Source: Herpetosiphon geysericola (lineage in GTDB: Bacteria > Chloroflexota > Chloroflexia > Chloroflexales > Herpetosiphonaceae). Taken from it: a stretch of 53,856 nucleotides of DNA. A program made the translations under genes and the position numbers. The notes beneath the pieces were generated by a model. That model made no database searches. It worked only from the letters and a program-made list of their open reading frames with translations, and had not been told where the DNA came from. This document shows positions 1 to 53,856 of this stretch, piece by piece; the stretch's first letter is position 1; every line of letters begins with the position of its first letter. The DNA is taken from contig NZ_LGKP01000023.1 in NCBI RefSeq assembly GCF_001306135.1, positions 1-53,856 on the forward strand. The letters run 5' to 3'.

Positions 1-713
1 TGCCGATTTATTTCCGACCCTGCCGCATCAAAGCCAATTCAATCGTCATGCTCGCCGCCTGTGTGGCCTGCTTGAACCATTACGCCAGTCGTGGCTCCGC
101 TCCTGGGCAACCATTACTCGTCCGCAGGTCATTCTGGATACCAAACCGATTCCCGTGGTTGGGTATGCCCGCCCCAAAACCCGCAGCGATTTTGCTGGCA
201 GTGCCAGCTATGGGTACTGTGTTAGCCGCAAATTGCATTATTTTGGCTATAAACTGGTCATGCTCACGACCCTGGATGGCATTCCCGTCGCCTATGATCT
301 CGTTCCTGCCCATACCGATGAGCGAGCCGCTGCGGACGAACTACTCGACCGAATCACGAATGCCGATGTCTGGGCGGATAAAGGCTTTCTTGGTCAACAA
401 TGGCAGCAGGCGGTGCGGAACACGACTACGAATCGCATCTGGACGGCCAAACGCCACAATCAACGACGGAATCCCGCGCCATTTGATGCGCTCCTCGGGT
501 CGATCCGTGAACGGATCGAAGGGACGTTTCATGAACTGCAAAACACCGGACGGCATGTCGAGCGCTTGTTGGCCAAAACCGTAGAAGGCTTGGCGACCCG
601 TATTGCGAGCAAGGTGACCCATCTGGTCTTAAAAGCCGTGTTGCGTGCACGCTTTGGGATCGATGTGCTCACCTTCACCATTCTTAAAGAAGCCTAACTC
701 ACATCAAGCGTAT
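1..713 (+). mobile_element. IS982-family insertion sequence, 3' part
   Basis: This is the right-hand part of an insertion sequence cut by the window start. It carries most of a transposase and ends with a terminal inverted repeat at about 697-713 (actcacatcaagcgtat). The exact reverse complement of that repeat begins the partial element at 53729. Adding the 713 bases here, the 128 bases at the far end and the roughly 50 missing codons gives about 1 kb, the usual IS982 size. The left end and target duplication cannot be seen. Confidence 0.85.
2..697 (+). CDS. IS982-family DDE transposase, N-terminus missing
   Basis: The frame is open from base 2 to the TAA at 695-697 and gives 231 residues, with the start lying outside the window. 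It catalyses DNA strand transfer for the element. The likely catalytic triad is visible: Asp in 'VILDTKPIPV', Asp in 'ADKGFLG', and Glu in 'RERIEGTFHEL'. The segments 'YFGYKLVMLTTLDGIPVAYDL' (split here as FGYKLVML and DGIPVAYDL) and 'PAHTDER' match the IS982 pattern. The stop codon touches the terminal repeat, as is usual for compact elements. An ATG at 155 is only an internal methionine. No frameshift is seen, so the copy could be active if its 5' end is intact. Confidence 0.85.
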   Translation, partial: ADLFPTLPHQSQFNRHARRLCGLLEPLRQSWLRSWATITRPQVILDTKPIPVVGYARPKTRSDFAGSASYGYCVSRKLHYFGYKLVMLTTLDGIPVAYDLVPAHTDERAAADELLDRITNADVWADKGFLGQQWQQAVRNTTTNRIWTAKRHNQRRNPAPFDALLGSIRERIEGTFHELQNTGRHVERLLAKTVEGLATRIASKVTHLVLKAVLRARFGIDVLTFTILKEA

Positions 714-798
714 ACTTAATAATTTATTAAAGCATGGTCAAAAGCTAGTTATATTTGGCAAATCCAACAACGACCATTGAGCTAGCTCGTAGAGGTGA

Positions 799-900
799 GT
801 AGGGGTGCATCCCATCGCCCACATTTTCGAGGAAGAGGTGGCTTGGGTGGTCAGGGTATCAGGCCAATCGAGCCTGATTTGGCTCATGCAAGCGGTCTAA
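799..900 (+). other. Possible C-terminal remnant of an interrupted gene
   Basis: The 698-918 stretch between the IS and the rplU promoter has no clear gene. One frame downstream of a TGA at 796-798 reads 33 codons (VHPIAHIFEEEVAWVV, then RVSGQSSLIWLMQAV) to a TAA at 898-900, with protein-like composition and no convincing start. It could be the tail of a gene destroyed by the IS, or chance. A second frame open from 795 runs into rplU but is not needed for it. Confidence 0.2.
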
Positions 901-918
901 AAAACCAAATCGCCGTGG

Positions 919-947
919 TTGACAGCATCAAGGCTGTCTGTTATAAT
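919..947 (+). promoter_or_regulatory. Consensus sigma-70 promoter for rplU-rpmA-rpmE
   Basis: TTGACA at 919-924 and TATAAT at 942-947 are separated by 17 bases, a perfect match to the housekeeping consensus. Transcription should start near 953-955 and leave a leader of about 95 bases before rplU. This is one of the two strongest promoters in the window (the other precedes tRNA-Ala). Confidence 0.9.
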
Positions 948-978
948 TCGTCGCCGTATTGTAAAGAAAAAATATCAT

Positions 979-1034
979 TAAAAGAGGGCGGGCAGATGCC
1001 CCTCTCTTTTTTATCGGCGGCGGACCAAACCGCC
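979..1034 (+). promoter_or_regulatory. Attenuator-like leader of the rplU operon
   Basis: Between promoter and start codon lies a terminator-like hairpin: A-rich 5' side, AGAGGG pairing with CCCTCT, an inner GGGC-AGAT-GCCC option, then a run of six T at 1007-1012. A second hairpin follows, GGCGG at 1019-1023 with CCGCC at 1030-1034, just before the Shine-Dalgarno sequence. A terminator placed before the first gene suggests transcription attenuation, as in ribosomal-protein leaders (an L21 leader is described in Firmicutes). Whether L21 or another factor controls it cannot be told. Confidence 0.6.
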
Positions 1035-1049
1035 AGAAGGAGCGGCATC

Positions 1050-1367
1050 GTGTACGCCATTATTCGAGACCGTGGCCAACAGTATCGCGTTGAGCCAGGC
1101 CAAACATTACAAATTGCCTTGACCGACGCTGAAGATGGAAGCACTATCGAATTTAATGAAGTCTTGATGGTTGGTGGGGCTGACACCTTTGTCGGCGCTC
1201 CCTTGATCAGTGGCGCGGTTGTGAAAGCAACCGTTGGTGAAGTTGTGAAGGGCGAAAAGATCGTCGTGTTCCGCTACAAAGCAAAAGCACGCTATCGCCG
1301 CCGCACCGGCCATCGCCAAAAATACACTGAAATCACCATCAACGATATTGTAGTTCCCAACAAGTAA
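1050..1367 (+). CDS. rplU: Large ribosomal subunit protein bL21
   Basis: Structural protein of the 50S subunit that binds 23S rRNA. The 105-residue product begins '[18 protein letters not shown]' and ends with the basic '[16 protein letters not shown]' segment typical of bL21, whose usual length is about 103. The start is GTG at 1050, set by AAGGAG at 1037-1042 with 7 bases of spacing. The open frame continues upstream to 795 but those codons overlap the leader hairpins and promoter. First gene of rplU-rpmA-rpmE, the common rplU-rpmA pairing. Confidence 0.96.
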
Positions 1368-1408
1368 TCTGACCGCGCGGTTGGCCCGCGTCTGAAAGGA
1401 GCCTGCAA

Positions 1409-1675
1409 ATGGCACATAAAAAAGGTGTAGGTAGCTCGCGAAACGGGCGCGACAGCAAGCCGCAAATGCGTGGTATCAAGCGCTTCGGTGGTGAGTTGGT
1501 TCAGCCTGGTTCAATCATCGTTCGCCAATGTGGCACCAAAGTGCGCCCTGGCGCAAATGTTGGCCTTGGCCGCGATTACACCATCTACTCGATGATTGAT
1601 GGTCATGTCAAATTCGAAGATTACAGCCGCACCCAAAAAATGGTGAGCGTTGTACCTGCTGAAGCTGAAGCCTAA
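1409..1675 (+). CDS. rpmA: Large ribosomal subunit protein bL27
   Basis: 50S protein whose N-terminal tail reaches toward the peptidyl-transferase centre. The 88-residue product begins '[16 protein letters not shown]', the bL27 hallmark, and has '[16 protein letters not shown]' and '[11 protein letters not shown]' further on. It has no cleavable N-terminal extension of the Firmicutes kind, since MAHKK is at the very start. A Shine-Dalgarno AAAGGAG precedes it. It lies 41 bases after rplU and 23 before the L31 gene, so it is co-transcribed. Confidence 0.97.
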
Positions 1676-1698
1676 AGCATCACCATCGAGGAGTTATC

Positions 1699-2016
1699 AT
1701 GAAGAAGAACATTCACCCAAAATATTATCCAAATGCCAAAATTGTGGTGAACGGCGAAGAAGTGCTGATCACTGGCTCAACCAAGCCTGAATTGCGCTTG
1801 GACGTTTGGTCAGGCAACCACCCGTTCTACACCGGCGAACAACGCATCTTGGATACCGCTGGTCAAGTTGATCGCTTTATGAAGCGCTTGCAATCAAGCC
1901 AAGAAAAGCAATCAGATGCCCAACGCCGCCGCGAAGCTCGCGCTCAACAAGCTCCCAAGAAGCGCAGCCTCTACGATGAAGTCTACGGCGAAGAACCAAC
2001 TTCAACCGAAGAATAA
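1699..2016 (+). CDS. rpmE: Large ribosomal subunit protein bL31, zinc-free form
   Basis: 50S protein bridging the two ribosomal subunits. The first 65 residues ('MKKNIHPKYYPNAKIVV', 'STKPELRLDVWSGNHPFYTG', 'GQVDRFMKR') are the bL31 domain. The protein has no cysteine, so the CXXC zinc site of the C+ form is absent. The 105 residues exceed the usual 66-90 because of a charged tail (roughly 66-105, Gln/Arg-rich, then acidic). Preceded by GAGGAG. Third gene of the operon, ended by the terminator at 2041-2081. Confidence 0.93.
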   Translation: MKKNIHPKYYPNAKIVVNGEEVLITGSTKPELRLDVWSGNHPFYTGEQRILDTAGQVDRFMKRLQSSQEKQSDAQRRREARAQQAPKKRSLYDEVYGEEPTSTEE

Positions 2017-2040
2017 GGTTTGATCGTTGTTCTGAACTGT

Positions 2041-2081
2041 AAAGAGCCACGCGATACCACCAGGCTTCGCGTGGCTCTTTT
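2041..2081 (+). terminator. Rho-independent terminator after rpmE
   Basis: A 13-base perfect stem (2041-2053 with 2068-2080) encloses a 14-base loop and runs into TTTT. It separates the ribosomal-protein operon from tdk. Confidence 0.9.
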
Positions 2082-2127
2082 GTTGCCTTGCGGCCTGCAC
2101 TTCCTCTTGATGCGATAAGGAGTTCTC

Positions 2128-2736
2128 ATGCAACGTGGTGGGATTGAAGTTGTCTGCGGCAGTATGTTTAGCGGCAAAACCGAGGAACTGATTCGCCGCG
2201 TCAAGCGTGCGCAAATTGCCCGGCAAAAAATCCAAGTGTTTAAGCCAGCCATCGATACTCGCTATTCCGATGAAGAAGTTACTTCACATAATGGCGTGCG
2301 CGTGCTGGCAACCCCAGTCCAAACTGCTGCCGATATTGCGGCGGCGATTGTGCTTGAAACAACCGTCGTGGCAATCGATGAGGTTCAGTTTTTTGACCCT
2401 GCGGTGATCGATTTGTGCGATATTTTGGCCCAACGCGGCATTCGGGTGATTGTCGCTGGCTTAGATCAAGATTTTCGCGGTGAGCCATTTGGCCCCTTGC
2501 CCATGTTGCTCGCCAAAGCAGAAGAAGTGACCAAGCTGCAAGCAATTTGTGTCATTTGTGGTCAGGCTGCTTCGCGCACTCAACGCTTGATCAACGGCCT
2601 GCCTGCCTCGTATGATGACCCAATTATTTTGGTTGGGGCGCAAGAAGCCTACGAAGCGCGCTGCCGCCGTTGCCATGAAGTGCCACGCACCATCCGCAAT
2701 GGCAATCACTACAGCGAATCGGCTGTGAATAGCTAA
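2128..2736 (+). CDS. tdk: Thymidine kinase, type II
   Basis: Phosphorylates thymidine with ATP in the pyrimidine salvage pathway, in the cytoplasm. The 202-residue length fits the family. P-loop '[11 protein letters not shown]' lies near residues 11-21. The Walker B-like '[10 protein letters not shown]' near 80-89 and '[13 protein letters not shown]' follow. The zinc-binding cysteines are present as 'CVIC' near 141-144 and 'CRRC' near 179-182, and the lasso segment '[11 protein letters not shown]' is seen between them. An AAGGAG precedes the ATG. The stop is 2 bases before the next ATG, so it is probably translated together with the phosphatase gene. Confidence 0.96.
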
Positions 2737-2738
2737 AT

Positions 2739-3347
2739 ATGCTAGGCTTGCAGCAACAATCGCCGATGGCCTCACCAAGCCCCGATCTGGCGCTTGCCTT
2801 GGTGTCGTTTGGCGGTTACTTTGCTGCAAGCCATGTTCCTGATCAGCCAGCCTACGTTGTGCCCGAAACCGCGCTTGATCAGCTGATTCCCCTGCTACCT
2901 GCAAGTGTCTTCCCCTATCTTTCGCTCTACCCCTTTTTAGGCTTGAACGCTGTCTATTTTTGGCCAAAACCAGCCCAAGCCCGCCGTGTGTTTTGGGCCA
3001 TTAGCCTGCTCAATGGGCTTGGCTCGATGCTTTTTTGTAGTGTGCGCACCACCGTGCCCCGCCCAGAACCAGCAAGCAACCGCCTGCTTGCATGGCTGTG
3101 GCGCATCGACCCGCCATACAATGCTTTGCCCAGTTTGCATACAGCATATGCGGTGGTGGTAGCGGAGGCCCATTGGCGTTTGCGCTCGCCGTGGCGCTGG
3201 CTGGTAGCGGTTTGGGCGGTGGCAATTATCATCAGCACCCTCACTACCAAACAACATCGCCTCTGGGATGTGCTTGCTGGCATGCTGCTTGCGCGCATGG
3301 TTGCAAAGCGTTTATTTGCCAATTTTTCAGCAAAACATCAGCTTTAA
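2739..3347 (+). CDS. PAP2-family membrane phosphatase
   Basis: Predicted integral membrane phosphatase of the PAP2 superfamily, possibly acting on a lipid phosphate. The motif 'NALPSLHTAYAV' carries the Pro-Ser-Leu-His signature, 'TTKQHRLWDVLAG' supplies the second catalytic His and the Asp, and 'RTTVPRPEP' is the probable first motif. The pattern resembles the PAP2_3 (inositolphosphotransferase-like) subgroup. Several hydrophobic segments are visible (about 15-30, 50-70, 85-100, 130-145, 155-175). It starts 2 bases after tdk. The substrate cannot be inferred; undecaprenyl or phosphatidyl phosphates are options. Confidence 0.8.
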   Translation: MLGLQQQSPMASPSPDLALALVSFGGYFAASHVPDQPAYVVPETALDQLIPLLPASVFPYLSLYPFLGLNAVYFWPKPAQARRVFWAISLLNGLGSMLFCSVRTTVPRPEPASNRLLAWLWRIDPPYNALPSLHTAYAVVVAEAHWRLRSPWRWLVAVWAVAIIISTLTTKQHRLWDVLAGMLLARMVAKRLFANFSAKHQL

Positions 3348-3372
3348 ATTGAACGACATAATAGGTGAGCAA

Positions 3373-3381
3373 TGGTATAAT
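3373..3381 (+). promoter_or_regulatory. Extended -10 promoter for the 33-residue membrane peptide
   Basis: TGGTATAAT is an extended -10 element (TGn-TATAAT) with the hexamer at 3376-3381. There is no good -35 (acgaca at the 17-base position), which is acceptable for an extended -10 promoter. The small gene starts 31 bases downstream. Confidence 0.6.
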
Positions 3382-3411
3382 AGCCACAATGTTTAACTAG
3401 GAGAGTCTGCG

Positions 3412-3513
3412 GTGAATAATCAGCAGCTTAAACAAATTTACCGAATTGTTTCCATCATTCTGGTGGTAGTTTTGGTATTTTCGTTAATTGCCAGTATTTT
3501 CATCAATATCTAA
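3412..3513 (+). CDS. 33-residue single-span membrane peptide
   Basis: A short frame begins with GTG at 3412, placed 8 bases after an AGGAG at 3399-3403, and ends with TAA at 3511-3513. The product has a polar N-terminus (MNNQQLKQIYR), then one hydrophobic helix (IVSIILVVVLVFSLIASIF), so it should sit in the membrane with its basic N-terminus inside. It has its own extended -10 promoter. I recognise no family. Small proteins of this kind can modulate membrane enzymes, but no function can be assigned. It precedes the VanW-family gene by 67 bases and may be co-transcribed with it. Confidence 0.6.
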   Translation: MNNQQLKQIYRIVSIILVVVLVFSLIASIFINI

Positions 3514-3580
3514 GCACATTAGGCATGAGTTTGTTGATTTATAAAACTATTGTGCTGTTTGGTCGCTAGGAGTGTTTGGC

Positions 3581-5635
3581 ATGGCAGATGAATTTTATCA
3601 AAAATATGGCCCCATGGAGCGTCGCCGCCAAAATGGCGATGTTGAGCAATACGAAGCAACTGCTCCATTGGCCGACGATCTCCCCGTTCGATCGGCTACG
3701 CCACCACGCCGTAACCGCAGCCGCATGCGGACATTTATCTGGGGCGCTGGCATTACCTTGGGCTTGGTTGGCTTGCTGTTTGGCCTAGGCTTGTGGTATC
3801 TCAACCGTACCTTTGAAGGCCGCATTTATCCAAATGTGGCGATTCAAGGCATCGATATGAGCCAAAAAACGCCTGAAGAAGCCAAAGCCTTGCTCAACGA
3901 GCAATATGCCGATTTGCTCAAGCGGCCTTTAGCCCTGAGTTTCAATGGCCAAACCTGGGAGCCTTCAGCGCAAGATGCAGGTATCAGCCTCTTGGTCGAT
4001 CAAGCGGTCGATGAAGCCTATAAGCTTGGGCGCGGCGGCAATATCATCAATACCTTGCAAGCCGTCTCAGGCATTTGGCAAAATGGCTATGATATTCCAT
4101 TACAAGTCACGATCGATCAAACCAAATTGGGCGAGTATCTGAGCACTGCAACCAACGATTTGATTGCTGCGCCAGTCAATGCCAATTTGATTGTGGCTGG
4201 CAATAACGCCACCATGACTCCTGCCCGTGAAGGCCGGTTGATTTTGATTGATGAAACTGCGCAAGATATTCTGACCCAGCTCCAAACCCTCTCGCCAGCT
4301 CAAGTTGTGTTGCGCACCGAAATGGTTGTGCCAACCGTGCTTGATGATGGCGTTGCTGAAGCCAAACAAACCATCGATGCTGTCTTGCAATCGCCGTTGA
4401 CCTTGGTTGCTGGCGATTTGCAATGGGAATTGAGCGTTGATGATCTCCGCGCTTTGATTCGGCTCGACACCCACACCGATGCGAATGGCAACACCAAAAT
4501 GGTGGCTTCATTGAACGAACAAATGATTCGCCAACGGGTCGCAAGCTTTGCCGACGAAATTGGGCGTGGTTCGGTCAATCCTCGCGTGGCGTGGGATGGT
4601 GGGGCCTTGACGATTGTGCGCGAAGGCCGTACTGGCTTGCGCCTCGATGAAGAAGCCTCAGCACTTCGAATTATCGAGCAAGCCACGATTGGCGAAACTC
4701 GTACCATCGAATTGGTGATTAAAGAAGTACAGCCCGATGTAACCGCTGAAAATCTGCATAGCTTGGGGATTGTTGAAACGGTTGGGGTCGGCCAAAGCTC
4801 CTACAAAGGCTCAGCCTCATATCGGATCACCAACATCAAAGCTGGCTCGTACTTGCTTGATGGAATCTTGATAAAGCCAGGCGAGGAATTCTCGTTCAAC
4901 AATGCGGTTGGCTCAATCGACGAATCAAATGGTTTTGTCAAGGGCTATGCAATTGTTGGCAATCGCACCCAAGAAGAATGGGGCGGCGGGATTTGCCAAG
5001 ATTCAACCACCTTGTTTCGGGCTGCATTCCACGCTGGTTTGCCCATTACCGAGCGCCATACCCACTCCTTCCGGATCTCGTGGTACGAAGTCTACGAACC
5101 CTATGGCATGGATGCGGCGATCTTCACTGGGGCATTAGATTTCCGTTTTGTTAACGACACTGGCAATTGGTTGTTGCTCAACACCTATGTCAACGATTCA
5201 ACTGCTACCGTTACCTACGCCTTGTATGGCACTGCTCCTCAGCGCGAAGTTGTGCTCGATGGGCCATATGTTACCAAAGAATATCCTAAGCCAACCGAGC
5301 CAACCTTTATCGCTGATCCTAAAGAGCCAGTTGGGGTTTTCAATCAAACTGATACCGCGCGCGATGGTATGGATATTACGGTCTATCGCATTATTCGCCA
5401 AAATGGCCAAGTGATTTTGCGCGAGCCATTCTTTACCCACTTCAAGCCATGGCCCGACATTTTTGTGCATAATCCGGCAACGCCATTGCCGCCAAAAGGT
5501 TGTCGGCCAACCGATGCATGTGCGAAGCCGCCCACACCAACGCCGGAGCCAGCACCGCCGCAACAGCCGGAGCCAACGCCTGAACCACAACCAGAGCCAA
5601 CACCTGAACTTGTGGTCCCAACGCCAAATCCCTAA
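3581..5635 (+). CDS. VanW-family cell-envelope protein with peptidoglycan-binding-like repeats
   Basis: Membrane-anchored envelope protein of 684 residues. A cytoplasmic N-terminus rich in Arg (about 1-48) is followed by one transmembrane helix (about 50-72), a large external part with two PG_binding_4-like segments (about 80-390), the VanW domain (about 405-550; 'GEEFSFNNAVG' and 'GGGICQDSTTLFRAAFHAG' are its conserved core), and a Pro/Glu/Thr-rich tail. VanW was named from a glycopeptide-resistance cluster, but its biochemical role is unknown; there is no van cluster here. ATG at 3581 is preferred over GTG at 3572 because AGGAG at 3568-3572 is 8 bases from it. The stop overlaps the start of the M14 peptidase gene (TAATG), implying coupled translation and a shared wall-related task. 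Confidence 0.85.
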   Translation: MADEFYQKYGPMERRRQNGDVEQYEATAPLADDLPVRSATPPRRNRSRMRTFIWGAGITLGLVGLLFGLGLWYLNRTFEGRIYPNVAIQGIDMSQKTPEEAKALLNEQYADLLKRPLALSFNGQTWEPSAQDAGISLLVDQAVDEAYKLGRGGNIINTLQAVSGIWQNGYDIPLQVTIDQTKLGEYLSTATNDLIAAPVNANLIVAGNNATMTPAREGRLILIDETAQDILTQLQTLSPAQVVLRTEMVVPTVLDDGVAEAKQTIDAVLQSPLTLVAGDLQWELSVDDLRALIRLDTHTDANGNTKMVASLNEQMIRQRVASFADEIGRGSVNPRVAWDGGALTIVREGRTGLRLDEEASALRIIEQATIGETRTIELVIKEVQPDVTAENLHSLGIVETVGVGQSSYKGSASYRITNIKAGSYLLDGILIKPGEEFSFNNAVGSIDESNGFVKGYAIVGNRTQEEWGGGICQDSTTLFRAAFHAGLPITERHTHSFRISWYEVYEPYGMDAAIFTGALDFRFVNDTGNWLLLNTYVNDSTATVTYALYGTAPQREVVLDGPYVTKEYPKPTEPTFIADPKEPVGVFNQTDTARDGMDITVYRIIRQNGQVILREPFFTHFKPWPDIFVHNPATPLPPKGCRPTDACAKPPTPTPEPAPPQQPEPTPEPQPEPTPELVVPTPNP

Positions 5636-6732
5636 TGAAGAAATATCTGCTGATGTTAAGTATGGTCGCTGGATTGCTTTGCATTCCGGCGACCACGCTT
5701 GTTGCCCAAACGCCAACCAACCAAGCAACGCCAAGCCCTAGCGCTGTGCCAATTGTCGATTTGACCTTTGGTAGCTCATTGCAAGGGCGGGCGATTACTG
5801 GCACACGCTTTGGCAATGGCCCGCGCAAGCTGTTTCTGGTGTCGAACACCCATGGCGGCCCTGAAGCCAACACCTATCAATTGGCCATGGCCTTGCTTGA
5901 GCATTTTCGCCAACGCCCCAACGAAGTGCCAGCTGATGTGAGCTTGTACATCATTCCCACGGTCAATCCCGATGGCTTGGCAATTGGCACCCGCTTCAAT
6001 AGCCGCAGCGTTGATCTCAACCGCAATATGGATACCAACTTCGATGCCTGCCCTGAGAACGATTGGAATCAAACGGTCGAGGGCGCGTATGGCATCGTTT
6101 CGGATACAGGCGGCGCCTTTGTCGAATCGGAATTAGAAAGCCAACTGGTGCGCGATTTGGTGCTTGATGCCTCGGCTGTGGTTTGGATTCATAGCGATGG
6201 TGGCGATGTGTTTCCAGCCTTCTGCGAGCATGCGCCGTCGATTGCCTTGGCCCAAGCGTATGCAGCAGCCAGTGGCTATCGCTACGACCGCTATTGGGGC
6301 AATTATATGATTACTGGCGGGATGCACGATTGGGCGGGTGCGTTAGGCATTGCCTCGATCACACCAGAACTATCAACTGGCGAATTGCCTGATTTTGAAC
6401 AAAACTTGCGAGCTGTGCAAGCAGTGATGGCGCGCGCTGAGGAATTATTGCCCTTGGTGACGACCACGGTTGAATCGACCACTGGAATCACGATGCCAAC
6501 CCTCTTGTGGCGCTACTGGCGCGCTCATGGCGGCCCTGATGTGTTTGGCTTGCCAATCTCGCCGGTGGTTGAATACGAAGGTCAACCAACGGTCTTTTTT
6601 GCTGAGCAATCCTTGAGTCTTGTGCCCAATGGCGCTGATCGTATGCAGCCAGTGGCGCGCGGCGAGGCTGGCCAAACGCTCTGGCAAGAGTATTTGCTTG
6701 ATCAGCGTTCAACCAGCTATCACGTGCGCTAA
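5635..6732 (+). CDS. Secreted M14-family zinc carboxypeptidase
   Basis: Probable exported metallopeptidase. A signal peptide occupies residues 1-24 (MKKYLLMLSMVAGLLCIPAT...). M14 zinc ligands are visible as His and Glu in 'SNTHGGPEANT' and His in 'VWIHSDGG', with substrate-binding 'NPDG' and 'RSVDLNRN' and the catalytic Glu in 'SITPELSTGE'. The compact arrangement resembles MpaA-like murein-peptide amidases, which cleave the gamma-D-Glu-diaminopimelate bond. A C-terminal segment of about 90 residues ('PTLLWRYWRAHGGPDVFGLPIS') looks like an added binding module. Overlaps the VanW gene by one base. Its last 24 bases overlap the convergent dgkA. Confidence 0.85.
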   Translation: MKKYLLMLSMVAGLLCIPATTLVAQTPTNQATPSPSAVPIVDLTFGSSLQGRAITGTRFGNGPRKLFLVSNTHGGPEANTYQLAMALLEHFRQRPNEVPADVSLYIIPTVNPDGLAIGTRFNSRSVDLNRNMDTNFDACPENDWNQTVEGAYGIVSDTGGAFVESELESQLVRDLVLDASAVVWIHSDGGDVFPAFCEHAPSIALAQAYAAASGYRYDRYWGNYMITGGMHDWAGALGIASITPELSTGELPDFEQNLRAVQAVMARAEELLPLVTTTVESTTGITMPTLLWRYWRAHGGPDVFGLPISPVVEYEGQPTVFFAEQSLSLVPNGADRMQPVARGEAGQTLWQEYLLDQRSTSYHVR

Positions 6733-7083
6733 GCGTGGCCAAACGATGATTGCGGCAATCAGCAAGGCTCCGATTGCCGCAATTAACACTGCGCCTGCTG
6801 CTAGATCCTTGGCGCGACCTGCAAGCGGATGATAGCTTGGCGAAACCAAATCGACCACGCTCTCAATCGCTGTGTTTACTGCTTCAAGCGCCAAAACCAC
6901 CACACTAATTAATATGACTGCTAGCCATTCATTAGCGCTGATCTTCAGCAGCCAGCCTGAGCTTGCCACAACCACCACCGCCAAACAATGCACTTGGGCG
7001 TTGCGCTGGCTGCGAATTAAGATCCAAATGCCGCGAAAGGCATAGCCAAAGCCGCAGATAAATTTCCAAATCGCCTGAAACAT
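6709..7083 (-). CDS. dgkA: Diacylglycerol/undecaprenol kinase, DgkA family
   Basis: Small integral membrane kinase that phosphorylates diacylglycerol or, in Gram-positive-type cells, undecaprenol, recycling the wall lipid carrier. The signature 'EAVNTAIESVVDLV' is followed by 'HPLAGRAKDLAAGAVL', the catalytic and metal-binding face of the family. Three or four hydrophobic helices fit in 124 residues, the normal length. Last gene of the minus-strand rpsU-yqeY-pgpH-ybeY-dgkA block. It overlaps the convergent M14 gene by 24 bases, and no terminator lies between them. Confidence 0.93.
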   Translation of the reverse strand: MFQAIWKFICGFGYAFRGIWILIRSQRNAQVHCLAVVVVASSGWLLKISANEWLAVILISVVVLALEAVNTAIESVVDLVSPSYHPLAGRAKDLAAGAVLIAAIGALLIAAIIVWPRLAHVIAG

Positions 7084-7101
7084 TGGCTTCGTTCCTGTTT
7101 T

Positions 7102-7150
7102 TTAACGCAGAGACGCAGAGGATTATCAATCTAAAATTCCTCTGCGTTAA
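7102..7150. repeat. Inverted repeat made of the 'ttaacgcagag' dispersed motif
   Basis: The 100-base gap between ybeY and dgkA carries ttaacgcagagacgcagagg, answered by cctctgcgttaa at 7139-7150. The same motif recurs near 12213-12230 and, reversed, near 25216-25232, so this is a dispersed repeat. The hairpin could affect dgkA mRNA. Confidence 0.6.
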
Positions 7151-7183
7151 GACTTCTCGTTTCTATACCCTGACCCCTAGCCC

Positions 7184-7708
7184 CTAAACAAACGGCTCCG
7201 CTTCGCGGGTAATGCCAAGGGTTTGTAGGGCTTTTTCCTCGCGTTGGCGCATATCTTCGCGCTCCTCGTCGGTTTCGTGGTCGTAGCCAAGCAGGTGCAA
7301 TGTACCATGGGCTACCAAATAGCATAATTCGCGGCGGCTCGAATGGGCGTACTCTTGGGCTTGGGCCAGCACGCGCTCATAGGAAATTGCCAAATCGCCA
7401 AGATAGGCAGCTTCATCTGCCTCAGGATCATCAAATTCATCATCATCGTAGACGCCATCGGGCACGATAAAATCATCATCATCGTCTTCGTATTCGCCAA
7501 ACGAAAGCACATCGGTTGGGCGATCGATGCCGCGATATTGGCGATTGAGTTCCTGTAATTCTTGATCGTTGGTGATCCGAATGCCAATTTCCCATGTGCC
7601 AGTTTGGCCTTCGTCGTTTAACACTTGGGTCACGACCTGCTCTAGCAAACTGGTATCAAGCGTCAGATCGGCAGGCACAACTTCAATATGGGCTGTTAGT
7701 TCTAACAT
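7184..7708 (-). CDS. ybeY: Endoribonuclease YbeY (rRNA maturation factor)
   Basis: Single-strand endoribonuclease for 16S rRNA 3'-end maturation and ribosome quality control. The zinc motif H-G-T-L-H-L-L-G-Y-D-H is present near residues 134-144, and 'NRQYRGIDRPTDVLSF' matches the conserved region. The protein is 174 residues against about 150 in the family. The excess is an acidic insertion around residues 74-98 with many Asp/Glu ('YEDDDDDFIVPDGVYDDDEF') located just after the 'VLSF' strand. It lies 30 bases after pgpH in the conserved cluster. Confidence 0.94.
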   Translation of the reverse strand: MLELTAHIEVVPADLTLDTSLLEQVVTQVLNDEGQTGTWEIGIRITNDQELQELNRQYRGIDRPTDVLSFGEYEDDDDDFIVPDGVYDDDEFDDPEADEAAYLGDLAISYERVLAQAQEYAHSSRRELCYLVAHGTLHLLGYDHETDEEREDMRQREEKALQTLGITREAEPFV

Positions 7709-7738
7709 ACCGCGTTATTTCCTTATTGGTAGGTTGGT

Positions 7739-9892
7739 TTATTTTGGCTGGGCTTCCCGAATCAACTTGGGATACTCAACCCGTGGATGATAGATCCCTT
7801 GCAGGGTTTTGACAAACGATTGGCGAATGGTATTCAGATCGTGCTGGGTCAGCGGCGATTGATCAAGCTGGCCGCTGGCGATCCGCATATCGATGCTTTG
7901 ATTGACCACTTGGGCGATGCTCTGGCAGCCCTTAGGCGCTTGATGATCATCATCTTCGTGGCGCTCAGCGACTAGCATGCCCGATTGCTCTTTGGATCGC
8001 ACGGTGGCTTCCACGCCATCAGCCAGCATCAAAATTGCAGTTTCTTTGGATTGAGGCTTGGGGCCGGGGTAGCGATAGTTGTTAATATCAACGCTGTCTT
8101 CTGCTTGCAAAGCTTGTTGATAGAAATAGCGAATCACATCGGTGCCATGATGTTCAACGATAAAATTGACAATTTGCTCAGGAATTTTATGCTGGCGCGC
8201 GATCTTCGCGCCTTCGATCACATGGTCGGCGATTAATTTGGCACTGGTTTGCGGATCAAGATTATCGTGAACATTCGAGCGATCATATTGGTTATCGGTG
8301 AAGAAGAATGGGCGTAGCATCTTGCCAATATCGTGATAATAGGCGCCAACCCTAGTCAACAAGGTATCTGCGCCAATGCGTTCTGCTGCTTGTTCGGCCA
8401 AATTGCTGACTACCACCGAATGATGATAGGTGCCTGGGGCTTCTTGCATCAAGCGCCGCAAGAGTGGCTGGTTGGGGTGGGCCAACTCCAGCAATTGCAT
8501 AGGCGTAACGATGCCAGCAACCCGCCCAAGCACATTGTGCAAGGTCAATGACATCATGGCGGTAATGCCGCCGTTGAGTACGCTAAAAATCAAGGTAAAC
8601 ATGGTTTGTTGCCAAGTCACGCCTTGGGGCTGAATCAAGCGCCAAACCATGGCCGTGGCAAACACGCCCAGCGCAATCCAAACCCCAGCCATCATAAAGG
8701 CCATGGCGCGGTCGGCGCGGCGTATGGCGTAGATGCCGCATAAGGCTCCTGCAAAGCTAATCATGCCAACTTGCAGCGCGCCTTCGCCCAAAAACATAAG
8801 CACAATCGAAACCAAGGCCGAAACTATCAAGGCCAAATTCGTGTTAAACAGCGCCGCCAGCGGAATCGCAACAATTGCCAAGGCGAAGGTTTCGGGGAAG
8901 TTCAACCATGTGTTGATAAATACCCGCCCAAAGAGAATCGGAATCACAGTTAAAATTAGGATTACTAGCAAGGCGCGCGGCCACGTCAGCAGATTGTGCT
9001 GATCGATATACAGCGCCATGCCAAGCCCCAAGGCGACTAAGAGCGCCAAAAGTAAGCGCCCCATAAAGCCGTCAAGCCCCAATTCTGGCGTGATCAGGCC
9101 CATTTTGACCAGGATTTCGTATTGTTCTGCAGAAACTGTATCGCCTTGGCGCACAATATTTTCGCCATTCACAACATCTTTCGAGACCGATTGGACGGCG
9201 TTACGCGCGGTTTGTTGGCGGCGCTCGGTTTCTTCTTGGTTGAGCGTGCGATTGACATGCAGGGTTTGCTCGACCAAATAGAGCACAACTGCTCGCTGAT
9301 CTTGCTGCAAGCTGCTCGGCAAGTTATAGGGCAAATAGCGAATTTTAATATCGGCAAGGGTTGTTTGATCAAGCGAGTAATTATTTTCGCGCAGCGTGCG
9401 ATCATACAGGGCATTGGTTTGATCTTTGATTCGTTGCCAAGTATCGTCGTCGGCCTCAAGAATCGTAATCGCCAGCGTATCGGAGAGCGGCAACGATGGC
9501 AATTCGGTTAGTTGGCCTCGCTGCTGATCAAGATTGAGGCTGGGATTATCGCGAATCGAATTGATCACGCTGAAGGTTGCTTGCAGTTGCTCACGTTGCT
9601 GACCATGAATTTGGGTATCTTCGTTATAGACCAAGTTACGCGGATCATTGGCGGCTTCGCGGCGTTTAGCCTCGGTCAGCAACTGGCTTTCAAAGGTCAA
9701 ATCGCGATCGGCGTTGATAGTGCGTGGGCTTGGCCGCCCAACCATAATATCTTGGTTGACGGCTGAGCGCCACGTAAAAATCACCGTCAAGATAACGGTC
9801 AGCCCGATCCCGAAGAGCACCAACACCCAATGGTGGTGATGCTCGATCAGGGATCGTAACAAGGTTTTTAAGCGATATGAACGAACTATCAT
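7739..9892 (-). CDS. pgpH: 7TM-HD phosphohydrolase, PgpH-type c-di-AMP phosphodiesterase
   Basis: Membrane HD-domain phosphodiesterase; PgpH of Listeria hydrolyses cyclic di-AMP. The 717 residues contain an N-terminal helix (about 20-42), an extracytoplasmic 7TM-HD domain (about 45-275), a bundle of about seven transmembrane helices (275-465), and a cytoplasmic HD domain whose ligands are visible in 'GTYHHSVVV' (about 486), 'YYHDIGK' (about 517) and 'VEHHGTD'. The tail after the HD domain includes an Asp/His-rich stretch. Gene order with yqeY and ybeY is that of many Gram-positive-type genomes. It starts 4 bases after the yqeY stop, so the two are coupled. No diadenylate cyclase is in the window. 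Confidence 0.92.
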   Translation of the reverse strand: MIVRSYRLKTLLRSLIEHHHHWVLVLFGIGLTVILTVIFTWRSAVNQDIMVGRPSPRTINADRDLTFESQLLTEAKRREAANDPRNLVYNEDTQIHGQQREQLQATFSVINSIRDNPSLNLDQQRGQLTELPSLPLSDTLAITILEADDDTWQRIKDQTNALYDRTLRENNYSLDQTTLADIKIRYLPYNLPSSLQQDQRAVVLYLVEQTLHVNRTLNQEETERRQQTARNAVQSVSKDVVNGENIVRQGDTVSAEQYEILVKMGLITPELGLDGFMGRLLLALLVALGLGMALYIDQHNLLTWPRALLVILILTVIPILFGRVFINTWLNFPETFALAIVAIPLAALFNTNLALIVSALVSIVLMFLGEGALQVGMISFAGALCGIYAIRRADRAMAFMMAGVWIALGVFATAMVWRLIQPQGVTWQQTMFTLIFSVLNGGITAMMSLTLHNVLGRVAGIVTPMQLLELAHPNQPLLRRLMQEAPGTYHHSVVVSNLAEQAAERIGADTLLTRVGAYYHDIGKMLRPFFFTDNQYDRSNVHDNLDPQTSAKLIADHVIEGAKIARQHKIPEQIVNFIVEHHGTDVIRYFYQQALQAEDSVDINNYRYPGPKPQSKETAILMLADGVEATVRSKEQSGMLVAERHEDDDHQAPKGCQSIAQVVNQSIDMRIASGQLDQSPLTQHDLNTIRQSFVKTLQGIYHPRVEYPKLIREAQPK

Positions 9893-9895
9893 GGC

Positions 9896-10342
9896 TTAGG
9901 CACTAAGTAATGAGCGCACAACCTCGTTGATCACGCGGCCTTCTGCTTTGCCTTTGAAGCGTTGCATAGCCGCAGGCATTACTTTGGAAAGATCGGCGAT
10001 GCTGGTTGCCCCAAGCTCGGCAATAATTGCCGCAATTTCTGGCCGCAATTCATCGGCGCTGAGCATGGTAGGCAAATAGGCTTCGATCATCGCCAGTTCA
10101 ACTTCTTCGCTAGCCGCCAAATCTGGGCGATTCGCTTTATTATACTCGGCCATGGCATCGCGGCGACGCTTGGCTTCTTTTTGAATGACGCCAACTGCTT
10201 CAACTTCATCAAGCTCGCGCCGAAGATCAATTTGAGCATTTTTAAGCGATGCAAGCATCATGCGAATGGTATCGAGCCGTTGTTGCTCTTTGTTGCGCAT
10301 GGCATTTTTCATATCTTCTTGCAGTTGTTGTTGAATCGACAT
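9896..10342 (-). CDS. yqeY: GatB/YqeY domain protein
   Basis: Homologue of the tail domain of the GatB amidotransferase subunit; family members bind tRNA-like or amidotransferase partners, but the exact role is not settled. The 148 residues match the free-standing YqeY length. Typical segments are 'LQEDMKNAMRNKEQQRLDTIRMM', given here only as its start LQEDMKNAMRNK, then 'YLPTMLSADEL' and 'MPAAMQRFKGKAEGRVINEV'. Almost wholly helical. Placed between rpsU and pgpH, which is its conserved position. Confidence 0.93.
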   Translation of the reverse strand: MSIQQQLQEDMKNAMRNKEQQRLDTIRMMLASLKNAQIDLRRELDEVEAVGVIQKEAKRRRDAMAEYNKANRPDLAASEEVELAMIEAYLPTMLSADELRPEIAAIIAELGATSIADLSKVMPAAMQRFKGKAEGRVINEVVRSLLSA

Positions 10343-10384
10343 TTTTGAACCTCTTTAATAATCTGCAACTCTCATGATACATGA

Positions 10385-10424
10385 AAATCGCCGCAGTGTG
10401 GTATTCCCACAAGCTGCGGCGATT
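10385..10424 (-). terminator. Hairpin with short T run after rpsU
   Basis: An 11-base perfect stem (10386-10396 with 10414-10424) has an inner TGTGG/CCACA helix. On the minus strand it is followed by TTTTCAT. It lies between rpsU and yqeY, so it probably terminates part of the transcription and keeps S21 mRNA more abundant than the downstream messages. Confidence 0.75.
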
Positions 10425-10446
10425 CGGGGTGCGTCATGCGACTTGC

Positions 10447-10644
10447 TTAGTTGTTGGCCTCACGAGCCATCTTTTGCAACTTACGCAGACGAGCAGCTTC
10501 CTTGCGCTTGCGTTTAACGCTAGGCTTTTCATAATGCTCACGGCGACGGGCTTCCGTCAAAATGCCATCAGCTTGCACGGCCTTGTTAAAACGGCGCAGT
10601 GCTTTGTCGATTGATTCATTTGAATCTACCGAAATGCTTGCCAC
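10447..10644 (-). CDS. rpsU: Small ribosomal subunit protein bS21
   Basis: 30S protein near the anti-Shine-Dalgarno region, needed for initiation. The 65-residue sequence '[19 protein letters not shown]' followed by '[19 protein letters not shown]' is typical bS21, very basic at the C-terminus. The start is GTG at 10644, with AGGGGGTG upstream. The -10 TATAAT sits on the minus strand at 10706-10711. First gene of the yqeY-pgpH-ybeY-dgkA block. Confidence 0.96.
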
Positions 10645-10705
10645 TAGAATTCACCCCCTTTTATTTGGCGTTTCGTACAATCATAAAAATTGACACGTAA
10701 TAACC

Positions 10706-10711
10706 ATTATA
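10706..10711 (-). promoter_or_regulatory. -10 element of the rpsU promoter
   Basis: TATAAT on the minus strand is 62 bases upstream of the rpsU start codon. No good -35 is seen at 16-18 bases, so only the -10 is supported. Confidence 0.5.
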
Positions 10712-10771
10712 CAGCAAAAACCAAGATTGTGCTCAGCCATTGGCCTCGTAAGGCCTCCGCCTCAGGTCGGG

Positions 10772-12028
10772 CTAGGCTTTGGCATTAACCAAATTGATTA
10801 ATGTGATTTCTGGTGCTGCCCGAAAACGCAACGGTGGCCCAGTAAAACCAAAGCCACTGTTGACATAAACCTGCGATTTACCAAGATCATAATGGCCGCG
10901 TACAAAATATTCAGCGTTGCCAACGAGCTGATCAGTCAGAATTGGCACTTGAAATTGGCCGCCATGGGTATGGCCCGACAAAATTACATCAAGCTGATAG
11001 TTGGCCACAAAATGCGGCACAATCACCGGGTTATGTACCATTGCCAAGCGCGCCACATTCTTGGGCGTGCCTTTCAAGGCCGCTTCAGGATTGATGCTCT
11101 CTGGGCTGAGGCGTGGCCCGCCGTTGCGATTATGCCGTGGATCATCAAACCCAACCAGTACCAATTGATCAGCGCCGCGCCGTAAAACCGTATGTTGATT
11201 GACCAACAAGCCTAAATCGTGGCGTTGAATTGCTTGTTTGATTGTGTCAATCTTGCCGCTGTAGTAATCGTGATTGCCCAGCACTGAATAAATGCCCTCG
11301 GGTGCACGTAGCTGGCGAAACGGTTCGGTTGCCGCATCAGCAAAGCGCGCATCCCAATCCACAAAATCGCCAGTCAAGAGCACCATATCAGGGTTAAGTT
11401 GATTAATTTGGGCCACTGCGCGGGCCAAATCGGCGCTGGTGGTGTAGGCATTGATGTGCAAATCGCTCATTTGGGCGATACGCATGCCGCGAAAGCGTTC
11501 GGGCAAATTGGCAATTGGCAAGTTCACTTCGCGCACTTGAATTTGGTATGGCTCAATCAACATCGCATAGCCAACCACGCCACCAACCAAGCCCGATTCG
11601 ATCAAAAAACGCCGCCTGGTGAGTGGTTTGGCAGCAAATCTGGGGCTTGCTGGCGCGATTTCGTTGGCAATTGGGGTTGCTGGTTGCTCGCTAGGTTGGC
11701 TGATTGGCTTGCGGCGCAAGCGTTGAGCGAGCTTAATCAACTGGCCAATAATCCAACGCCGAGTGCGCACGGGCCGTAGCAGCAGCACCAGCAAGAGCGT
11801 ACATGGCAGCGCCATCAACAATCGCATGCCAAATTCGGCCAGCATGTGCGGCGTGCCTTGCAAATTGCTGAGCCATTCAGCAGCGCTGAAATAGCGAATC
11901 ATCAAAAACATACTAGCAATACAGCTGAGCCAGAGTAGCAACCAAAGGACTGTGTTGCCAGCCCAGCGTCCTGCTTGGTAAAGCCGCTTTGCCCAAGGAT
12001 GAATCGGTTGCTTAATTGCTTGCGCCAT
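10772..12028 (-). CDS. Membrane-anchored metallophosphoesterase, YkuE/YaeI type
   Basis: Predicted phosphoesterase acting outside the cytoplasmic membrane, with two metals. Motifs in order: 'SDLHIN', 'LTGDFVD', 'LGNHDYY', 'MVHNP', 'SGHTHGGQ'. The first 110 residues hold two hydrophobic helices (about 25-48, 65-85). A twin-arginine-like 'TRRRFLIESGL' near residue 138 is followed by another hydrophobic segment, an unusual internal place for such a motif. ATG at 12028 is chosen because AGGAG lies 10 bases upstream; TTG at 12034 is only 4 bases from it. The substrate is unknown; lipid-related phosphoesters are reported for some relatives. Monocistronic, 128 bases from rpsU. Confidence 0.88.
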   Translation of the reverse strand: MAQAIKQPIHPWAKRLYQAGRWAGNTVLWLLLWLSCIASMFLMIRYFSAAEWLSNLQGTPHMLAEFGMRLLMALPCTLLLVLLLRPVRTRRWIIGQLIKLAQRLRRKPISQPSEQPATPIANEIAPASPRFAAKPLTRRRFLIESGLVGGVVGYAMLIEPYQIQVREVNLPIANLPERFRGMRIAQMSDLHINAYTTSADLARAVAQINQLNPDMVLLTGDFVDWDARFADAATEPFRQLRAPEGIYSVLGNHDYYSGKIDTIKQAIQRHDLGLLVNQHTVLRRGADQLVLVGFDDPRHNRNGGPRLSPESINPEAALKGTPKNVARLAMVHNPVIVPHFVANYQLDVILSGHTHGGQFQVPILTDQLVGNAEYFVRGHYDLGKSQVYVNSGFGFTGPPLRFRAAPEITLINLVNAKA

Positions 12029-12034
12029 GCCCAA

Positions 12035-12533
12035 ATAGCTCCTGATAGCTTGTTTATATCTAGCCTACCCTGAATTGATTAACAAATCTGCAAACCTGGT
12101 GTAAGCATTTGATGAGCAATTGTTAACAGGGCAAAAATCAAAAGTCAGAAATCAGAAGGATGAGGGATGAAAGGCCAAAGGCAAAAGTCAGAAGGCAAAA
12201 AAGGAGCAACGTTTTAACGCAGAGGCGCAGAGAAGAGCTGGCTATTGGCTATTAGCTATGGGGAAGCTAATCAAACAAATCTGTGGAATCGGTGGCGAAA
12301 AAATCATCATTCATTCGTGCAATTCGTGCAATTCGTGGCTAAAATCAGCATGGGGGTCAGGGATCAGGGATCGGCAGCGAAGAATAATCATACGAATCTG
12401 TGGCAAAAAACCTTAACCTTCGCGCTCTTCGTGTTCTTCGTGGTTCCAATCCTTCGTGCGCTTCGTGGATCGTTAATCGTAAAGAGCACGAAAGATGATC
12501 CTTCGTGCTCTTCGTGGTTAGCGGATCAAAACG
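12035..12533. repeat. Repeat-rich intergenic region
   Basis: These 500 bases contain no convincing gene. They hold dispersed motifs seen in other gaps: 'aggatgagggatga' (near 12158), 'ttttaacgcagaggcgcagag' (near 12212), 'ttcgtgcaattcgtgcaattcgtgg' (12316-12341) and 'ctcttcgtgttcttcgtgg' (near 12424). A perfect 11-base inverted repeat (12482-12492 with 12502-12512), built from the 'cacgaa' motif, could serve as transcription stop for the substrate-binding gene on the minus strand. Confidence 0.7.
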
Positions 12534-14387
12534 TTATTGCGCCAATTCCCAAGTTTCGATGTTGTAGAAATCTTGTTGGCTGGTTGGGTCGAGTTTGAAG
12601 CCGCTGATGGTTTTGCGGGCAGCCCCAACATTGATCCGTTGATACAACGGCAAGGTTGGTAAATCGCGGTTGAAAATTTGTTGGGCTTGGCTGAGCAATG
12701 GCAAGCGGTTTGCCCGTTCGACGATGCTTTGGCTTTCGAGCGCCACTTTATCGTAATCTGGGTTACAGTAGCCAGTGTTGTTTTGGCCAGCGTAGCCGTT
12801 TTCGGCGGTTGGCACTTGGCTGCACAAATACAATGGGGTTGATGGCTCAGGGCCGCTGACCCATGCATACAAGGCCAAATCGTAGCGCCGACCAGCTAAG
12901 ATACCTTCCGAACCATTTTTGAACAATGAATCGGTGCCAGGTACAAACTGCAATTCAGCATCGATCCCAACATCGCGCAAGTATTCTTGCACCAATTGAG
13001 CGACTGCTTGGCGGGTATCGTTGCCTTCGGTGGTGAAGAATTCGACTTTGAATGGTTGGCCATCTTTGACCAAAATACCATCATCGCCAGCAACCCAGCC
13101 TGCTTCTTTTAGCAATTCAATCGCCTTGCTTGGATTAAAATCGTAGTTGTTGATGGCGCTTGCATCGCTGGGGTAAGCCCAGTGATCTTCGGGCATGAAG
13201 CTGTTCATGGCCACAGTTTTGCCAAACAAAATCTGGTCGATAATTTCTTGGCGATTGATAGCATAGGCAGCTGCTTGGCGCACTTTGGGGTCAGCAAACG
13301 GCGTTGCAATCCCATCGCCACGCTCAACTGCAAAGTCGATATGTTCCCAGACCGTGGCTGGCACATATTGAATATCAAATTCGTTGCCAGTTTGCAATTC
13401 ATCAAGTGATGGCGCTTGAGCTAAGGATAAGCCAATTTGGCCGACCACATCGATTTCGCCTGATTGCAATTGTTGCAAAATTTGATCTTCGTTGGTGACG
13501 AATTTATAAATCACATTGGTAATCTTGGGCAAGCCTTGTTTTGCGCCCCAATAATTTGGGTTCGTGCTCAGCACAACCCGCTCTTGTGGCACGTATTCAT
13601 CGATTTTGTAGGCGCCATAGGCCAATGGTTTGCTCGCATACTCGCTGCCACCAATGGTTGCTGCATCAACATTGCCAAGCACGTGCTTTGGCTCAGGGCC
13701 AAGCGCGCCGCCTGCATAATTCAAGAAATAAGTTGAATCTTGATAGCCAGGCAAGCCATACCACGAGAAGGTTTGATCATCGACCTTTTCGTATTTGGCG
13801 GTGTGCTCGATGGTAAAGCGGCTGGCGACCTTGGTGCCTGGGTTGGCATACAACTCAGCTGCAAACAAGAAGTCGTCGGCAGTTACTGGCGTGCCATCTT
13901 CCCACGCAATGCCATCAACCAACTTCCAAGTTACTTTGACTTGGGGCAATTCGATTGGCCCGGTCAAAATGCTGGTATCAGTTACGATTTCATTATTGAG
14001 CACGAATGGGCCAGTGTAGCTTTCGTCGATGGTGACGGTTTCTTCAACGGCGCCACCATTTTCGAAGGTTGGTAATTCGCTAAAACAGACTGGCTGATAA
14101 TCGTAGCTTAAGGTTGTAATACAAACTGGTTGCACCGAGTTCAAAACTTGGGTGGTGGCGCTTGATTGCGATTCCATCCCAAACAGCGTATCTGGCGATT
14201 GGCTCATGCCAATAATCACCGTGCCATCGCTGCTTGGTTGCGCCCCAGTATCAGTACCTGGCTCGACCACCGCCGTTGGGTTTGTGCTGCCAGTTGTAGG
14301 TTGCGTGGTGCTGGTGCCGCTTCCGCAGGCTGCCAAAATCGCGCCAGTAAGCACGATGGCGGCTAAGCGTTTGCTTCGTTCGAACAT
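12534..14387 (-). CDS. ABC-transporter oligopeptide-binding lipoprotein (SBP_bac_5)
   Basis: Extracellular solute-binding lipoprotein that would deliver peptides or similar solutes to an ABC importer. The precursor 'MFERSKRLAAIVLTGAILAAC' has a lipobox LAAC giving a lipidated Cys at residue 21, then a Thr/Ser-rich linker. The mature part shows family landmarks: 'WKLVDGIAWEDGTPVTADDF', 'PKVRQAAAYAINRQEI' and 'AIELLKEAGWV'. About 617 residues is normal. The ATG at 14387 is chosen over an upstream start at 14468 because the signal peptide begins there and AGAGGA lies 8 bases away. No permease or ATPase genes adjoin it, so it is an orphan. A promoter, a hairpin and a terminator-like structure lie in its 177-base leader. 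Confidence 0.92.
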   Translation of the reverse strand: MFERSKRLAAIVLTGAILAACGSGTSTTQPTTGSTNPTAVVEPGTDTGAQPSSDGTVIIGMSQSPDTLFGMESQSSATTQVLNSVQPVCITTLSYDYQPVCFSELPTFENGGAVEETVTIDESYTGPFVLNNEIVTDTSILTGPIELPQVKVTWKLVDGIAWEDGTPVTADDFLFAAELYANPGTKVASRFTIEHTAKYEKVDDQTFSWYGLPGYQDSTYFLNYAGGALGPEPKHVLGNVDAATIGGSEYASKPLAYGAYKIDEYVPQERVVLSTNPNYWGAKQGLPKITNVIYKFVTNEDQILQQLQSGEIDVVGQIGLSLAQAPSLDELQTGNEFDIQYVPATVWEHIDFAVERGDGIATPFADPKVRQAAAYAINRQEIIDQILFGKTVAMNSFMPEDHWAYPSDASAINNYDFNPSKAIELLKEAGWVAGDDGILVKDGQPFKVEFFTTEGNDTRQAVAQLVQEYLRDVGIDAELQFVPGTDSLFKNGSEGILAGRRYDLALYAWVSGPEPSTPLYLCSQVPTAENGYAGQNNTGYCNPDYDKVALESQSIVERANRLPLLSQAQQIFNRDLPTLPLYQRINVGAARKTISGFKLDPTSQQDFYNIETWELAQ

Positions 14388-14434
14388 GACTGGAATCCTC
14401 TTTCCTGTATCCAAAAACGAGCAGGCTAAAAACG

Positions 14435-14482
14435 AAAAAAGCTGCGCGTGCGTCTTCCCGGAACGCATGCCTCGCTTTTTTT
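14435..14482 (-). promoter_or_regulatory. Terminator-like hairpin in the leader of the binding-protein gene
   Basis: The arms AAAAAAGC (14435-14442) and GCTTTTTTT (14474-14482) flank an imperfect inner stem, GCGTGCGT with ACGCATGC. On the minus strand it ends TTTTTTCGTTTTT, as an intrinsic terminator does. It lies between promoter and start codon, which suggests regulated read-through. Confidence 0.65.
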
Positions 14483-14504
14483 CGCTGTGGCCTGTTTTGT
14501 TGAG

Positions 14505-14520
14505 CAGGTATTGCTACCTG
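14505..14520 (-). promoter_or_regulatory. Tetraloop hairpin in the same leader
   Basis: On the minus strand, CAGGTA-GCAA-TACCTG forms a 6-base stem closed by a GCAA (GNRA) tetraloop, upstream of the terminator-like hairpin. GNRA loops often make tertiary contacts in structured RNAs. No known riboswitch class is recognised. Confidence 0.5.
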
Positions 14521-14570
14521 ACCATGAATGCACATTGGTTGTGCAAGCTCAAGATGTTGCATTCCCTAAA

Positions 14571-14599
14571 ACTATAGCAGGTTTCATAGTTTTATGCAA
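14571..14599 (-). promoter_or_regulatory. Promoter for the binding-protein gene
   Basis: On the minus strand, TTGCAT (14594-14599) and TATAGT (14571-14576) are 17 bases apart, each close to consensus. The predicted start is near 14565, giving a leader of about 177 bases. It lies 74 bases downstream of the mfd stop codon's position on the map (14673). Confidence 0.7.
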
Positions 14600-14672
14600 A
14601 TATGCGGTTTCTGTGATATTTATAGGCTAAAAAGCTCAAAATTTCATTAATATTTATGCTTAATTCAGCATA

Positions 14673-17600
14673 TCAGCTGCTGATTTTATTTAAAGCCTCG
14701 AGCAACTGGCGCAAAACGACTTCCCAATTATCGCGCAGCACCCGCCGATCAAGCCGGGCCAATTGTGGGCCAATCACCACGCCACGCGGCGATTCGCGCT
14801 GAAGTTGCTCGCGATCGAGATAAACGCTCTTGGGCAGGCGCACGGTAATTTCGTTATCATCGGAGATAATCGAAACCACGCCCGCTTGCAAGGCCAAAAC
14901 TTTGAGCGTCAATAAATCAAGCAGGCGTGCTGCTGGCTCAGGCACTGGCCCAAAGCGATCTTCTAGCTCTTGGCGTAGCATGCGAATGTCGCGGGTCGAG
15001 CGGGCCTCGGCAATATGTTGGTAAACGCGCAAACGCAGCGGCTCATCGTCGACATAATTTTGCGGCAGATAGGCATTAATCGGCAGGTCGATGCTGACCA
15101 TTGCATCGGGCAATACTGGATCTTCAGCATCGCTGCTAAAACCACTACGTGCTGAAACCACCGCCGCCCGCCGGAGCGCTTCGACGGCACGCGCCCGTTG
15201 GGCTTTTTGCTCGCCTGACTTTTGGGTTTGGCCGCGTTTGCGCTCCTCGCGCACCCGCTCGACTGCCTGCGAGAGCAAGCGCGAGTAGAGATCAAAGCCA
15301 ATTGTGGTGATATTGCCCGATTGCTCTGCGCCTAACAAGTTACCAGTGCCACGGATTTCAAGATCGCGCATGGCGATCCGGAATCCAGCGCCCAACTCGG
15401 TTGCCTCTTGAATTGCCTCAAGCCGCTTTTGCGCTTCTTCATTCATAGATTTGGTTGGATTGTAGAACATATAGGCGTAGCCACGCTGAGTTGAGCGGCC
15501 AACCCGCCCGCGTAGTTGATACAATTGGGCCAAGCCATAGGTCGTCGCATCGTCAATAATCATCGTATTGGCGCTTGGCACGTCGATGCCACTTTCGATA
15601 ATTGTGGTACACACAAAAACATCAAACATGCCTTCGAAAAATTGCAGGATAACTTTTTCCAGCGCTTTTTCGGGCATCTGGCCATGGCCAACGCCGATGC
15701 GGGCTTCGGGCACTAATTTTTGAATGCGATTGGCAACAGTGTAAATTGATTGAACCCGATTATGCACAAAGTAGGCTTGGCCATTGCGCCCCAACTCGCG
15801 CAGAATCGCATCGCGCACCAACATTTCGTTGTAGGGCTGCACATAGGTTTTGATCGGCATACGATCATCTGGTGGCGTGTCGATGACGCTGAGATCACGA
15901 ATACCCGACAAGGCCATGTGCATCGTGCGCGGAATTGGCGTAGCGGTCAGCGTCAGCACATCAATTTCATGACGTAGGCGTTTCAGCTGTTCCTTATGCT
16001 TGACCCCAAAGCGCTGTTCTTCGTCGATAATGACTAAGCCAAGCTGCTTAAAATGCAAATCGTTGGATAAAATCCGGTGTGTACCAACCACAATATCGAC
16101 TTCGCCCTTGGCGATGCGTTCGATAATTGCTTTTTGCTGGGTTGGCGAGCGAAAGCGCGAAAGCATTTCGATGCGCACAGGAAACATCTGCATGCGCCGC
16201 GAGAAGGTTTCAAAATGTTGTTGCGCCAGCACCGTGGTTGGCACCAGTACGGCAACTTGGCGGCCATCTTGCACCGCTTTGAAGGCGGCGCGGAGGGCAA
16301 CTTCGGTTTTGCCAAAGCCCACATCGCCACAGATCAGCCGATCCATTGGGCGGGTGTTCTCCATATCGCTCTTGACATCTTCGATCGCCCGCAATTGATC
16401 GTCGGTTTCGGTGTAGGGAAAACTATCTTCCAGTTCGCGTTGCCACGAGGTGTCGCTGCTGTAGGCAAATCCCTCAACCAACTGGCGTGCAGCGTAGAGA
16501 TCAAGCAATTCGGTAGCAAGCTCTTCGACATCAGCACGCACTTTGCGCTTGGCTCGCTCCCAATCCGACGTGCCCAAGCGCGTGAGGGTTGGTTTGCCTT
16601 CGCCAGCACCAATGTAGCGCGAAACTCGATCAACTTGATCGACAGGCACATACAATTTATCGCCAGAAGCGTAGCGCAAGACCAAAAACTCACGTTCAGC
16701 ACCGCTGGCCTCAATCCGTGATAAGCCTTCGTATTGGGCGATGCCATGCTCGATATGCACCACATAATCGCCAACTTTGAGCGATTGCAAAAACGCCGTG
16801 CGATCGCTTTCGCTGCGCTGTTTGCGGGCGCGCGTTGAAATTGCCCGCCGTGGTTGCCAGCCAAATATCTCGCTATCGCTGAGCAAGGTCAGGCGTAAGG
16901 GATCGCTGCTAAAGCCACCAGATAGGTTGCCATGGCGAATAATAATCGTACCACTTTGGAAAGCTGGGTCATCAACATCGGGGCCATCTTCTTCGCCGAT
17001 GAGCGCTAAATTATGCTCGCTGGCCAATTCGCGCAAGCGGCTAGCTTGGGGCGAAACTAGCACGACCCGTTCGCCACCAACCAAGCGTTCGCGCAAATCT
17101 TCAAACAAGCGATCAGTTTGGCCGCCATACGATGGCGCTTGGCTGAAGGTATTAATTTCGCGTATAAAGGCATCGCTTTGATCATCGGCGATTGGCTGAT
17201 TGCTTAGATTGAGGCAGCTCCAACGTTGAATTGCTTTGCGAATAAACGTCCAAGCAATTAATGGAAAGGGAAAATCTGCTGGTAATTCGTTATTTTCAAC
17301 TTGGGTCGCGCGTACCTGGTCGGCATGGCTTTGCAGTTCGATGCCTTGGGCGTTCAATTCATGCTCTTCCGAGAGCAGCACCACTGCTGAGCTTGGCAAA
17401 TGTTGCCATAAACCAGCTTCAACCGCTTCGTGCGGTGTGCGAAAGAACGGCGCATAAAATGCCCGACCTTCAAAGCGTTGGCCTGTTTCGAGATGTTCGC
17501 GGGCGGTGGCCCATTCATGTTGGACTTCGCGGCGCAAACTAGCAATTTGCAATTGATCGATGCGTTTGACCGCCTCGTTACGGCGCCAAAACGGAATTTC

Positions 17601-18308
17601 GTGGGCTGGGCTGATTTGAATTTGGCGCACTCGCTTGTCGGAGCGTTGCGAAATTGGGTCGTAAATCCGCAAACTTTCAAGCTGATCATCCCAAAATTCA
17701 AGCCGAATTGGACGCTCGCTGGTTGGCGGAAAAATATCGATAATCCCGCCACGCTGGCTGAGGTCGCCTGGCTGTTCGGCGGTTGGGCCAACGCGATAGC
17801 CCAAACTGACCCAGTGGGCCAATAATTTTCGTGGATCATGCTGGTCGCCTTGGCGCAATAGGCGGGTGGCAAAACCAAACTCCTCGGGAGTCATTGTTGG
17901 TTGCATTAATGCCTTGACCGAGGCTACCACACAGACGCTTTCGCCTGCATGCAAACGGCCTAGCACCGCCAAGCGTTGAGCCACAATCCCAATATCTGCC
18001 GACATATGCTCATAGGGCAAGGTATCGGTTGGCGGGAAAAGCAGCACATTTTCACCGAGCCATGCGGTGAGGTCGGCGTGCATGCGCACTGCTGCATCGG
18101 GTGTGGCGGCAATTAAGAGGCTACTGCGCGCCTGAAGCGTGGCAATGGCCGCTACAACCCGCCGTGCTGCGCTTGGCACAGGCGTGATAGTGAGGGTTGT
18201 ATTGGGTTTGGCTGCTGCCAGAGCCGCTTTAAGCTGTGGCTCATTTGCCAGAAGCACCTGAATATCTGCTAATACGCTATCTGCATGATCTGTCATTGTG
18301 TACGCCAC
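14673..18308 (-). CDS. mfd: Transcription-repair coupling factor
   Basis: DNA translocase that removes RNA polymerase stalled at lesions and recruits UvrA. The 1211 residues hold the UvrB-like N-terminal module (about 1-330), the CarD-like polymerase-interaction domain around '[17 protein letters not shown]' (about 509), a superfamily 2 helicase with Walker A 'GDVGFGKTE' (about 660) and 'DEEQRFG' (about 760), motif VI region 'QLRGRVGRS', and the C-terminal TRCF domain. The length is slightly above the E. coli protein. Starts at GTG 18308 or ATG 18296 are both possible; neither has a strong Shine-Dalgarno. It stands alone, with a repeat-rich gap upstream. Confidence 0.95.
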
Positions 18309-18344
18309 CGCTTAAACAATTCAAATATTGCTATTGTACCCTAG

Positions 18345-18585
18345 TCAAAAGGCAGAAGCAAAGGATGAAGGATGAGGGATGAAGGCAGAAGTCAAAAATC
18401 AGAAGTCAAAAAGAACAGAGAACAGAGAGCATAGAACATAGGGGTAAAGTCAAAAGCCCAAAGCCAATAGCCAGCATTAGGGTAATTGGTGGCTAAATAG
18501 TTGAGCATATGATTAAATTTGTATGTTCTATGTTCTATGCTCTCTGTTCTTCGTGTTCTTCGTGGTTAAAAAATCGCTAGGAGTT
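18345..18585. repeat. Intergenic dispersed repeats with a 22-base inverted repeat
   Basis: Between mfd and the divergent Crp-like gene are 'aaggatgaaggatgagggatgaagg' strings (18359-18386) and a perfect 22-base inverted repeat: 18419-18440 (agaacagagagcatagaaca...) against 18529-18550. It ends in 'ttcttcgtgttcttcgtggtt', also seen near 12424. Related text recurs near 25410-25440. Confidence 0.75.
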
Positions 18586-18590
18586 GAATG

Positions 18591-19181
18591 ATGCCAATTG
18601 ATGGCTATGCATTAATGGCCCGCACGTTTCAGCAGCTTGCGCCGATTCCACCTGCGCAGATGCAGGCCTGTTTGCGCTTGTTCAAGCCGCGTTTTTTGGA
18701 TGCAGAGCAGGTTTGGTTGCATGCTGGTGAGGCGACCGACCAAGTTGGATTTTTGGTCGATGGCTTGCTGCGTTTCTACTATTTAACCGCCGATGGCCTA
18801 GAATGGACGAAATCGTTTTGCCTGGCTGGCGATTTGATCGGTGGCTATCGAGCGTTGTTGCTGAATGAGCCATGCCAATTTACGATCGAAACCCTCTTGC
18901 CAAGCCATTATTTAGTTGCCAAGTATGCAGATTTTGCTGGCTTGGTCAACCAACATCCATGTTGGGATCACCTCTTGCGGCGGGTGGCCGAAAGCTTATT
19001 TATCAAAAAAGAACAACGTGAAAGCAGCCTATTGCTCGATGATGCGACAACTCGCTATCAACGCTTTTTGGTTGATTTCTCGGCGGTGGCTGGCGTTATT
19101 AAGCAATATCATATTGCCTCGTATTTGGGCATTACGCCAGTCAGTTTAAGCCGCATTCGGCGCCAATTACGGGCTGATTAA
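18591..19181 (+). CDS. Crp/Fnr-family transcription regulator
   Basis: Predicted DNA-binding regulator of 196 residues. An N-terminal cyclic-nucleotide-binding-like beta barrel (about 20-125; 'EATDQVGFLVDGLLRFYYL', 'FCLAGDLIGGYRALL') is followed by a dimer helix and a short C-terminal helix-turn-helix ('HIASYLGITPVSLSRIRRQL'). The usual cAMP-binding residues are not obvious and no Fe-S cysteines are present, so the ligand is unknown. ATG at 18591 is preferred to that at 18588 because AGGAG at 18579-18583 is 7 bases away. It lies just upstream of a co-directional SDR gene, which is a natural candidate target. Confidence 0.85.
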   Translation: MPIDGYALMARTFQQLAPIPPAQMQACLRLFKPRFLDAEQVWLHAGEATDQVGFLVDGLLRFYYLTADGLEWTKSFCLAGDLIGGYRALLLNEPCQFTIETLLPSHYLVAKYADFAGLVNQHPCWDHLLRRVAESLFIKKEQRESSLLLDDATTRYQRFLVDFSAVAGVIKQYHIASYLGITPVSLSRIRRQLRAD

Positions 19182-19252
19182 CCTATGATAATGCATTGCA
19201 ACTTTGAACCCGCTAGAGTATTCGCAGGAATTTAGCTAGCGAGGTAGTTTCG

Positions 19253-19978
19253 ATGCACACCACAGGCCACATAGTGTTGATTACTGGCGGCGCGGCAGGG
19301 ATTGGGCGGGCGTTGGCGTTGCGTTTTGCTCAAGCAGGCAATCAGGTTATTGTTGTTGGCCGCGATGCGCAAAAATTGGCCGAACTTAAGGCTTTGCAGC
19401 CAACGATCAGCACAATTCAGGCCGATTTGGCGCAAGCAAGCGAGCGTCAGCATTTGGCTGATCAGGTTCCTGCGTTATCGATCCTGATCAACAATGCAGG
19501 CGTGCAATATCATGGCGATTTAGTTGAGCAGCAATCTGCCCAGGTTGATCGTGATCAGGAAATTGCCATTAATTTAACTGCGCCGATCGATTTGATTCAG
19601 CGGTTTTTGCCCAAACTTCAGCAGCAGCCCGAAGCGGCGATCATCAATGTGTCATCTGGCTTGGCCTTGGTTCCCAAGCAGCAAGCGCCAATTTATTGTG
19701 CTACCAAAGCTGGAATCCATATTTTTACCAAGGCGCTGCGCTGGCAACTAGAACAAACTCAGGTGCGGGTGTTTGAAATTATTCCGCCGCTGGTTGATAC
19801 GGCGATGACGGCGGGGCGCGGCAAGGGCAAAATCAGCCCAGAGGCCTTGGTTGAGGAGTTTTGGCGAGGGTTTAGCCGTGATAGATATCAGTTGGCGATT
19901 GGCCAAGTTAAACTTTTAATCCAACTTCAGCGCTTTTTGCCCCGCGTGGCCGATCGATTAATGCGCTATGGGCGCTAG
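19253..19978 (+). CDS. Short-chain dehydrogenase/reductase, DltE-like
   Basis: NAD(P)-dependent oxidoreductase of 241 residues with a Rossmann fold. The cofactor motif 'TGGAAGIGRA' is near residues 11-20, 'NNAGV' near 83-87, the catalytic Ser is in 'INVSSGLALVP' and Tyr/Lys in 'YCATKAG'. The pattern 'QAPIYCATKAGIHIFTKALR' is typical of the DltE group. The substrate is unknown. The 71-base gap after the Crp-like gene has no terminator, so the two may form an operon; a GAGGT lies upstream of the ATG. Confidence 0.88.
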   Translation: MHTTGHIVLITGGAAGIGRALALRFAQAGNQVIVVGRDAQKLAELKALQPTISTIQADLAQASERQHLADQVPALSILINNAGVQYHGDLVEQQSAQVDRDQEIAINLTAPIDLIQRFLPKLQQQPEAAIINVSSGLALVPKQQAPIYCATKAGIHIFTKALRWQLEQTQVRVFEIIPPLVDTAMTAGRGKGKISPEALVEEFWRGFSRDRYQLAIGQVKLLIQLQRFLPRVADRLMRYGR

Positions 19979-20046
19979 GCGATGCCCTCACGCTCCTATT
20001 TCGAGGGTAGAAATTAATCGAGTTAGACAGCAACATGCGTGATCAT

Positions 20047-20108
20047 CACCCTTCCGTCCCGCCGCAAGGCGGGAAACGCAGGGGGATTAAAGCCCCCTGC
20101 ACCCCCTA
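20047..20108 (-). repeat. REP-like two-hairpin dispersed repeat, copy C
   Basis: On the minus strand this reads agggggtgcaggggg...cgtttcccgcc...ggcgggacggaaggg, matching copies at 25009 and 29490. Stem 1 is 20078-20085 with 20093-20100, and stem 2 is 20058-20063 with 20068-20073. Sequence changes relative to the other copies keep both stems paired. It lies between the SDR gene and aroF, which converge. Confidence 0.8.
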
Positions 20109-20170
20109 AAAATGGGTTTGTAGCTAGTTGTGGCCCTTGCTATTCCCGCCCATAGCCGTTGAATAGCACG

Positions 20171-21214
20171 TTAAATAGCTGCTGCTTTTGTGCGGCCTTG
20201 AATTGGGCGATCCATAGCATCGGCGATGCGTTCGACTTGCTCCATCAATTCAACAAAGCGTTCTGGCAAAAGCGATTGCTCACCATCCGACCAAGCTTCT
20301 GCTGGGTTAGGATGGACTTCGATCATCAAGCCATCAGCGCCTGAGGCGATGCCAGCCCGTGACATTGGCAAAATGCTCTGCCAGCGGCCTGTGGCGTGGC
20401 TGGGATCAACAATAATTGGCAAGTGGGTCAATTCGCGCAACACTGGAACCACACTCAGATCGAAGGTGCCGCGTGAGTGGTCGTCGAAGGTGCGGATGCC
20501 GCGTTCGCACAAAATGACCGCCTGATTGCCCTCGGCCATAATATATTCTGCGGACAGCAGCCAATCTTTGACGGTTGACGAAAGCCCTCGCTTGAGCATA
20601 ACTGGGCGGCGCGTGCGGCCAACCCGCTTGAGCAAAGCGAAATTTTGCATATTGCGAGCGCCAAGCTGCAAAATATCGGCGTATTCGGCCACCAAATCAA
20701 CTTGCTCAGTATCCATCACTTCGGTGATGACTGGCATACCGGTCAGTTCGCGGGCTTCGGCCAAGAGTTTCAGCCCATCTTCGCCCATGCCTTGGAAGCT
20801 ATAGGGCGAGGTGCGTGGCTTGAATGCGCCACCGCGCAAAATGGTTGCGCCAGCAGCTTTGACTGCTTCGGCAGTGCTCAGCAATTGCTCGCGGCCTTCG
20901 ATCGAACATGGCCCAGCCATAACGACCAACGAAGGGCCACCAATTTGCACGCCATTAATTTCGATAATCGTGTCTGCTTCGCGATACTCGCGGCTGACCA
21001 ATTTATAGGGCGCGGTGACGCGAATCACATCGCGCACGCCGGGCATCAATTTGAGTCGGGCAGCTTCGGCAATCGCCCCTTGATTGCCTGTAATTCCGAT
21101 CGCGGTGCGGGTTGGGCCGGGCATGGTGTTAGCCTGCAAACCCATATCCTCAATCACCGTACAAACAGCTTGAATATCCTCAGGTGTAGCGTGTGCATCC
21201 ATGACGACTAACAT
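20171..21214 (-). CDS. aroF: 3-deoxy-7-phosphoheptulonate synthase (DAHP synthase), AroF type I-beta
   Basis: First enzyme of the shikimate pathway, condensing phosphoenolpyruvate with erythrose 4-phosphate. The roughly 347-residue protein has an N-terminal ferredoxin-like regulatory domain (about 1-80; '[17 protein letters not shown]') fused to the barrel. Barrel landmarks are 'MAGPCSIEG', '[17 protein letters not shown]', '[12 protein letters not shown]', '[10 protein letters not shown]', 'CERGIRTF' and 'DPSHATG'. This is the Thermotoga/Bacillus-like class, in which the extra domain senses aromatic end products. ATG at 21214 is chosen since the domain begins there; the frame is open to 21265. 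An 11-base hairpin lies in its leader. Confidence 0.94.
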
Positions 21215-21249
21215 ACAACCTCGCATTGGGGTAACGCATGGCATACGAT

Positions 21250-21276
21250 AAGAGCTACGATACACTCGTAGCTCTT
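21250..21276 (-). promoter_or_regulatory. Leader hairpin upstream of aroF
   Basis: A perfect 11-base stem (21250-21260 with 21266-21276) with a 5-base loop stands 36 bases upstream of the aroF start. It has no T run, so it is not a standard terminator. A role in mRNA stability or as a protein site is possible. Confidence 0.4.
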
Positions 21277-21340
21277 AGTAGAAATCGTTACTAGTTTAAT
21301 ATTCCGCCTAGTTGGATTCTAACACCCAGATAGGGAAGGG

Positions 21341-21889
21341 TCAAATTTGGCGCGATGTTAATACATCGTTGCGTTCGATGGCGATTGCGCCTGGCAAATC
21401 GGCCAAGGTTTGCAAATTCAGGCCCGTTGGCAATTCTTCGAGTGGTTGCTCAAAGAAAATCACGCGCACAATGGCTTCATCGTTGAGCATCTGCCAAATC
21501 ATATTTTCGCGGCTAATCGAGCGTACCCGTGGCGTTTCGCCGATGCGAATGCGTTGGGCAAACGAAAGTGCGTCGTCTGGCGTGCGAAATAGCACAACAT
21601 GACGGGGCTTGCTTGGCGCAGCGGTGTTCTCGTCAAGCTCATCATCAAACTGTGGCTTGGGCCGCGCCAAATAATGGTAGTAGTGGCTTTGCGCCAGTTG
21701 TGCTACCGAGCTATGGACTAATTCGTCGAGTTCAGCGCGTGGCATGCCAAAACGATCAGCCACTCGATCGCTATTATGTTCAGTCATCGCAGCCCACCCT
21801 GTAAATATATCGTTTAATGGTTGATCAAGCATGTTTTGGATACCTCGCGATTGCATGGTTGCTCTAGTCATAGCATCGTGGTTCGACAT
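21341..21889 (-). CDS. Hypothetical protein
   Basis: A 182-residue soluble protein with no signal peptide or membrane span, not recognised. The N-terminal 40 residues are Met- and polar-rich. An acidic linker ('FDDELDENTAAPSKP') separates a helical half from a C-terminal alpha/beta half ('RHVVLFRTPDDALSFAQRI', 'VRVIFFEQPLEELPTGLNL'). The start may be the ATG at 21832 (MLDQPLNDIF...), which has GAGGT 8 bases upstream, rather than 21889. It lies 26 bases downstream of the LppX-like gene and upstream of aroF, all on the minus strand, so co-transcription is likely. Confidence 0.6.
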   Translation of the reverse strand: MSNHDAMTRATMQSRGIQNMLDQPLNDIFTGWAAMTEHNSDRVADRFGMPRAELDELVHSSVAQLAQSHYYHYLARPKPQFDDELDENTAAPSKPRHVVLFRTPDDALSFAQRIRIGETPRVRSISRENMIWQMLNDEAIVRVIFFEQPLEELPTGLNLQTLADLPGAIAIERNDVLTSRQI

Positions 21890-21915
21890 AACGAACCAGC
21901 CTACGAAAAGCTATG

Positions 21916-22602
21916 CTATTGTGGTGGAGTGATCGTAATCGATTGATTGAATTGGGAAACGACCAAGGTGCGCTTGATGGTTTCTTTTTCGCTGCTGACC
22001 AAACGGCCAACCGCAACGAGTTGACGTAATAATTTGTCGTCTTTGCCAATCCAAAGGTCGAGTTTAATCGTGCCAGCTTCGGCAACGCCACCAGTCAGGG
22101 CCGAGACGCTTTGGGCATCAACCTCGCCGCTGATATGATAGGTCGCCACGCCGTCGATCTCTGCCTCTTCGACAAAACTTGGGTTTTTCAGTCCGCGCAG
22201 CACGTCGCTAATGCCTTTGGCTGGCGAAAAGGTTTCAAGCCCGCCAGTATCAGCCAATTTTTCATAGGTCGTTGCATTAAATGGGTTTGGCGTAATCCAA
22301 GCGTCGGCTCCAATGATGATGCCATTGATATTGACGGCGATGGGCGCGCCAGCCAATTTGGCTTTGATCTTGGCCTGAATTTTATCGGGCCGAATGCTAT
22401 CGCCATCTGCATCAATGATGATAATATCGCCCAATGGTGCTGCTTCGCCGTCGCTGACCGTCAGTTTAAAGTGAAAGTTATTGACACTTTCAAAGGCGGT
22501 TGCGCCTTCGCTTGCCACTTTGGCTGCGTCAACATCGGCGTTGCCACAGGCCACCAACGCCATTGCCAGCACCAATAAGCTTAGTTTTTTCCACCAGCGC
22601 AT
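21916..22602 (-). CDS. LppX/LprAFG-like lipoprotein
   Basis: Surface lipoprotein of 228 residues. The signal 'MRWWKKLSLLVLAMALVAC' ends in lipobox LVAC (Cys 19). The rest resembles the LppX_LprAFG fold: 'VNNFHFKLTVSDG', 'DKIQAKIKAKLAGAPIAVNI', 'GVATYHISGEVDAQSV', 'KLDLWIGKDDKLLRQL'. In mycobacteria such proteins carry lipids across the envelope; in Chloroflexota the cargo is not known. GGAGG lies close upstream of the ATG. It is 30 bases after the MBL-fold gene, in the same direction. Confidence 0.78.
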   Translation of the reverse strand: MRWWKKLSLLVLAMALVACGNADVDAAKVASEGATAFESVNNFHFKLTVSDGEAAPLGDIIIIDADGDSIRPDKIQAKIKAKLAGAPIAVNINGIIIGADAWITPNPFNATTYEKLADTGGLETFSPAKGISDVLRGLKNPSFVEEAEIDGVATYHISGEVDAQSVSALTGGVAEAGTIKLDLWIGKDDKLLRQLVAVGRLVSSEKETIKRTLVVSQFNQSITITPPQ

Positions 22603-22632
22603 ACACCCTCCAAAAAACGTTGCGAATCGGCG

Positions 22633-23607
22633 TTAGTGTTGATCAAGAAAGATAATCTGTCTAGCCCGTTGTTCGCGGCGCAAGCGGCCTTGGCCTTCGA
22701 GATAGACCAAATGGGCCAAGGTTTCGGTGATCGCAAAACGCAGCTGATGCGCCGAAAGCGTGCTGACACCAAAGGCAAATTCGCAGACTTCAAAGGCGGT
22801 TTTGCCAGTGCGTGCATAGTCCTGCATCAAATCGAGCCGCTGATCATGATGCTGGACGATTTCGTGGCAGCGTTCACGAAAGGCCACGATTGGCTTGCGA
22901 TGCCCAGCCAAGGCCAAACGCACATCGAGCGCCGCAAACTGCTCAAGCGAGGCCAAATAATCGGCCAATGGGTCGCGTTTGGCTTCAGGCCAAAGGCTGA
23001 TATTGGGCGTAATATCAGCCAACACATGGTCAGCCACAATTAATAATTGATCTGCTGCATCATATAAACATAATTGGCCGTCTGCATGGCCAGGTGCGTG
23101 CAGCAATTGCCACGAGCGTTGACCAAGCTGCAATGGTTGAGTCATATCCAGCGGCTGCAAGACAGGCTTGGGATCAACATATTGGCTGGCATCCATGGTG
23201 TGTTGCCAAATCTGGCGATTGAGATCGTTGGGCATGCCGTGCAGTTCGAAAAAATCGGCCAAGCGATCGGCTGCATCGGGCAAGGGTTGAAACCACGCTC
23301 GTTGCACGCTCTGAATTTCGGTTGGCGACATCCAGACGCTGGCTCCGCTGCGTTCAGCCATCCAGCCTGCCATCCCATAATGATCAGGATGATAGTGGGT
23401 CACGATAATTTGCTTAATCTGTGACCACTCGATGCCCAAGCGTTCAAAGCTTGCGAGCCAAGTTTGCTCTGCTGGCCCATAGCGCATGCCCGTGTCGATC
23501 ACGACCCAGCCATGATCGGCGCGCAACAAATAGCAATTAACATATTTGAGTGGCAAGGGAACGGGAATCGGGATGCGATAAAGATCAGCGGTGATCGGTT
23601 CAAACAT
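22633..23607 (-). CDS. Metallo-beta-lactamase-fold hydrolase
   Basis: Cytoplasmic metallohydrolase of 324 residues. The dinuclear metal motif 'THYHPDHYG' lies near residues 70-78, with 'HAPGHADGQ', 'VADHVL' and 'LAGHRKP' supplying further ligands. A C-terminal helical region of about 80 residues ('ETLAHLVYLEGQGRLRRE') looks like a winged-helix-type extension seen in the LACTB2-like subgroup. The substrate is unknown. First of a likely minus-strand unit with the LppX-like gene and the hypothetical gene. Confidence 0.87.
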   Translation of the reverse strand: MFEPITADLYRIPIPVPLPLKYVNCYLLRADHGWVVIDTGMRYGPAEQTWLASFERLGIEWSQIKQIIVTHYHPDHYGMAGWMAERSGASVWMSPTEIQSVQRAWFQPLPDAADRLADFFELHGMPNDLNRQIWQHTMDASQYVDPKPVLQPLDMTQPLQLGQRSWQLLHAPGHADGQLCLYDAADQLLIVADHVLADITPNISLWPEAKRDPLADYLASLEQFAALDVRLALAGHRKPIVAFRERCHEIVQHHDQRLDLMQDYARTGKTAFEVCEFAFGVSTLSAHQLRFAITETLAHLVYLEGQGRLRREQRARQIIFLDQH

Positions 23608-23774
23608 GCGGCTATCTCGATATGATAATCTAGGAGTATTATCCGTTACTTTTGGCTTGGCATATGTTAGCAGAATGTTAGATCGTGCTCACCAAGGCTT
23701 GTTTGAGTGCAGCTATTGATTGGGCTGTGCAATAGAGCGTTAGCTTGCTGCCGATTATTATGCCTAAATAAAGA

Positions 23775-23812
23775 AAGCTCCTGCGGTGTAGCTACACCAC
23801 AAGAGCTTTTGG
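23775..23812 (-). terminator. Terminator after the LPMO gene
   Basis: AAAGCTC/GAGCTTT arms enclose the palindrome GGTGTAGCTACACC. On the minus strand the stem is followed by CTTTATTTA. It lies about 10 bases after the stop of the chitin/cellulose-binding protein gene. Confidence 0.7.
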
Positions 23813-23821
23813 TTGCTAGAT

Positions 23822-24769
23822 TTAATTAATCAATTGCCATAATGCTGGCACGGCAGCTGGCTCCCAGCCAGGCAACGAGGTATGGGCTTGGCGGCAAATA
23901 TAGGTGTGGCCAGCGTAGGTCACACCTGCACCAGTAGCATAGCTGGTGTAGGCTTGCCATGCTGGGGTGCTTGGGTTAGGGGTGGCGGTTGGCACGTTGG
24001 TTGGGCGTGGGGTTGCAACTGGCGTGTTGGTTGGCACAGCGGTTATCGTCGGGACGTTGGTGCTGGTTGGGCGGGGCGTGGTGCTAGGTTGGCTAGTTGG
24101 ACGCGGCGTAGCAGTCGGCATAGTGGTTTGGTTGCTGCCACCAAAGTTCACATCCGAGCAGCTATAAAACGCTTCGGGGCTATCCGAGCGCTGCCAAATT
24201 GCATAAATCAGATGCCGCCCAGTTTTGCCGCTCGGCAAGGTCGCATTGATTACATACGAGCCATTGACCAACGCTGGATTCGTGACCGATGCGAATGGAC
24301 TAGCCTCAAGATCCGACCATTTTAGCGGTTGGTTGGGGTCATAGCCATTGCGTGTGAGGTAAAAATCAAATGTGCCACGATGCGGTGCGGTTGCTTTATA
24401 CAAAAAGCTGAGCGAACTGCCCGAATTGAGTGGTGTTGCTGGCCAATCGGCGCGGGGTAGATCAAAGCCTGCATATTTTTCGCGGCCTGCGCTACACAAC
24501 TTGCCATCAGGAATAATGCTACGATGGCGGCCAGCAGCATCGCCAATATTAACCTCGTTCCAATCGTAGAGCGCTTGAGTTCCACCGCGCTCGATTGCCG
24601 CGCGACATGCGGCGGTAGCAGGCGTTTCTGGCCCTTCAAGAAAACAAGCGTAGGTGCGGCTCATTGGCGTTTGCAACGAACCATGGGCATGGACGTGATT
24701 CAATCCAACCAACCCTACTACCAACGAACAACAACCAACTGCGAAACGAAGGATACGACGTTGTACCAT
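23822..24769 (-). CDS. Secreted AA10 lytic polysaccharide monooxygenase with CBM5/12
   Basis: Copper enzyme that oxidatively cleaves chitin or cellulose outside the cell. The signal peptide (1-28) ends ...NHVHA, leaving His29 as the mature N-terminus, as the copper histidine brace needs. AA10 features are 'HGSLQTPMSRTYACFLEGPE', 'ALYDWNEVNIG', 'FDFYLTRNGYDP' and 'GRHLIYAIWQRSDSPEAFYSCSDV' (shortened: HLIYAIWQRSDSPEAFY). A TP-rich linker (about 218-270) leads to a C-terminal CBM5/12 ('WQAYTSYATGAGVTYAG', 'HTSLPGWEP'). ATG at 24769 is chosen because the signal peptide starts there and a GGGGGA lies upstream. It diverges from the GH9 cellulase gene and is probably a partner in polysaccharide breakdown. 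Confidence 0.93.
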   Translation of the reverse strand: MVQRRILRFAVGCCSLVVGLVGLNHVHAHGSLQTPMSRTYACFLEGPETPATAACRAAIERGGTQALYDWNEVNIGDAAGRHRSIIPDGKLCSAGREKYAGFDLPRADWPATPLNSGSSLSFLYKATAPHRGTFDFYLTRNGYDPNQPLKWSDLEASPFASVTNPALVNGSYVINATLPSGKTGRHLIYAIWQRSDSPEAFYSCSDVNFGGSNQTTMPTATPRPTSQPSTTPRPTSTNVPTITAVPTNTPVATPRPTNVPTATPNPSTPAWQAYTSYATGAGVTYAGHTYICRQAHTSLPGWEPAAVPALWQLIN

Positions 24770-24793
24770 GGGATTTTCCCCCTTATACCTATG

Positions 24794-24811
24794 TGGAGCC
24801 GCATGGCTCCA
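24794..24811 (-). promoter_or_regulatory. 5' UTR hairpin of the LPMO gene
   Basis: TGGAGCC-GCAT-GGCTCCA forms a perfect 7-base stem with a 4-base loop, 25 bases before the start codon. There is no T run. It may influence mRNA stability or translation. Confidence 0.4.
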
Positions 24812-24846
24812 TTTCAATGGGTCTCCCGTTCATCCAACTGCCTAGT

Positions 24847-24881
24847 ATATCTTTATAATTCCAGTGAAATTATAAAGATAT
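24847..24881. promoter_or_regulatory. 14-base-arm palindrome in the LPMO promoter region
   Basis: ATATCTTTATAATT (24847-24860) and its exact reverse complement (24868-24881) flank 7 bases. It is 78 bases upstream of the LPMO start. The arms contain TATAAT-like text, and a -10 candidate TATACT lies at its LPMO-proximal edge on the minus strand, so it may be an operator overlapping the promoter. Confidence 0.55.
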
Positions 24882-24889
24882 TGAACTAA

Positions 24890-25480
24890 AAGTCAATGAT
24901 TTTTAAGAAATCAAAAGAATTAGCCGGAAACCGCGAAGGTCGCGAAGAACGCGAAGACGAACACTGGGGGACTAGCATCAATCGCAATAATCCACAACAC
25001 AAACATTTGGGGGTGCTGGGGGATGAAAACCCCCGGCGTTTCCCTCCGGCGGAGGGACGGACGGGAGGCGAAACGAATGTTAAGCAATCAGCGATTAATA
25101 AAAACGAAACCGCGAAGATTTTTAGCCATGAATTGCCCGCATGACACGAAGGTTAAGTTTTTTGGCCACAGATTGGCACAGATTATTTTGATTAACTTCC
25201 CACAGCCCACAGTTCTCTGCGCCGCTGCGTTAAAAGCTTATCCACGAAGCGCACAAAGGACACGAAGCCTTGAAACCGCGAAGCTCACCAAGAACACGAA
25301 GGTTACGTTTTTGGCCACAGATTGGCACAGATTGTTTTGATTATTTGCTTGTAACACAAAGCCCCTAACCATAATCCCTCGGCATTGCCTGCTACATTTT
25401 TTCCTTCCGCATATGTTCTATGCTCTTTGTTCTTTGTTCTTCTTTTGCCTCTAGCATGAATTAACTATTTTAGCGCTAGA
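24890..25480. repeat. Intergenic dispersed repeats between LPMO and GH9 genes
   Basis: No convincing gene is seen. The stretch contains 'aaaccgcgaaggtcgcgaag' type motifs (near 24928, 25100, 25270), 'ttggccacagattggcacagatt' twice (near 25158 and 25309), a reversed 'ctctgcgccgctgcgttaa' near 25216, 'tatgttctatgctctttgttct' near 25412, and the REP-like copy A. Such text also fills other gaps in the window. Confidence 0.7.
25009..25070 (+). repeat. REP-like two-hairpin dispersed repeat, copy A
   Basis: Stem 1 is GCTGGGGG (25015-25022) with CCCCCGGC (25030-25037). Stem 2 is CCCTCC (25042-25047) with GGAGGG (25051-25056). It is nearly identical to copy B at 29490 and related to reversed copy C at 20047. 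Confidence 0.8.
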
Positions 25481-25483
25481 AGA

Positions 25484-25541
25484 TTGACAGAATTGTAAAA
25501 ATCATTTAATCTTTGCTTCAATAAATTTGGGAACGCTCTCA
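25484..25541 (+). promoter_or_regulatory. GH9 promoter and CebR/CelR-like operator
   Basis: TTGACA at 25484-25489 has a TTTAAT (25505-25510) as a possible -10, although with a short 15-base spacing. TGGGAACGCTCTCA at 25528-25541 agrees at 12 of 14 positions with TGGGAGCGCTCCCA, the cello-oligosaccharide-sensing CebR/CelR (LacI family) operator of actinomycetes, recalled from memory. Its position just after the expected start of transcription would suit a repressor. No LacI-family gene lies in the window. Confidence 0.55.
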
Positions 25542-25634
25542 AGTATTAGGCATAATCAATCAGCTAACAATAGAATTTAGCTCTTTGATTTAGTGAGACC
25601 GATTCCAGAGGCTGCTCTAATCGCTTACGTTGCA

Positions 25635-25667
25635 CTATTGCAGCAGGTTTATGTGCTGCTGCAATAG
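25635..25667 (+). promoter_or_regulatory. Strong leader hairpin before the GH9 start
   Basis: CTATTGCAGCAG (25635-25646) pairs fully with 25656-25667 around a 9-base loop. It ends 20 bases before the ATG, next to the A-rich Shine-Dalgarno AAAAAAGGA. Without a T run it is more likely an mRNA-stabilising 5' element than a terminator. Confidence 0.5.
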
Positions 25668-25687
25668 CCCAAAAAAGGATCAACCAA

Positions 25688-28105
25688 ATGAAGCTTCATT
25701 TCCAACGGCGGAAACGATCGCGCACGCTGATAGCGGCTTGTAGCACAGTTGCCCTGACTGCTAGCGTGGCTTTTGGTAATATTTCCTCGGTGTTTGGCGT
25801 TGTTCAGCACGAATCCTCCAATACCACCCCAGCAAATCTGCCCTCTGCTGCCCTAGCGGCTTCCTCGCTGATTCGGGTTAATCAACATGGCTATGTGCCG
25901 AATGCACTCAAGCGGGCTAGCCTTGTCAATAGCAGCAACTCGCCAGTGGCTTGGCAATTGCGCAATAGCTCAGGCACGACGGTGCTTTCGGGTAATACTA
26001 CGGTTTTTGGCTATGATGCTAGCTCGGGCGATACGCTCCACATCATCGATTTTTCGGGCTACACTGGCACTGGCAGCAGCTTTACCTTGGCTGCCGCAGG
26101 CAATGTTAGCCATCCATTTGATATTAGCTCAACGGTTTATCGCCAATTAAAATATGATGCGCTGGCCTATTTCTACCATAACCGCAGCGGGATTGCGATT
26201 ACCATGCCCTATGCTGGGCGCAATGATTTGACGCGGCCTGCCGGCCATATTGGCATCGCTCCCAATCGTGGCGATACCAATGTGCCATGTGCTGGCGGCA
26301 CTGGCTGTAGTTATTCGCTGAATGTGGTTGGCGGCTGGTACGATGCTGGCGACCATGGCAAGTATGTGGTCAATGGCGGGATTTCCGTCTGGACATTGCT
26401 CAATCAATATGAACGCAACCAATATTTTGGTTCGTCGGCAGCAGATTTTGGCGATGGCCGCATGAATATTCCCGAAAATGGCAATGGCGTCGCCGATTTG
26501 CTCGATGAAGCACGCTGGGAATTGGATTTTATGCTGCGTATGCAAGTGCCTGCTGATCAGCCCCGTGCTGGCATGGTGCACCACAAAATGCACGATGCCA
26601 ACTGGACTGGCATTCCACTGCGGCCTGATCAAGATTCGCAAGATCGTGTGTTACGGCCACCAAGCACTGCTGCAACCTTGAATTTGGCAGCGACGGCGGC
26701 CCAAGGCTCGCGGATTTGGCGCTCGCTTGATCCAGCCTATTCTGCGCGTTTGTTGAGCGCTGCCGAAACTGCTTGGGCTGCTGCCCGCGCCAACCCCAAC
26801 GTAATTGCGTTGGATAGTGATGGCACTGGCGGCGGTTCGTATGGCGATCCGCAAGTTGGCGACGAATTTTATTGGGCCGCCAGCGAACTCTACATCACCA
26901 CTGGCAAAGCCGAGTACAAGAGCTATTTGCAAAGCTCAAGCTACTATCAAGATGTGCCGAGCGACTATAGCAGCCGCGAACCAGCCATGACGTGGGGTAC
27001 AACCGAAGCGCTAGGCACGATTTCGTTGGCAGTTGTACCCAACAATTTCACCAGCAGCGAATTGGCTGGCGTGCGTAATGCAATCATCAGCGCTGCGACG
27101 GTGTTTGCTAATAATACATCGACCCAAGGCTATGGCACGCCGTTGAGCGCGCCAAGCACTGGCTACCCGTGGGGCTCCAACTCGTTTGTCTTGAATAATG
27201 GGATTATTCTTGGCTTGGCCCACGATTTCACTGGCAATGCGAGCTATCTGAATGCAATGAGCCAAGGCATGGATTATTTGCTTGGGCGCAACGCCATGGA
27301 TAAATCGTATGTGACGGGCTATGGCGAAAATCCACTGCAAAACCCGCATCACCGTTTCTGGGCGTTTCAAGCTAATGGCAGCTTTCCACGCCCGCCAGCT
27401 GGGGCTGTTTCTGGTGGCCCAAACTCGGCCTTGCAAGACCCATATGCTCAAAGCATTGGCTTGCCTGGCTGTAAAGCCCAAAAATGTTTTGTTGATCATA
27501 TTGAGTCGTGGTCAACCAACGAAATTACGATCAACTGGAATGCGCCGCTAGCTTGGGTTGCAGCCTATCTTGATGAAAAAGCTGGCGCGCTAACGCCACC
27601 AACCGCCACGCCAATTCCGGCAACCGCTACCCCACGGCCAGCGACGGCTACGCCAATTCCGGCAACTGCGACCCCGATTGGCCCAACAGCGACGGCAACG
27701 CCAATCGTGCCAACGGCTACGCCACGGCCAGCAACCGCCACGCCTGTGCCGAGCAATACGCCAGTTGTGCCAACCCAAACCAATGGCAGCTGCCAAGTGA
27801 GCTACACCGTTTCTAATCAGTGGCCAACTGGTTTTACTGCTGATGTGACGATTAAAAACAATGGCGCGGCAATCAATGGCTGGAATTTAGCTTGGACATT
27901 CGCTGGTAATCAGCAAATTAGCAATTTGTGGAATGGCAATTTGAGCCAAGTTGGCCAAGCAGTGAATGTGACCAACGTTAACTGGAACGGCTATTTAGCA
28001 ACTGGCGGCACGGCGAGCTTTGGTATGCAAGCTAGCTTTAGCGGCACGAATGCCAAACCAAGCAGCTTCAACTTGAATGGCGTTGCCTGTAGCCTTGCGC
28101 CATAA
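25688..28105 (+). CDS. Secreted GH9 cellulase with Ig-like domain and CBM2
   Basis: Inverting endoglucanase or processive cellulase of 805 residues. Order: signal peptide (1-37), Ig-like CelD_N domain (about 60-150; 'IRVNQHGYVPNALKRA'), GH9 catalytic domain (about 155-632), TP-rich linker (635-697) and a C-terminal CBM2 (699-805). Catalytic Asp219 and Asp222 lie in 'GGWYDAGDHGKY', the conserved 'NPHHRFW' is present, and the acid Glu612 is in 'STNEITINWNAPL'. The CBM2 has the terminal Cys pair ('SCQVSY' ... 'GVACSLAP') and exposed Trp residues. The linker DNA is a run of ACN-CCN codons. Preceded by a hairpin and a CebR-like operator, and divergent from the LPMO gene, so joint cellulose breakdown is inferred. 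Confidence 0.95.
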   Translation: MKLHFQRRKRSRTLIAACSTVALTASVAFGNISSVFGVVQHESSNTTPANLPSAALAASSLIRVNQHGYVPNALKRASLVNSSNSPVAWQLRNSSGTTVLSGNTTVFGYDASSGDTLHIIDFSGYTGTGSSFTLAAAGNVSHPFDISSTVYRQLKYDALAYFYHNRSGIAITMPYAGRNDLTRPAGHIGIAPNRGDTNVPCAGGTGCSYSLNVVGGWYDAGDHGKYVVNGGISVWTLLNQYERNQYFGSSAADFGDGRMNIPENGNGVADLLDEARWELDFMLRMQVPADQPRAGMVHHKMHDANWTGIPLRPDQDSQDRVLRPPSTAATLNLAATAAQGSRIWRSLDPAYSARLLSAAETAWAAARANPNVIALDSDGTGGGSYGDPQVGDEFYWAASELYITTGKAEYKSYLQSSSYYQDVPSDYSSREPAMTWGTTEALGTISLAVVPNNFTSSELAGVRNAIISAATVFANNTSTQGYGTPLSAPSTGYPWGSNSFVLNNGIILGLAHDFTGNASYLNAMSQGMDYLLGRNAMDKSYVTGYGENPLQNPHHRFWAFQANGSFPRPPAGAVSGGPNSALQDPYAQSIGLPGCKAQKCFVDHIESWSTNEITINWNAPLAWVAAYLDEKAGALTPPTATPIPATATPRPATATPIPATATPIGPTATATPIVPTATPRPATATPVPSNTPVVPTQTNGSCQVSYTVSNQWPTGFTADVTIKNNGAAINGWNLAWTFAGNQQISNLWNGNLSQVGQAVNVTNVNWNGYLATGGTASFGMQASFSGTNAKPSSFNLNGVACSLAP

Positions 28106-28126
28106 CTAACCTTCTCTCGCATCATA

Positions 28127-28162
28127 CCCCGCTCTTTGCTTAGCAAGGAGCGGGGATTTTTT
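28127..28162 (+). terminator. Rho-independent terminator after the GH9 gene
   Basis: CCCCGCTC (28127-28134) pairs with GAGCGGGG (28148-28155), with an inner TTGC/GCAA helix, then ATTTTTT. It lies 22 bases after the stop codon. Confidence 0.92.
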
Positions 28163-28167
28163 AACTA

Positions 28168-29268
28168 CTAAATGATAAACTTGCCATTGACATAACATAA
28201 TTCGGCATCAGCATAGACTTCTGCTTGGCGCAAATCGCAGACTAAATCCCAGTGCAAGGTTGATTGATTTGTGCCGCCGCATTCAGGATAGGCGTTGCCT
28301 AGCGCGAGGTGCATTGTGCCAGCCATCTTTTCATCAAAAATCGTTTGGCCAGTTGGCTGGGTAATGCCTGGGTTGAGGCCGAAGGCAACTTCGCCAATGA
28401 AGCGTGCGCCTGGATCAAGCTCCAACATAGCGTGCAGAAAATCTTGGCCTTGTTCAGCGCTGGCTTGGGTAACTTTGCCAGCTTCGATCACCAGTTGAAT
28501 GCCACTCACCAAATTACCGTGATGCAAGCTCGGGTAGCTAATGCTTAATCGGCCATTGACTGAATCTTCAATTGGCGCGGTAAAAACTTCGCCATCAGGC
28601 AAATTGCGCTTGCCAGCACAATTAATCCAGATGCGATTGTCGCAGCGATAGCTCAAATCGACCCCTGGCCCGTGCATGCGAATTGTGCGACATGTGTTGA
28701 GAAAATCGCTAATTTTTTGCTGTTGGTGATCGATTGCTTGCCATGCTTTGACCGGATCAGGTTGATCGAGCAGACAGGCTTTAACCACTAAATCCTCAAA
28801 ATCCCACAGCGACATGCCTGCATCTTGGGCAAAGGCTTGGGTTGGATAGAGCACATCGCACCAGCGCAAGTGGTTTTGCGCCGCTTTGCTGTTGAATAAG
28901 GCTTGGACTGAACTGGCAGCTTGGCTTACCAATTGTTGGCGTTGTTGATCAATGTGGTTGAATTGTTTGGTATTGATTTCGCTGTAAATATCGCACCAAG
29001 CGCTCATAGTTTCGATTTCGTGGGTTAGCGTGCTGGGGCTAAATTACAGCTGAGCATCGTTGCCCTCTTTAAACAAAATTTCGCTAAATACAGGGTCGAT
29101 AATTCTGGGAATAATCATGGCTCCTGCGTGGAGAGCCTCGCGATAGAGCGCATATAACAATGGTTTGGCAATCGCCTCGCCTTGAATTCGCAGCAAATCG
29201 TTTGGTTGCAGCTCTAAGGAATGCTGCACAATAATTTTAGCCAACTGCTGCCAACGCTGATCAAACAC
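28168..29268 (-). pseudogene. M29-family aminopeptidase interrupted by an in-frame TAA
   Basis: Metal-dependent aminopeptidase gene of the AmpS/T type in two open parts of the same frame. Part one (29268-29044) starts at GTG 29268, set by GGAGG 6-7 bases upstream, and encodes 'VFDQRWQQLAKIIVQHSLEL' to 'ILFKEGNDAQL'. It then meets TAA at 29044-29046. Reading continues in frame, 'FSPSTLTHEIETMSAWCDIY', to 28168. Ligand motifs are intact: 'FIGEVAFGLNPG', 'MHLALGNAYPECGG', 'TLHWDLVCD'. The joined length of 366 fits the family. A single recent nonsense change or a sequencing error explains it. The second part has its own ATG at 29007 and could be made as a 279-residue fragment, but it lacks the N-terminal domain. 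Confidence 0.85.
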
Positions 29269-29489
29269 ACCCGCCTCCAATTCAACAAAACAAGATTCAA
29301 CTGAATATAGTGGGTTTGTCAACGTACATTGATTGTAGGGCGTATCTCTATTTATTAAAGACAGAATTGGTGTAAGAAGCACCCGAAAAGTGAGTTATTT
29401 AGCCACAAATTACACGAATTCCACGAATAAATCTTTGGCATAAGGCTGGGCTGCACGGTTCATTTCAACAATCCACAGGATACATATTT

Positions 29490-29550
29490 GGGGGTGCTGG
29501 GGGCTGAAAACCCCCGGCGTTTCCCTCCGGCGGAGGGACGGAAGGGTGGC
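29490..29550 (+). repeat. REP-like two-hairpin dispersed repeat, copy B
   Basis: Differs from copy A (25009) at only a few positions, including gggggctgaaaa for gggggatgaaaa, and is also preceded by 'atccaca' text. The rest of the 29269-29615 gap holds 'ccacaaattacacgaattccacgaa' motifs of the dispersed kind and no gene. Confidence 0.8.
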
Positions 29551-29615
29551 GAATCATGAAGCATCGAAAATTCAATTAAAAAACCATAGAGCCTCTACTC
29601 CAGTTTGAAGTGAAT

Positions 29616-29644
29616 TTGACAGCCAAAACAGTCTGTGCTATAAT
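29616..29644 (+). promoter_or_regulatory. Consensus promoter for tRNA-Ala
   Basis: TTGACA (29616-29621) and TATAAT (29639-29644) are 17 bases apart, fully consensus. The tRNA begins 37 bases after the -10. Confidence 0.92.
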
Positions 29645-29681
29645 CGCCCGCGTTGTGAACAAACACACAACGTCAACAAAT

Positions 29682-29757
29682 GGGGGTGTAGCTCACTTGG
29701 TAGAGCGTCGCAATGGCATTGCGAAGGTAAGGGGTTCGATCCCCCTCACCTCCACCA
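29682..29757 (+). tRNA. tRNA-Ala (anticodon GGC), CCA encoded
   Basis: A full cloverleaf folds by eye: acceptor GGGGGTG with CACCTCC including the G3:U70 wobble that identifies alanine tRNA; D arm GCTC/GAGC; anticodon stem TCGCA/TGCGA around ATGGCAT with anticodon GGC; a 5-base variable loop; T arm AGGGG/CCCCT around TTCGATC. Discriminator A and CCA are encoded at 29754-29757. A consensus promoter lies upstream and a terminator directly downstream, so it is a single-gene unit. Confidence 0.97.
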
Positions 29758-29761
29758 AACT

Positions 29762-29794
29762 AACTCAAGGCTAATCCCTTGAGTTTTTTGTTTT
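29762..29794 (+). terminator. Terminator of the tRNA-Ala unit
   Basis: AACTCAAGG (29762-29770) pairs with CCTTGAGTT (29777-29785) around 6 bases, followed by TTTTTGTTTT. Confidence 0.92.
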
Positions 29795-29877
29795 AGCGTT
29801 GCAAAAACGCCTGCTGCTGCGGGTATAATAGGCCTCTGTCACGCCCACCAGTCCGTTGTTGAATTAAGGATTGTTTG

Positions 29878-30357
29878 ATGCAGATTCGTGAAGCTCGTTT
29901 TGATGAACATAGCCAAGCGTTGGAGCTTATTCGCCAAGCCTTTGTTGAATATGCAACGCTGCTTGACCCGCCATCGAGCGTTGGTTGGGAAACAGTTGAG
30001 AGCTTTCGCGCGCGCATGGGCGATGGCGGCGTGTTGGTGCTTGAATCCAACCAGCAATTAATTGGCTGTGTGCTCTACGAACGGAGAGGCAACGATACGC
30101 TGTATCTGGGGCGTTTATCGGTCTTGCCTGCCTATCGCGGCCAAGGCTTGGCCAAACAGTTGGTGGCGGCGGTTGAAGCAATTGCCCAAGCAGAAGCGCG
30201 CCAGATCATTCAAATTGGTGTGCGTTTAGCCTTGCCCAAGCTGATCGCCATGTATCAACAATTAGGCTATACAATTACCGAATATCATAGCCACCAAGGC
30301 TACACCGAGCCAACCTATGTCACTATGCAGCATCATTTAGCACCGACCACAGCCTAA
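29878..30357 (+). CDS. GNAT-family N-acetyltransferase
   Basis: Predicted acetyl-CoA-dependent acetyltransferase of 159 residues. The acetyl-CoA loop 'VLPAYRGQGLAKQLV' follows the strand 'LYLGRLS', and the C-terminal 'LPKLIAMYQQLGYTITEYH' completes the fold. The substrate is unknown. ATG at 29878 is used because AAGGA lies 7 bases upstream; the TTG at 29875 is unlikely. It ends 15 bases before smc, so the two may be co-transcribed. Confidence 0.88.
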   Translation: MQIREARFDEHSQALELIRQAFVEYATLLDPPSSVGWETVESFRARMGDGGVLVLESNQQLIGCVLYERRGNDTLYLGRLSVLPAYRGQGLAKQLVAAVEAIAQAEARQIIQIGVRLALPKLIAMYQQLGYTITEYHSHQGYTEPTYVTMQHHLAPTTA

Positions 30358-30372
30358 AGAGTAGGGTTTTGC

Positions 30373-33300
30373 ATGTATCTCAAACGACTTGAAATTCAGG
30401 GATTTAAGACCTTTGCTAATCGCACAGTGATTGAGTTTCCCTTGGGTGTAACCGCGATTGTTGGCCCAAATGGCAGCGGTAAATCCAACGTGACCGATGC
30501 AATTCGCTGGGTGCTGGGCGAGCAAAGTTTTTCGGCCTTGCGCTGCCGCCGCACCGAAGATTTGATCTACAGTGGCGGTGGCAAGCGTGCCGCCCAAGGT
30601 ATGGCCGAAGTAGCTTTGACGATCGACAACACTGATCGCACCTTGCCACTCGATTTCAACGAAGTGACGATTATGCGGCGCTCGTTTCGGTCTGGCGAGA
30701 ACGAATATTTCTTGAATAAAAATAAAGTTCGTTTGCGCGACATTCAAGAAGCAACCTCGCCCTTGGCTTCAAGTTACACCCTGATTAATCAAGGACTCGT
30801 TGATGCAGCCCTGACCTTACGCCCAGAAGAGCGCCGCAGCTTATTTGAAGATGCGGCCTCGATTAGCCTTTCGGTCAGCAAACGCGCCGAGGCCGAACGG
30901 CGGCTCAAACAAACCGAAGACAATTTGGGTCGTATCTTGGATACCTTGGCCGAAATCGAGCCACGTTTGAAGGTATTGCGCCGCCAAGCCCGCGAAGCAG
31001 AGCAAGTCCACGAAATTGAAACTGCGTTGCAGCAAGCCTTGCTCGTGGCCTATCGCCGCCAGTGGCAAGCAGCCCAAAGCCTGGTAGCCCAAGCAGAAAC
31101 AACCTTTGCCGCTGCCGAACAAGCTTTGACCCAAGCTCAAATTGAGCATTCGCAAAGCGAACATCAGCTTGGCGCACTTCGCCAGCAGCGCGATGCCCAG
31201 CAGCAGGTTGTCGAGCACAAACAACAGCAATTGGCCCAATTTGAACGTGAATGGGAAACCATCGAGCGTGAGTGGGCGGTCTTGAGCGAACGCCAACAAG
31301 CGCTGATTACCCGCCGCGATGAAGCCAACGAGCGCCAACAAACCTTTGAGCACGAGCAAACCCAAGCCCACGCTCGCGCCCTTGAATTGGCCGAACAAGC
31401 GACTCAAGCGCAGGCTGCATTGCTGGCTCAACGCCAAGCACTGAGTACGATTGAAGCAGGCGAACAAGCCACAATTGCTGCCCGCCGCGATGCAGAGCAG
31501 GCGCTGAAACAGGCTGAAGCAGCAGCCTTGCAAGCCAGCAAAGCCTTGAACGAGGCCGAGCAGCGAGCCAAACTCCAGCACGAGCGCTGGCAAGCCTTGG
31601 ATAACGAATTAGCTGCCAATCAACAAAAACTTGCCGCTAGCCAAGACCGCATCCAGCAAGCCCAGAGCCAACATGAACAAGCCCAAGCGTTGTATCAACA
31701 AGCAGAGCTAGCATATAACCAAGCCCAAACCAATGAAGAAGCTGCCCAAAAAAGCTTGCTCGAAGCCCGTAATCTGCGCCGCGAACACGAAGAAGCTGTA
31801 GCCTATGCCCGCCGCGAAGCCGATGCTTTACACAGCCGCTTGGATGCTTTGCGCCGCACTGCTGTTGCTGGGGCTGGGATGTTTACTGGGGTGCGCGCAG
31901 CGTTGCAGTGGGCCGAAAAACAGCAACGCCAATTTGCTGTGGTTGCCAGCGTTATCGAGGTGCCTGCCGAGCTAGAAACCGCCTTGGAAGTGGCCTTGGG
32001 CGCACGCTTGCAAAATATTATCGTGCCCCAATGGGACGATGCCGAAGCAGCGATTGCCGAACTCAAACGGACTGATGCAGGCCGCGCGACCTTCTTGCCC
32101 CTAGATAGCCTGCGCTCGCCGCGCCCAAGCCGCATTCCCCAAGCCAAAGGGGTTTTGGGGGTGGCTAGCGAGTTAGTCAACTATGCAGAAAATTATGAGC
32201 GTGCAGTCCAGCACCTGCTTGGCCGTACAATTGTGGTTGAAGATTTAGCCACAGCCCGCCGTATTTTAGCCGAATTGGATGGTGGTTGGACGATTGTGAC
32301 GCTTGGTGGCGAGCAAGTTGGCTCATCTGGGGCCATGACTGGTGGCGCCAAAACCCGCGAAGCTGGCACACTGCGCCGCGAACGTGAATTGCGCGAATTG
32401 CCTGCCCAACTTGCAAGCGCCCAACAGCAACTCTCCAACAACGAGCAAACTCTCAAACAAGCGATTGACGCGATTGGCATTGCTGAAAAAGCTGTCCGTG
32501 AGGCAGACCAGGTGCGGCGTACCAATCGCAGTGCCATGGAAAAAGCCCGCGATAGCCTCGCCCAACGCCAACGTGGCCTGCAACAAAGTGAGCAAGAGCA
32601 CCAATGGCAAGCGCAACGCAGCACCAATGTTCAGCAAGAGCAAGCGAGCCTTAGCGAGCAAATCGCTGCTAGCCAAGCAGAAATTGAGCGCCATCTAACA
32701 GTTGTTGCCGAGCATGAAAGCGCGGTTGCTGCCGCGCGCAATCAGGCGGAAATAGCTGCTGATGCTAGTCGGGCTAGCGAAGAGCGGGTTGCTGCTGCCC
32801 GTGCAGCGATTGTGTCGAGCGATGCCACCTTGCAAGCGACCCAACGCGCGCAACGTGATCAGCAGCAGCTCATCGATGGCTTAGTTCGGCGCAGCCGCGA
32901 TGATCAACAACGCCAACACGAATTGGCCGAGCAATTGGCCTTGACTGAGGCCCAGAGCGTCGTTTTAGCTGAGCGTCGCCAGCAGGCTAGCGCCCAACGC
33001 GAGGCCGCCAACGCCGAACAAGCGCCAGTGCTCGAAGCTCTGAGTCAAATCAATCTTGCCTTGCAGCAAGCAGAGCAGCATGAACGAGCAGCAGCACAAG
33101 CCTTTGTTCAAGCCCAAGCTAGCCTCAGCCGTGCTGAAAGTCAGGTTGCTAGCGCCAACACTCGCCGCGACCATGTGTGGGAACGTTGCGCCGAAGAAAA
33201 TATCGATATTGAGCAGTTGGATGTCAGCCAAACTGCTGCATTCGAGCAAGCTGAACTTTCGGCCCAAGCCCTCAACGAGCACATTGATCAATTGCGCAAT

Positions 33301-33951
33301 AAAGTGCGTCGCATGGGCACGATTAACCCGCTTGCGCCGCAAGAATACACAGAACTTGGCGAACGCCATCAATTTTTAACCGAGCAAGTGCGGGATATTC
33401 GCCACGCTGCTGATGGCTTGCGCGAGTTGATTAACGAGCTTGAAACAGCCATGAACAGCCGTTTTGCCCAAACATTTAGCGCGGTAGCCGAGGAATTTAG
33501 CCAAGCGTTTACTCGTTTGTTTGGCGGCGGTACGGCCCAGTTGATTTTGAACGACCCAAATAGTAGCGAAAGTGGGATTGATATTATTGCCCAACCGCCA
33601 GGCAAGCGCCGCCAACCGTTGTCGTTGCTCTCCGGCGGCGAGCGTTCGTTGACCGCAGTGGCTTTGCTGGTTGCGTTGTTGAAAGTTAACCCCACGCCGT
33701 TTTGCGTGATGGACGAAGTTGACGCGGCCTTGGATGAAGCTAATGTTGTGCGACTTCGTGAACAATTACTTGAGATGAGCCAACATACCCAATTTGTGTT
33801 GGTAACGCATAATCGTGGTACTGTAGAAGCGGCTTCAACACTTTATGGCGTTACAATGAATCCCGATGGAGCCTCGAAAGTTTTATCGATTCGCTTGGAT
33901 CAGTTGGTCGATGATGGTGGGGCAGTGCGTATTGTTGAGACTGTTGGTTAA
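30373..33951 (+). CDS. smc: Chromosome segregation protein SMC
   Basis: Condensin ATPase that organises and segregates the chromosome. The 1192 residues show Walker A '[10 protein letters not shown]' near 30-40, a first coiled coil very rich in Gln, Ala and Glu (about 165-495), the hinge (about 500-670; '[16 protein letters not shown]', '[11 protein letters not shown]'), the returning coiled coil (about 670-1000), signature '[18 protein letters not shown]' near 1085 and Walker B '[14 protein letters not shown]' near 1112. The length is as in the family. ScpA and ScpB genes are not in the window. It follows the GNAT gene by 15 bases. Confidence 0.96.
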
Positions 33952-33992
33952 GAAACTACCACACTATCCGGCCAAAGATTGTGATACACTCT

Positions 33993-34541
33993 ATGCTGAA
34001 ACGCCTATGTTTGGTGGTTTGTTGGGTACTGCTGGCGAGTTTGTGGTGGACAAATCTAGCGGCAGCCCATGGCGGCAATTACATTATCAGTGAAACCCGC
34101 GATCAATATTTTGTGGTTGTTTCGTTGGCTCCTGGGCCGATGAGCGTTGGCCGTGGCGATGCAAGCATTGCTGTGCGTAACAGCAACGATTTTGCGGCTT
34201 TGCCAGTCGACGCAATCAGTGTGGTCTTAATTGATCCTGATGGCGAGGAATTTGGCTACACGCCAGCGCCCGAAAGCGGCCCAGCAGATGCAATTTATGG
34301 CTCGCACGACCTTGATTTTTCGCGCAGCGGCGAGTGGCAATTTTTGCTGCGCTTGACTGAGGCAGGCCAAACCCAAGAATTTCGCACAACGGTTAGTGTT
34401 GCTGGTGGCATCATGCGCTGGCTCAACGTCATTCTTTACATGGTACCAATCATTGTGCTTGCAATCTTAATTACCTTGGCTGCGTTACGCAATCGGATGT
34501 TGCGCAAGGCAGCGCTGGAGTCGGATTCCCATGCAACCTAA
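33993..34541 (+). CDS. Exported YtkA/FixH-like protein with C-terminal membrane helix
   Basis: An envelope protein of about 182 residues. The signal peptide ('MLKRLCLVVCWVLLASLWWT') is cleaved near 'AAAHGG', followed by an Ig-like beta domain ('YFVVVSLAPGPMSVGRGDAS', 'VVLIDPDGEEFGYTP') and a single transmembrane helix near the C-terminus ('VILYMVPIIVLAILITLAAL') with a basic tail. Such folds occur in copper and oxidase-assembly operons. ATG at 33993 is preferred to GTG at 33981 because the signal peptide is then of normal length, though no clear Shine-Dalgarno is present. It overlaps the cytochrome gene by 11 bases. Confidence 0.7.
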   Translation: MLKRLCLVVCWVLLASLWWTNLAAAHGGNYIISETRDQYFVVVSLAPGPMSVGRGDASIAVRNSNDFAALPVDAISVVLIDPDGEEFGYTPAPESGPADAIYGSHDLDFSRSGEWQFLLRLTEAGQTQEFRTTVSVAGGIMRWLNVILYMVPIIVLAILITLAALRNRMLRKAALESDSHAT

Positions 34542-34989
34542 ATTTAAGCGCTGGCGACTGATTGGCTTGTTGTTGAGTATTGCAATCCCAGGTTTGATTG
34601 CTTGTGGCGAGGTGGCCCAACAAGCAACGCTAACCACAGGCGAGCCAGCTGTACCCTATATCGAGCCAGCTTTTGGCGAGAAATTAGCCAGCGGCCAAGC
34701 CTTATTTGGCCAATATTGCGCCAATTGTCATGGCCAAAGTGGCGAGGGCATGGGGCCGTTTCCTGCGCTCAACGATGGCATGCATGCCTATTCACACCCC
34801 GATTGGGAATTAATTTCATTGATTCGCGATGGCAAAAATTCAATGCCCGCTTTTGGCTCGCAACTGAGCGAAGACGAAATTATTACAATTATCGCCCGCG
34901 TCAAAGCATGGTGGGGGCCGGGCAAGCTTTCCGAGCAACGCCAATTGTGTTTGATCTCACCGGGACCTACTCCAACCTTGATGCGCTAA
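34531..34989 (+). CDS. Class I cytochrome c lipoprotein
   Basis: Membrane-tethered electron carrier of 152 residues. The signal peptide 'MQPKFKRWRLIGLLLSIAI' with lipobox LIAC gives a lipidated Cys at residue 25. The haem motif 'CANCH' lies near residues 67-71 ('LFGQYCANCHGQSGEGMGPF') and the distal ligand is probably Met in 'NSMPAFG'. About 90 residues form the haem domain, like the small cytochromes serving oxidases or copper proteins. Its start overlaps the preceding gene and its stop is 4 bases before the next start, so it is part of an operon. Confidence 0.9.
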   Translation: MQPKFKRWRLIGLLLSIAIPGLIACGEVAQQATLTTGEPAVPYIEPAFGEKLASGQALFGQYCANCHGQSGEGMGPFPALNDGMHAYSHPDWELISLIRDGKNSMPAFGSQLSEDEIITIIARVKAWWGPGKLSEQRQLCLISPGPTPTLMR

Positions 34990-34993
34990 ATTC

Positions 34994-35395
34994 ATGAAAC
35001 ACCACTGGCACAGATTAACCACTAAACAGGCGTGGTTGCCGATTGTCGGCAGCTTGGTTGGCTTGATCCTAACTCATGGGATTGCGCTGGCCTGTATTGT
35101 GTATTGTGCAGTAATTCAATCGGATACCGCATTAATCGCCCACCATGGCCATCATCACCATCAACAGCCAATTCAATTGATTGTTGATGATTTTCAGCAT
35201 CTTCAACCAGCGCCTTTCAGTTCGGGAGTGCTTGAGCAGGGCCATGAAGTGCCGCTTGCTTTAGCCACAATGCTGCTTGTGCTCGTTTCAATGCGAATTG
35301 CGCGTTGGGTGTACCACGCTTTGGGCATGCTTGGCCGCTCGTGGATTGAACGCCCGCTTGCCCCGCCACCACGCTACCTTGGTTGCAATGCTTAA
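34994..35395 (+). CDS. Small membrane protein with a His-rich metal-binding loop
   Basis: A 133-residue protein with two hydrophobic segments (about 15-40 and 88-105), the first preceded by basic residues. Between them is a His-rich stretch 'HHGHHHHQQP' likely to bind copper or a similar metal. The C-terminus is Arg/Pro-rich and cytoplasmic. I recognise no family; it resembles the DUF2946-like small proteins found beside copper genes only in general build. It sits 4 bases after the cytochrome gene and 72 before copC, which supports a role in metal handling. Confidence 0.7.
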   Translation: MKHHWHRLTTKQAWLPIVGSLVGLILTHGIALACIVYCAVIQSDTALIAHHGHHHHQQPIQLIVDDFQHLQPAPFSSGVLEQGHEVPLALATMLLVLVSMRIARWVYHALGMLGRSWIERPLAPPPRYLGCNA

Positions 35396-35467
35396 TACAG
35401 GTTCGTTTGATCGGTTTAGCATTCTTTGGCAGATCACTCTGATCTGCTGCAACCAAGGATTTACCTC

Positions 35468-35992
35468 ATGAAACGTTTAATTGCTTTGTTGGCGTTGGTG
35501 ATTATTTTTGCTCAGCCTGGGGTTAGCTCGGCCCACTCCAAATTGGTCAGTTCTACTCCTGCAGATGGCTCAAAATTGGCAAGCGCGCCAAGCGAAGTCG
35601 TTTTGACCTTCAATGACGAGTTGGAATCGGAAGGCTTGAAATTAAGCGTGACCGATGCAAGCGGCGCAGTCGTTGACACTGGCGATGGTCGGGTGGATTT
35701 GGCTGATACCGAACGCAAGACCATGCGCGTTTCGCTGAAATCGGGCTTGGGCACTGGCAGCTATACAGTTGCTTGGAGCGTAGTTGGCGATGATGGCCAC
35801 GAAGTAACTGGCTCAATTGGCTTTGCAGTGGGCGATGCTGCTCTGCCTGTAACTCCTGCCGAACCAGATCATCACACCCCTGGCTTGCCAGCAACTGGCA
35901 GCAATGGCTTCAACGTCGGCATGCTGTTGGCCGCAATCATCATTTTCATGGCTGCTGGCGTGGCTTTGCGCCGCCGCTCAGTCCGTGCCTAA
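35468..35992 (+). CDS. copC: CopC-domain copper-binding protein with LPXTG-type anchor
   Basis: Exported copper protein of 174 residues. The signal peptide (1-22) ends '...PGVSSA', leaving a His as first mature residue ('HSKLVSSTPADGSKL'), as in CopC copper sites; 'GDDGHEVTGSIGFAV' carries a second His. After a short 'PAEPDHHTPG' linker there is 'LPATG', a hydrophobic helix ('MLLAAIIIFMAAGVAL') and 'RRRSVRA', the arrangement of a sortase signal. No sortase gene is in the window. ATG at 35468 follows AAGGA by 8 bases. A terminator follows at 36014. Confidence 0.85.
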   Translation: MKRLIALLALVIIFAQPGVSSAHSKLVSSTPADGSKLASAPSEVVLTFNDELESEGLKLSVTDASGAVVDTGDGRVDLADTERKTMRVSLKSGLGTGSYTVAWSVVGDDGHEVTGSIGFAVGDAALPVTPAEPDHHTPGLPATGSNGFNVGMLLAAIIIFMAAGVALRRRSVRA

Positions 35993-36013
35993 ACGAGTAT
36001 TCTCGCTGATCCT

Positions 36014-36045
36014 GCGTGCTAGGTTTAGGCCTAGCACGCTTTTTT
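36014..36045 (+). terminator. Terminator after copC
   Basis: GCGTGCTAGG (36014-36023) pairs with CCTAGCACGC (36030-36039), followed by TTTTTT. It separates copC from the CopC-CopD gene. Confidence 0.92.
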
Positions 36046-36049
36046 ACTA

Positions 36050-36094
36050 TTGGGGATTGGATGGTTGGGGATTGGATGGTTGGGGATTGGGTGG
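36050..36094. repeat. 15-base tandem repeat, three units
   Basis: The unit ttggggattggatgg occurs three times in a row, the last with one A-to-G change. The rest of the gap to 36240 contains C-rich text such as 'gacccctagcccctgacccccgacccc' and its G-rich counterparts, but no gene. Confidence 0.85.
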
Positions 36095-36255
36095 TGCGAT
36101 TGAACAGATCGCGACCCCTAGCCCCTGACCCCCGACCCCTCGTTGGGATTGGCTGTTGGCTATGGGCTATTAAATTGGGTAGTAGGATTAACAGGATACT
36201 GACCCCTGACCTCCGATCCCCAATCCCCGACACCCACTATTAAGGAACGATAGAT

Positions 36256-37971
36256 ATGAAGCGGATTTTAGTTTTAGCTGTGTTGTTGCTCGGTTTATGG
36301 CCAAGCGTGGCGGCGGCCCATGCGTTGGTTATCGAGAGCAGCATTGTTGATGGCGCGGCGCTCGATGTTGCGCCACCTGAGGTTGTGCTGCGATTTAGCG
36401 AGCCGCTTGATCAAAGTTATAGCTCGTTGACGCTCTACAATGAGCAATCGCAGCCAATTGGGCTTGAGCAAACCACCTTTCCTGCCGCCGATAGTATGCA
36501 AGTGGCCTTGCCTGCCGAGCTGCGTCCAGGCGAATATACCTTAATTTACAAGGTGCTTTCGACTGCCGATGGCCATCGTTCTGCTGGCTCATTGCTGTTT
36601 AGCATTGGCACAGGAATCGTGCCAACCGCGCCTTCGGTCGAAGTCAGTGCAACTGCTGATGCTAGCCTCAGTTGGGGCGTGGTCAGTGGCCGTTCGATCG
36701 CCTTAACTGGCGGTTTGGGGGCAATCGGCGGCTTGGCGTGGTTGTTGATTTTGCTCTTGCCAGCGATTCAGCACAATCCTGAATCACGCTTGCCAATGCT
36801 GCTGCGGCCAACAATTTGGCTTACTCAATTAAGCTTGGTCTTGTTGCTGATTGGCTCGATTTGGGAATTTGTGGTGCGGGCCAGCGATTTTGGCGATGGC
36901 AGCTTGGCCTCAATTCAATATGCAGATGTGCTGTCGTCGATGGCAATTAGCCGTTGGGGCATTTTGGCGTTGATGCGCTTGGTTGCGATTACGCTCTTGA
37001 TTCCATTGACCTTCTTGGCTGCCTATCGCAAGCCAATGGGCTATCTGGCCTTGGGCTTGGCCTGTTTAAGTTTGTTGACGTTTAGCATGAGCGGCCATGC
37101 TGCGGCTAATATCGACGACCCAATTACGCCGGTTGCCTCTGATTGGCTGCATATGTTGACGGCGGCGGTTTGGTTTGGCGGCTTGATTGGCATGGCCTTG
37201 AGTGCGTGGGTCTTGCGCAACACTGAAGCCGCAGCCCGCAACAGCGCTTTGGCGTGGCTGATTGCCCGCTTTAGCCCATTGGCGTTGTTTAGCATTGCCT
37301 TGGTGGTGCTGACAGGCACGATGCGCACCTTCGATCAGCTGCCAACCTTGGCTGGTTTGTGGGAATCGCGCTACGGCCAAACATTGTTGGTTAAGTTGGC
37401 AGTGATGGTCGCCACGCTGGTGCTCGGTTTTTGGCATTGGCGCAAGCTTAATCCGCGCTTGCAAGCTGCCAAAGATCAAGCAACCGTGGTTAACATTGGC
37501 CTGACCTTGGGCTTGGAAAGTGCATTGGCAATTTGCGTGATTTTGGTTGCTAGCGCCCTGACCCAAACGCCGCATCCGGTTAAGGCCGCTCCCAGTGCAG
37601 GAGGAACTGCCCAACCAACCTTGCCTACGCCAACCCTGCGCGTGCCCCAGCCCTTGAATTTGTCGGCCCAGCAAGAAGGCTTGACCATGACCCTCTCTAT
37701 TGACGATAACCGTCCAGGTGAGCGTCGATTTAGGGCTAGCGTCAGCGATGCGAATGGCGTAATTCAGCCAGATCGAGTACGCTTACGTTTTGAATCGCTT
37801 GATCTCGAAGCTGGCCAACAAGTGGCAATTCTCGAAGCCGATGCTAATGGACTCTACAGTGCAACTTCGGGAGCGCTAAGCTTGGTTGGGCGCTGGAAGA
37901 TCGAAATGCAAGTGCGGCGGGTTAATCTGCCCGATGTCACTGCTGAATGGACTGTGGAGATAACGCGCTAA
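36256..37971 (+). CDS. CopC-CopD fusion with C-terminal YtkA-like domain
   Basis: Copper-transport membrane protein of 571 residues. Signal peptide (1-21) leaves His as first mature residue ('HALVIESSIVDGAAL'), then a CopC domain (about 22-120; 'LSTADGHRSAGSLLFSIG'). The CopD part has about eight transmembrane helices (about 145-425) with conserved His in 'MSGHAAAN' and 'DWLHMLTAAVWFGGLIG'. A soluble C-terminal beta domain (about 460-571; 'LTMTLSIDDNRPGERRF') resembles YtkA/FixH-like folds. CopC-CopD fusions (YcnJ type) are known to mediate copper uptake. Its stop overlaps the hisG start. Confidence 0.88.
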   Translation: MKRILVLAVLLLGLWPSVAAAHALVIESSIVDGAALDVAPPEVVLRFSEPLDQSYSSLTLYNEQSQPIGLEQTTFPAADSMQVALPAELRPGEYTLIYKVLSTADGHRSAGSLLFSIGTGIVPTAPSVEVSATADASLSWGVVSGRSIALTGGLGAIGGLAWLLILLLPAIQHNPESRLPMLLRPTIWLTQLSLVLLLIGSIWEFVVRASDFGDGSLASIQYADVLSSMAISRWGILALMRLVAITLLIPLTFLAAYRKPMGYLALGLACLSLLTFSMSGHAAANIDDPITPVASDWLHMLTAAVWFGGLIGMALSAWVLRNTEAAARNSALAWLIARFSPLALFSIALVVLTGTMRTFDQLPTLAGLWESRYGQTLLVKLAVMVATLVLGFWHWRKLNPRLQAAKDQATVVNIGLTLGLESALAICVILVASALTQTPHPVKAAPSAGGTAQPTLPTPTLRVPQPLNLSAQQEGLTMTLSIDDNRPGERRFRASVSDANGVIQPDRVRLRFESLDLEAGQQVAILEADANGLYSATSGALSLVGRWKIEMQVRRVNLPDVTAEWTVEITR

Positions 37972-38972
37972 TGCTACGTTTTGCTGTGCCTTCCAAAGGT
38001 GCTCTTGCTGATGATACGTTTCGCTTTTTCGAAAGCTGTGGCCTTAAAATCTCACGGCCAAATCCGCGCCGCTACACCGCTTCGATTAAAGCCTTGCCCG
38101 AGGTTGAGGTTTTGTTGAATCGCGTGCCCGATATTGTCGAGAAGGTCGCCGAAGGCTCGATCGATTTGGGCGTAAGCGGCTACGATCTGGTCGAGGAACT
38201 TGGCGGCGAAAGCGATGATCTAGTGGTGGTCTATAAAGATTTGGGCTTTGGCTATTGCGATTTGGTGCTGGCAGTGCCTGATCACTGGATTGACGTAACG
38301 TCATGGCGCGATGTGGCCGATTTGGCAGCAGAGTATGCACGCTCTGGCCGCCAACTGCGGATTGCAACCAAGTTTCCCAATTTGGTGCGCCAATGGTGCC
38401 ACCAACAAGGGATTAACGTGTTTGCTTTGATCGACTCGCAAGGAGCGACCGAAGCCGCGCCCTCGTTGGGCTATGCAGATATCATTGCCGATTTGACAGC
38501 CACTGGGACAACCCTCCGCGATAATCATCTCAAGATGATTCAAGGAGGCACGATTCTGCAAGCGCAAGCTGCATTAATTGCCAATCGGCGCTCACTGCGC
38601 GAAAGTTCGCAAAAACAACGGGTTGTCCAATCGATTTTAGAGCTGATCGAGGCCCGCCATCGCGCCAAAACCTATGTTTCGCTGATTGCCAATGTGCCAG
38701 GCGCTGATGTCGCCGATGTTGGCGCGCGGGTGGTCGCGCATCCAGCCTTGGCTGGCTTGCAAGGCCCAACGGTTTCGCCAGTGTGGAGCCGCGATGGTGG
38801 CGAAGGTTGGTACGCAGTATCGTTGGTCGTCGATAGCGCCAACATTCTACCAGCAATCGATCACCTGCGCTCGATTGGCTCAAGTGGGATTACGGTTTTG
38901 CCGGTGCACTATGTTTTTGCTGAACGCTCGCAAAGTTTTGCCGCATTGAGCGAATTAATGCACAAAAGCTAG
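37971..38972 (+). CDS. hisG: ATP phosphoribosyltransferase, long form
   Basis: First enzyme of histidine synthesis, joining ATP and phosphoribosyl pyrophosphate. The 333 residues start 'MLRFAVPSKGALADDTFRFF' and include 'EKVAEGSIDLGVSGYDLVEE', 'LRIATKFPNLVRQW', and the PRPP loop region 'ADIIADLTATGTTLRDNHL', with a C-terminal regulatory domain of the long, HisZ-independent form. The ATG overlaps the stop of the CopC-CopD gene (TAATG). No other his gene is nearby, so it is detached from a his operon. The rvt-like gene starts 29 bases downstream. Confidence 0.95.
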   Translation: MLRFAVPSKGALADDTFRFFESCGLKISRPNPRRYTASIKALPEVEVLLNRVPDIVEKVAEGSIDLGVSGYDLVEELGGESDDLVVVYKDLGFGYCDLVLAVPDHWIDVTSWRDVADLAAEYARSGRQLRIATKFPNLVRQWCHQQGINVFALIDSQGATEAAPSLGYADIIADLTATGTTLRDNHLKMIQGGTILQAQAALIANRRSLRESSQKQRVVQSILELIEARHRAKTYVSLIANVPGADVADVGARVVAHPALAGLQGPTVSPVWSRDGGEGWYAVSLVVDSANILPAIDHLRSIGSSGITVLPVHYVFAERSQSFAALSELMHKS

Positions 38973-39001
38973 CAGAATGTGGCTCCTTGCTGGAGGCACT
39001 G

Positions 39002-41362
39002 ATGTTAACTGCAACTGAACAATTGGTAACTGCAATTAAATTGCGCGAGTTGGGCTTGCAACGTGAGCAAGCCCTTGCAACCTATGCTGAAATTAGCCAA
39101 CAATTAGCTACACTTGAACAACCCCATGCCCGCATCAATCTGCTCCAGGAGCAGTTGCAACAATTAACCTTTGCCAAACAGCCGCTGCACCCGAGCATTA
39201 GCAACATGCGTTTATTAAGCGATCCGGCTACGCCTGCGAGCCAAGAATTAACCGCTTGGTGGTCGGCTGAGCTTGAGCGTGAATTGGCCAGTGGTCAGCT
39301 GCGCGCTGAATTGGTCTCGATATTTGGCGCAGTATTCCAAGAGTGGCTTGATAATGCTGAAACTGATGCGCCACATGCTGAGCAGGCCCAGCGCTTGGTC
39401 GAACGAATTAATCAGCCTGGGATGGCAACCAAGCACGGGCCAGTGCTGGATCTGATTTTTCACGATCAGCTTGATCCTGAAAGCCGCGCCGAATTAACTA
39501 CATTGCTGCATGCTGAGCCAGCGTTGCTTGATGATGATCTGCGCGCTGCGATGCTGCGGCGGATTGCCAACGATAGCTTTTATAGCGCCGCCACCCGCGC
39601 CGAGGCGCGCCAAATCTTGGGCGATCCGATTATGCTCAAAGAATTGGGCGATGCCTTGTTGTTGCTGCGTGAGCATTTGGCTAACTGGCGCTGGCCCAAG
39701 GCTGGCGTTGCCGCAGTGGCCCAATATGCACGAACCAAATGGCGCTTGTTTTTGCAAGAAGATCTACTGACTGCGTGTTTGCACTACCTCGTTGCTGAGC
39801 AGTGGCAAGCCTATTTTGCCAAATTCTGCCAGCTCAACAACACGTTGCGCTTGAAAAAACTCAAGCGCATTGCCCAAGATCGCGGCTATGATCGCGATTT
39901 GAATAAGCTAATTGCTGAAAGCTACACGCTTGCCAAAAGTGTGAATTTGTGGCATCGCCTGCGTCGTCCGCTGGCCCACGATGCTGCTGAACAGCTCGAA
40001 TTGTATGGCAATTCCAGTTCAATTTTTGCCAGTCGGGCCAGCGAAATTCAGCGTTTGCAACAATGGAGCCAATTGGCCGAATACGATGCGCAGTATGCGC
40101 ATAATCTCGAAATTGCCCTGCGTTTGATCAACGCCGAAATTCAGCTTGGCCTGCATGCCACTCCCGATCAACCAATCTATGTGCTCAAAACCGATTTTCG
40201 CGATTATTATCCTTCGCTCAATCAGCAATTTGTGCTCGATATATTGCAGCGCATGGGGCTGAGCGAGCAGCAACTTGGCTTTTTTGCTGAGTATATGGCT
40301 GTGCCGTTGCACGTCAATCAGCAAGCGACTCAACAACAGATTGGCCTGCCCAATCATCGACCAATTTCAGACATCTTGGGCGAATTGGTGTTGCGGTTGC
40401 TGGAGCAATATCTTGAACTGCATGCTCATGTGCAAATCGTGCGCTTCGTTGATGACCTGACGATTATTGCCACTGATTCCGAGGAACTTGTGCTAGCTTG
40501 GCGGGCCTTGCAAACCTGGTGTGCCAGCTGTGGCTTGGCTTTGAATCAACAAAAAACTGGCGCAATCGCGATTAATGGTCAATTGCCAAGTGAATTGCCG
40601 CAACAAGCGCCGCATTGGCTCTTTTTGACCCTTGATAACGCTGGCTCGTGGCAACTTGATCAACGCTTGATTCGCGAATATATTAACCAAACCACTCAAG
40701 CGATCACAAATACACCTGCAATTCTTAATAAAATTGAGGTGTATAATGGGGCTTGCAGCTACCTATGCCAAGCAATTGGCCTACGGGTCAACCTTGGCGC
40801 CAGGCATAGGGAGCAGGTGCGCACGACCTTATGGCGTTATGGTCAACAAGTTATCCAACAAGGCAGCATGGTGGCCTATGTTGGTGATTTGATTCGTCAG
40901 CGTTTGCAGAGTCGTGTGCAATTGCCAGAGGCTTGGTTTCATTGGCCAATGACGGCTGGTGGTTTGGGCATTCAACAACCGTTGATCATCGCTCATAGCT
41001 ACCAAGAAGCGTGGCAAACACTATCAGCACCAACCGCGCCAGCAGAACGCTCAGCTTGGTGGCAACAAAACGATAATCCATGGGCTAGTTTTTATCGGCA
41101 TTGGTTGCAAACAATTGAGCCAAGCGAACCAGAAGCCAACAGCGTACTTACGTCATTAACTGACGATTTTATTGCTCGTGGCGGCGAAGTGCGCGCAAGC
41201 GAACAAGCTGGTTTATCTGCCTACTGGCGTTGGATCTTGGCATTGTATGGGCCGCAAATTCTTGAACGTTGTGGAAGTTTTCGGTTTCTGTTCACAGAAC
41301 TTGTGCCACTCCAATTAATTGCTCGTAAATCCGCCAATAGATTGCATGGTACGCTCGAATAA
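39002..41362 (+). CDS. rvt: Cellular reverse-transcriptase-related protein (rvt type)
   Basis: Predicted template-dependent nucleotide polymerase of 786 residues. The RT palm motifs are visible: A 'KTDFRDYYPSL' (Asp398), B 'GLPNHRPISDILGEL' (448-462), C 'VRFVDDLTIIA' (Asp484, Asp485), D 'CGLALNQQKTGAI' (510-522). N-terminal to the palm are about 390 residues including a Leu/Gln-rich coiled coil (about 1-60); about 260 residues follow. There is no group II intron maturase, endonuclease or retron element. The motif B form H-x-x-x-S-D-x-L-G-E and the long flanks recall rvt genes, single-copy RT relatives of eukaryotes reported in bacteria from Herpetosiphon (recalled). ATG at 39002 is set by GGAGG 5 bases upstream, not the frame start at 38987. 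An unclassified defence RT is the main alternative. Confidence 0.8.
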   Translation: MLTATEQLVTAIKLRELGLQREQALATYAEISQQLATLEQPHARINLLQEQLQQLTFAKQPLHPSISNMRLLSDPATPASQELTAWWSAELERELASGQLRAELVSIFGAVFQEWLDNAETDAPHAEQAQRLVERINQPGMATKHGPVLDLIFHDQLDPESRAELTTLLHAEPALLDDDLRAAMLRRIANDSFYSAATRAEARQILGDPIMLKELGDALLLLREHLANWRWPKAGVAAVAQYARTKWRLFLQEDLLTACLHYLVAEQWQAYFAKFCQLNNTLRLKKLKRIAQDRGYDRDLNKLIAESYTLAKSVNLWHRLRRPLAHDAAEQLELYGNSSSIFASRASEIQRLQQWSQLAEYDAQYAHNLEIALRLINAEIQLGLHATPDQPIYVLKTDFRDYYPSLNQQFVLDILQRMGLSEQQLGFFAEYMAVPLHVNQQATQQQIGLPNHRPISDILGELVLRLLEQYLELHAHVQIVRFVDDLTIIATDSEELVLAWRALQTWCASCGLALNQQKTGAIAINGQLPSELPQQAPHWLFLTLDNAGSWQLDQRLIREYINQTTQAITNTPAILNKIEVYNGACSYLCQAIGLRVNLGARHREQVRTTLWRYGQQVIQQGSMVAYVGDLIRQRLQSRVQLPEAWFHWPMTAGGLGIQQPLIIAHSYQEAWQTLSAPTAPAERSAWWQQNDNPWASFYRHWLQTIEPSEPEANSVLTSLTDDFIARGGEVRASEQAGLSAYWRWILALYGPQILERCGSFRFLFTELVPLQLIARKSANRLHGTLE

Positions 41363-41442
41363 AATTCCACGTGGGCAAATCTCCATTCACTACCCGATTG
41401 CCATTTAATGGTTGCCTTTATTAATATTAATCAAGCATTAGC

Positions 41443-41532
41443 AAGGTGATTAATAACTCCTACAGGGGATAGTTAATCACCTCGGAATAGCAGGCTTAAT
41501 CACCTTTTTCTACTCCCTTGCCTGTGATTAAC
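41443..41532 (+). promoter_or_regulatory. Alternative hairpins downstream of the rvt-like gene
   Basis: The arm AGGTGATTAA at 41444-41453 can pair perfectly with TTAATCACCT at either 41473-41482 or 41496-41505. The second is followed by a T run (TTTTTC), as in a terminator. The second copy can instead pair with GTGATTAA at 41524-41531. The order of arms is therefore minus, plus, plus, minus. It may be the rvt terminator, a switch, or tandem operator sites of a dimeric protein. Confidence 0.55.
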
Positions 41533-41557
41533 AACGCTAGCTAGCTATGTTAGTATT

Positions 41558-41596
41558 TGTAAACGTTTACACATATTAAAAAGCCCTAACTATACT
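41558..41596 (+). promoter_or_regulatory. LacI-type palindrome overlapping a promoter
   Basis: TGTAAACGTTTACA at 41558-41571 is a perfect 14-base palindrome with the central CG of LacI-family operators. TTTACA inside it and TATACT at 41591-41596 could act as -35 and -10, although 19 bases apart. The kinase-HAD pair begins at 41757. A repressor bound here would block polymerase. Confidence 0.55.
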
Positions 41597-41608
41597 GTGA
41601 GCAAGTCA

Positions 41609-41636
41609 AGCCTATTCAACCATTGCTGAATAGGCT
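41609..41636 (+). promoter_or_regulatory. Leader hairpin upstream of the kinase-HAD pair
   Basis: AGCCTATTCA (41609-41618) pairs perfectly with TGAATAGGCT (41627-41636) around an 8-base loop, just after the presumed transcription start. No T run follows. The remaining leader to 41756 holds nothing else recognisable. Confidence 0.45.
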
Positions 41637-41756
41637 GTGACAGCGAAGCTTCAAGTAGTTTGGCGCTGTCCATTCTAGCCATTCCCCACTGCGCGGCAAT
41701 GTGAGCCGCTTAACCAATGGTGGTGGAACTCGTATAAAGGAAGGAGCGGGCGAACG

Positions 41757-42767
41757 ATGACGATCATGCTGCTCTCAGATCATCGCGCATTTCCTGCGCT
41801 ACGTGATCAAGCCCTGCCAAGTTTGGGGATTTTCACGTTACACCCAACGTTCAATGTCGAACCAATTATGAACACTCCCAGTGTGCAGCGCGTCCACGAG
41901 GCCCACAGCGGAGTCCACGTGGTTATTAAGTCGTTTGAGCATAAAACTGGCTTAGATGGCCGCCGTTTTTTGCCAGCCTATTCGCGAGCCTTATTGAGCC
42001 GCGAAGCCACCACCTTGGCCCAATTGCACGCGCTTGGGTTTGCCCAAGCACCCTATCTTGTGCCCCGCCCACTTGCCACCGACCCTGAGCGCCTGTTGCT
42101 GATTACTGAATGGTTGCCAGGCCAAAGTTGGGGCGCGATTCTCGAAACCACCTTGCAAACCCGCAATTTAGGCCCATTGATGGCCTATGTCGATACGATT
42201 ACTGGTTGGCTAGCAACCTTGCACCGCCGTACTGCCACCACCGATAGCATTGATGTAACCAATGCATGGGAATATTGGGAAAAATTGCTACGCCAATTGC
42301 GTGGCCAAGGTTTGCTGAACCATGCTGCATTGGCCAATTTGCGCATGCTGCAAGCCCATTGGGCAGCCAGCGGCGTGCTCGAACAAGGCTTGCGTTCGAT
42401 GATTCATGGCGATGCAACGCCAGCCAATATGCTGTTTACCGCCCCCGCTGAACTTGCATTAATCGATTGGGAGCGATCCCGCCACGATGATCCAGCGATT
42501 GATATTGGCTGTATGGTGGCCGAATTGAAGCATGCCTTCTTCAACATGCTTGGTGATGCAACTGCTGCCGAGTGGCTGATTCGGCGGGTCTATGATCGCT
42601 ATGGCTTGTTGAATGATTTTGATCAGGCAGAATTTGCCTCATTTACCCAGCGTGGTCAATTTTATATGGGCTGCTATTTGCTGCGGATTGCCCGCAACGA
42701 ATGGTTTAGCTGGGACTATCGCCAACGCTTAGTGGCGGAGGCGCAGGCATGTCTGGTCGTCCGCTAG
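41757..42767 (+). CDS. Aminoglycoside phosphotransferase-family kinase
   Basis: Predicted small-molecule kinase of 336 residues with the APH fold. The N-lobe includes 'GVHVVIKSFEHKTGLDGRRF', with Lys as probable ATP contact, then 'LLLITEWLPGQSW'. The C-lobe has the catalytic 'MIHGDATPANMLF' (Asp and Asn) and metal-binding 'ALIDWERSRHDDPAIDIG'. Substrates of relatives include aminoglycosides, choline, homoserine and fructosamine; nothing here points to drug resistance. AAGGAG lies 10 bases before the ATG; a Met near residue 39 is a weaker alternative start. Its last 19 bases overlap the HAD gene, so the two are coupled. Confidence 0.82.
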   Translation: MTIMLLSDHRAFPALRDQALPSLGIFTLHPTFNVEPIMNTPSVQRVHEAHSGVHVVIKSFEHKTGLDGRRFLPAYSRALLSREATTLAQLHALGFAQAPYLVPRPLATDPERLLLITEWLPGQSWGAILETTLQTRNLGPLMAYVDTITGWLATLHRRTATTDSIDVTNAWEYWEKLLRQLRGQGLLNHAALANLRMLQAHWAASGVLEQGLRSMIHGDATPANMLFTAPAELALIDWERSRHDDPAIDIGCMVAELKHAFFNMLGDATAAEWLIRRVYDRYGLLNDFDQAEFASFTQRGQFYMGCYLLRIARNEWFSWDYRQRLVAEAQACLVVR

Positions 42768-43462
42768 TCTTGTTTGATGTCTATGGCACGCTGGTTGATG
42801 TGCACACCGATGAGCATCAACCAGCGCTGTGGCAACATTTGGCCCAGTGGTTGCGCTATCGAGGCGTGGCTTGCACTGCTGAATATTTACATACGCGCTA
42901 TTTTGCTACTATGCAAGCCAATTTGCCAGCTCACGAACGCTATCCCGAATGGCAAACAGAACAGGTTTGGGCTAGTTTGCTGGCCGAGTTTGGGCTTGAT
43001 CCTGCTGAGGCTGTTAGCATGAGCCAATTATTGCGGGTGCTGAGCATCAAGCATCTGCGGCTTTTTCCTGAAACTAAGCAAGCCTTGGAACTTTTGCGCC
43101 AGCACTACCAACTTGGCATTGTTTCTGATGCTCAACGAGTAATTGTGCTGGCCGAATTGGCTGAACTAGGCATAGGCGAGTATTTTGCGCCAATTATCAT
43201 TTCCTCGGATTATGCTTATCGCAAGCCCGACCCGCGTTTGTTTGGCCATGCCTTGGCTCAAGTGCCAACTTCCGCAACCAAAATTTGGTATATTGGCGAT
43301 AATGTATTGCGCGATGTTCAAGGCGCGCAGCTCGCTGGGTTGCATGCAGCCTGGGTTAAGCGCCCGCAAGCCACCACTGAAGCCTCGCAGCACACCCCCG
43401 ATTTGATTGTGCCCGATTTGCTGAGCTTTGTTCGCCATCTCATCGAGCAGCACTCAACATAA
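42749..43462 (+). CDS. HAD-family hydrolase
   Basis: Predicted phosphatase of 237 residues in the haloacid dehalogenase superfamily. Motif I 'VLFDVYGTLVDVH' carries the nucleophile Asp (Asp9), with the more usual second Asp replaced by Tyr (DVYGT), as in dehalogenase-like and some phosphatase members. Motif II 'LGIVSDAQ', Lys in 'YRKPDPRLFGHAL', and motif IV 'IWYIGDNVLRDVQGA' follow. A helical C1 cap spans about 20-95. It overlaps the upstream kinase gene, so the two likely act on one metabolite. A hairpin follows at 43464. Confidence 0.87.
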   Translation: MSGRPLVLFDVYGTLVDVHTDEHQPALWQHLAQWLRYRGVACTAEYLHTRYFATMQANLPAHERYPEWQTEQVWASLLAEFGLDPAEAVSMSQLLRVLSIKHLRLFPETKQALELLRQHYQLGIVSDAQRVIVLAELAELGIGEYFAPIIISSDYAYRKPDPRLFGHALAQVPTSATKIWYIGDNVLRDVQGAQLAGLHAAWVKRPQATTEASQHTPDLIVPDLLSFVRHLIEQHST

Positions 43463-43463
43463 A

Positions 43464-43494
43464 ACGAACGCAGTCGTTAACAACTGCGCTCGTC
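43464..43494. terminator. Bidirectional hairpin between convergent genes
   Basis: ACGA-A-CGCAGT pairs with ACTGCG-C-TCGT around CGTTAACA. On the minus strand it is followed by TTTTATG, so it best serves the secreted-repeat gene; it may also end the HAD transcript. Confidence 0.6.
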
Positions 43495-43518
43495 AAAGCT
43501 AGCGATTAATGCTTATGC

Positions 43519-45018
43519 TTAGGGGCAAATTGGCGTTGCCTGCTCGCGAACGGCTACCGCATCGAAGTGATAATCACGGCTTTGATCTTGAAGATAGAAC
43601 TCAACCCGCAAGGTTGGATGATTGCTGGTTGGATAGTAAACCGTCTCGACACATTGCCAACCAGAACCAACCGTGGTGAAATTCTTATAGCCATTGGTTG
43701 GATTGATCGGCGGTGGGCTAATTCCCCATAATGCGACAGTACCATTCAACGCCACGCCGCTTGGCGAGCGAACCCAAGTTGCAGCCCGATAGACATGATT
43801 TGCTTCGACCGGATAGACAATATCTTGAACAACTGAGTTGCATATACCCGAACCATTGCGCTTAGCCACGAGATAGCCAGTGCCTTCATAGGCTCCATTG
43901 GTGGCACGACTAATCGCGCATGCTCCTGAAGGTAACCAGCCTTCGGTTGCTTGTTCAATTGATGGGTTTCGTATTGGAATGCTGGGGCAAAGCGGATTTG
44001 CTTGTTCGCTGAACTGGACATGATCAAAATGATAGTTGCTGCCCATATCATTAAAATAAAACTCTGCCTGCTGCGATGGATAATTATTACTTGGCCGAAA
44101 TACTGTTTCAACACATTGCCAGCCAGTCCCGCTGGTCGTGAAATTTGTAGAGCTATCTTCATTTGATATTCCATCAAATGCCCACAACCTAACCGTGCCA
44201 TTCAGGGGATTGCCATTTGGTGAACGAACCCAAACCGATAAGCGATACGTACGGTCTGCTTTGAATAGCTGACTCGTTTGTTGATAGAACGAGTAGCAGG
44301 TTTCAGACCCATTGCGATTGGCAACAAGGTAGCGATTGTTATTAAGAGCCGAGCCTGAGGTTGTGTATATGGAGCAAGATGCTTGGCTAGACCAACCGAT
44401 GGTTCCCTGCTCAAACGACGGATTTTCTAGCGGAATGCTAGGGCAAAGCGGATTTGCTTGCTCGCTTAATTGCACATGATCAAAATGATAATCACCATTA
44501 TTCGAGCGCAGATAAAACTCAGTTCGTAGGCTAGCAGACGCGCTCGTCGGAATAAAGGTGGTTTCGACACACTGCCAGCCTATACCCACAGTGTTAAAAT
44601 GGCTATGGCTATTCGTATTTAAAGTTGGGCCTATGCCCCATAACGCCAGCGTCCCATACAGAGGTGTACCATTTGGCGAACGAACCCATACCGCTAGGCG
44701 ATAGGTATGGTTGGCTTGGAGTGAGTAGGCTACATCTTGATAGATCGAGCTACAGGCTTCCGTGCCATTGCGATTAGCAGCGAGATAGTGATTGCCATGA
44801 ATAGCCGAACCTGCATAGGTGGTTATGTTACATAGGCCATTCGTTGCCCAGCCTTGGGTTGAATTTTCAAATGAAGGATTGATCAACCCTATCTGTGATG
44901 TTGTGTTTGTGCTATTGAGTTGGGCTTGAAATTGCCTTTGGTCAAAGTTCAGCCCAACCAAATTAAACATCAAGGCCAGCAAGCCTAAAAAACTGAGTGT
45001 TCTTGCTCCAGCGTGCAT
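43519..45018 (-). CDS. Secreted protein with three tandem carbohydrate-binding-like repeats
   Basis: Extracellular protein of 499 residues. The signal peptide 'MHAGARTLSFLGLLALMFNL' is followed by three repeats of about 155 residues, each with 'NPSFE...GW' at its start, 'YLVANRNGSETC', 'YRLSVWVRSPNG', 'GWQCVETVF', and 'YHFDHVQ' and 'LCPSIP' at its end. The jelly-roll-like plan and the 'NPSFE..GW' opening suggest CBM4/9-like modules, but no catalytic domain is present. Each repeat has about four Cys, probably in disulphides. ATG at 45018 is chosen because GGAGG lies 8 bases upstream. Function unknown: adhesion or glycan binding is inferred. It is a monocistronic gene. Confidence 0.8.
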   Translation of the reverse strand: MHAGARTLSFLGLLALMFNLVGLNFDQRQFQAQLNSTNTTSQIGLINPSFENSTQGWATNGLCNITTYAGSAIHGNHYLAANRNGTEACSSIYQDVAYSLQANHTYRLAVWVRSPNGTPLYGTLALWGIGPTLNTNSHSHFNTVGIGWQCVETTFIPTSASASLRTEFYLRSNNGDYHFDHVQLSEQANPLCPSIPLENPSFEQGTIGWSSQASCSIYTTSGSALNNNRYLVANRNGSETCYSFYQQTSQLFKADRTYRLSVWVRSPNGNPLNGTVRLWAFDGISNEDSSTNFTTSGTGWQCVETVFRPSNNYPSQQAEFYFNDMGSNYHFDHVQFSEQANPLCPSIPIRNPSIEQATEGWLPSGACAISRATNGAYEGTGYLVAKRNGSGICNSVVQDIVYPVEANHVYRAATWVRSPSGVALNGTVALWGISPPPINPTNGYKNFTTVGSGWQCVETVYYPTSNHPTLRVEFYLQDQSRDYHFDAVAVREQATPICP

Positions 45019-45172
45019 ACAATAATCCTCCAAACAATCCGAAATTGGGATCTTTGGTTGTAATGTAGTAGTGGCGATAGGATTAGTGTAGTTGGGGTCG
45101 AATGGCCTGAATAGTAGGAAACCTTGCAGGGCTTTGCTCTGATTTGCTGGTTAAGAGGCTTTTAAATCGAAA

Positions 45173-45198
45173 CCACGCCTTTTCATGAAAAGGCGTGG
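45173..45198 (-). terminator. Hairpin after the carboxylase gene
   Basis: CCACGCCTTTT-CATG-AAAAGGCGTGG is a perfect 26-base palindrome, 16 bases past the stop codon; on the minus strand TTTCGATTT follows. The rest of the 45019-45213 gap shows nothing else. Confidence 0.75.
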
Positions 45199-45213
45199 CT
45201 TGCTGAAATTCGC

Positions 45214-47175
45214 TTATTCAGCGCTGATTTCGGCCAAGGCTACGCCGCCACTGACTTGTTGGCCTTGACGATAGGGCAATTTGGCGACGGTGCCAGCGTG
45301 GGGCGCAGTCACGGTGTGCTCCATCTTCATGGCTTCCATAATTAATAATGGCTGACCAGCGCTGACGTGCTCGCCTTCGGCAACGAGGAGTTTGATAATC
45401 GTGCCTGGCATGGGCGCTTCAAGGCTGGCATCGCCTTTGTGCCCGCGCTGTTGCTCAAGGTTGGGTGCTGGTGCAGGCGCAATCTGATAGCCAACGCCTT
45501 GCCAAACCAAGCTATGCTGCTCAAGCTGGGCTTGATAAATTTGGTCGGCTACTCGCACAACCATGCGATTCAGATGGCGACGTAGTACCACGATTTCAAA
45601 TTGCTCATCACCGATCGTGATTAGCCATTCTTGGGGTGCTTGCGGCTGCGCTTTGAGCGCAAGTGTTTCTCCGGCGCTTTGATAGCGCAAGTGATGGGGC
45701 ATCTGCGCGGCGCGCCATGGCACATTCCATGGGTCGGCAACTAAAGCAGCGGCAGGATCAGGCTCCAAATCAAACAAGGCGCGGGCAGCTAACGCCAAAT
45801 TGGGTGGCAATTGCTGCTGCTGTAATTGCTCGCCAATCGCGTGAGTTTGCAGAAAATCGGTGGTGGTTGCGCCTTCGTGGTAGGCTGGCGTGTTAATAAT
45901 CGCTTGCAGCAAAGGAATATTGGTAGTAACCCCTGCCACCTCGAAATGTTGCAGCGCATAGCGCAAACGGGCAATCGCTTGTTGGCGCTGCTCGCCCCAG
46001 ACGATCAATTTTGCCAACATTGGATCATAATTAATCGTCACATGATCGCCGACCGTTACCCCAGTATCAAGCCGAATCCCTGGGCCTTCTGGCGGTGTGT
46101 AGCTGGTTAATTGGCCAATTGAGGGCAACATTTGCACTGGATCTTCAGCATACAAACGCACTTCAATCGCATGGCCAGTTTGCTGAATTGCCGCTTGATC
46201 AAAGGGCAAGCGTTCGCCGGCAGCAATCATAATTTGCAATTGCACCAAATCCAAACCCGTCACCAATTCGGTCACTGGATGCTCAACTTGCAGGCGGGTA
46301 TTCATTTCGAGGAAATAAAACTTGCCATCTGCATCGAGCATAAACTCTTGAGTGCCAGCATTGGAATAATTAACAGCTTGGGCCAAACGCACTGCTGCTG
46401 CACCCATTGTGGCGCGTAATTCAGGCGTTAAGGCGATTGATGGCGATTCTTCGAGCACTTTTTGATGGCGGCGCTGAATTGAGCATTCACGTTCGCCAAG
46501 ATGCAGCATCGTGCCATGCTGATCGCCGAGAATTTGAAATTCAATATGGCGTGGGCGTTCGATCAGCTTTTCTAATAAAACATGCTGATCGCCAAAGGCT
46601 GCGAGGGCTTCGCGTTGGGCCGCCGCCAAGGCTGGCAAAAATTCAGCCACACTATGCACGCTGCGCATCCCTTTGCCACCACCGCCTGCTGAGGCCTTGA
46701 TAAGCAAAGGAAAGCCAATCCGTTCAGCTTCGGCCAGCAAGCGTTGTTCGCTTTGATCGTCGCCGTTGTAGCCTGGAACCGTGGGCACGCCAACCGATTC
46801 GGCCAGCCGTTTGGCGGCGCTTTTTGAACCCATTACCTCGATGGCTTCGGCGGGCGGCCCAACAAAGGCGATGCCTGCGGCGCTACAGGCGCGGGCAAAA
46901 TTGGCATTTTCTGAGAGAAAGCCATAGCCTGGGTGAATTGCTTGCGCCCCAGTTTGTTGGGCAGCGGCCAGCACCGCCTCGATATTCAAATACGATTGAG
47001 CAGCGGCGGCTGGGCCAATTCGAATCGCTCGATCGGCCTCGCGAACATGCAAGGCGCGCGCGTCGGCATCGGAATACACGGCGATTGCCTCGATGCCCAA
47101 TGAGCGACAAGCCCGAATTACCCGCACCGCGATTTCGCCTCGATTGGCAATTAACAAAGAGTCGAAGTAGGTCAC
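45214..47175 (-). CDS. Biotin-dependent acyl-CoA carboxylase alpha subunit (biotin carboxylase plus BCCP)
   Basis: Carboxylates biotin with bicarbonate and ATP, for transfer to an acyl-CoA by a separate beta subunit. About 653 residues: the biotin carboxylase domain (about 1-445) has 'LIANRGEIAVRVIRACRSLG', 'HPGYGFLSEN', the Gly-rich 'KASAGGGGKGMR' and 'EMNTRLQVEHPVTE'. A linker domain follows, and a C-terminal biotinyl domain holds Lys in 'EAMKMEH' near 611. Whether it serves acetyl-, propionyl- or methylcrotonyl-CoA cannot be told without the beta subunit, which is not in the window. GTG at 47175 is preferred because GGAG lies 8 bases upstream; GTG at 47184 is possible. Confidence 0.93.
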   Translation of the reverse strand: MTYFDSLLIANRGEIAVRVIRACRSLGIEAIAVYSDADARALHVREADRAIRIGPAAAAQSYLNIEAVLAAAQQTGAQAIHPGYGFLSENANFARACSAAGIAFVGPPAEAIEVMGSKSAAKRLAESVGVPTVPGYNGDDQSEQRLLAEAERIGFPLLIKASAGGGGKGMRSVHSVAEFLPALAAAQREALAAFGDQHVLLEKLIERPRHIEFQILGDQHGTMLHLGERECSIQRRHQKVLEESPSIALTPELRATMGAAAVRLAQAVNYSNAGTQEFMLDADGKFYFLEMNTRLQVEHPVTELVTGLDLVQLQIMIAAGERLPFDQAAIQQTGHAIEVRLYAEDPVQMLPSIGQLTSYTPPEGPGIRLDTGVTVGDHVTINYDPMLAKLIVWGEQRQQAIARLRYALQHFEVAGVTTNIPLLQAIINTPAYHEGATTTDFLQTHAIGEQLQQQQLPPNLALAARALFDLEPDPAAALVADPWNVPWRAAQMPHHLRYQSAGETLALKAQPQAPQEWLITIGDEQFEIVVLRRHLNRMVVRVADQIYQAQLEQHSLVWQGVGYQIAPAPAPNLEQQRGHKGDASLEAPMPGTIIKLLVAEGEHVSAGQPLLIMEAMKMEHTVTAPHAGTVAKLPYRQGQQVSGGVALAEISAE

Positions 47176-47342
47176 CGTTGACACTCCGCACTAGCGATGC
47201 AGGCAGTTGCTTGCACCGTTCACGACAAATGCAGCCATTGATAGCGTTGATCAGTGGTTGCCACCATTATACCGCCCTTACTGCTTGTGCGGTGTGTCGC
47301 TAACCTCGGTTAAAATAGGCTTGTTAATATTGAGGAAGCAGT

Positions 47343-48326
47343 ATGACCGAACAATCAATTGATGAACTCTTGCGCTCGGCCAAAGCGGCAGCGAATCAAG
47401 GCCAGATTGAACAAGCGCGAAAATTATTAAGCAGCATTGTGCAACGCGATCCCAACCATGAGCAAGCTTGGCTTTGGCTCAGTGGCGTGGTCGATTCCGC
47501 CGATAAAATGCGCTATTGTTTGGATCGCGTGCTGGCGATTAACCCAAGCAATCAGCTGGCGCTTTCGGCGCTAGAAGATTTTGATGATCTCGCTGAGCAG
47601 CGTTTTCGCAACCAAACCCAACCTTTGGAAAGCAAAACCGTGCCACTTCCTAGTGAAACTGTGCCACTTCCCAGTGAAACCGTGCGGCTTGACGCTCCCG
47701 CCCCAGCAACGCCAAAACCGCCCAAGCCAAAACCGCGTGCCCGCACTGCTGCGATGCCGCGCCCACGCCCAGAATCGATGATTGAATCGGGCACGGTGCA
47801 GGGGGTGTTACAAGGCCACCAACGGGTAACGTGGGGCTATATTGGGCTATGGGCGGGGTTGATTGCCGTGCATATGCTTTTGTTGCGCGCGCCGAATTTG
47901 GCCGAACAAAGCGTTGTTCAAGCGGTGGGCGTTGTCGCGCAGTTTGGGTTGATTATTGCGCTGATTCAACTGCCAGCATGGTGGCTATTGCTCAACAACC
48001 AAAGCCGCATTCAGCACGAAACCTTGGGCCGTACCAGCTATTTGGCCTTGCTAAGCGCTATGCTTTGGCGTAGCAGTTTGCTCTTAATTATAGGCATTGG
48101 CGTAGGATTAATTGGCCTTTGGTGGGGCGAGCCATGGTTGGCGGTGTTACGCTTGGCCCAATTATTGATTGTGGCTTGGAGCGTGTTTAATTTGATGACC
48201 CAACTCTTGCGCCCAGCCATCCCTGGCCTCGACCTTGATCGGATTGCTACAGCCAAAATGACCCAAGCCACCTTGATTTGGTTTTGTGTTTGGGCAGTCA
48301 GCTTAATTGGGGCATGGCTTTGGTAG
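47343..48326 (+). CDS. Membrane protein with N-terminal TPR-like unit
   Basis: A 327-residue protein. Residues about 5-85 form two TPR-like helical hairpins ('IEQARKLLSSIVQRDPNHEQ', 'AWLWLSGVVDSADKMRYCLD', 'RVLAINPSN'). A low-complexity linker contains a 7-residue repeat (TVPLPSE) nearly three times, then Pro/Lys/Arg-rich text. The C-terminal half has four hydrophobic helices (about 165-185, 200-220, 240-265, 300-325), resembling a Yip1-like membrane domain. GAGG precedes the ATG. The N-terminal unit is clearly related to that of the gene at 52460-53626. Function unknown; partner binding through the TPR is inferred. Confidence 0.75.
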   Translation: MTEQSIDELLRSAKAAANQGQIEQARKLLSSIVQRDPNHEQAWLWLSGVVDSADKMRYCLDRVLAINPSNQLALSALEDFDDLAEQRFRNQTQPLESKTVPLPSETVPLPSETVRLDAPAPATPKPPKPKPRARTAAMPRPRPESMIESGTVQGVLQGHQRVTWGYIGLWAGLIAVHMLLLRAPNLAEQSVVQAVGVVAQFGLIIALIQLPAWWLLLNNQSRIQHETLGRTSYLALLSAMLWRSSLLLIIGIGVGLIGLWWGEPWLAVLRLAQLLIVAWSVFNLMTQLLRPAIPGLDLDRIATAKMTQATLIWFCVWAVSLIGAWLW

Positions 48327-48366
48327 TTAATAGCTGTTCATCAATTTATTACATCGCTGACCTAGT

Positions 48367-48394
48367 TTGTACTCAGGGGCCGTGCTACTATAAA
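48367..48394 (+). promoter_or_regulatory. Promoter for the LolA-like lipoprotein gene
   Basis: TTGTAC (48367-48372) and TATAAA (48389-48394) are 16 bases apart. The gene starts 28 bases downstream with AGGAGG before its ATG. Confidence 0.55.
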
Positions 48395-48421
48395 ACCGTT
48401 CAATACTGCTAGGAGGACCCA

Positions 48422-49597
48422 ATGTTCAAGCGAATGTGGAGCTTGATGCTCGCGTTAACAATGGTGTTAGCAGGCTGTGGTCAAGAAGCTATCACTGCTG
48501 AAAACATCGTTACCAAAATTCGAGAAGGCCAAGCCAATACCAACGATGTTCATGCAGTTATGCGCGTCGACTACAGCTCGGATCAAGCGACTGGCTTTAT
48601 CAAGGCCGAAGTTTGGTCGAGCAAAACCGGCAACAAAGATGCTGATGGCAATGAAATCAAAGCCTTCCGCGCCAAAATCCTTGATGCCAACGATGCCAAC
48701 ATGGTTGGCGTTGAAGTCGTCAGCGATGGCACCCAAGGCTGGTTGTACGAGCCTGCTGAAAATAAAGTGTATGTTGGTACCGCTGCTGAGTTGAGCCAAT
48801 CGCAAATGGGCCAACCAGATCAAGAGCAAGGCCAAGGCGGTCGCGGTCGCATGGACCAAACCGCAATGCTTGGTCAATTGCAAAGTGTGGTTGAAAAAGG
48901 CTTGGATGCCTTGACGATCACCATCTTGGGCGAAGAAAAAGTTGCTGGCTTTGATACCTATAAAGTAAGCATTGCCCCAAAGGCAGATACCCAACAACAA
49001 TTGCCAATCGATCTTTTGGTTGATATCAATGTTTGGTTAGAAGATAGCAACTGGATGCCTGTCAAATTTGTGCTTGATGCCAAAGATATGGGCAATGTCA
49101 GCTTTGCTGCCGAAACCCTCGAAGTCAACAAAGGCATCGACAAAGCGGTATTCAGCGCCCAGCCACCAGCAGGTGCTGAAGTCGTCAAAATTGCCGATAT
49201 GATCAAGGAAATGGAACAAGCTGCGCCAACCACCGATTTGACCTTGGATCAAGCCAAGACCCAAGCAGGCTTCAGCTTGTTGGCTCCGAGCGAAACCTTG
49301 GGCACCAACTTGAGCGATGTTCAATTGCTGAAGCTTGCTAAAGCAACCACGGTGATCCAAACCTACGCTGGCGCTGACCTCGAATGGACTTTGGTTCAAG
49401 CCAAGGGCGATGATCCAGATGCTAAGATCGAACGTGGCGGCACGCAAGTAACCGTCCGTGGCGTTCAAGGCACCTTGATTGAAGGCCGTGGTAATGTTGG
49501 GGTTGTCTTGACTTGGCAAGAAGCCGATGTAACCTTTGTGATCACTGGCAACATCGATGGCGAACAAGCCACCAAGATTGCTGAAAGCCTCAAGTAA
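48422..49597 (+). CDS. LolA-like outer-surface lipoprotein
   Basis: A lipoprotein of 391 residues: signal 'MFKRMWSLMLALTMVLAGC' with lipobox LAGC (Cys 19). The central part (about 25-265; 'VHAVMRVDYSSDQATGFIKA', 'GTQGWLYEPAENKVYVG', 'VAGFDTYKVSIAP', 'VNVW'-like strands and 'LVDINVWLEDSNWMPVKF') resembles the LolA/RseB-like half-barrel. The C-terminal 110 residues ('LTLDQAKTQAGFSLLAPSE', 'VTVRGVQGTLIEG', 'GVVLTWQEADVTFVITGNID') resemble a DUF4367-type domain often joined to it. Function in lipid or protein quality sensing is speculative. Well-defined AGGAGG and terminator indicate a single-gene unit. Confidence 0.78.
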   Translation: MFKRMWSLMLALTMVLAGCGQEAITAENIVTKIREGQANTNDVHAVMRVDYSSDQATGFIKAEVWSSKTGNKDADGNEIKAFRAKILDANDANMVGVEVVSDGTQGWLYEPAENKVYVGTAAELSQSQMGQPDQEQGQGGRGRMDQTAMLGQLQSVVEKGLDALTITILGEEKVAGFDTYKVSIAPKADTQQQLPIDLLVDINVWLEDSNWMPVKFVLDAKDMGNVSFAAETLEVNKGIDKAVFSAQPPAGAEVVKIADMIKEMEQAAPTTDLTLDQAKTQAGFSLLAPSETLGTNLSDVQLLKLAKATTVIQTYAGADLEWTLVQAKGDDPDAKIERGGTQVTVRGVQGTLIEGRGNVGVVLTWQEADVTFVITGNIDGEQATKIAESLK

Positions 49598-49616
49598 ACC
49601 TCGATTACTCTAAAAC

Positions 49617-49656
49617 CGAAGGCGTGCCTAACGATATGTTGGGCACGCCTTTTTTG
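49617..49656 (+). terminator. Terminator after the LolA-like gene
   Basis: AAGGCGTGCC (49619-49628) pairs with GGCACGCCTT (49642-49651) around a 13-base loop and is followed by TTTT. Confidence 0.92.
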
Positions 49657-49703
49657 ATCGTTGGCTGAATTTGGGTAGTTCCCAACATCTAATGCACGGT
49701 TGA

Positions 49704-50495
49704 TTAGGCTAAGCCGCGATAGGCTCCGCCATCAATTAAAAACGTTTGGCCCGTGATATAGCCAGCGCGAGTTGAGGCGATGAAGGCGATCAAGGCGCCA
49801 ATTTCGTCGGGCTGGCCCATACGGCCAACTGGGGTGTTGTTGGTAATGCCAGCAGCTTCTTGCTCGAAGCTTGTGCCTTTGTTGGCCGAGCGTGCAGCAA
49901 AAATTTCGCTTACTCGCTCGGTTAAGGTAAAGCCTGGGGCAAGGTTGTTGACGGTAATTCCGCTTGGCCCAAGCTGCGTTGCCAACGAACGTACCAAGCC
50001 AACCACGCCAGGCCGAATCGCACTGGAGATCAGCAGATCGTCCATTGGTTGCTTGACGGTGGCGCTAGTGATGGTGATAATTCGGCCCCAACCAGCAGTT
50101 TTTAAATGCGGTAAGGCTACCCGAATTAGCCGCACAACGCTCATAAATGTTAGGTTCCAGCCCTGCTCCCACGCTGCATCATCGAGATTATCAAAATAGC
50201 CTGGTGGCGGGCCGCCTGCGTTGGTCACTAAAATGTGCAAGCCGCCAAAATGGGCTACGGTTTGTTCGATTGCGTGTTGAATTGCTGCTGGATCGGTCAC
50301 ATCGGCGACAACTGCGAGCACGTCGCTATTGGTTGCGGCCTGAATTGCGGCGGCAGTTTGCTTTATTGTGGCCTGATTGCGGCCACAAATTGCAACCTTG
50401 GCTCCTTCGCGGGCCAATTCCAAGGCTGCTGCATGGCCCAAGCCTTGGCTACCAGCCGCTACGAATGCCACTTTATCGGCTAAACCTAAATCCAT
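49704..50495 (-). CDS. Atypical short-chain dehydrogenase lacking the YxxxK motif
   Basis: SDR-fold protein of 263 residues. It keeps the cofactor motif 'AAGSQGLGHAAALELAREGA', 'NAGG', a Ser in 'ITITSATVKQP', 'APGFTLTERV', and the C-terminal 'GYITGQTFLIDGGAYRGLA'. At the place of the catalytic Tyr-x-x-x-Lys it has 'LLISSAIRPGVVGLV', so Tyr and Lys appear to be Ser and Arg. A group of SDR proteins with this L-x-S-x-x-R pattern exists and may bind cofactor with altered or no catalysis. Automated naming as 3-oxoacyl-ACP reductase would be unsafe. An AAGGGGGG lies upstream of the ATG. Confidence 0.85.
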   Translation of the reverse strand: MDLGLADKVAFVAAGSQGLGHAAALELAREGAKVAICGRNQATIKQTAAAIQAATNSDVLAVVADVTDPAAIQHAIEQTVAHFGGLHILVTNAGGPPPGYFDNLDDAAWEQGWNLTFMSVVRLIRVALPHLKTAGWGRIITITSATVKQPMDDLLISSAIRPGVVGLVRSLATQLGPSGITVNNLAPGFTLTERVSEIFAARSANKGTSFEQEAAGITNNTPVGRMGQPDEIGALIAFIASTRAGYITGQTFLIDGGAYRGLA

Positions 50496-50499
50496 AGAT

Positions 50500-50884
50500 A
50501 ACCCCCCTTGAAAAGGATGAAGGATGAGGGATGAAGGATGAACACTTTATTGGCTAGCGATAGCTATTTTTATCGATAGAAGCGAATCATAGCATCTAAG
50601 TTCCAACCCTCTGAAAAGGATGAAGGATGAAAGAACGATACAAAGGATGAGGGATGAAGGATAAAAATACTATTTGAAAAGGATGGAGGATGAAGGATGA
50701 AATTGTCCTGAAATTTAGTAAGGATTGATCAATTTAAACAAATAGGTTACATGGTTGAAAGGATGAGGGATGCAAGCCAAACGCCAATAGTTCAGTAATC
50801 TGTGGCGAAAATAAGGAATGAAGGATGAATCGTTATTAAAGGAAATGACTCCCTCATAATTCATCCTTCATCCTTCATAATTGC
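50500..50884. repeat. Intergenic block of 'ggatgaa' strings
   Basis: The 389-base gap between the SDR gene and gnd contains clusters of ggatgaa/ggatgag units near 50513-50541, 50618-50629, 50643-50661, 50680-50699, 50760-50770 and 50822-50828. Reversed units (tcatccttcatccttcat) lie at 50861-50878 near the gnd stop. Spacing is irregular. No gene is seen. The opposed ends could fold back on each other. Confidence 0.8.
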
Positions 50885-52336
50885 TTAGGCTTGGTACGTG
50901 CCGGCAGTGGTTGTGCCGCCTTTACCAGTCCAGTTGGTGTGGAAGAATTTGCCACGTTCTGCATCGACCCGTTCGTAGGTGTGAGCGCCGAAGTAATCGC
51001 GTTGGGCTTGCAACAAGTTGGCTGGCAAATTGCCAGTGCGATAGCCATCGAAGAAGGCCAATGCGCTCGACAAGGCTGGAACTGGAATCCCAGCAGTGAC
51101 CGCGTGGGCAATCACGCGGCGCCAGGCTGCCTGCGATTGCTGCACTTCGTTGCTGAAATAGGGGTCGAGCAATAAATTTACCAATTCAGGATTATTGCGA
51201 TAGGCTTCTTCGATTTTGCCCAAGAAGGCTGAGCGAATGATACAGCCACCTCGCCACATCAAGGCAATGCCGCCATAATTCAGGTTCCAGCCCTGTTCAT
51301 TGGCGGCGGCCCGCATCAGCATATAACCTTGGGTATACGAAACGATTTTGGCTGCATACAAGGCTTCGCGCAGATCGTTGACCAAGGCCGTGCGATCGGC
51401 AGTTGGTTGGTCGGCGGGGCCGTTGAGCACCTTGGCTGCCTCGACCCGTTCGGCTTTGAGCGCCGACAAGAAGCGGCTAAACACAGCTTCGCCAATCAAC
51501 GTCAGCGGAATGCCATTATCCAAAGCTGAAACAACCGTCCATTTGCCAGTGCCTTTTTGGCCTGCGCTATCCAAAATCTTATTGACCAGCGGCGCGCCAT
51601 CAGTATCGCGGAAGGCCAGAATATCGCTGGTAATTTCGATCAGATACGAATCGAGCTTGCCTTGGTTCCATTGGCCAAACACGGTGCTCATTTCATCGGC
51701 GCTGAGGCCGAGCGAACGCATCACATCGTAGGTTTCGCCAATTAATTGCATGTCGCCATATTCGATGCCATTGTGAACCATTTTAACGAAGTGGCCTGCG
51801 CCGCCTTCGCCAACCCAATCGCAACATGGCGAGCCATCATCAACTTTGGCAGCGATGGCTTGGAAAATGGGCTTGACATGGGGCCAGGCTGCTGGCGAAC
51901 CACCAGGCATAATTGAAGGGCCATGGCGCGCCCCTTCTTCGCCGCCAGAAACCCCGGTGCCGATGAATAACAAGCCTTTGGCTTCGAGGTCGGCGGTGCG
52001 GCGGTTGCTATCGCTAAATAACGAGTTGCCGCCATCGATGATAATATCGCCTGGCTCAAGCAATGGCACCAATTGATCGATGGTGGCATCGACCGCGCTG
52101 CCAGCCTGAATCATCAACATAACCCGACGTGGGCGTTTGAGCTTGGAAACCAACTCTTGCAACGAGTGTGCTCCAACCACGTTCGTGCCTTGGGCTTCGT
52201 TGGCCAGAAACTGATCAACCTTGCTGGTGGTACGATTATAGACAGCGACCACAAATCCGTGATCGTTCATGTTCAAGACCAAATTTTGGCCCATGACGGC
52301 CAATCCGATTAAGCCAATATCGGCTGTTGCATCCAT
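50885..52336 (-). CDS. gnd: 6-phosphogluconate dehydrogenase, decarboxylating
   Basis: Oxidative pentose phosphate pathway enzyme producing ribulose 5-phosphate, CO2 and NADPH. The 483 residues begin 'DIGLIGLAVMGQNLVLNMND' with the Rossmann motif and 'NRTTSKVD' for NADP. Substrate motifs are 'GTGVSGGEEGARHGPSIMPG' and 'GHFVKMVHNGIEYGDMQLI' with the catalytic Lys. The C-terminal 'AQRDYFGAHTYERVD' and 'GKFFHTNWTGKGG' are typical of the long dimeric form. ATG at 52336 is chosen as GGAGG lies 10 bases upstream; the frame is open to 52357. Zwf is not in the window. Confidence 0.96.
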   Translation of the reverse strand: MDATADIGLIGLAVMGQNLVLNMNDHGFVVAVYNRTTSKVDQFLANEAQGTNVVGAHSLQELVSKLKRPRRVMLMIQAGSAVDATIDQLVPLLEPGDIIIDGGNSLFSDSNRRTADLEAKGLLFIGTGVSGGEEGARHGPSIMPGGSPAAWPHVKPIFQAIAAKVDDGSPCCDWVGEGGAGHFVKMVHNGIEYGDMQLIGETYDVMRSLGLSADEMSTVFGQWNQGKLDSYLIEITSDILAFRDTDGAPLVNKILDSAGQKGTGKWTVVSALDNGIPLTLIGEAVFSRFLSALKAERVEAAKVLNGPADQPTADRTALVNDLREALYAAKIVSYTQGYMLMRAAANEQGWNLNYGGIALMWRGGCIIRSAFLGKIEEAYRNNPELVNLLLDPYFSNEVQQSQAAWRRVIAHAVTAGIPVPALSSALAFFDGYRTGNLPANLLQAQRDYFGAHTYERVDAERGKFFHTNWTGKGGTTTAGTYQA

Positions 52337-52459
52337 GAGTTCTAAGCCTCCGCACAAAGAATGGCCTTCGACTCTCTCGCTTAACTATACCAGCCACAGC
52401 GTTGGGGCGGAGTAACAGCTTATTCTATTCTATACCAATCTTAGCATTTGAGACATGGT

Positions 52460-53626
52460 TTAGTTTAATTCTTCAATATCGTGAACGTACCAGATACCAT
52501 CTTCATTAACTAAGGTGATTGACTCATACAGTTTAATCAGTGGTGATCGGGCAATCCGATTTGCTTTCGTAATCAATACCATTTCGCCTGAAATAATTTT
52601 AAGCGTAATTTTTCGATCTTTATCTTCTGAAATAACTTCGTATTCAATTGGAGTAACATAGGCTTTGGTGATCATGGGGGCAAATGCTGCCATATCTCCG
52701 CTAAATTCGCCGTTAAATCCTTCCATTAGTTGATCAGCATATGCTTCTGAGTTATTCCGATATTGGCGGCTAAAGTAGCGTTCGATTAAAGGTTTTCCGG
52801 TAATCTGATGCCCATTTGCGGTATAGGTTTGTGGATTAACGAGCATTTTAAAGAGATCATCGAGCATTGCCGTGGTGCGGTCTTGGGCGCTGACCTTTGG
52901 CGTTGGGGGCGGCGTTTTGACTGCATTGCTTAAATAACTAAGCCCAATACACAGCGCAACTAAGCCAAGTGTAGCAAAAACCAACCATTTTAAAACCTTG
53001 GCTGCCCTGCTTGGCTGCACATGAGGATAGGCAACTTGCCCATATTGGGGCTGGATTTGCCCATGCATTGGCGGCGCATAGGCTTGGTTGGGCTGCGCAT
53101 AGCCAGCTTGAATCGGTTGGACATAGCCCATTGGCGCTTGCGGGTAGCTAGCTTGGATTGGCTGAACATAACTTGGTGGCGCAGCTGATATGCCTGCTGA
53201 CAGATTGCTTAATTCTGCTAACGATGGAGTTGCGCTTGGAGCTAATGGCCGAATGCCTGTGTTCGGCGCACTGGTCGGGAGTGGTGGCGTGGCAATTGGA
53301 TTGCTAGTCGGCGCTGCTTCAGTTGCATTGTTGCTAAACCATGTTGATTTTGGCAATTCAACGCTGGCAACTGCTGGCGGTGCTGTCGGAGCATCAAGCA
53401 ATTGCAAACCGTGTTTGGCCGCAGCATTGGTTGGATCGAACGCTAAGATGCGTTGGAAACAATCGCGTTTTTGCTCTGTAGCTTCGACAACTTCAGCTAA
53501 GAACAGCCATGTTTCGACGTGTTTGCTATCAAGGCGTAAAGCTTGTGAAGCCAATTGCTTGGCTTTAGCGCGATCTCCTCCATGCAAGGCATTACGAGCC
53601 TCGGTTAATAATTCGGCGATGTGCAT
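52460..53626 (-). CDS. TPR-like protein with QP-rich repeats and one membrane helix
   Basis: A 388-residue protein. The N-terminal 75 residues are TPR-like hairpins ('KQLASQALRLDSKHVETWLF', 'LAEVVEATEQKRDCFQRI', 'LAFDPTNAAAKHGLQLLD'), similar to those of the gene at 47343. A low-complexity region (about 80-210) has 'YVQPIQASYPQ' type repeats rich in Pro, Gln and Tyr. One transmembrane helix ('VLKWLVFATLGLVALCIGLS') lies near 215-235, followed by a soluble domain of about 150 residues ('TAMLDDLFKMLVNPQTYT', 'EYEVISEDKDRKITLKII', 'ESITLVNEDGIWYVHDI') of SnoaL/NTF2-like or DUF4878-like build. Function unknown. The start is ATG 53626. Confidence 0.75.
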   Translation of the reverse strand: MHIAELLTEARNALHGGDRAKAKQLASQALRLDSKHVETWLFLAEVVEATEQKRDCFQRILAFDPTNAAAKHGLQLLDAPTAPPAVASVELPKSTWFSNNATEAAPTSNPIATPPLPTSAPNTGIRPLAPSATPSLAELSNLSAGISAAPPSYVQPIQASYPQAPMGYVQPIQAGYAQPNQAYAPPMHGQIQPQYGQVAYPHVQPSRAAKVLKWLVFATLGLVALCIGLSYLSNAVKTPPPTPKVSAQDRTTAMLDDLFKMLVNPQTYTANGHQITGKPLIERYFSRQYRNNSEAYADQLMEGFNGEFSGDMAAFAPMITKAYVTPIEYEVISEDKDRKITLKIISGEMVLITKANRIARSPLIKLYESITLVNEDGIWYVHDIEELN

Positions 53627-53728
53627 TGTTCTTCCCTCAATGGTTGGAGCCTTTGCTCAATAATCGCCCTAGTATAGCATTGCTTTGCAGCTTAATGTAG
53701 CGACTTTTGATGGAATATATTAATTACC

Positions 53729-53856
53729 ATACGCTTGATGTGAGTTATGATGAAAGCATTGCTTGACAAACAAGGACGGAAGTCCCACGATGGAAGTGCT
53801 TACCCACCATCCGAAGGAGTTCCGTCCATGGCTAGTATAGCATTTTCTGACCTGAT
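53729..53856 (+). mobile_element. IS982-family insertion sequence, 5' end
   Basis: Begins with atacgcttgatgtgagtta (53729-53747), the inverse of the repeat at 697-713. It runs out of the window after 128 bases. Same orientation as the element at the left edge, so the two fragments look like opposite ends of copies of one IS. Arms ggacggaa (53774-53781) and ttccgtcc (53820-53827) surround the Shine-Dalgarno and abut the start codon. Confidence 0.85.
53828..53856 (+). CDS. IS982-family transposase, first nine codons
   Basis: ATG at 53828 follows AAGGAG (53814-53819) by 8 bases, and the frame reads MASIAFSDL to the window end. It supplies the N-terminus that is missing from the transposase at 2-697. 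Another ATG at 53789 reads into a stop after 16 codons and is rejected. Confidence 0.7.

Follow-up and report, generated by a model that had tools for sequence, protein, structure and literature searches.

What kind of polymerase is encoded by the reverse transcriptase (RT)-related gene lying directly behind hisG in Herpetosiphon geysericola, and whether its position has any bearing on its role, are the two questions raised by this locus. The whole stretch of DNA that was analysed (53,856 nt of contig NZ_LGKP01000023.1, hereafter the window) contains at 39002..41362 on the + strand an intact open reading frame of 786 aa, recognised as an RT-related polymerase gene, putatively of rvt type, by Pfam and by the PADLOC model RT_UG37 (1200 bits over residues 1-778). 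Pfam recognised the palm alone (RVT_1, residues 387-522, E 1.8e-11) and returned neither an endonuclease or maturase domain nor a fused effector for the protein. A gap of 29 nt separates the end of hisG (38972) from the ATG (39002), and a GGAGG at 38992-38996 stands 5 nt ahead of this start; an alternative start, the TTG at 38987, is located 5' of the GGAGG ribosome site. The gene gave the single RVT_1 match of the 6.14-Mb genome, and the protein searched against its own genome matched only itself. Rfam yielded no match around the gene and one tRNA over the whole window, with no intron or retron RNA in either. The observation on which the initial annotation was built, i.e., an intact RT-related gene carrying D398, D484 and D485, placed 29 bases behind hisG, present in single copy and with no mobile-element, intron or retron parts directly beside it, is therefore confirmed.

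The anatomy of the protein was read from the aligned full-length sequences of 12 family members, which defined residue invariance, and from a second AlphaFold2 prediction (15 rows, pLDDT 76, pTM 0.77), the first one (8 rows, pLDDT 55.8) being left out. The model places a finger hairpin (236-251) after the N-terminal helices, then a helix (255-293) and a segment of mostly low confidence (294-362) that lead into the palm; the thumb and the C-terminal part are both helical. An N-terminal coiled coil is a feature of the rvt class and had been proposed for this protein: long helices are indeed predicted at residues 4-37, 41-54 and 81-118, making residues 4-118 (39011..39355, + strand) a candidate multimerisation region, but a simple heptad test was not significant for the six Herpetosiphon rows (p ~0.35) and gave p 0.02-0.04 in 4 of the 12 rows. 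The finger beta hairpin (residues 236-251; 39707..39754, + strand), with K246-W247-R248 invariant in all 12 members, is taken as RT motifs 1-2. By Pfam, alignment and model, the palm (residues 363-552; 40088..40657, + strand) holds motif A with D398 and Y403, motif B, motif C with D484 and D485, and motif D; the three aspartates are invariant (12/12). Motif B is unusual, GLPNHRPISDILGE (residues 448-461; 40343..40384, + strand) replacing the usual PQG. Its H-x-x-x-S-D-x-L-G-E form, said in the initial annotation to recall rvt proteins, is present from H452 to E461, but the His is no family signature, being Gln in one distant member and Thr in another; S, D, G and E are likewise replaced in some members. 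The preference for NTPs that had been claimed is not supported, because the motif A Asp +5 position, read in RTs as the steric gate, is occupied by Tyr403 in 12/12 members. In the C-terminal domain (residues 661-775; 40982..41326, + strand), Y741-W-R-W744, Y749-G750 and F760-R-F-L763 are invariant in all 12; conserved tyrosines near the C-terminus are a feature of the rvt class, and Y741 and Y749 are here the candidate priming tyrosines.

The gene adds a member to a family that PADLOC already lists as UG37. The full-length RT_UG37 model scored 780-1289 bits in four distant members and 1234 bits in the H. aurantiacus ortholog, which therefore form one family with it. A scan of GTDB 220 contigs with the protein, sensitive to close relatives only, returned three Herpetosiphon loci, all full-length orthologs (H. 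giganteus, 95%; H. llansteffanensis, 92%; H. aurantiacus DSM 785, 83%), so that distant members may also exist in other phyla. Within the family-level group to which H. geysericola belongs the gene was carried by 7 of 9 genomes, with one match in each of the six Herpetosiphon genomes (6/6); class-wide, 10 of 158 genomes had a match, 8 of them full length. When a family profile was run on a sample of 400 Chloroflexota genomes, 40 showed a match, comprising 12 full-length copies and 25 palm-only matches; the other three were broken or fragmentary (G394, G362 and, interrupted by in-frame stops, G448). The 47-genome class of G271 (E 1e-20) contains four full-length and three broken or fragmentary copies, and the gene is therefore dispensable in that class. 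Outside Herpetosiphon, the family is patchy across Chloroflexota, and vertical descent within the phylum is neither established nor rejected by the topology test, which gave a p-AU of 0.095 with Chloroflexia constrained to one clade. Beyond Chloroflexota, relatives were sought by tblastn on plasmids and phages, by patterns in viral contigs and by the close-relative GTDB scan. At the sensitivity of these searches, no family member turned up when the protein was run by tblastn against plasmids and phages or when viral contigs were scanned with patterns from the profile; tblastn of locus L031 against plasmids likewise yielded none, its matches being palm-only, in 2 Streptomyces records. The viral rows were mostly LINE-like RTs, other RTs and RdRps.

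The RT gene is under purifying selection over its whole length: between H. geysericola and H. aurantiacus its dN/dS was 0.142 overall and 0.10-0.29 by region along the protein, and the same genome pair gave 0.018 for hisG, 0.088 for the CopC/D gene and 0.061 and 0.134 for the two genes that follow the RT gene. Copy counts, selection and the lack of plasmid, phage or viral matches in the searches above together describe a single-copy, non-mobile gene kept by purifying selection, as expected for an rvt.

The hallmark named for rvt proteins in a review is a big insertion between motifs 2 and A/3 (PMC5718144). The initial annotation had suggested looking for an rvt-specific loop before motif A, and a long insertion was found there in all nine members measured: these have 146-166 aa between the finger Arg and the Asp of motif A (150 aa from R248 to D398 in the present protein) vs. 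57-74 aa in 32 other RTs, an excess of approximately 80-100 residues, under the assumption that the modelled hairpin 236-251 corresponds to motifs 1-2. Twenty-six of the comparison RTs were anchored by pattern and six, in which the pattern failed or fell upstream of the fingers (giving none, 81, 134 or 216), were re-anchored by typed motifs (range 62-74), the two ways differing by 1. The stretch of the model that joins motifs 2 and A, mostly of low confidence (residues 294-362; 39881..40087, + strand), is accordingly placed as a candidate rvt loop 2a, and the insertion counts in favour of the rvt reading.

Phylogenetic placement was examined with a palm tree of 41 rows and 133 columns, which included nine family rows, 20 group II rows and two UG rows (Drt9 and UG32), and was built without R2 or LINE rows. 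The family branched as a separate clade with a long stem (support 100/99), apart from the 20 group II rows. It was joined weakly (70/73) with the Drt9 row and one retron row, while the UG32 row fell elsewhere on a long branch. The gene is thus placed firmly neither among UG/DRT enzymes, as far as represented by the two UG rows, nor among group II intron RTs. Several reference rows of the tree had long branches. Among the 400 phylum genomes searched with the Drt9 model for tree references, 75 had a match at E 1e-15, and those inspected were largely group II-like by eye.

HaRVT, a purified bacterial rvt, presumably comes from Herpetosiphon aurantiacus. The title of the HaRVT paper (Yushenova and Arkhipova, 2018) names protein priming, which the invariant C-terminal tyrosines of the present family, found in the same genus, fit; the enzyme reportedly prefers dNTPs, in contrast to the NTP preference claimed initially. 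If HaRVT is from H. aurantiacus, only one of the eight RVT_1 matches (E 0.001 or better) in the complete genome of this species can correspond to it. Three matches (L005, L008 and L010) score 369, 369 and 368 bits with the NCBIfam group II model, above its cut-off of 300, and a fourth (L011) reaches 283.6 bits with that model (cut-off 300) and 420 bits with the PADLOC HEase model. L012 is an RT-Toprim of retron I-C type, and the two matches L014 and L015 belong to a single RT gene, which is followed by cas1; a published paper also names a CRISPR-Cas RT for H. aurantiacus (PMC8934634). The remaining match, L013 (= L003), is the 83%-identical ortholog of our gene and the sole one that is not intron-, retron- or CRISPR-type, an elimination that extends to genes detected by PF00078 (RVT_1) and that a gene missed by this model would escape.

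Elimination and shared features favour membership of the gene in the rvt class, with the eukaryotic rvt genes compared by description. In PMC5718144, rvt is presented as the only RT group found in bacteria and eukaryotes alike, and the eukaryotic genes, from fungi, rotifers and plants, are described as single copy, non-mobile, on a long branch and with a large insertion separating motifs 2 and 3, all of which resembles the family studied here. Other sources describe rvt genes as single-copy, under purifying selection and capable of non-templated polymerisation (PMC10680173, reporting a talk), and ascribe to the RVT of Neurospora crassa a terminal transferase activity and an upregulation by inhibitors of protein synthesis (PMC3520738). 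A bacterial rvt paper is cited for tyrosine-primed synthesis in two further articles (PMC12483538; PMC12632851). The class assignment of the initial annotation is therefore favoured on the grounds of copy number, non-mobility, motif 2-A insertion, separate clade and elimination, whereas the PADLOC label (DRT), the claim on NTPs and the non-significant coiled coil do not support it. No rvt structure appeared among the 50 matches listed by the PDB fold searches, none of the 17 matched PDB sequences is named RVT, and searches of open-access literature brought up no paper joining the names UG37 and rvt and no UG37 title on an RT.

As to the position of the gene, hisG (ATP phosphoribosyltransferase; 37971..38972, + strand) is preceded by a CopC-CopD fusion gene (36256..37971, + strand), likely the first of the transcription unit. 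The hisG start is read as an ATG overlapping the CopC/D stop (TAATG; mechanical ORF start 37947), and at 36014..36045 (+ strand) a hairpin with a T run that resembles an intrinsic terminator, read from the sequence, separates the unit from the upstream genes. Given this overlap and this hairpin, CopC/D, hisG and the RT gene likely constitute one transcription unit. The tight placement behind hisG is real and genus-specific: gene order from an SMC gene (window position 30373) through a HAD gene (42749) is the same in the six Herpetosiphon genomes, and hisG adjoins the RT gene in 6/6 of them, but in none of six full-length loci of other genera read over 13-19 kb. Outside Herpetosiphon the sole shared neighbours of the RT gene were a 30%-identical gene pair, 4-5 kb off, in two loci (L056 and L057), and Pfam on ten chosen neighbours of the distant loci revealed no common theme, 3 of the 10 being without a match.

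The talk report states that rvt genes help bacteria, fungi and rotifers to overcome amino-acid starvation or certain antibiotics, and that the catalytic residues are needed (PMC10680173). In light of this reported role, the linkage to hisG offers a testable connection; it accords with a starvation role of the RT, though it may be due to chance. That the link is accidental, the RT gene having its own control unrelated to histidine or starvation, is a prospect evenly balanced between belief and doubt. It agrees with the loci beyond the genus, none of which adjoins hisG, with the location of hisB on another contig of the H. geysericola genome and with the promoter-like and terminator-like matches in 37700-42000, which were near shuffle level. 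It agrees less well with the tight same-strand packing in 6/6 genomes, with the TAATG coupling of CopC/D to hisG and with the + strand of 37700-42000, the span covered by the scan (the hairpin at 36014-36045 lies outside it), where the hisG-RT interval showed no terminator-like site and no promoter-like site was detected before 40656.

The best-supported reading of the locus, and one that we consider fairly probable, is a tyrosine-primed, non-templated dNTP polymerase of the rvt type acting in stress. The family called RT_UG37 by PADLOC would then be a chromosomal, non-mobile bacterial rvt-type polymerase, made in Herpetosiphon from the CopC/D-hisG-RT unit if the genes are co-transcribed. The protein would probably multimerise through its N-terminal helices, with Y741 or Y749 probably serving as primer and the D398/D484/D485 site probably adding short, little- or non-templated stretches of dNTPs, so that the product would be protein-linked DNA, with a role in stress such as amino-acid starvation. 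Counted against this explanation are the lack of hisG beside the six loci outside the genus, the dispensability of the gene in the class of G271, CopC/D as first gene of the unit, and the window itself, in which Rfam matched no histidine-responsive RNA element of known kind. A bolder version, in which UG37 is the bacterial rvt misfiled as defence and the placement behind hisG lets a shortage of amino acids (histidine) directly drive production of a tyrosine-primed, non-templated polymerase for starvation survival, appears doubtful to us.

The family could instead be an orphan UG/Abi/DRT defence RT, protecting against phage as a one-gene system whose RT would synthesise DNA upon infection and arrest growth, which we judge unlikely. 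The protein does match RT_UG37, a model filed under the class DRT, over its full length, as do the distant members with their 780-1289 bits, and the weakly supported (70/73) placement of the palm next to a Drt9 and a retron row points the same way. Tyrosine priming is moreover given, in two articles, as common to Abi, DRT9 and some DRT10 enzymes (PMC12483538; PMC12632851). With Abi, DRT1, DRT9 and DRT10 the present protein shares the RT fold and a likely protein priming, but the similarity is nearly confined to the palm: the best 24 of the 63 other PADLOC models matched only within residues 377-581, at approximately 53 bits or less, whereas two UG members that were scanned are matched by their sister UG models across the fingers too. 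The motif 2-A insertion is absent from the Drt9 and UG32 rows, whose spacings are 64 and 74 aa, respectively. Defence islands are usually patchy, whereas this gene is kept at one chromosomal place in 6/6 Herpetosiphon genomes. The weak, distant gene pair aside, no recurrent partner gene accompanies it, and it has no fused effector and no match to an ncRNA family; neither plasmids, phages nor viral contigs yielded a member in the searches made. Pairwise alignment of the flanks of seven loci (42 comparisons) revealed no shared RNA, apart from one 44-nt pair above z 4 that was treated as chance.

Comparison of the model with known folds ranked R2 best (Z 23.2, rmsd 5.1, 456 residues aligned), followed by the GsI-IIC group II RT (Z 18.8, 368 aligned), LINE-1 (Z 18.7, 471 aligned), DGR (16.1), DRT9 (16.0), DRT2 (15.3), and telomerase and viral RNA polymerases (15.2). 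Since viral RNA polymerases reach the same Z (~15) as DRT2 and telomerase, those values carry little weight, and since longer chains offer more to align, no branching order was drawn from Z; the higher values of R2 and LINE may partly reflect their longer alignable length. The hand, N-terminal extension and thumb of R2 superpose with the model, but by Pfam the protein has neither the endonuclease nor the maturase domain of R2/LINE-1 and group II RTs. A remnant or domesticated RT of a group II intron or a LINE/R2-like retroelement, without present enzymatic job, is very improbable, for although R2, GsI-IIC and LINE-1 are its best structural matches and the group II model its best, far sub-threshold, NCBIfam match, the active site and the whole length are under selection, the clade stands apart from the 20 group II rows (100/99), and there is no intron RNA by Rfam and no endonuclease domain by Pfam.

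Two mobile identities were considered and rejected. NCBIfam gave nothing above any cut-off for the protein, and a group II intron RT was set aside on its score of 53.7 bits vs. a cut-off of 300, on the separate clade and on the missing intron RNA. A retron was discarded with no Rfam match beside the gene, 26.2 bits vs. 235 for retron_St85 and 31.9 bits for PADLOC RT_II-A, on the palm alone and among the best 25 of 64 matches.

What the locus newly contributes is that UG37 and the bacterial rvt are likely the same, and that the gene keeps a conserved, operon-like position after hisG. Such a fixed hisG-rvt pair in a culturable genus would offer a direct way into the connection reported between rvt genes and starvation for amino acids. 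Should UG37 indeed be the bacterial rvt, what defence-annotation tools flag as protection against phage would be a polymerase acting in stress.

Downstream of the RT gene, an inverted repeat, GGTGATTAA...TTAATCACC (41445..41481, + strand), is conserved in 6/6 Herpetosiphon genomes. It may belong to the next gene as its control site, and for this reason it is not claimed as an RNA of the RT. The region between the RT and APH genes folds better than most shuffles (z -2.4, with 2 of 100 shuffles as good), and its hairpin is kept in all six genomes, three of which carry a second, shorter match elsewhere.

The intergenic stretch separating the RT gene from the APH gene (window 41440-41620) is strongly conserved in all six Herpetosiphon genomes, and the APH-HAD gene pair lies downstream of it. 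This stretch contains GTGATTAA/TTAATCAC half-sites (four in the window), the third of which is changed in the H. aurantiacus group, as well as the palindrome TGTAAACGTTTACA, and it looks like a control region placed before the pair. In one of the Herpetosiphon genomes, the spacer between the RT and APH genes (L051 6444-7016) harbors an insertion of about 180 nt, possibly a small repeat element. As for structured RNAs, a tRNA gene (window 29682-29754) was the sole match to Rfam in the window at gathering score.

Two loci from other genomes (L032 and L034) hold broken copies of the RT gene family: one presents in-frame stops after about 275 codons, and just the N- and C-terminal pieces, adjacent to each other, remain of the other. 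In one distant genome, the RT gene is adjoined by a protein with a TIR domain and a beta-helix (L054 11251-12780, minus strand).

Other RT types were also encountered. The 339,639-base replicon of H. aurantiacus encodes an RT-Toprim fusion of retron type I-C (L012 1264-3090), scoring 542 bits against the corresponding PADLOC model, and a Chloroflexota genome encodes an RT_UG32 protein (L044 807-2540, minus strand; 599 bits), whose N-terminal start appears helix-turn-helix-like by eye.
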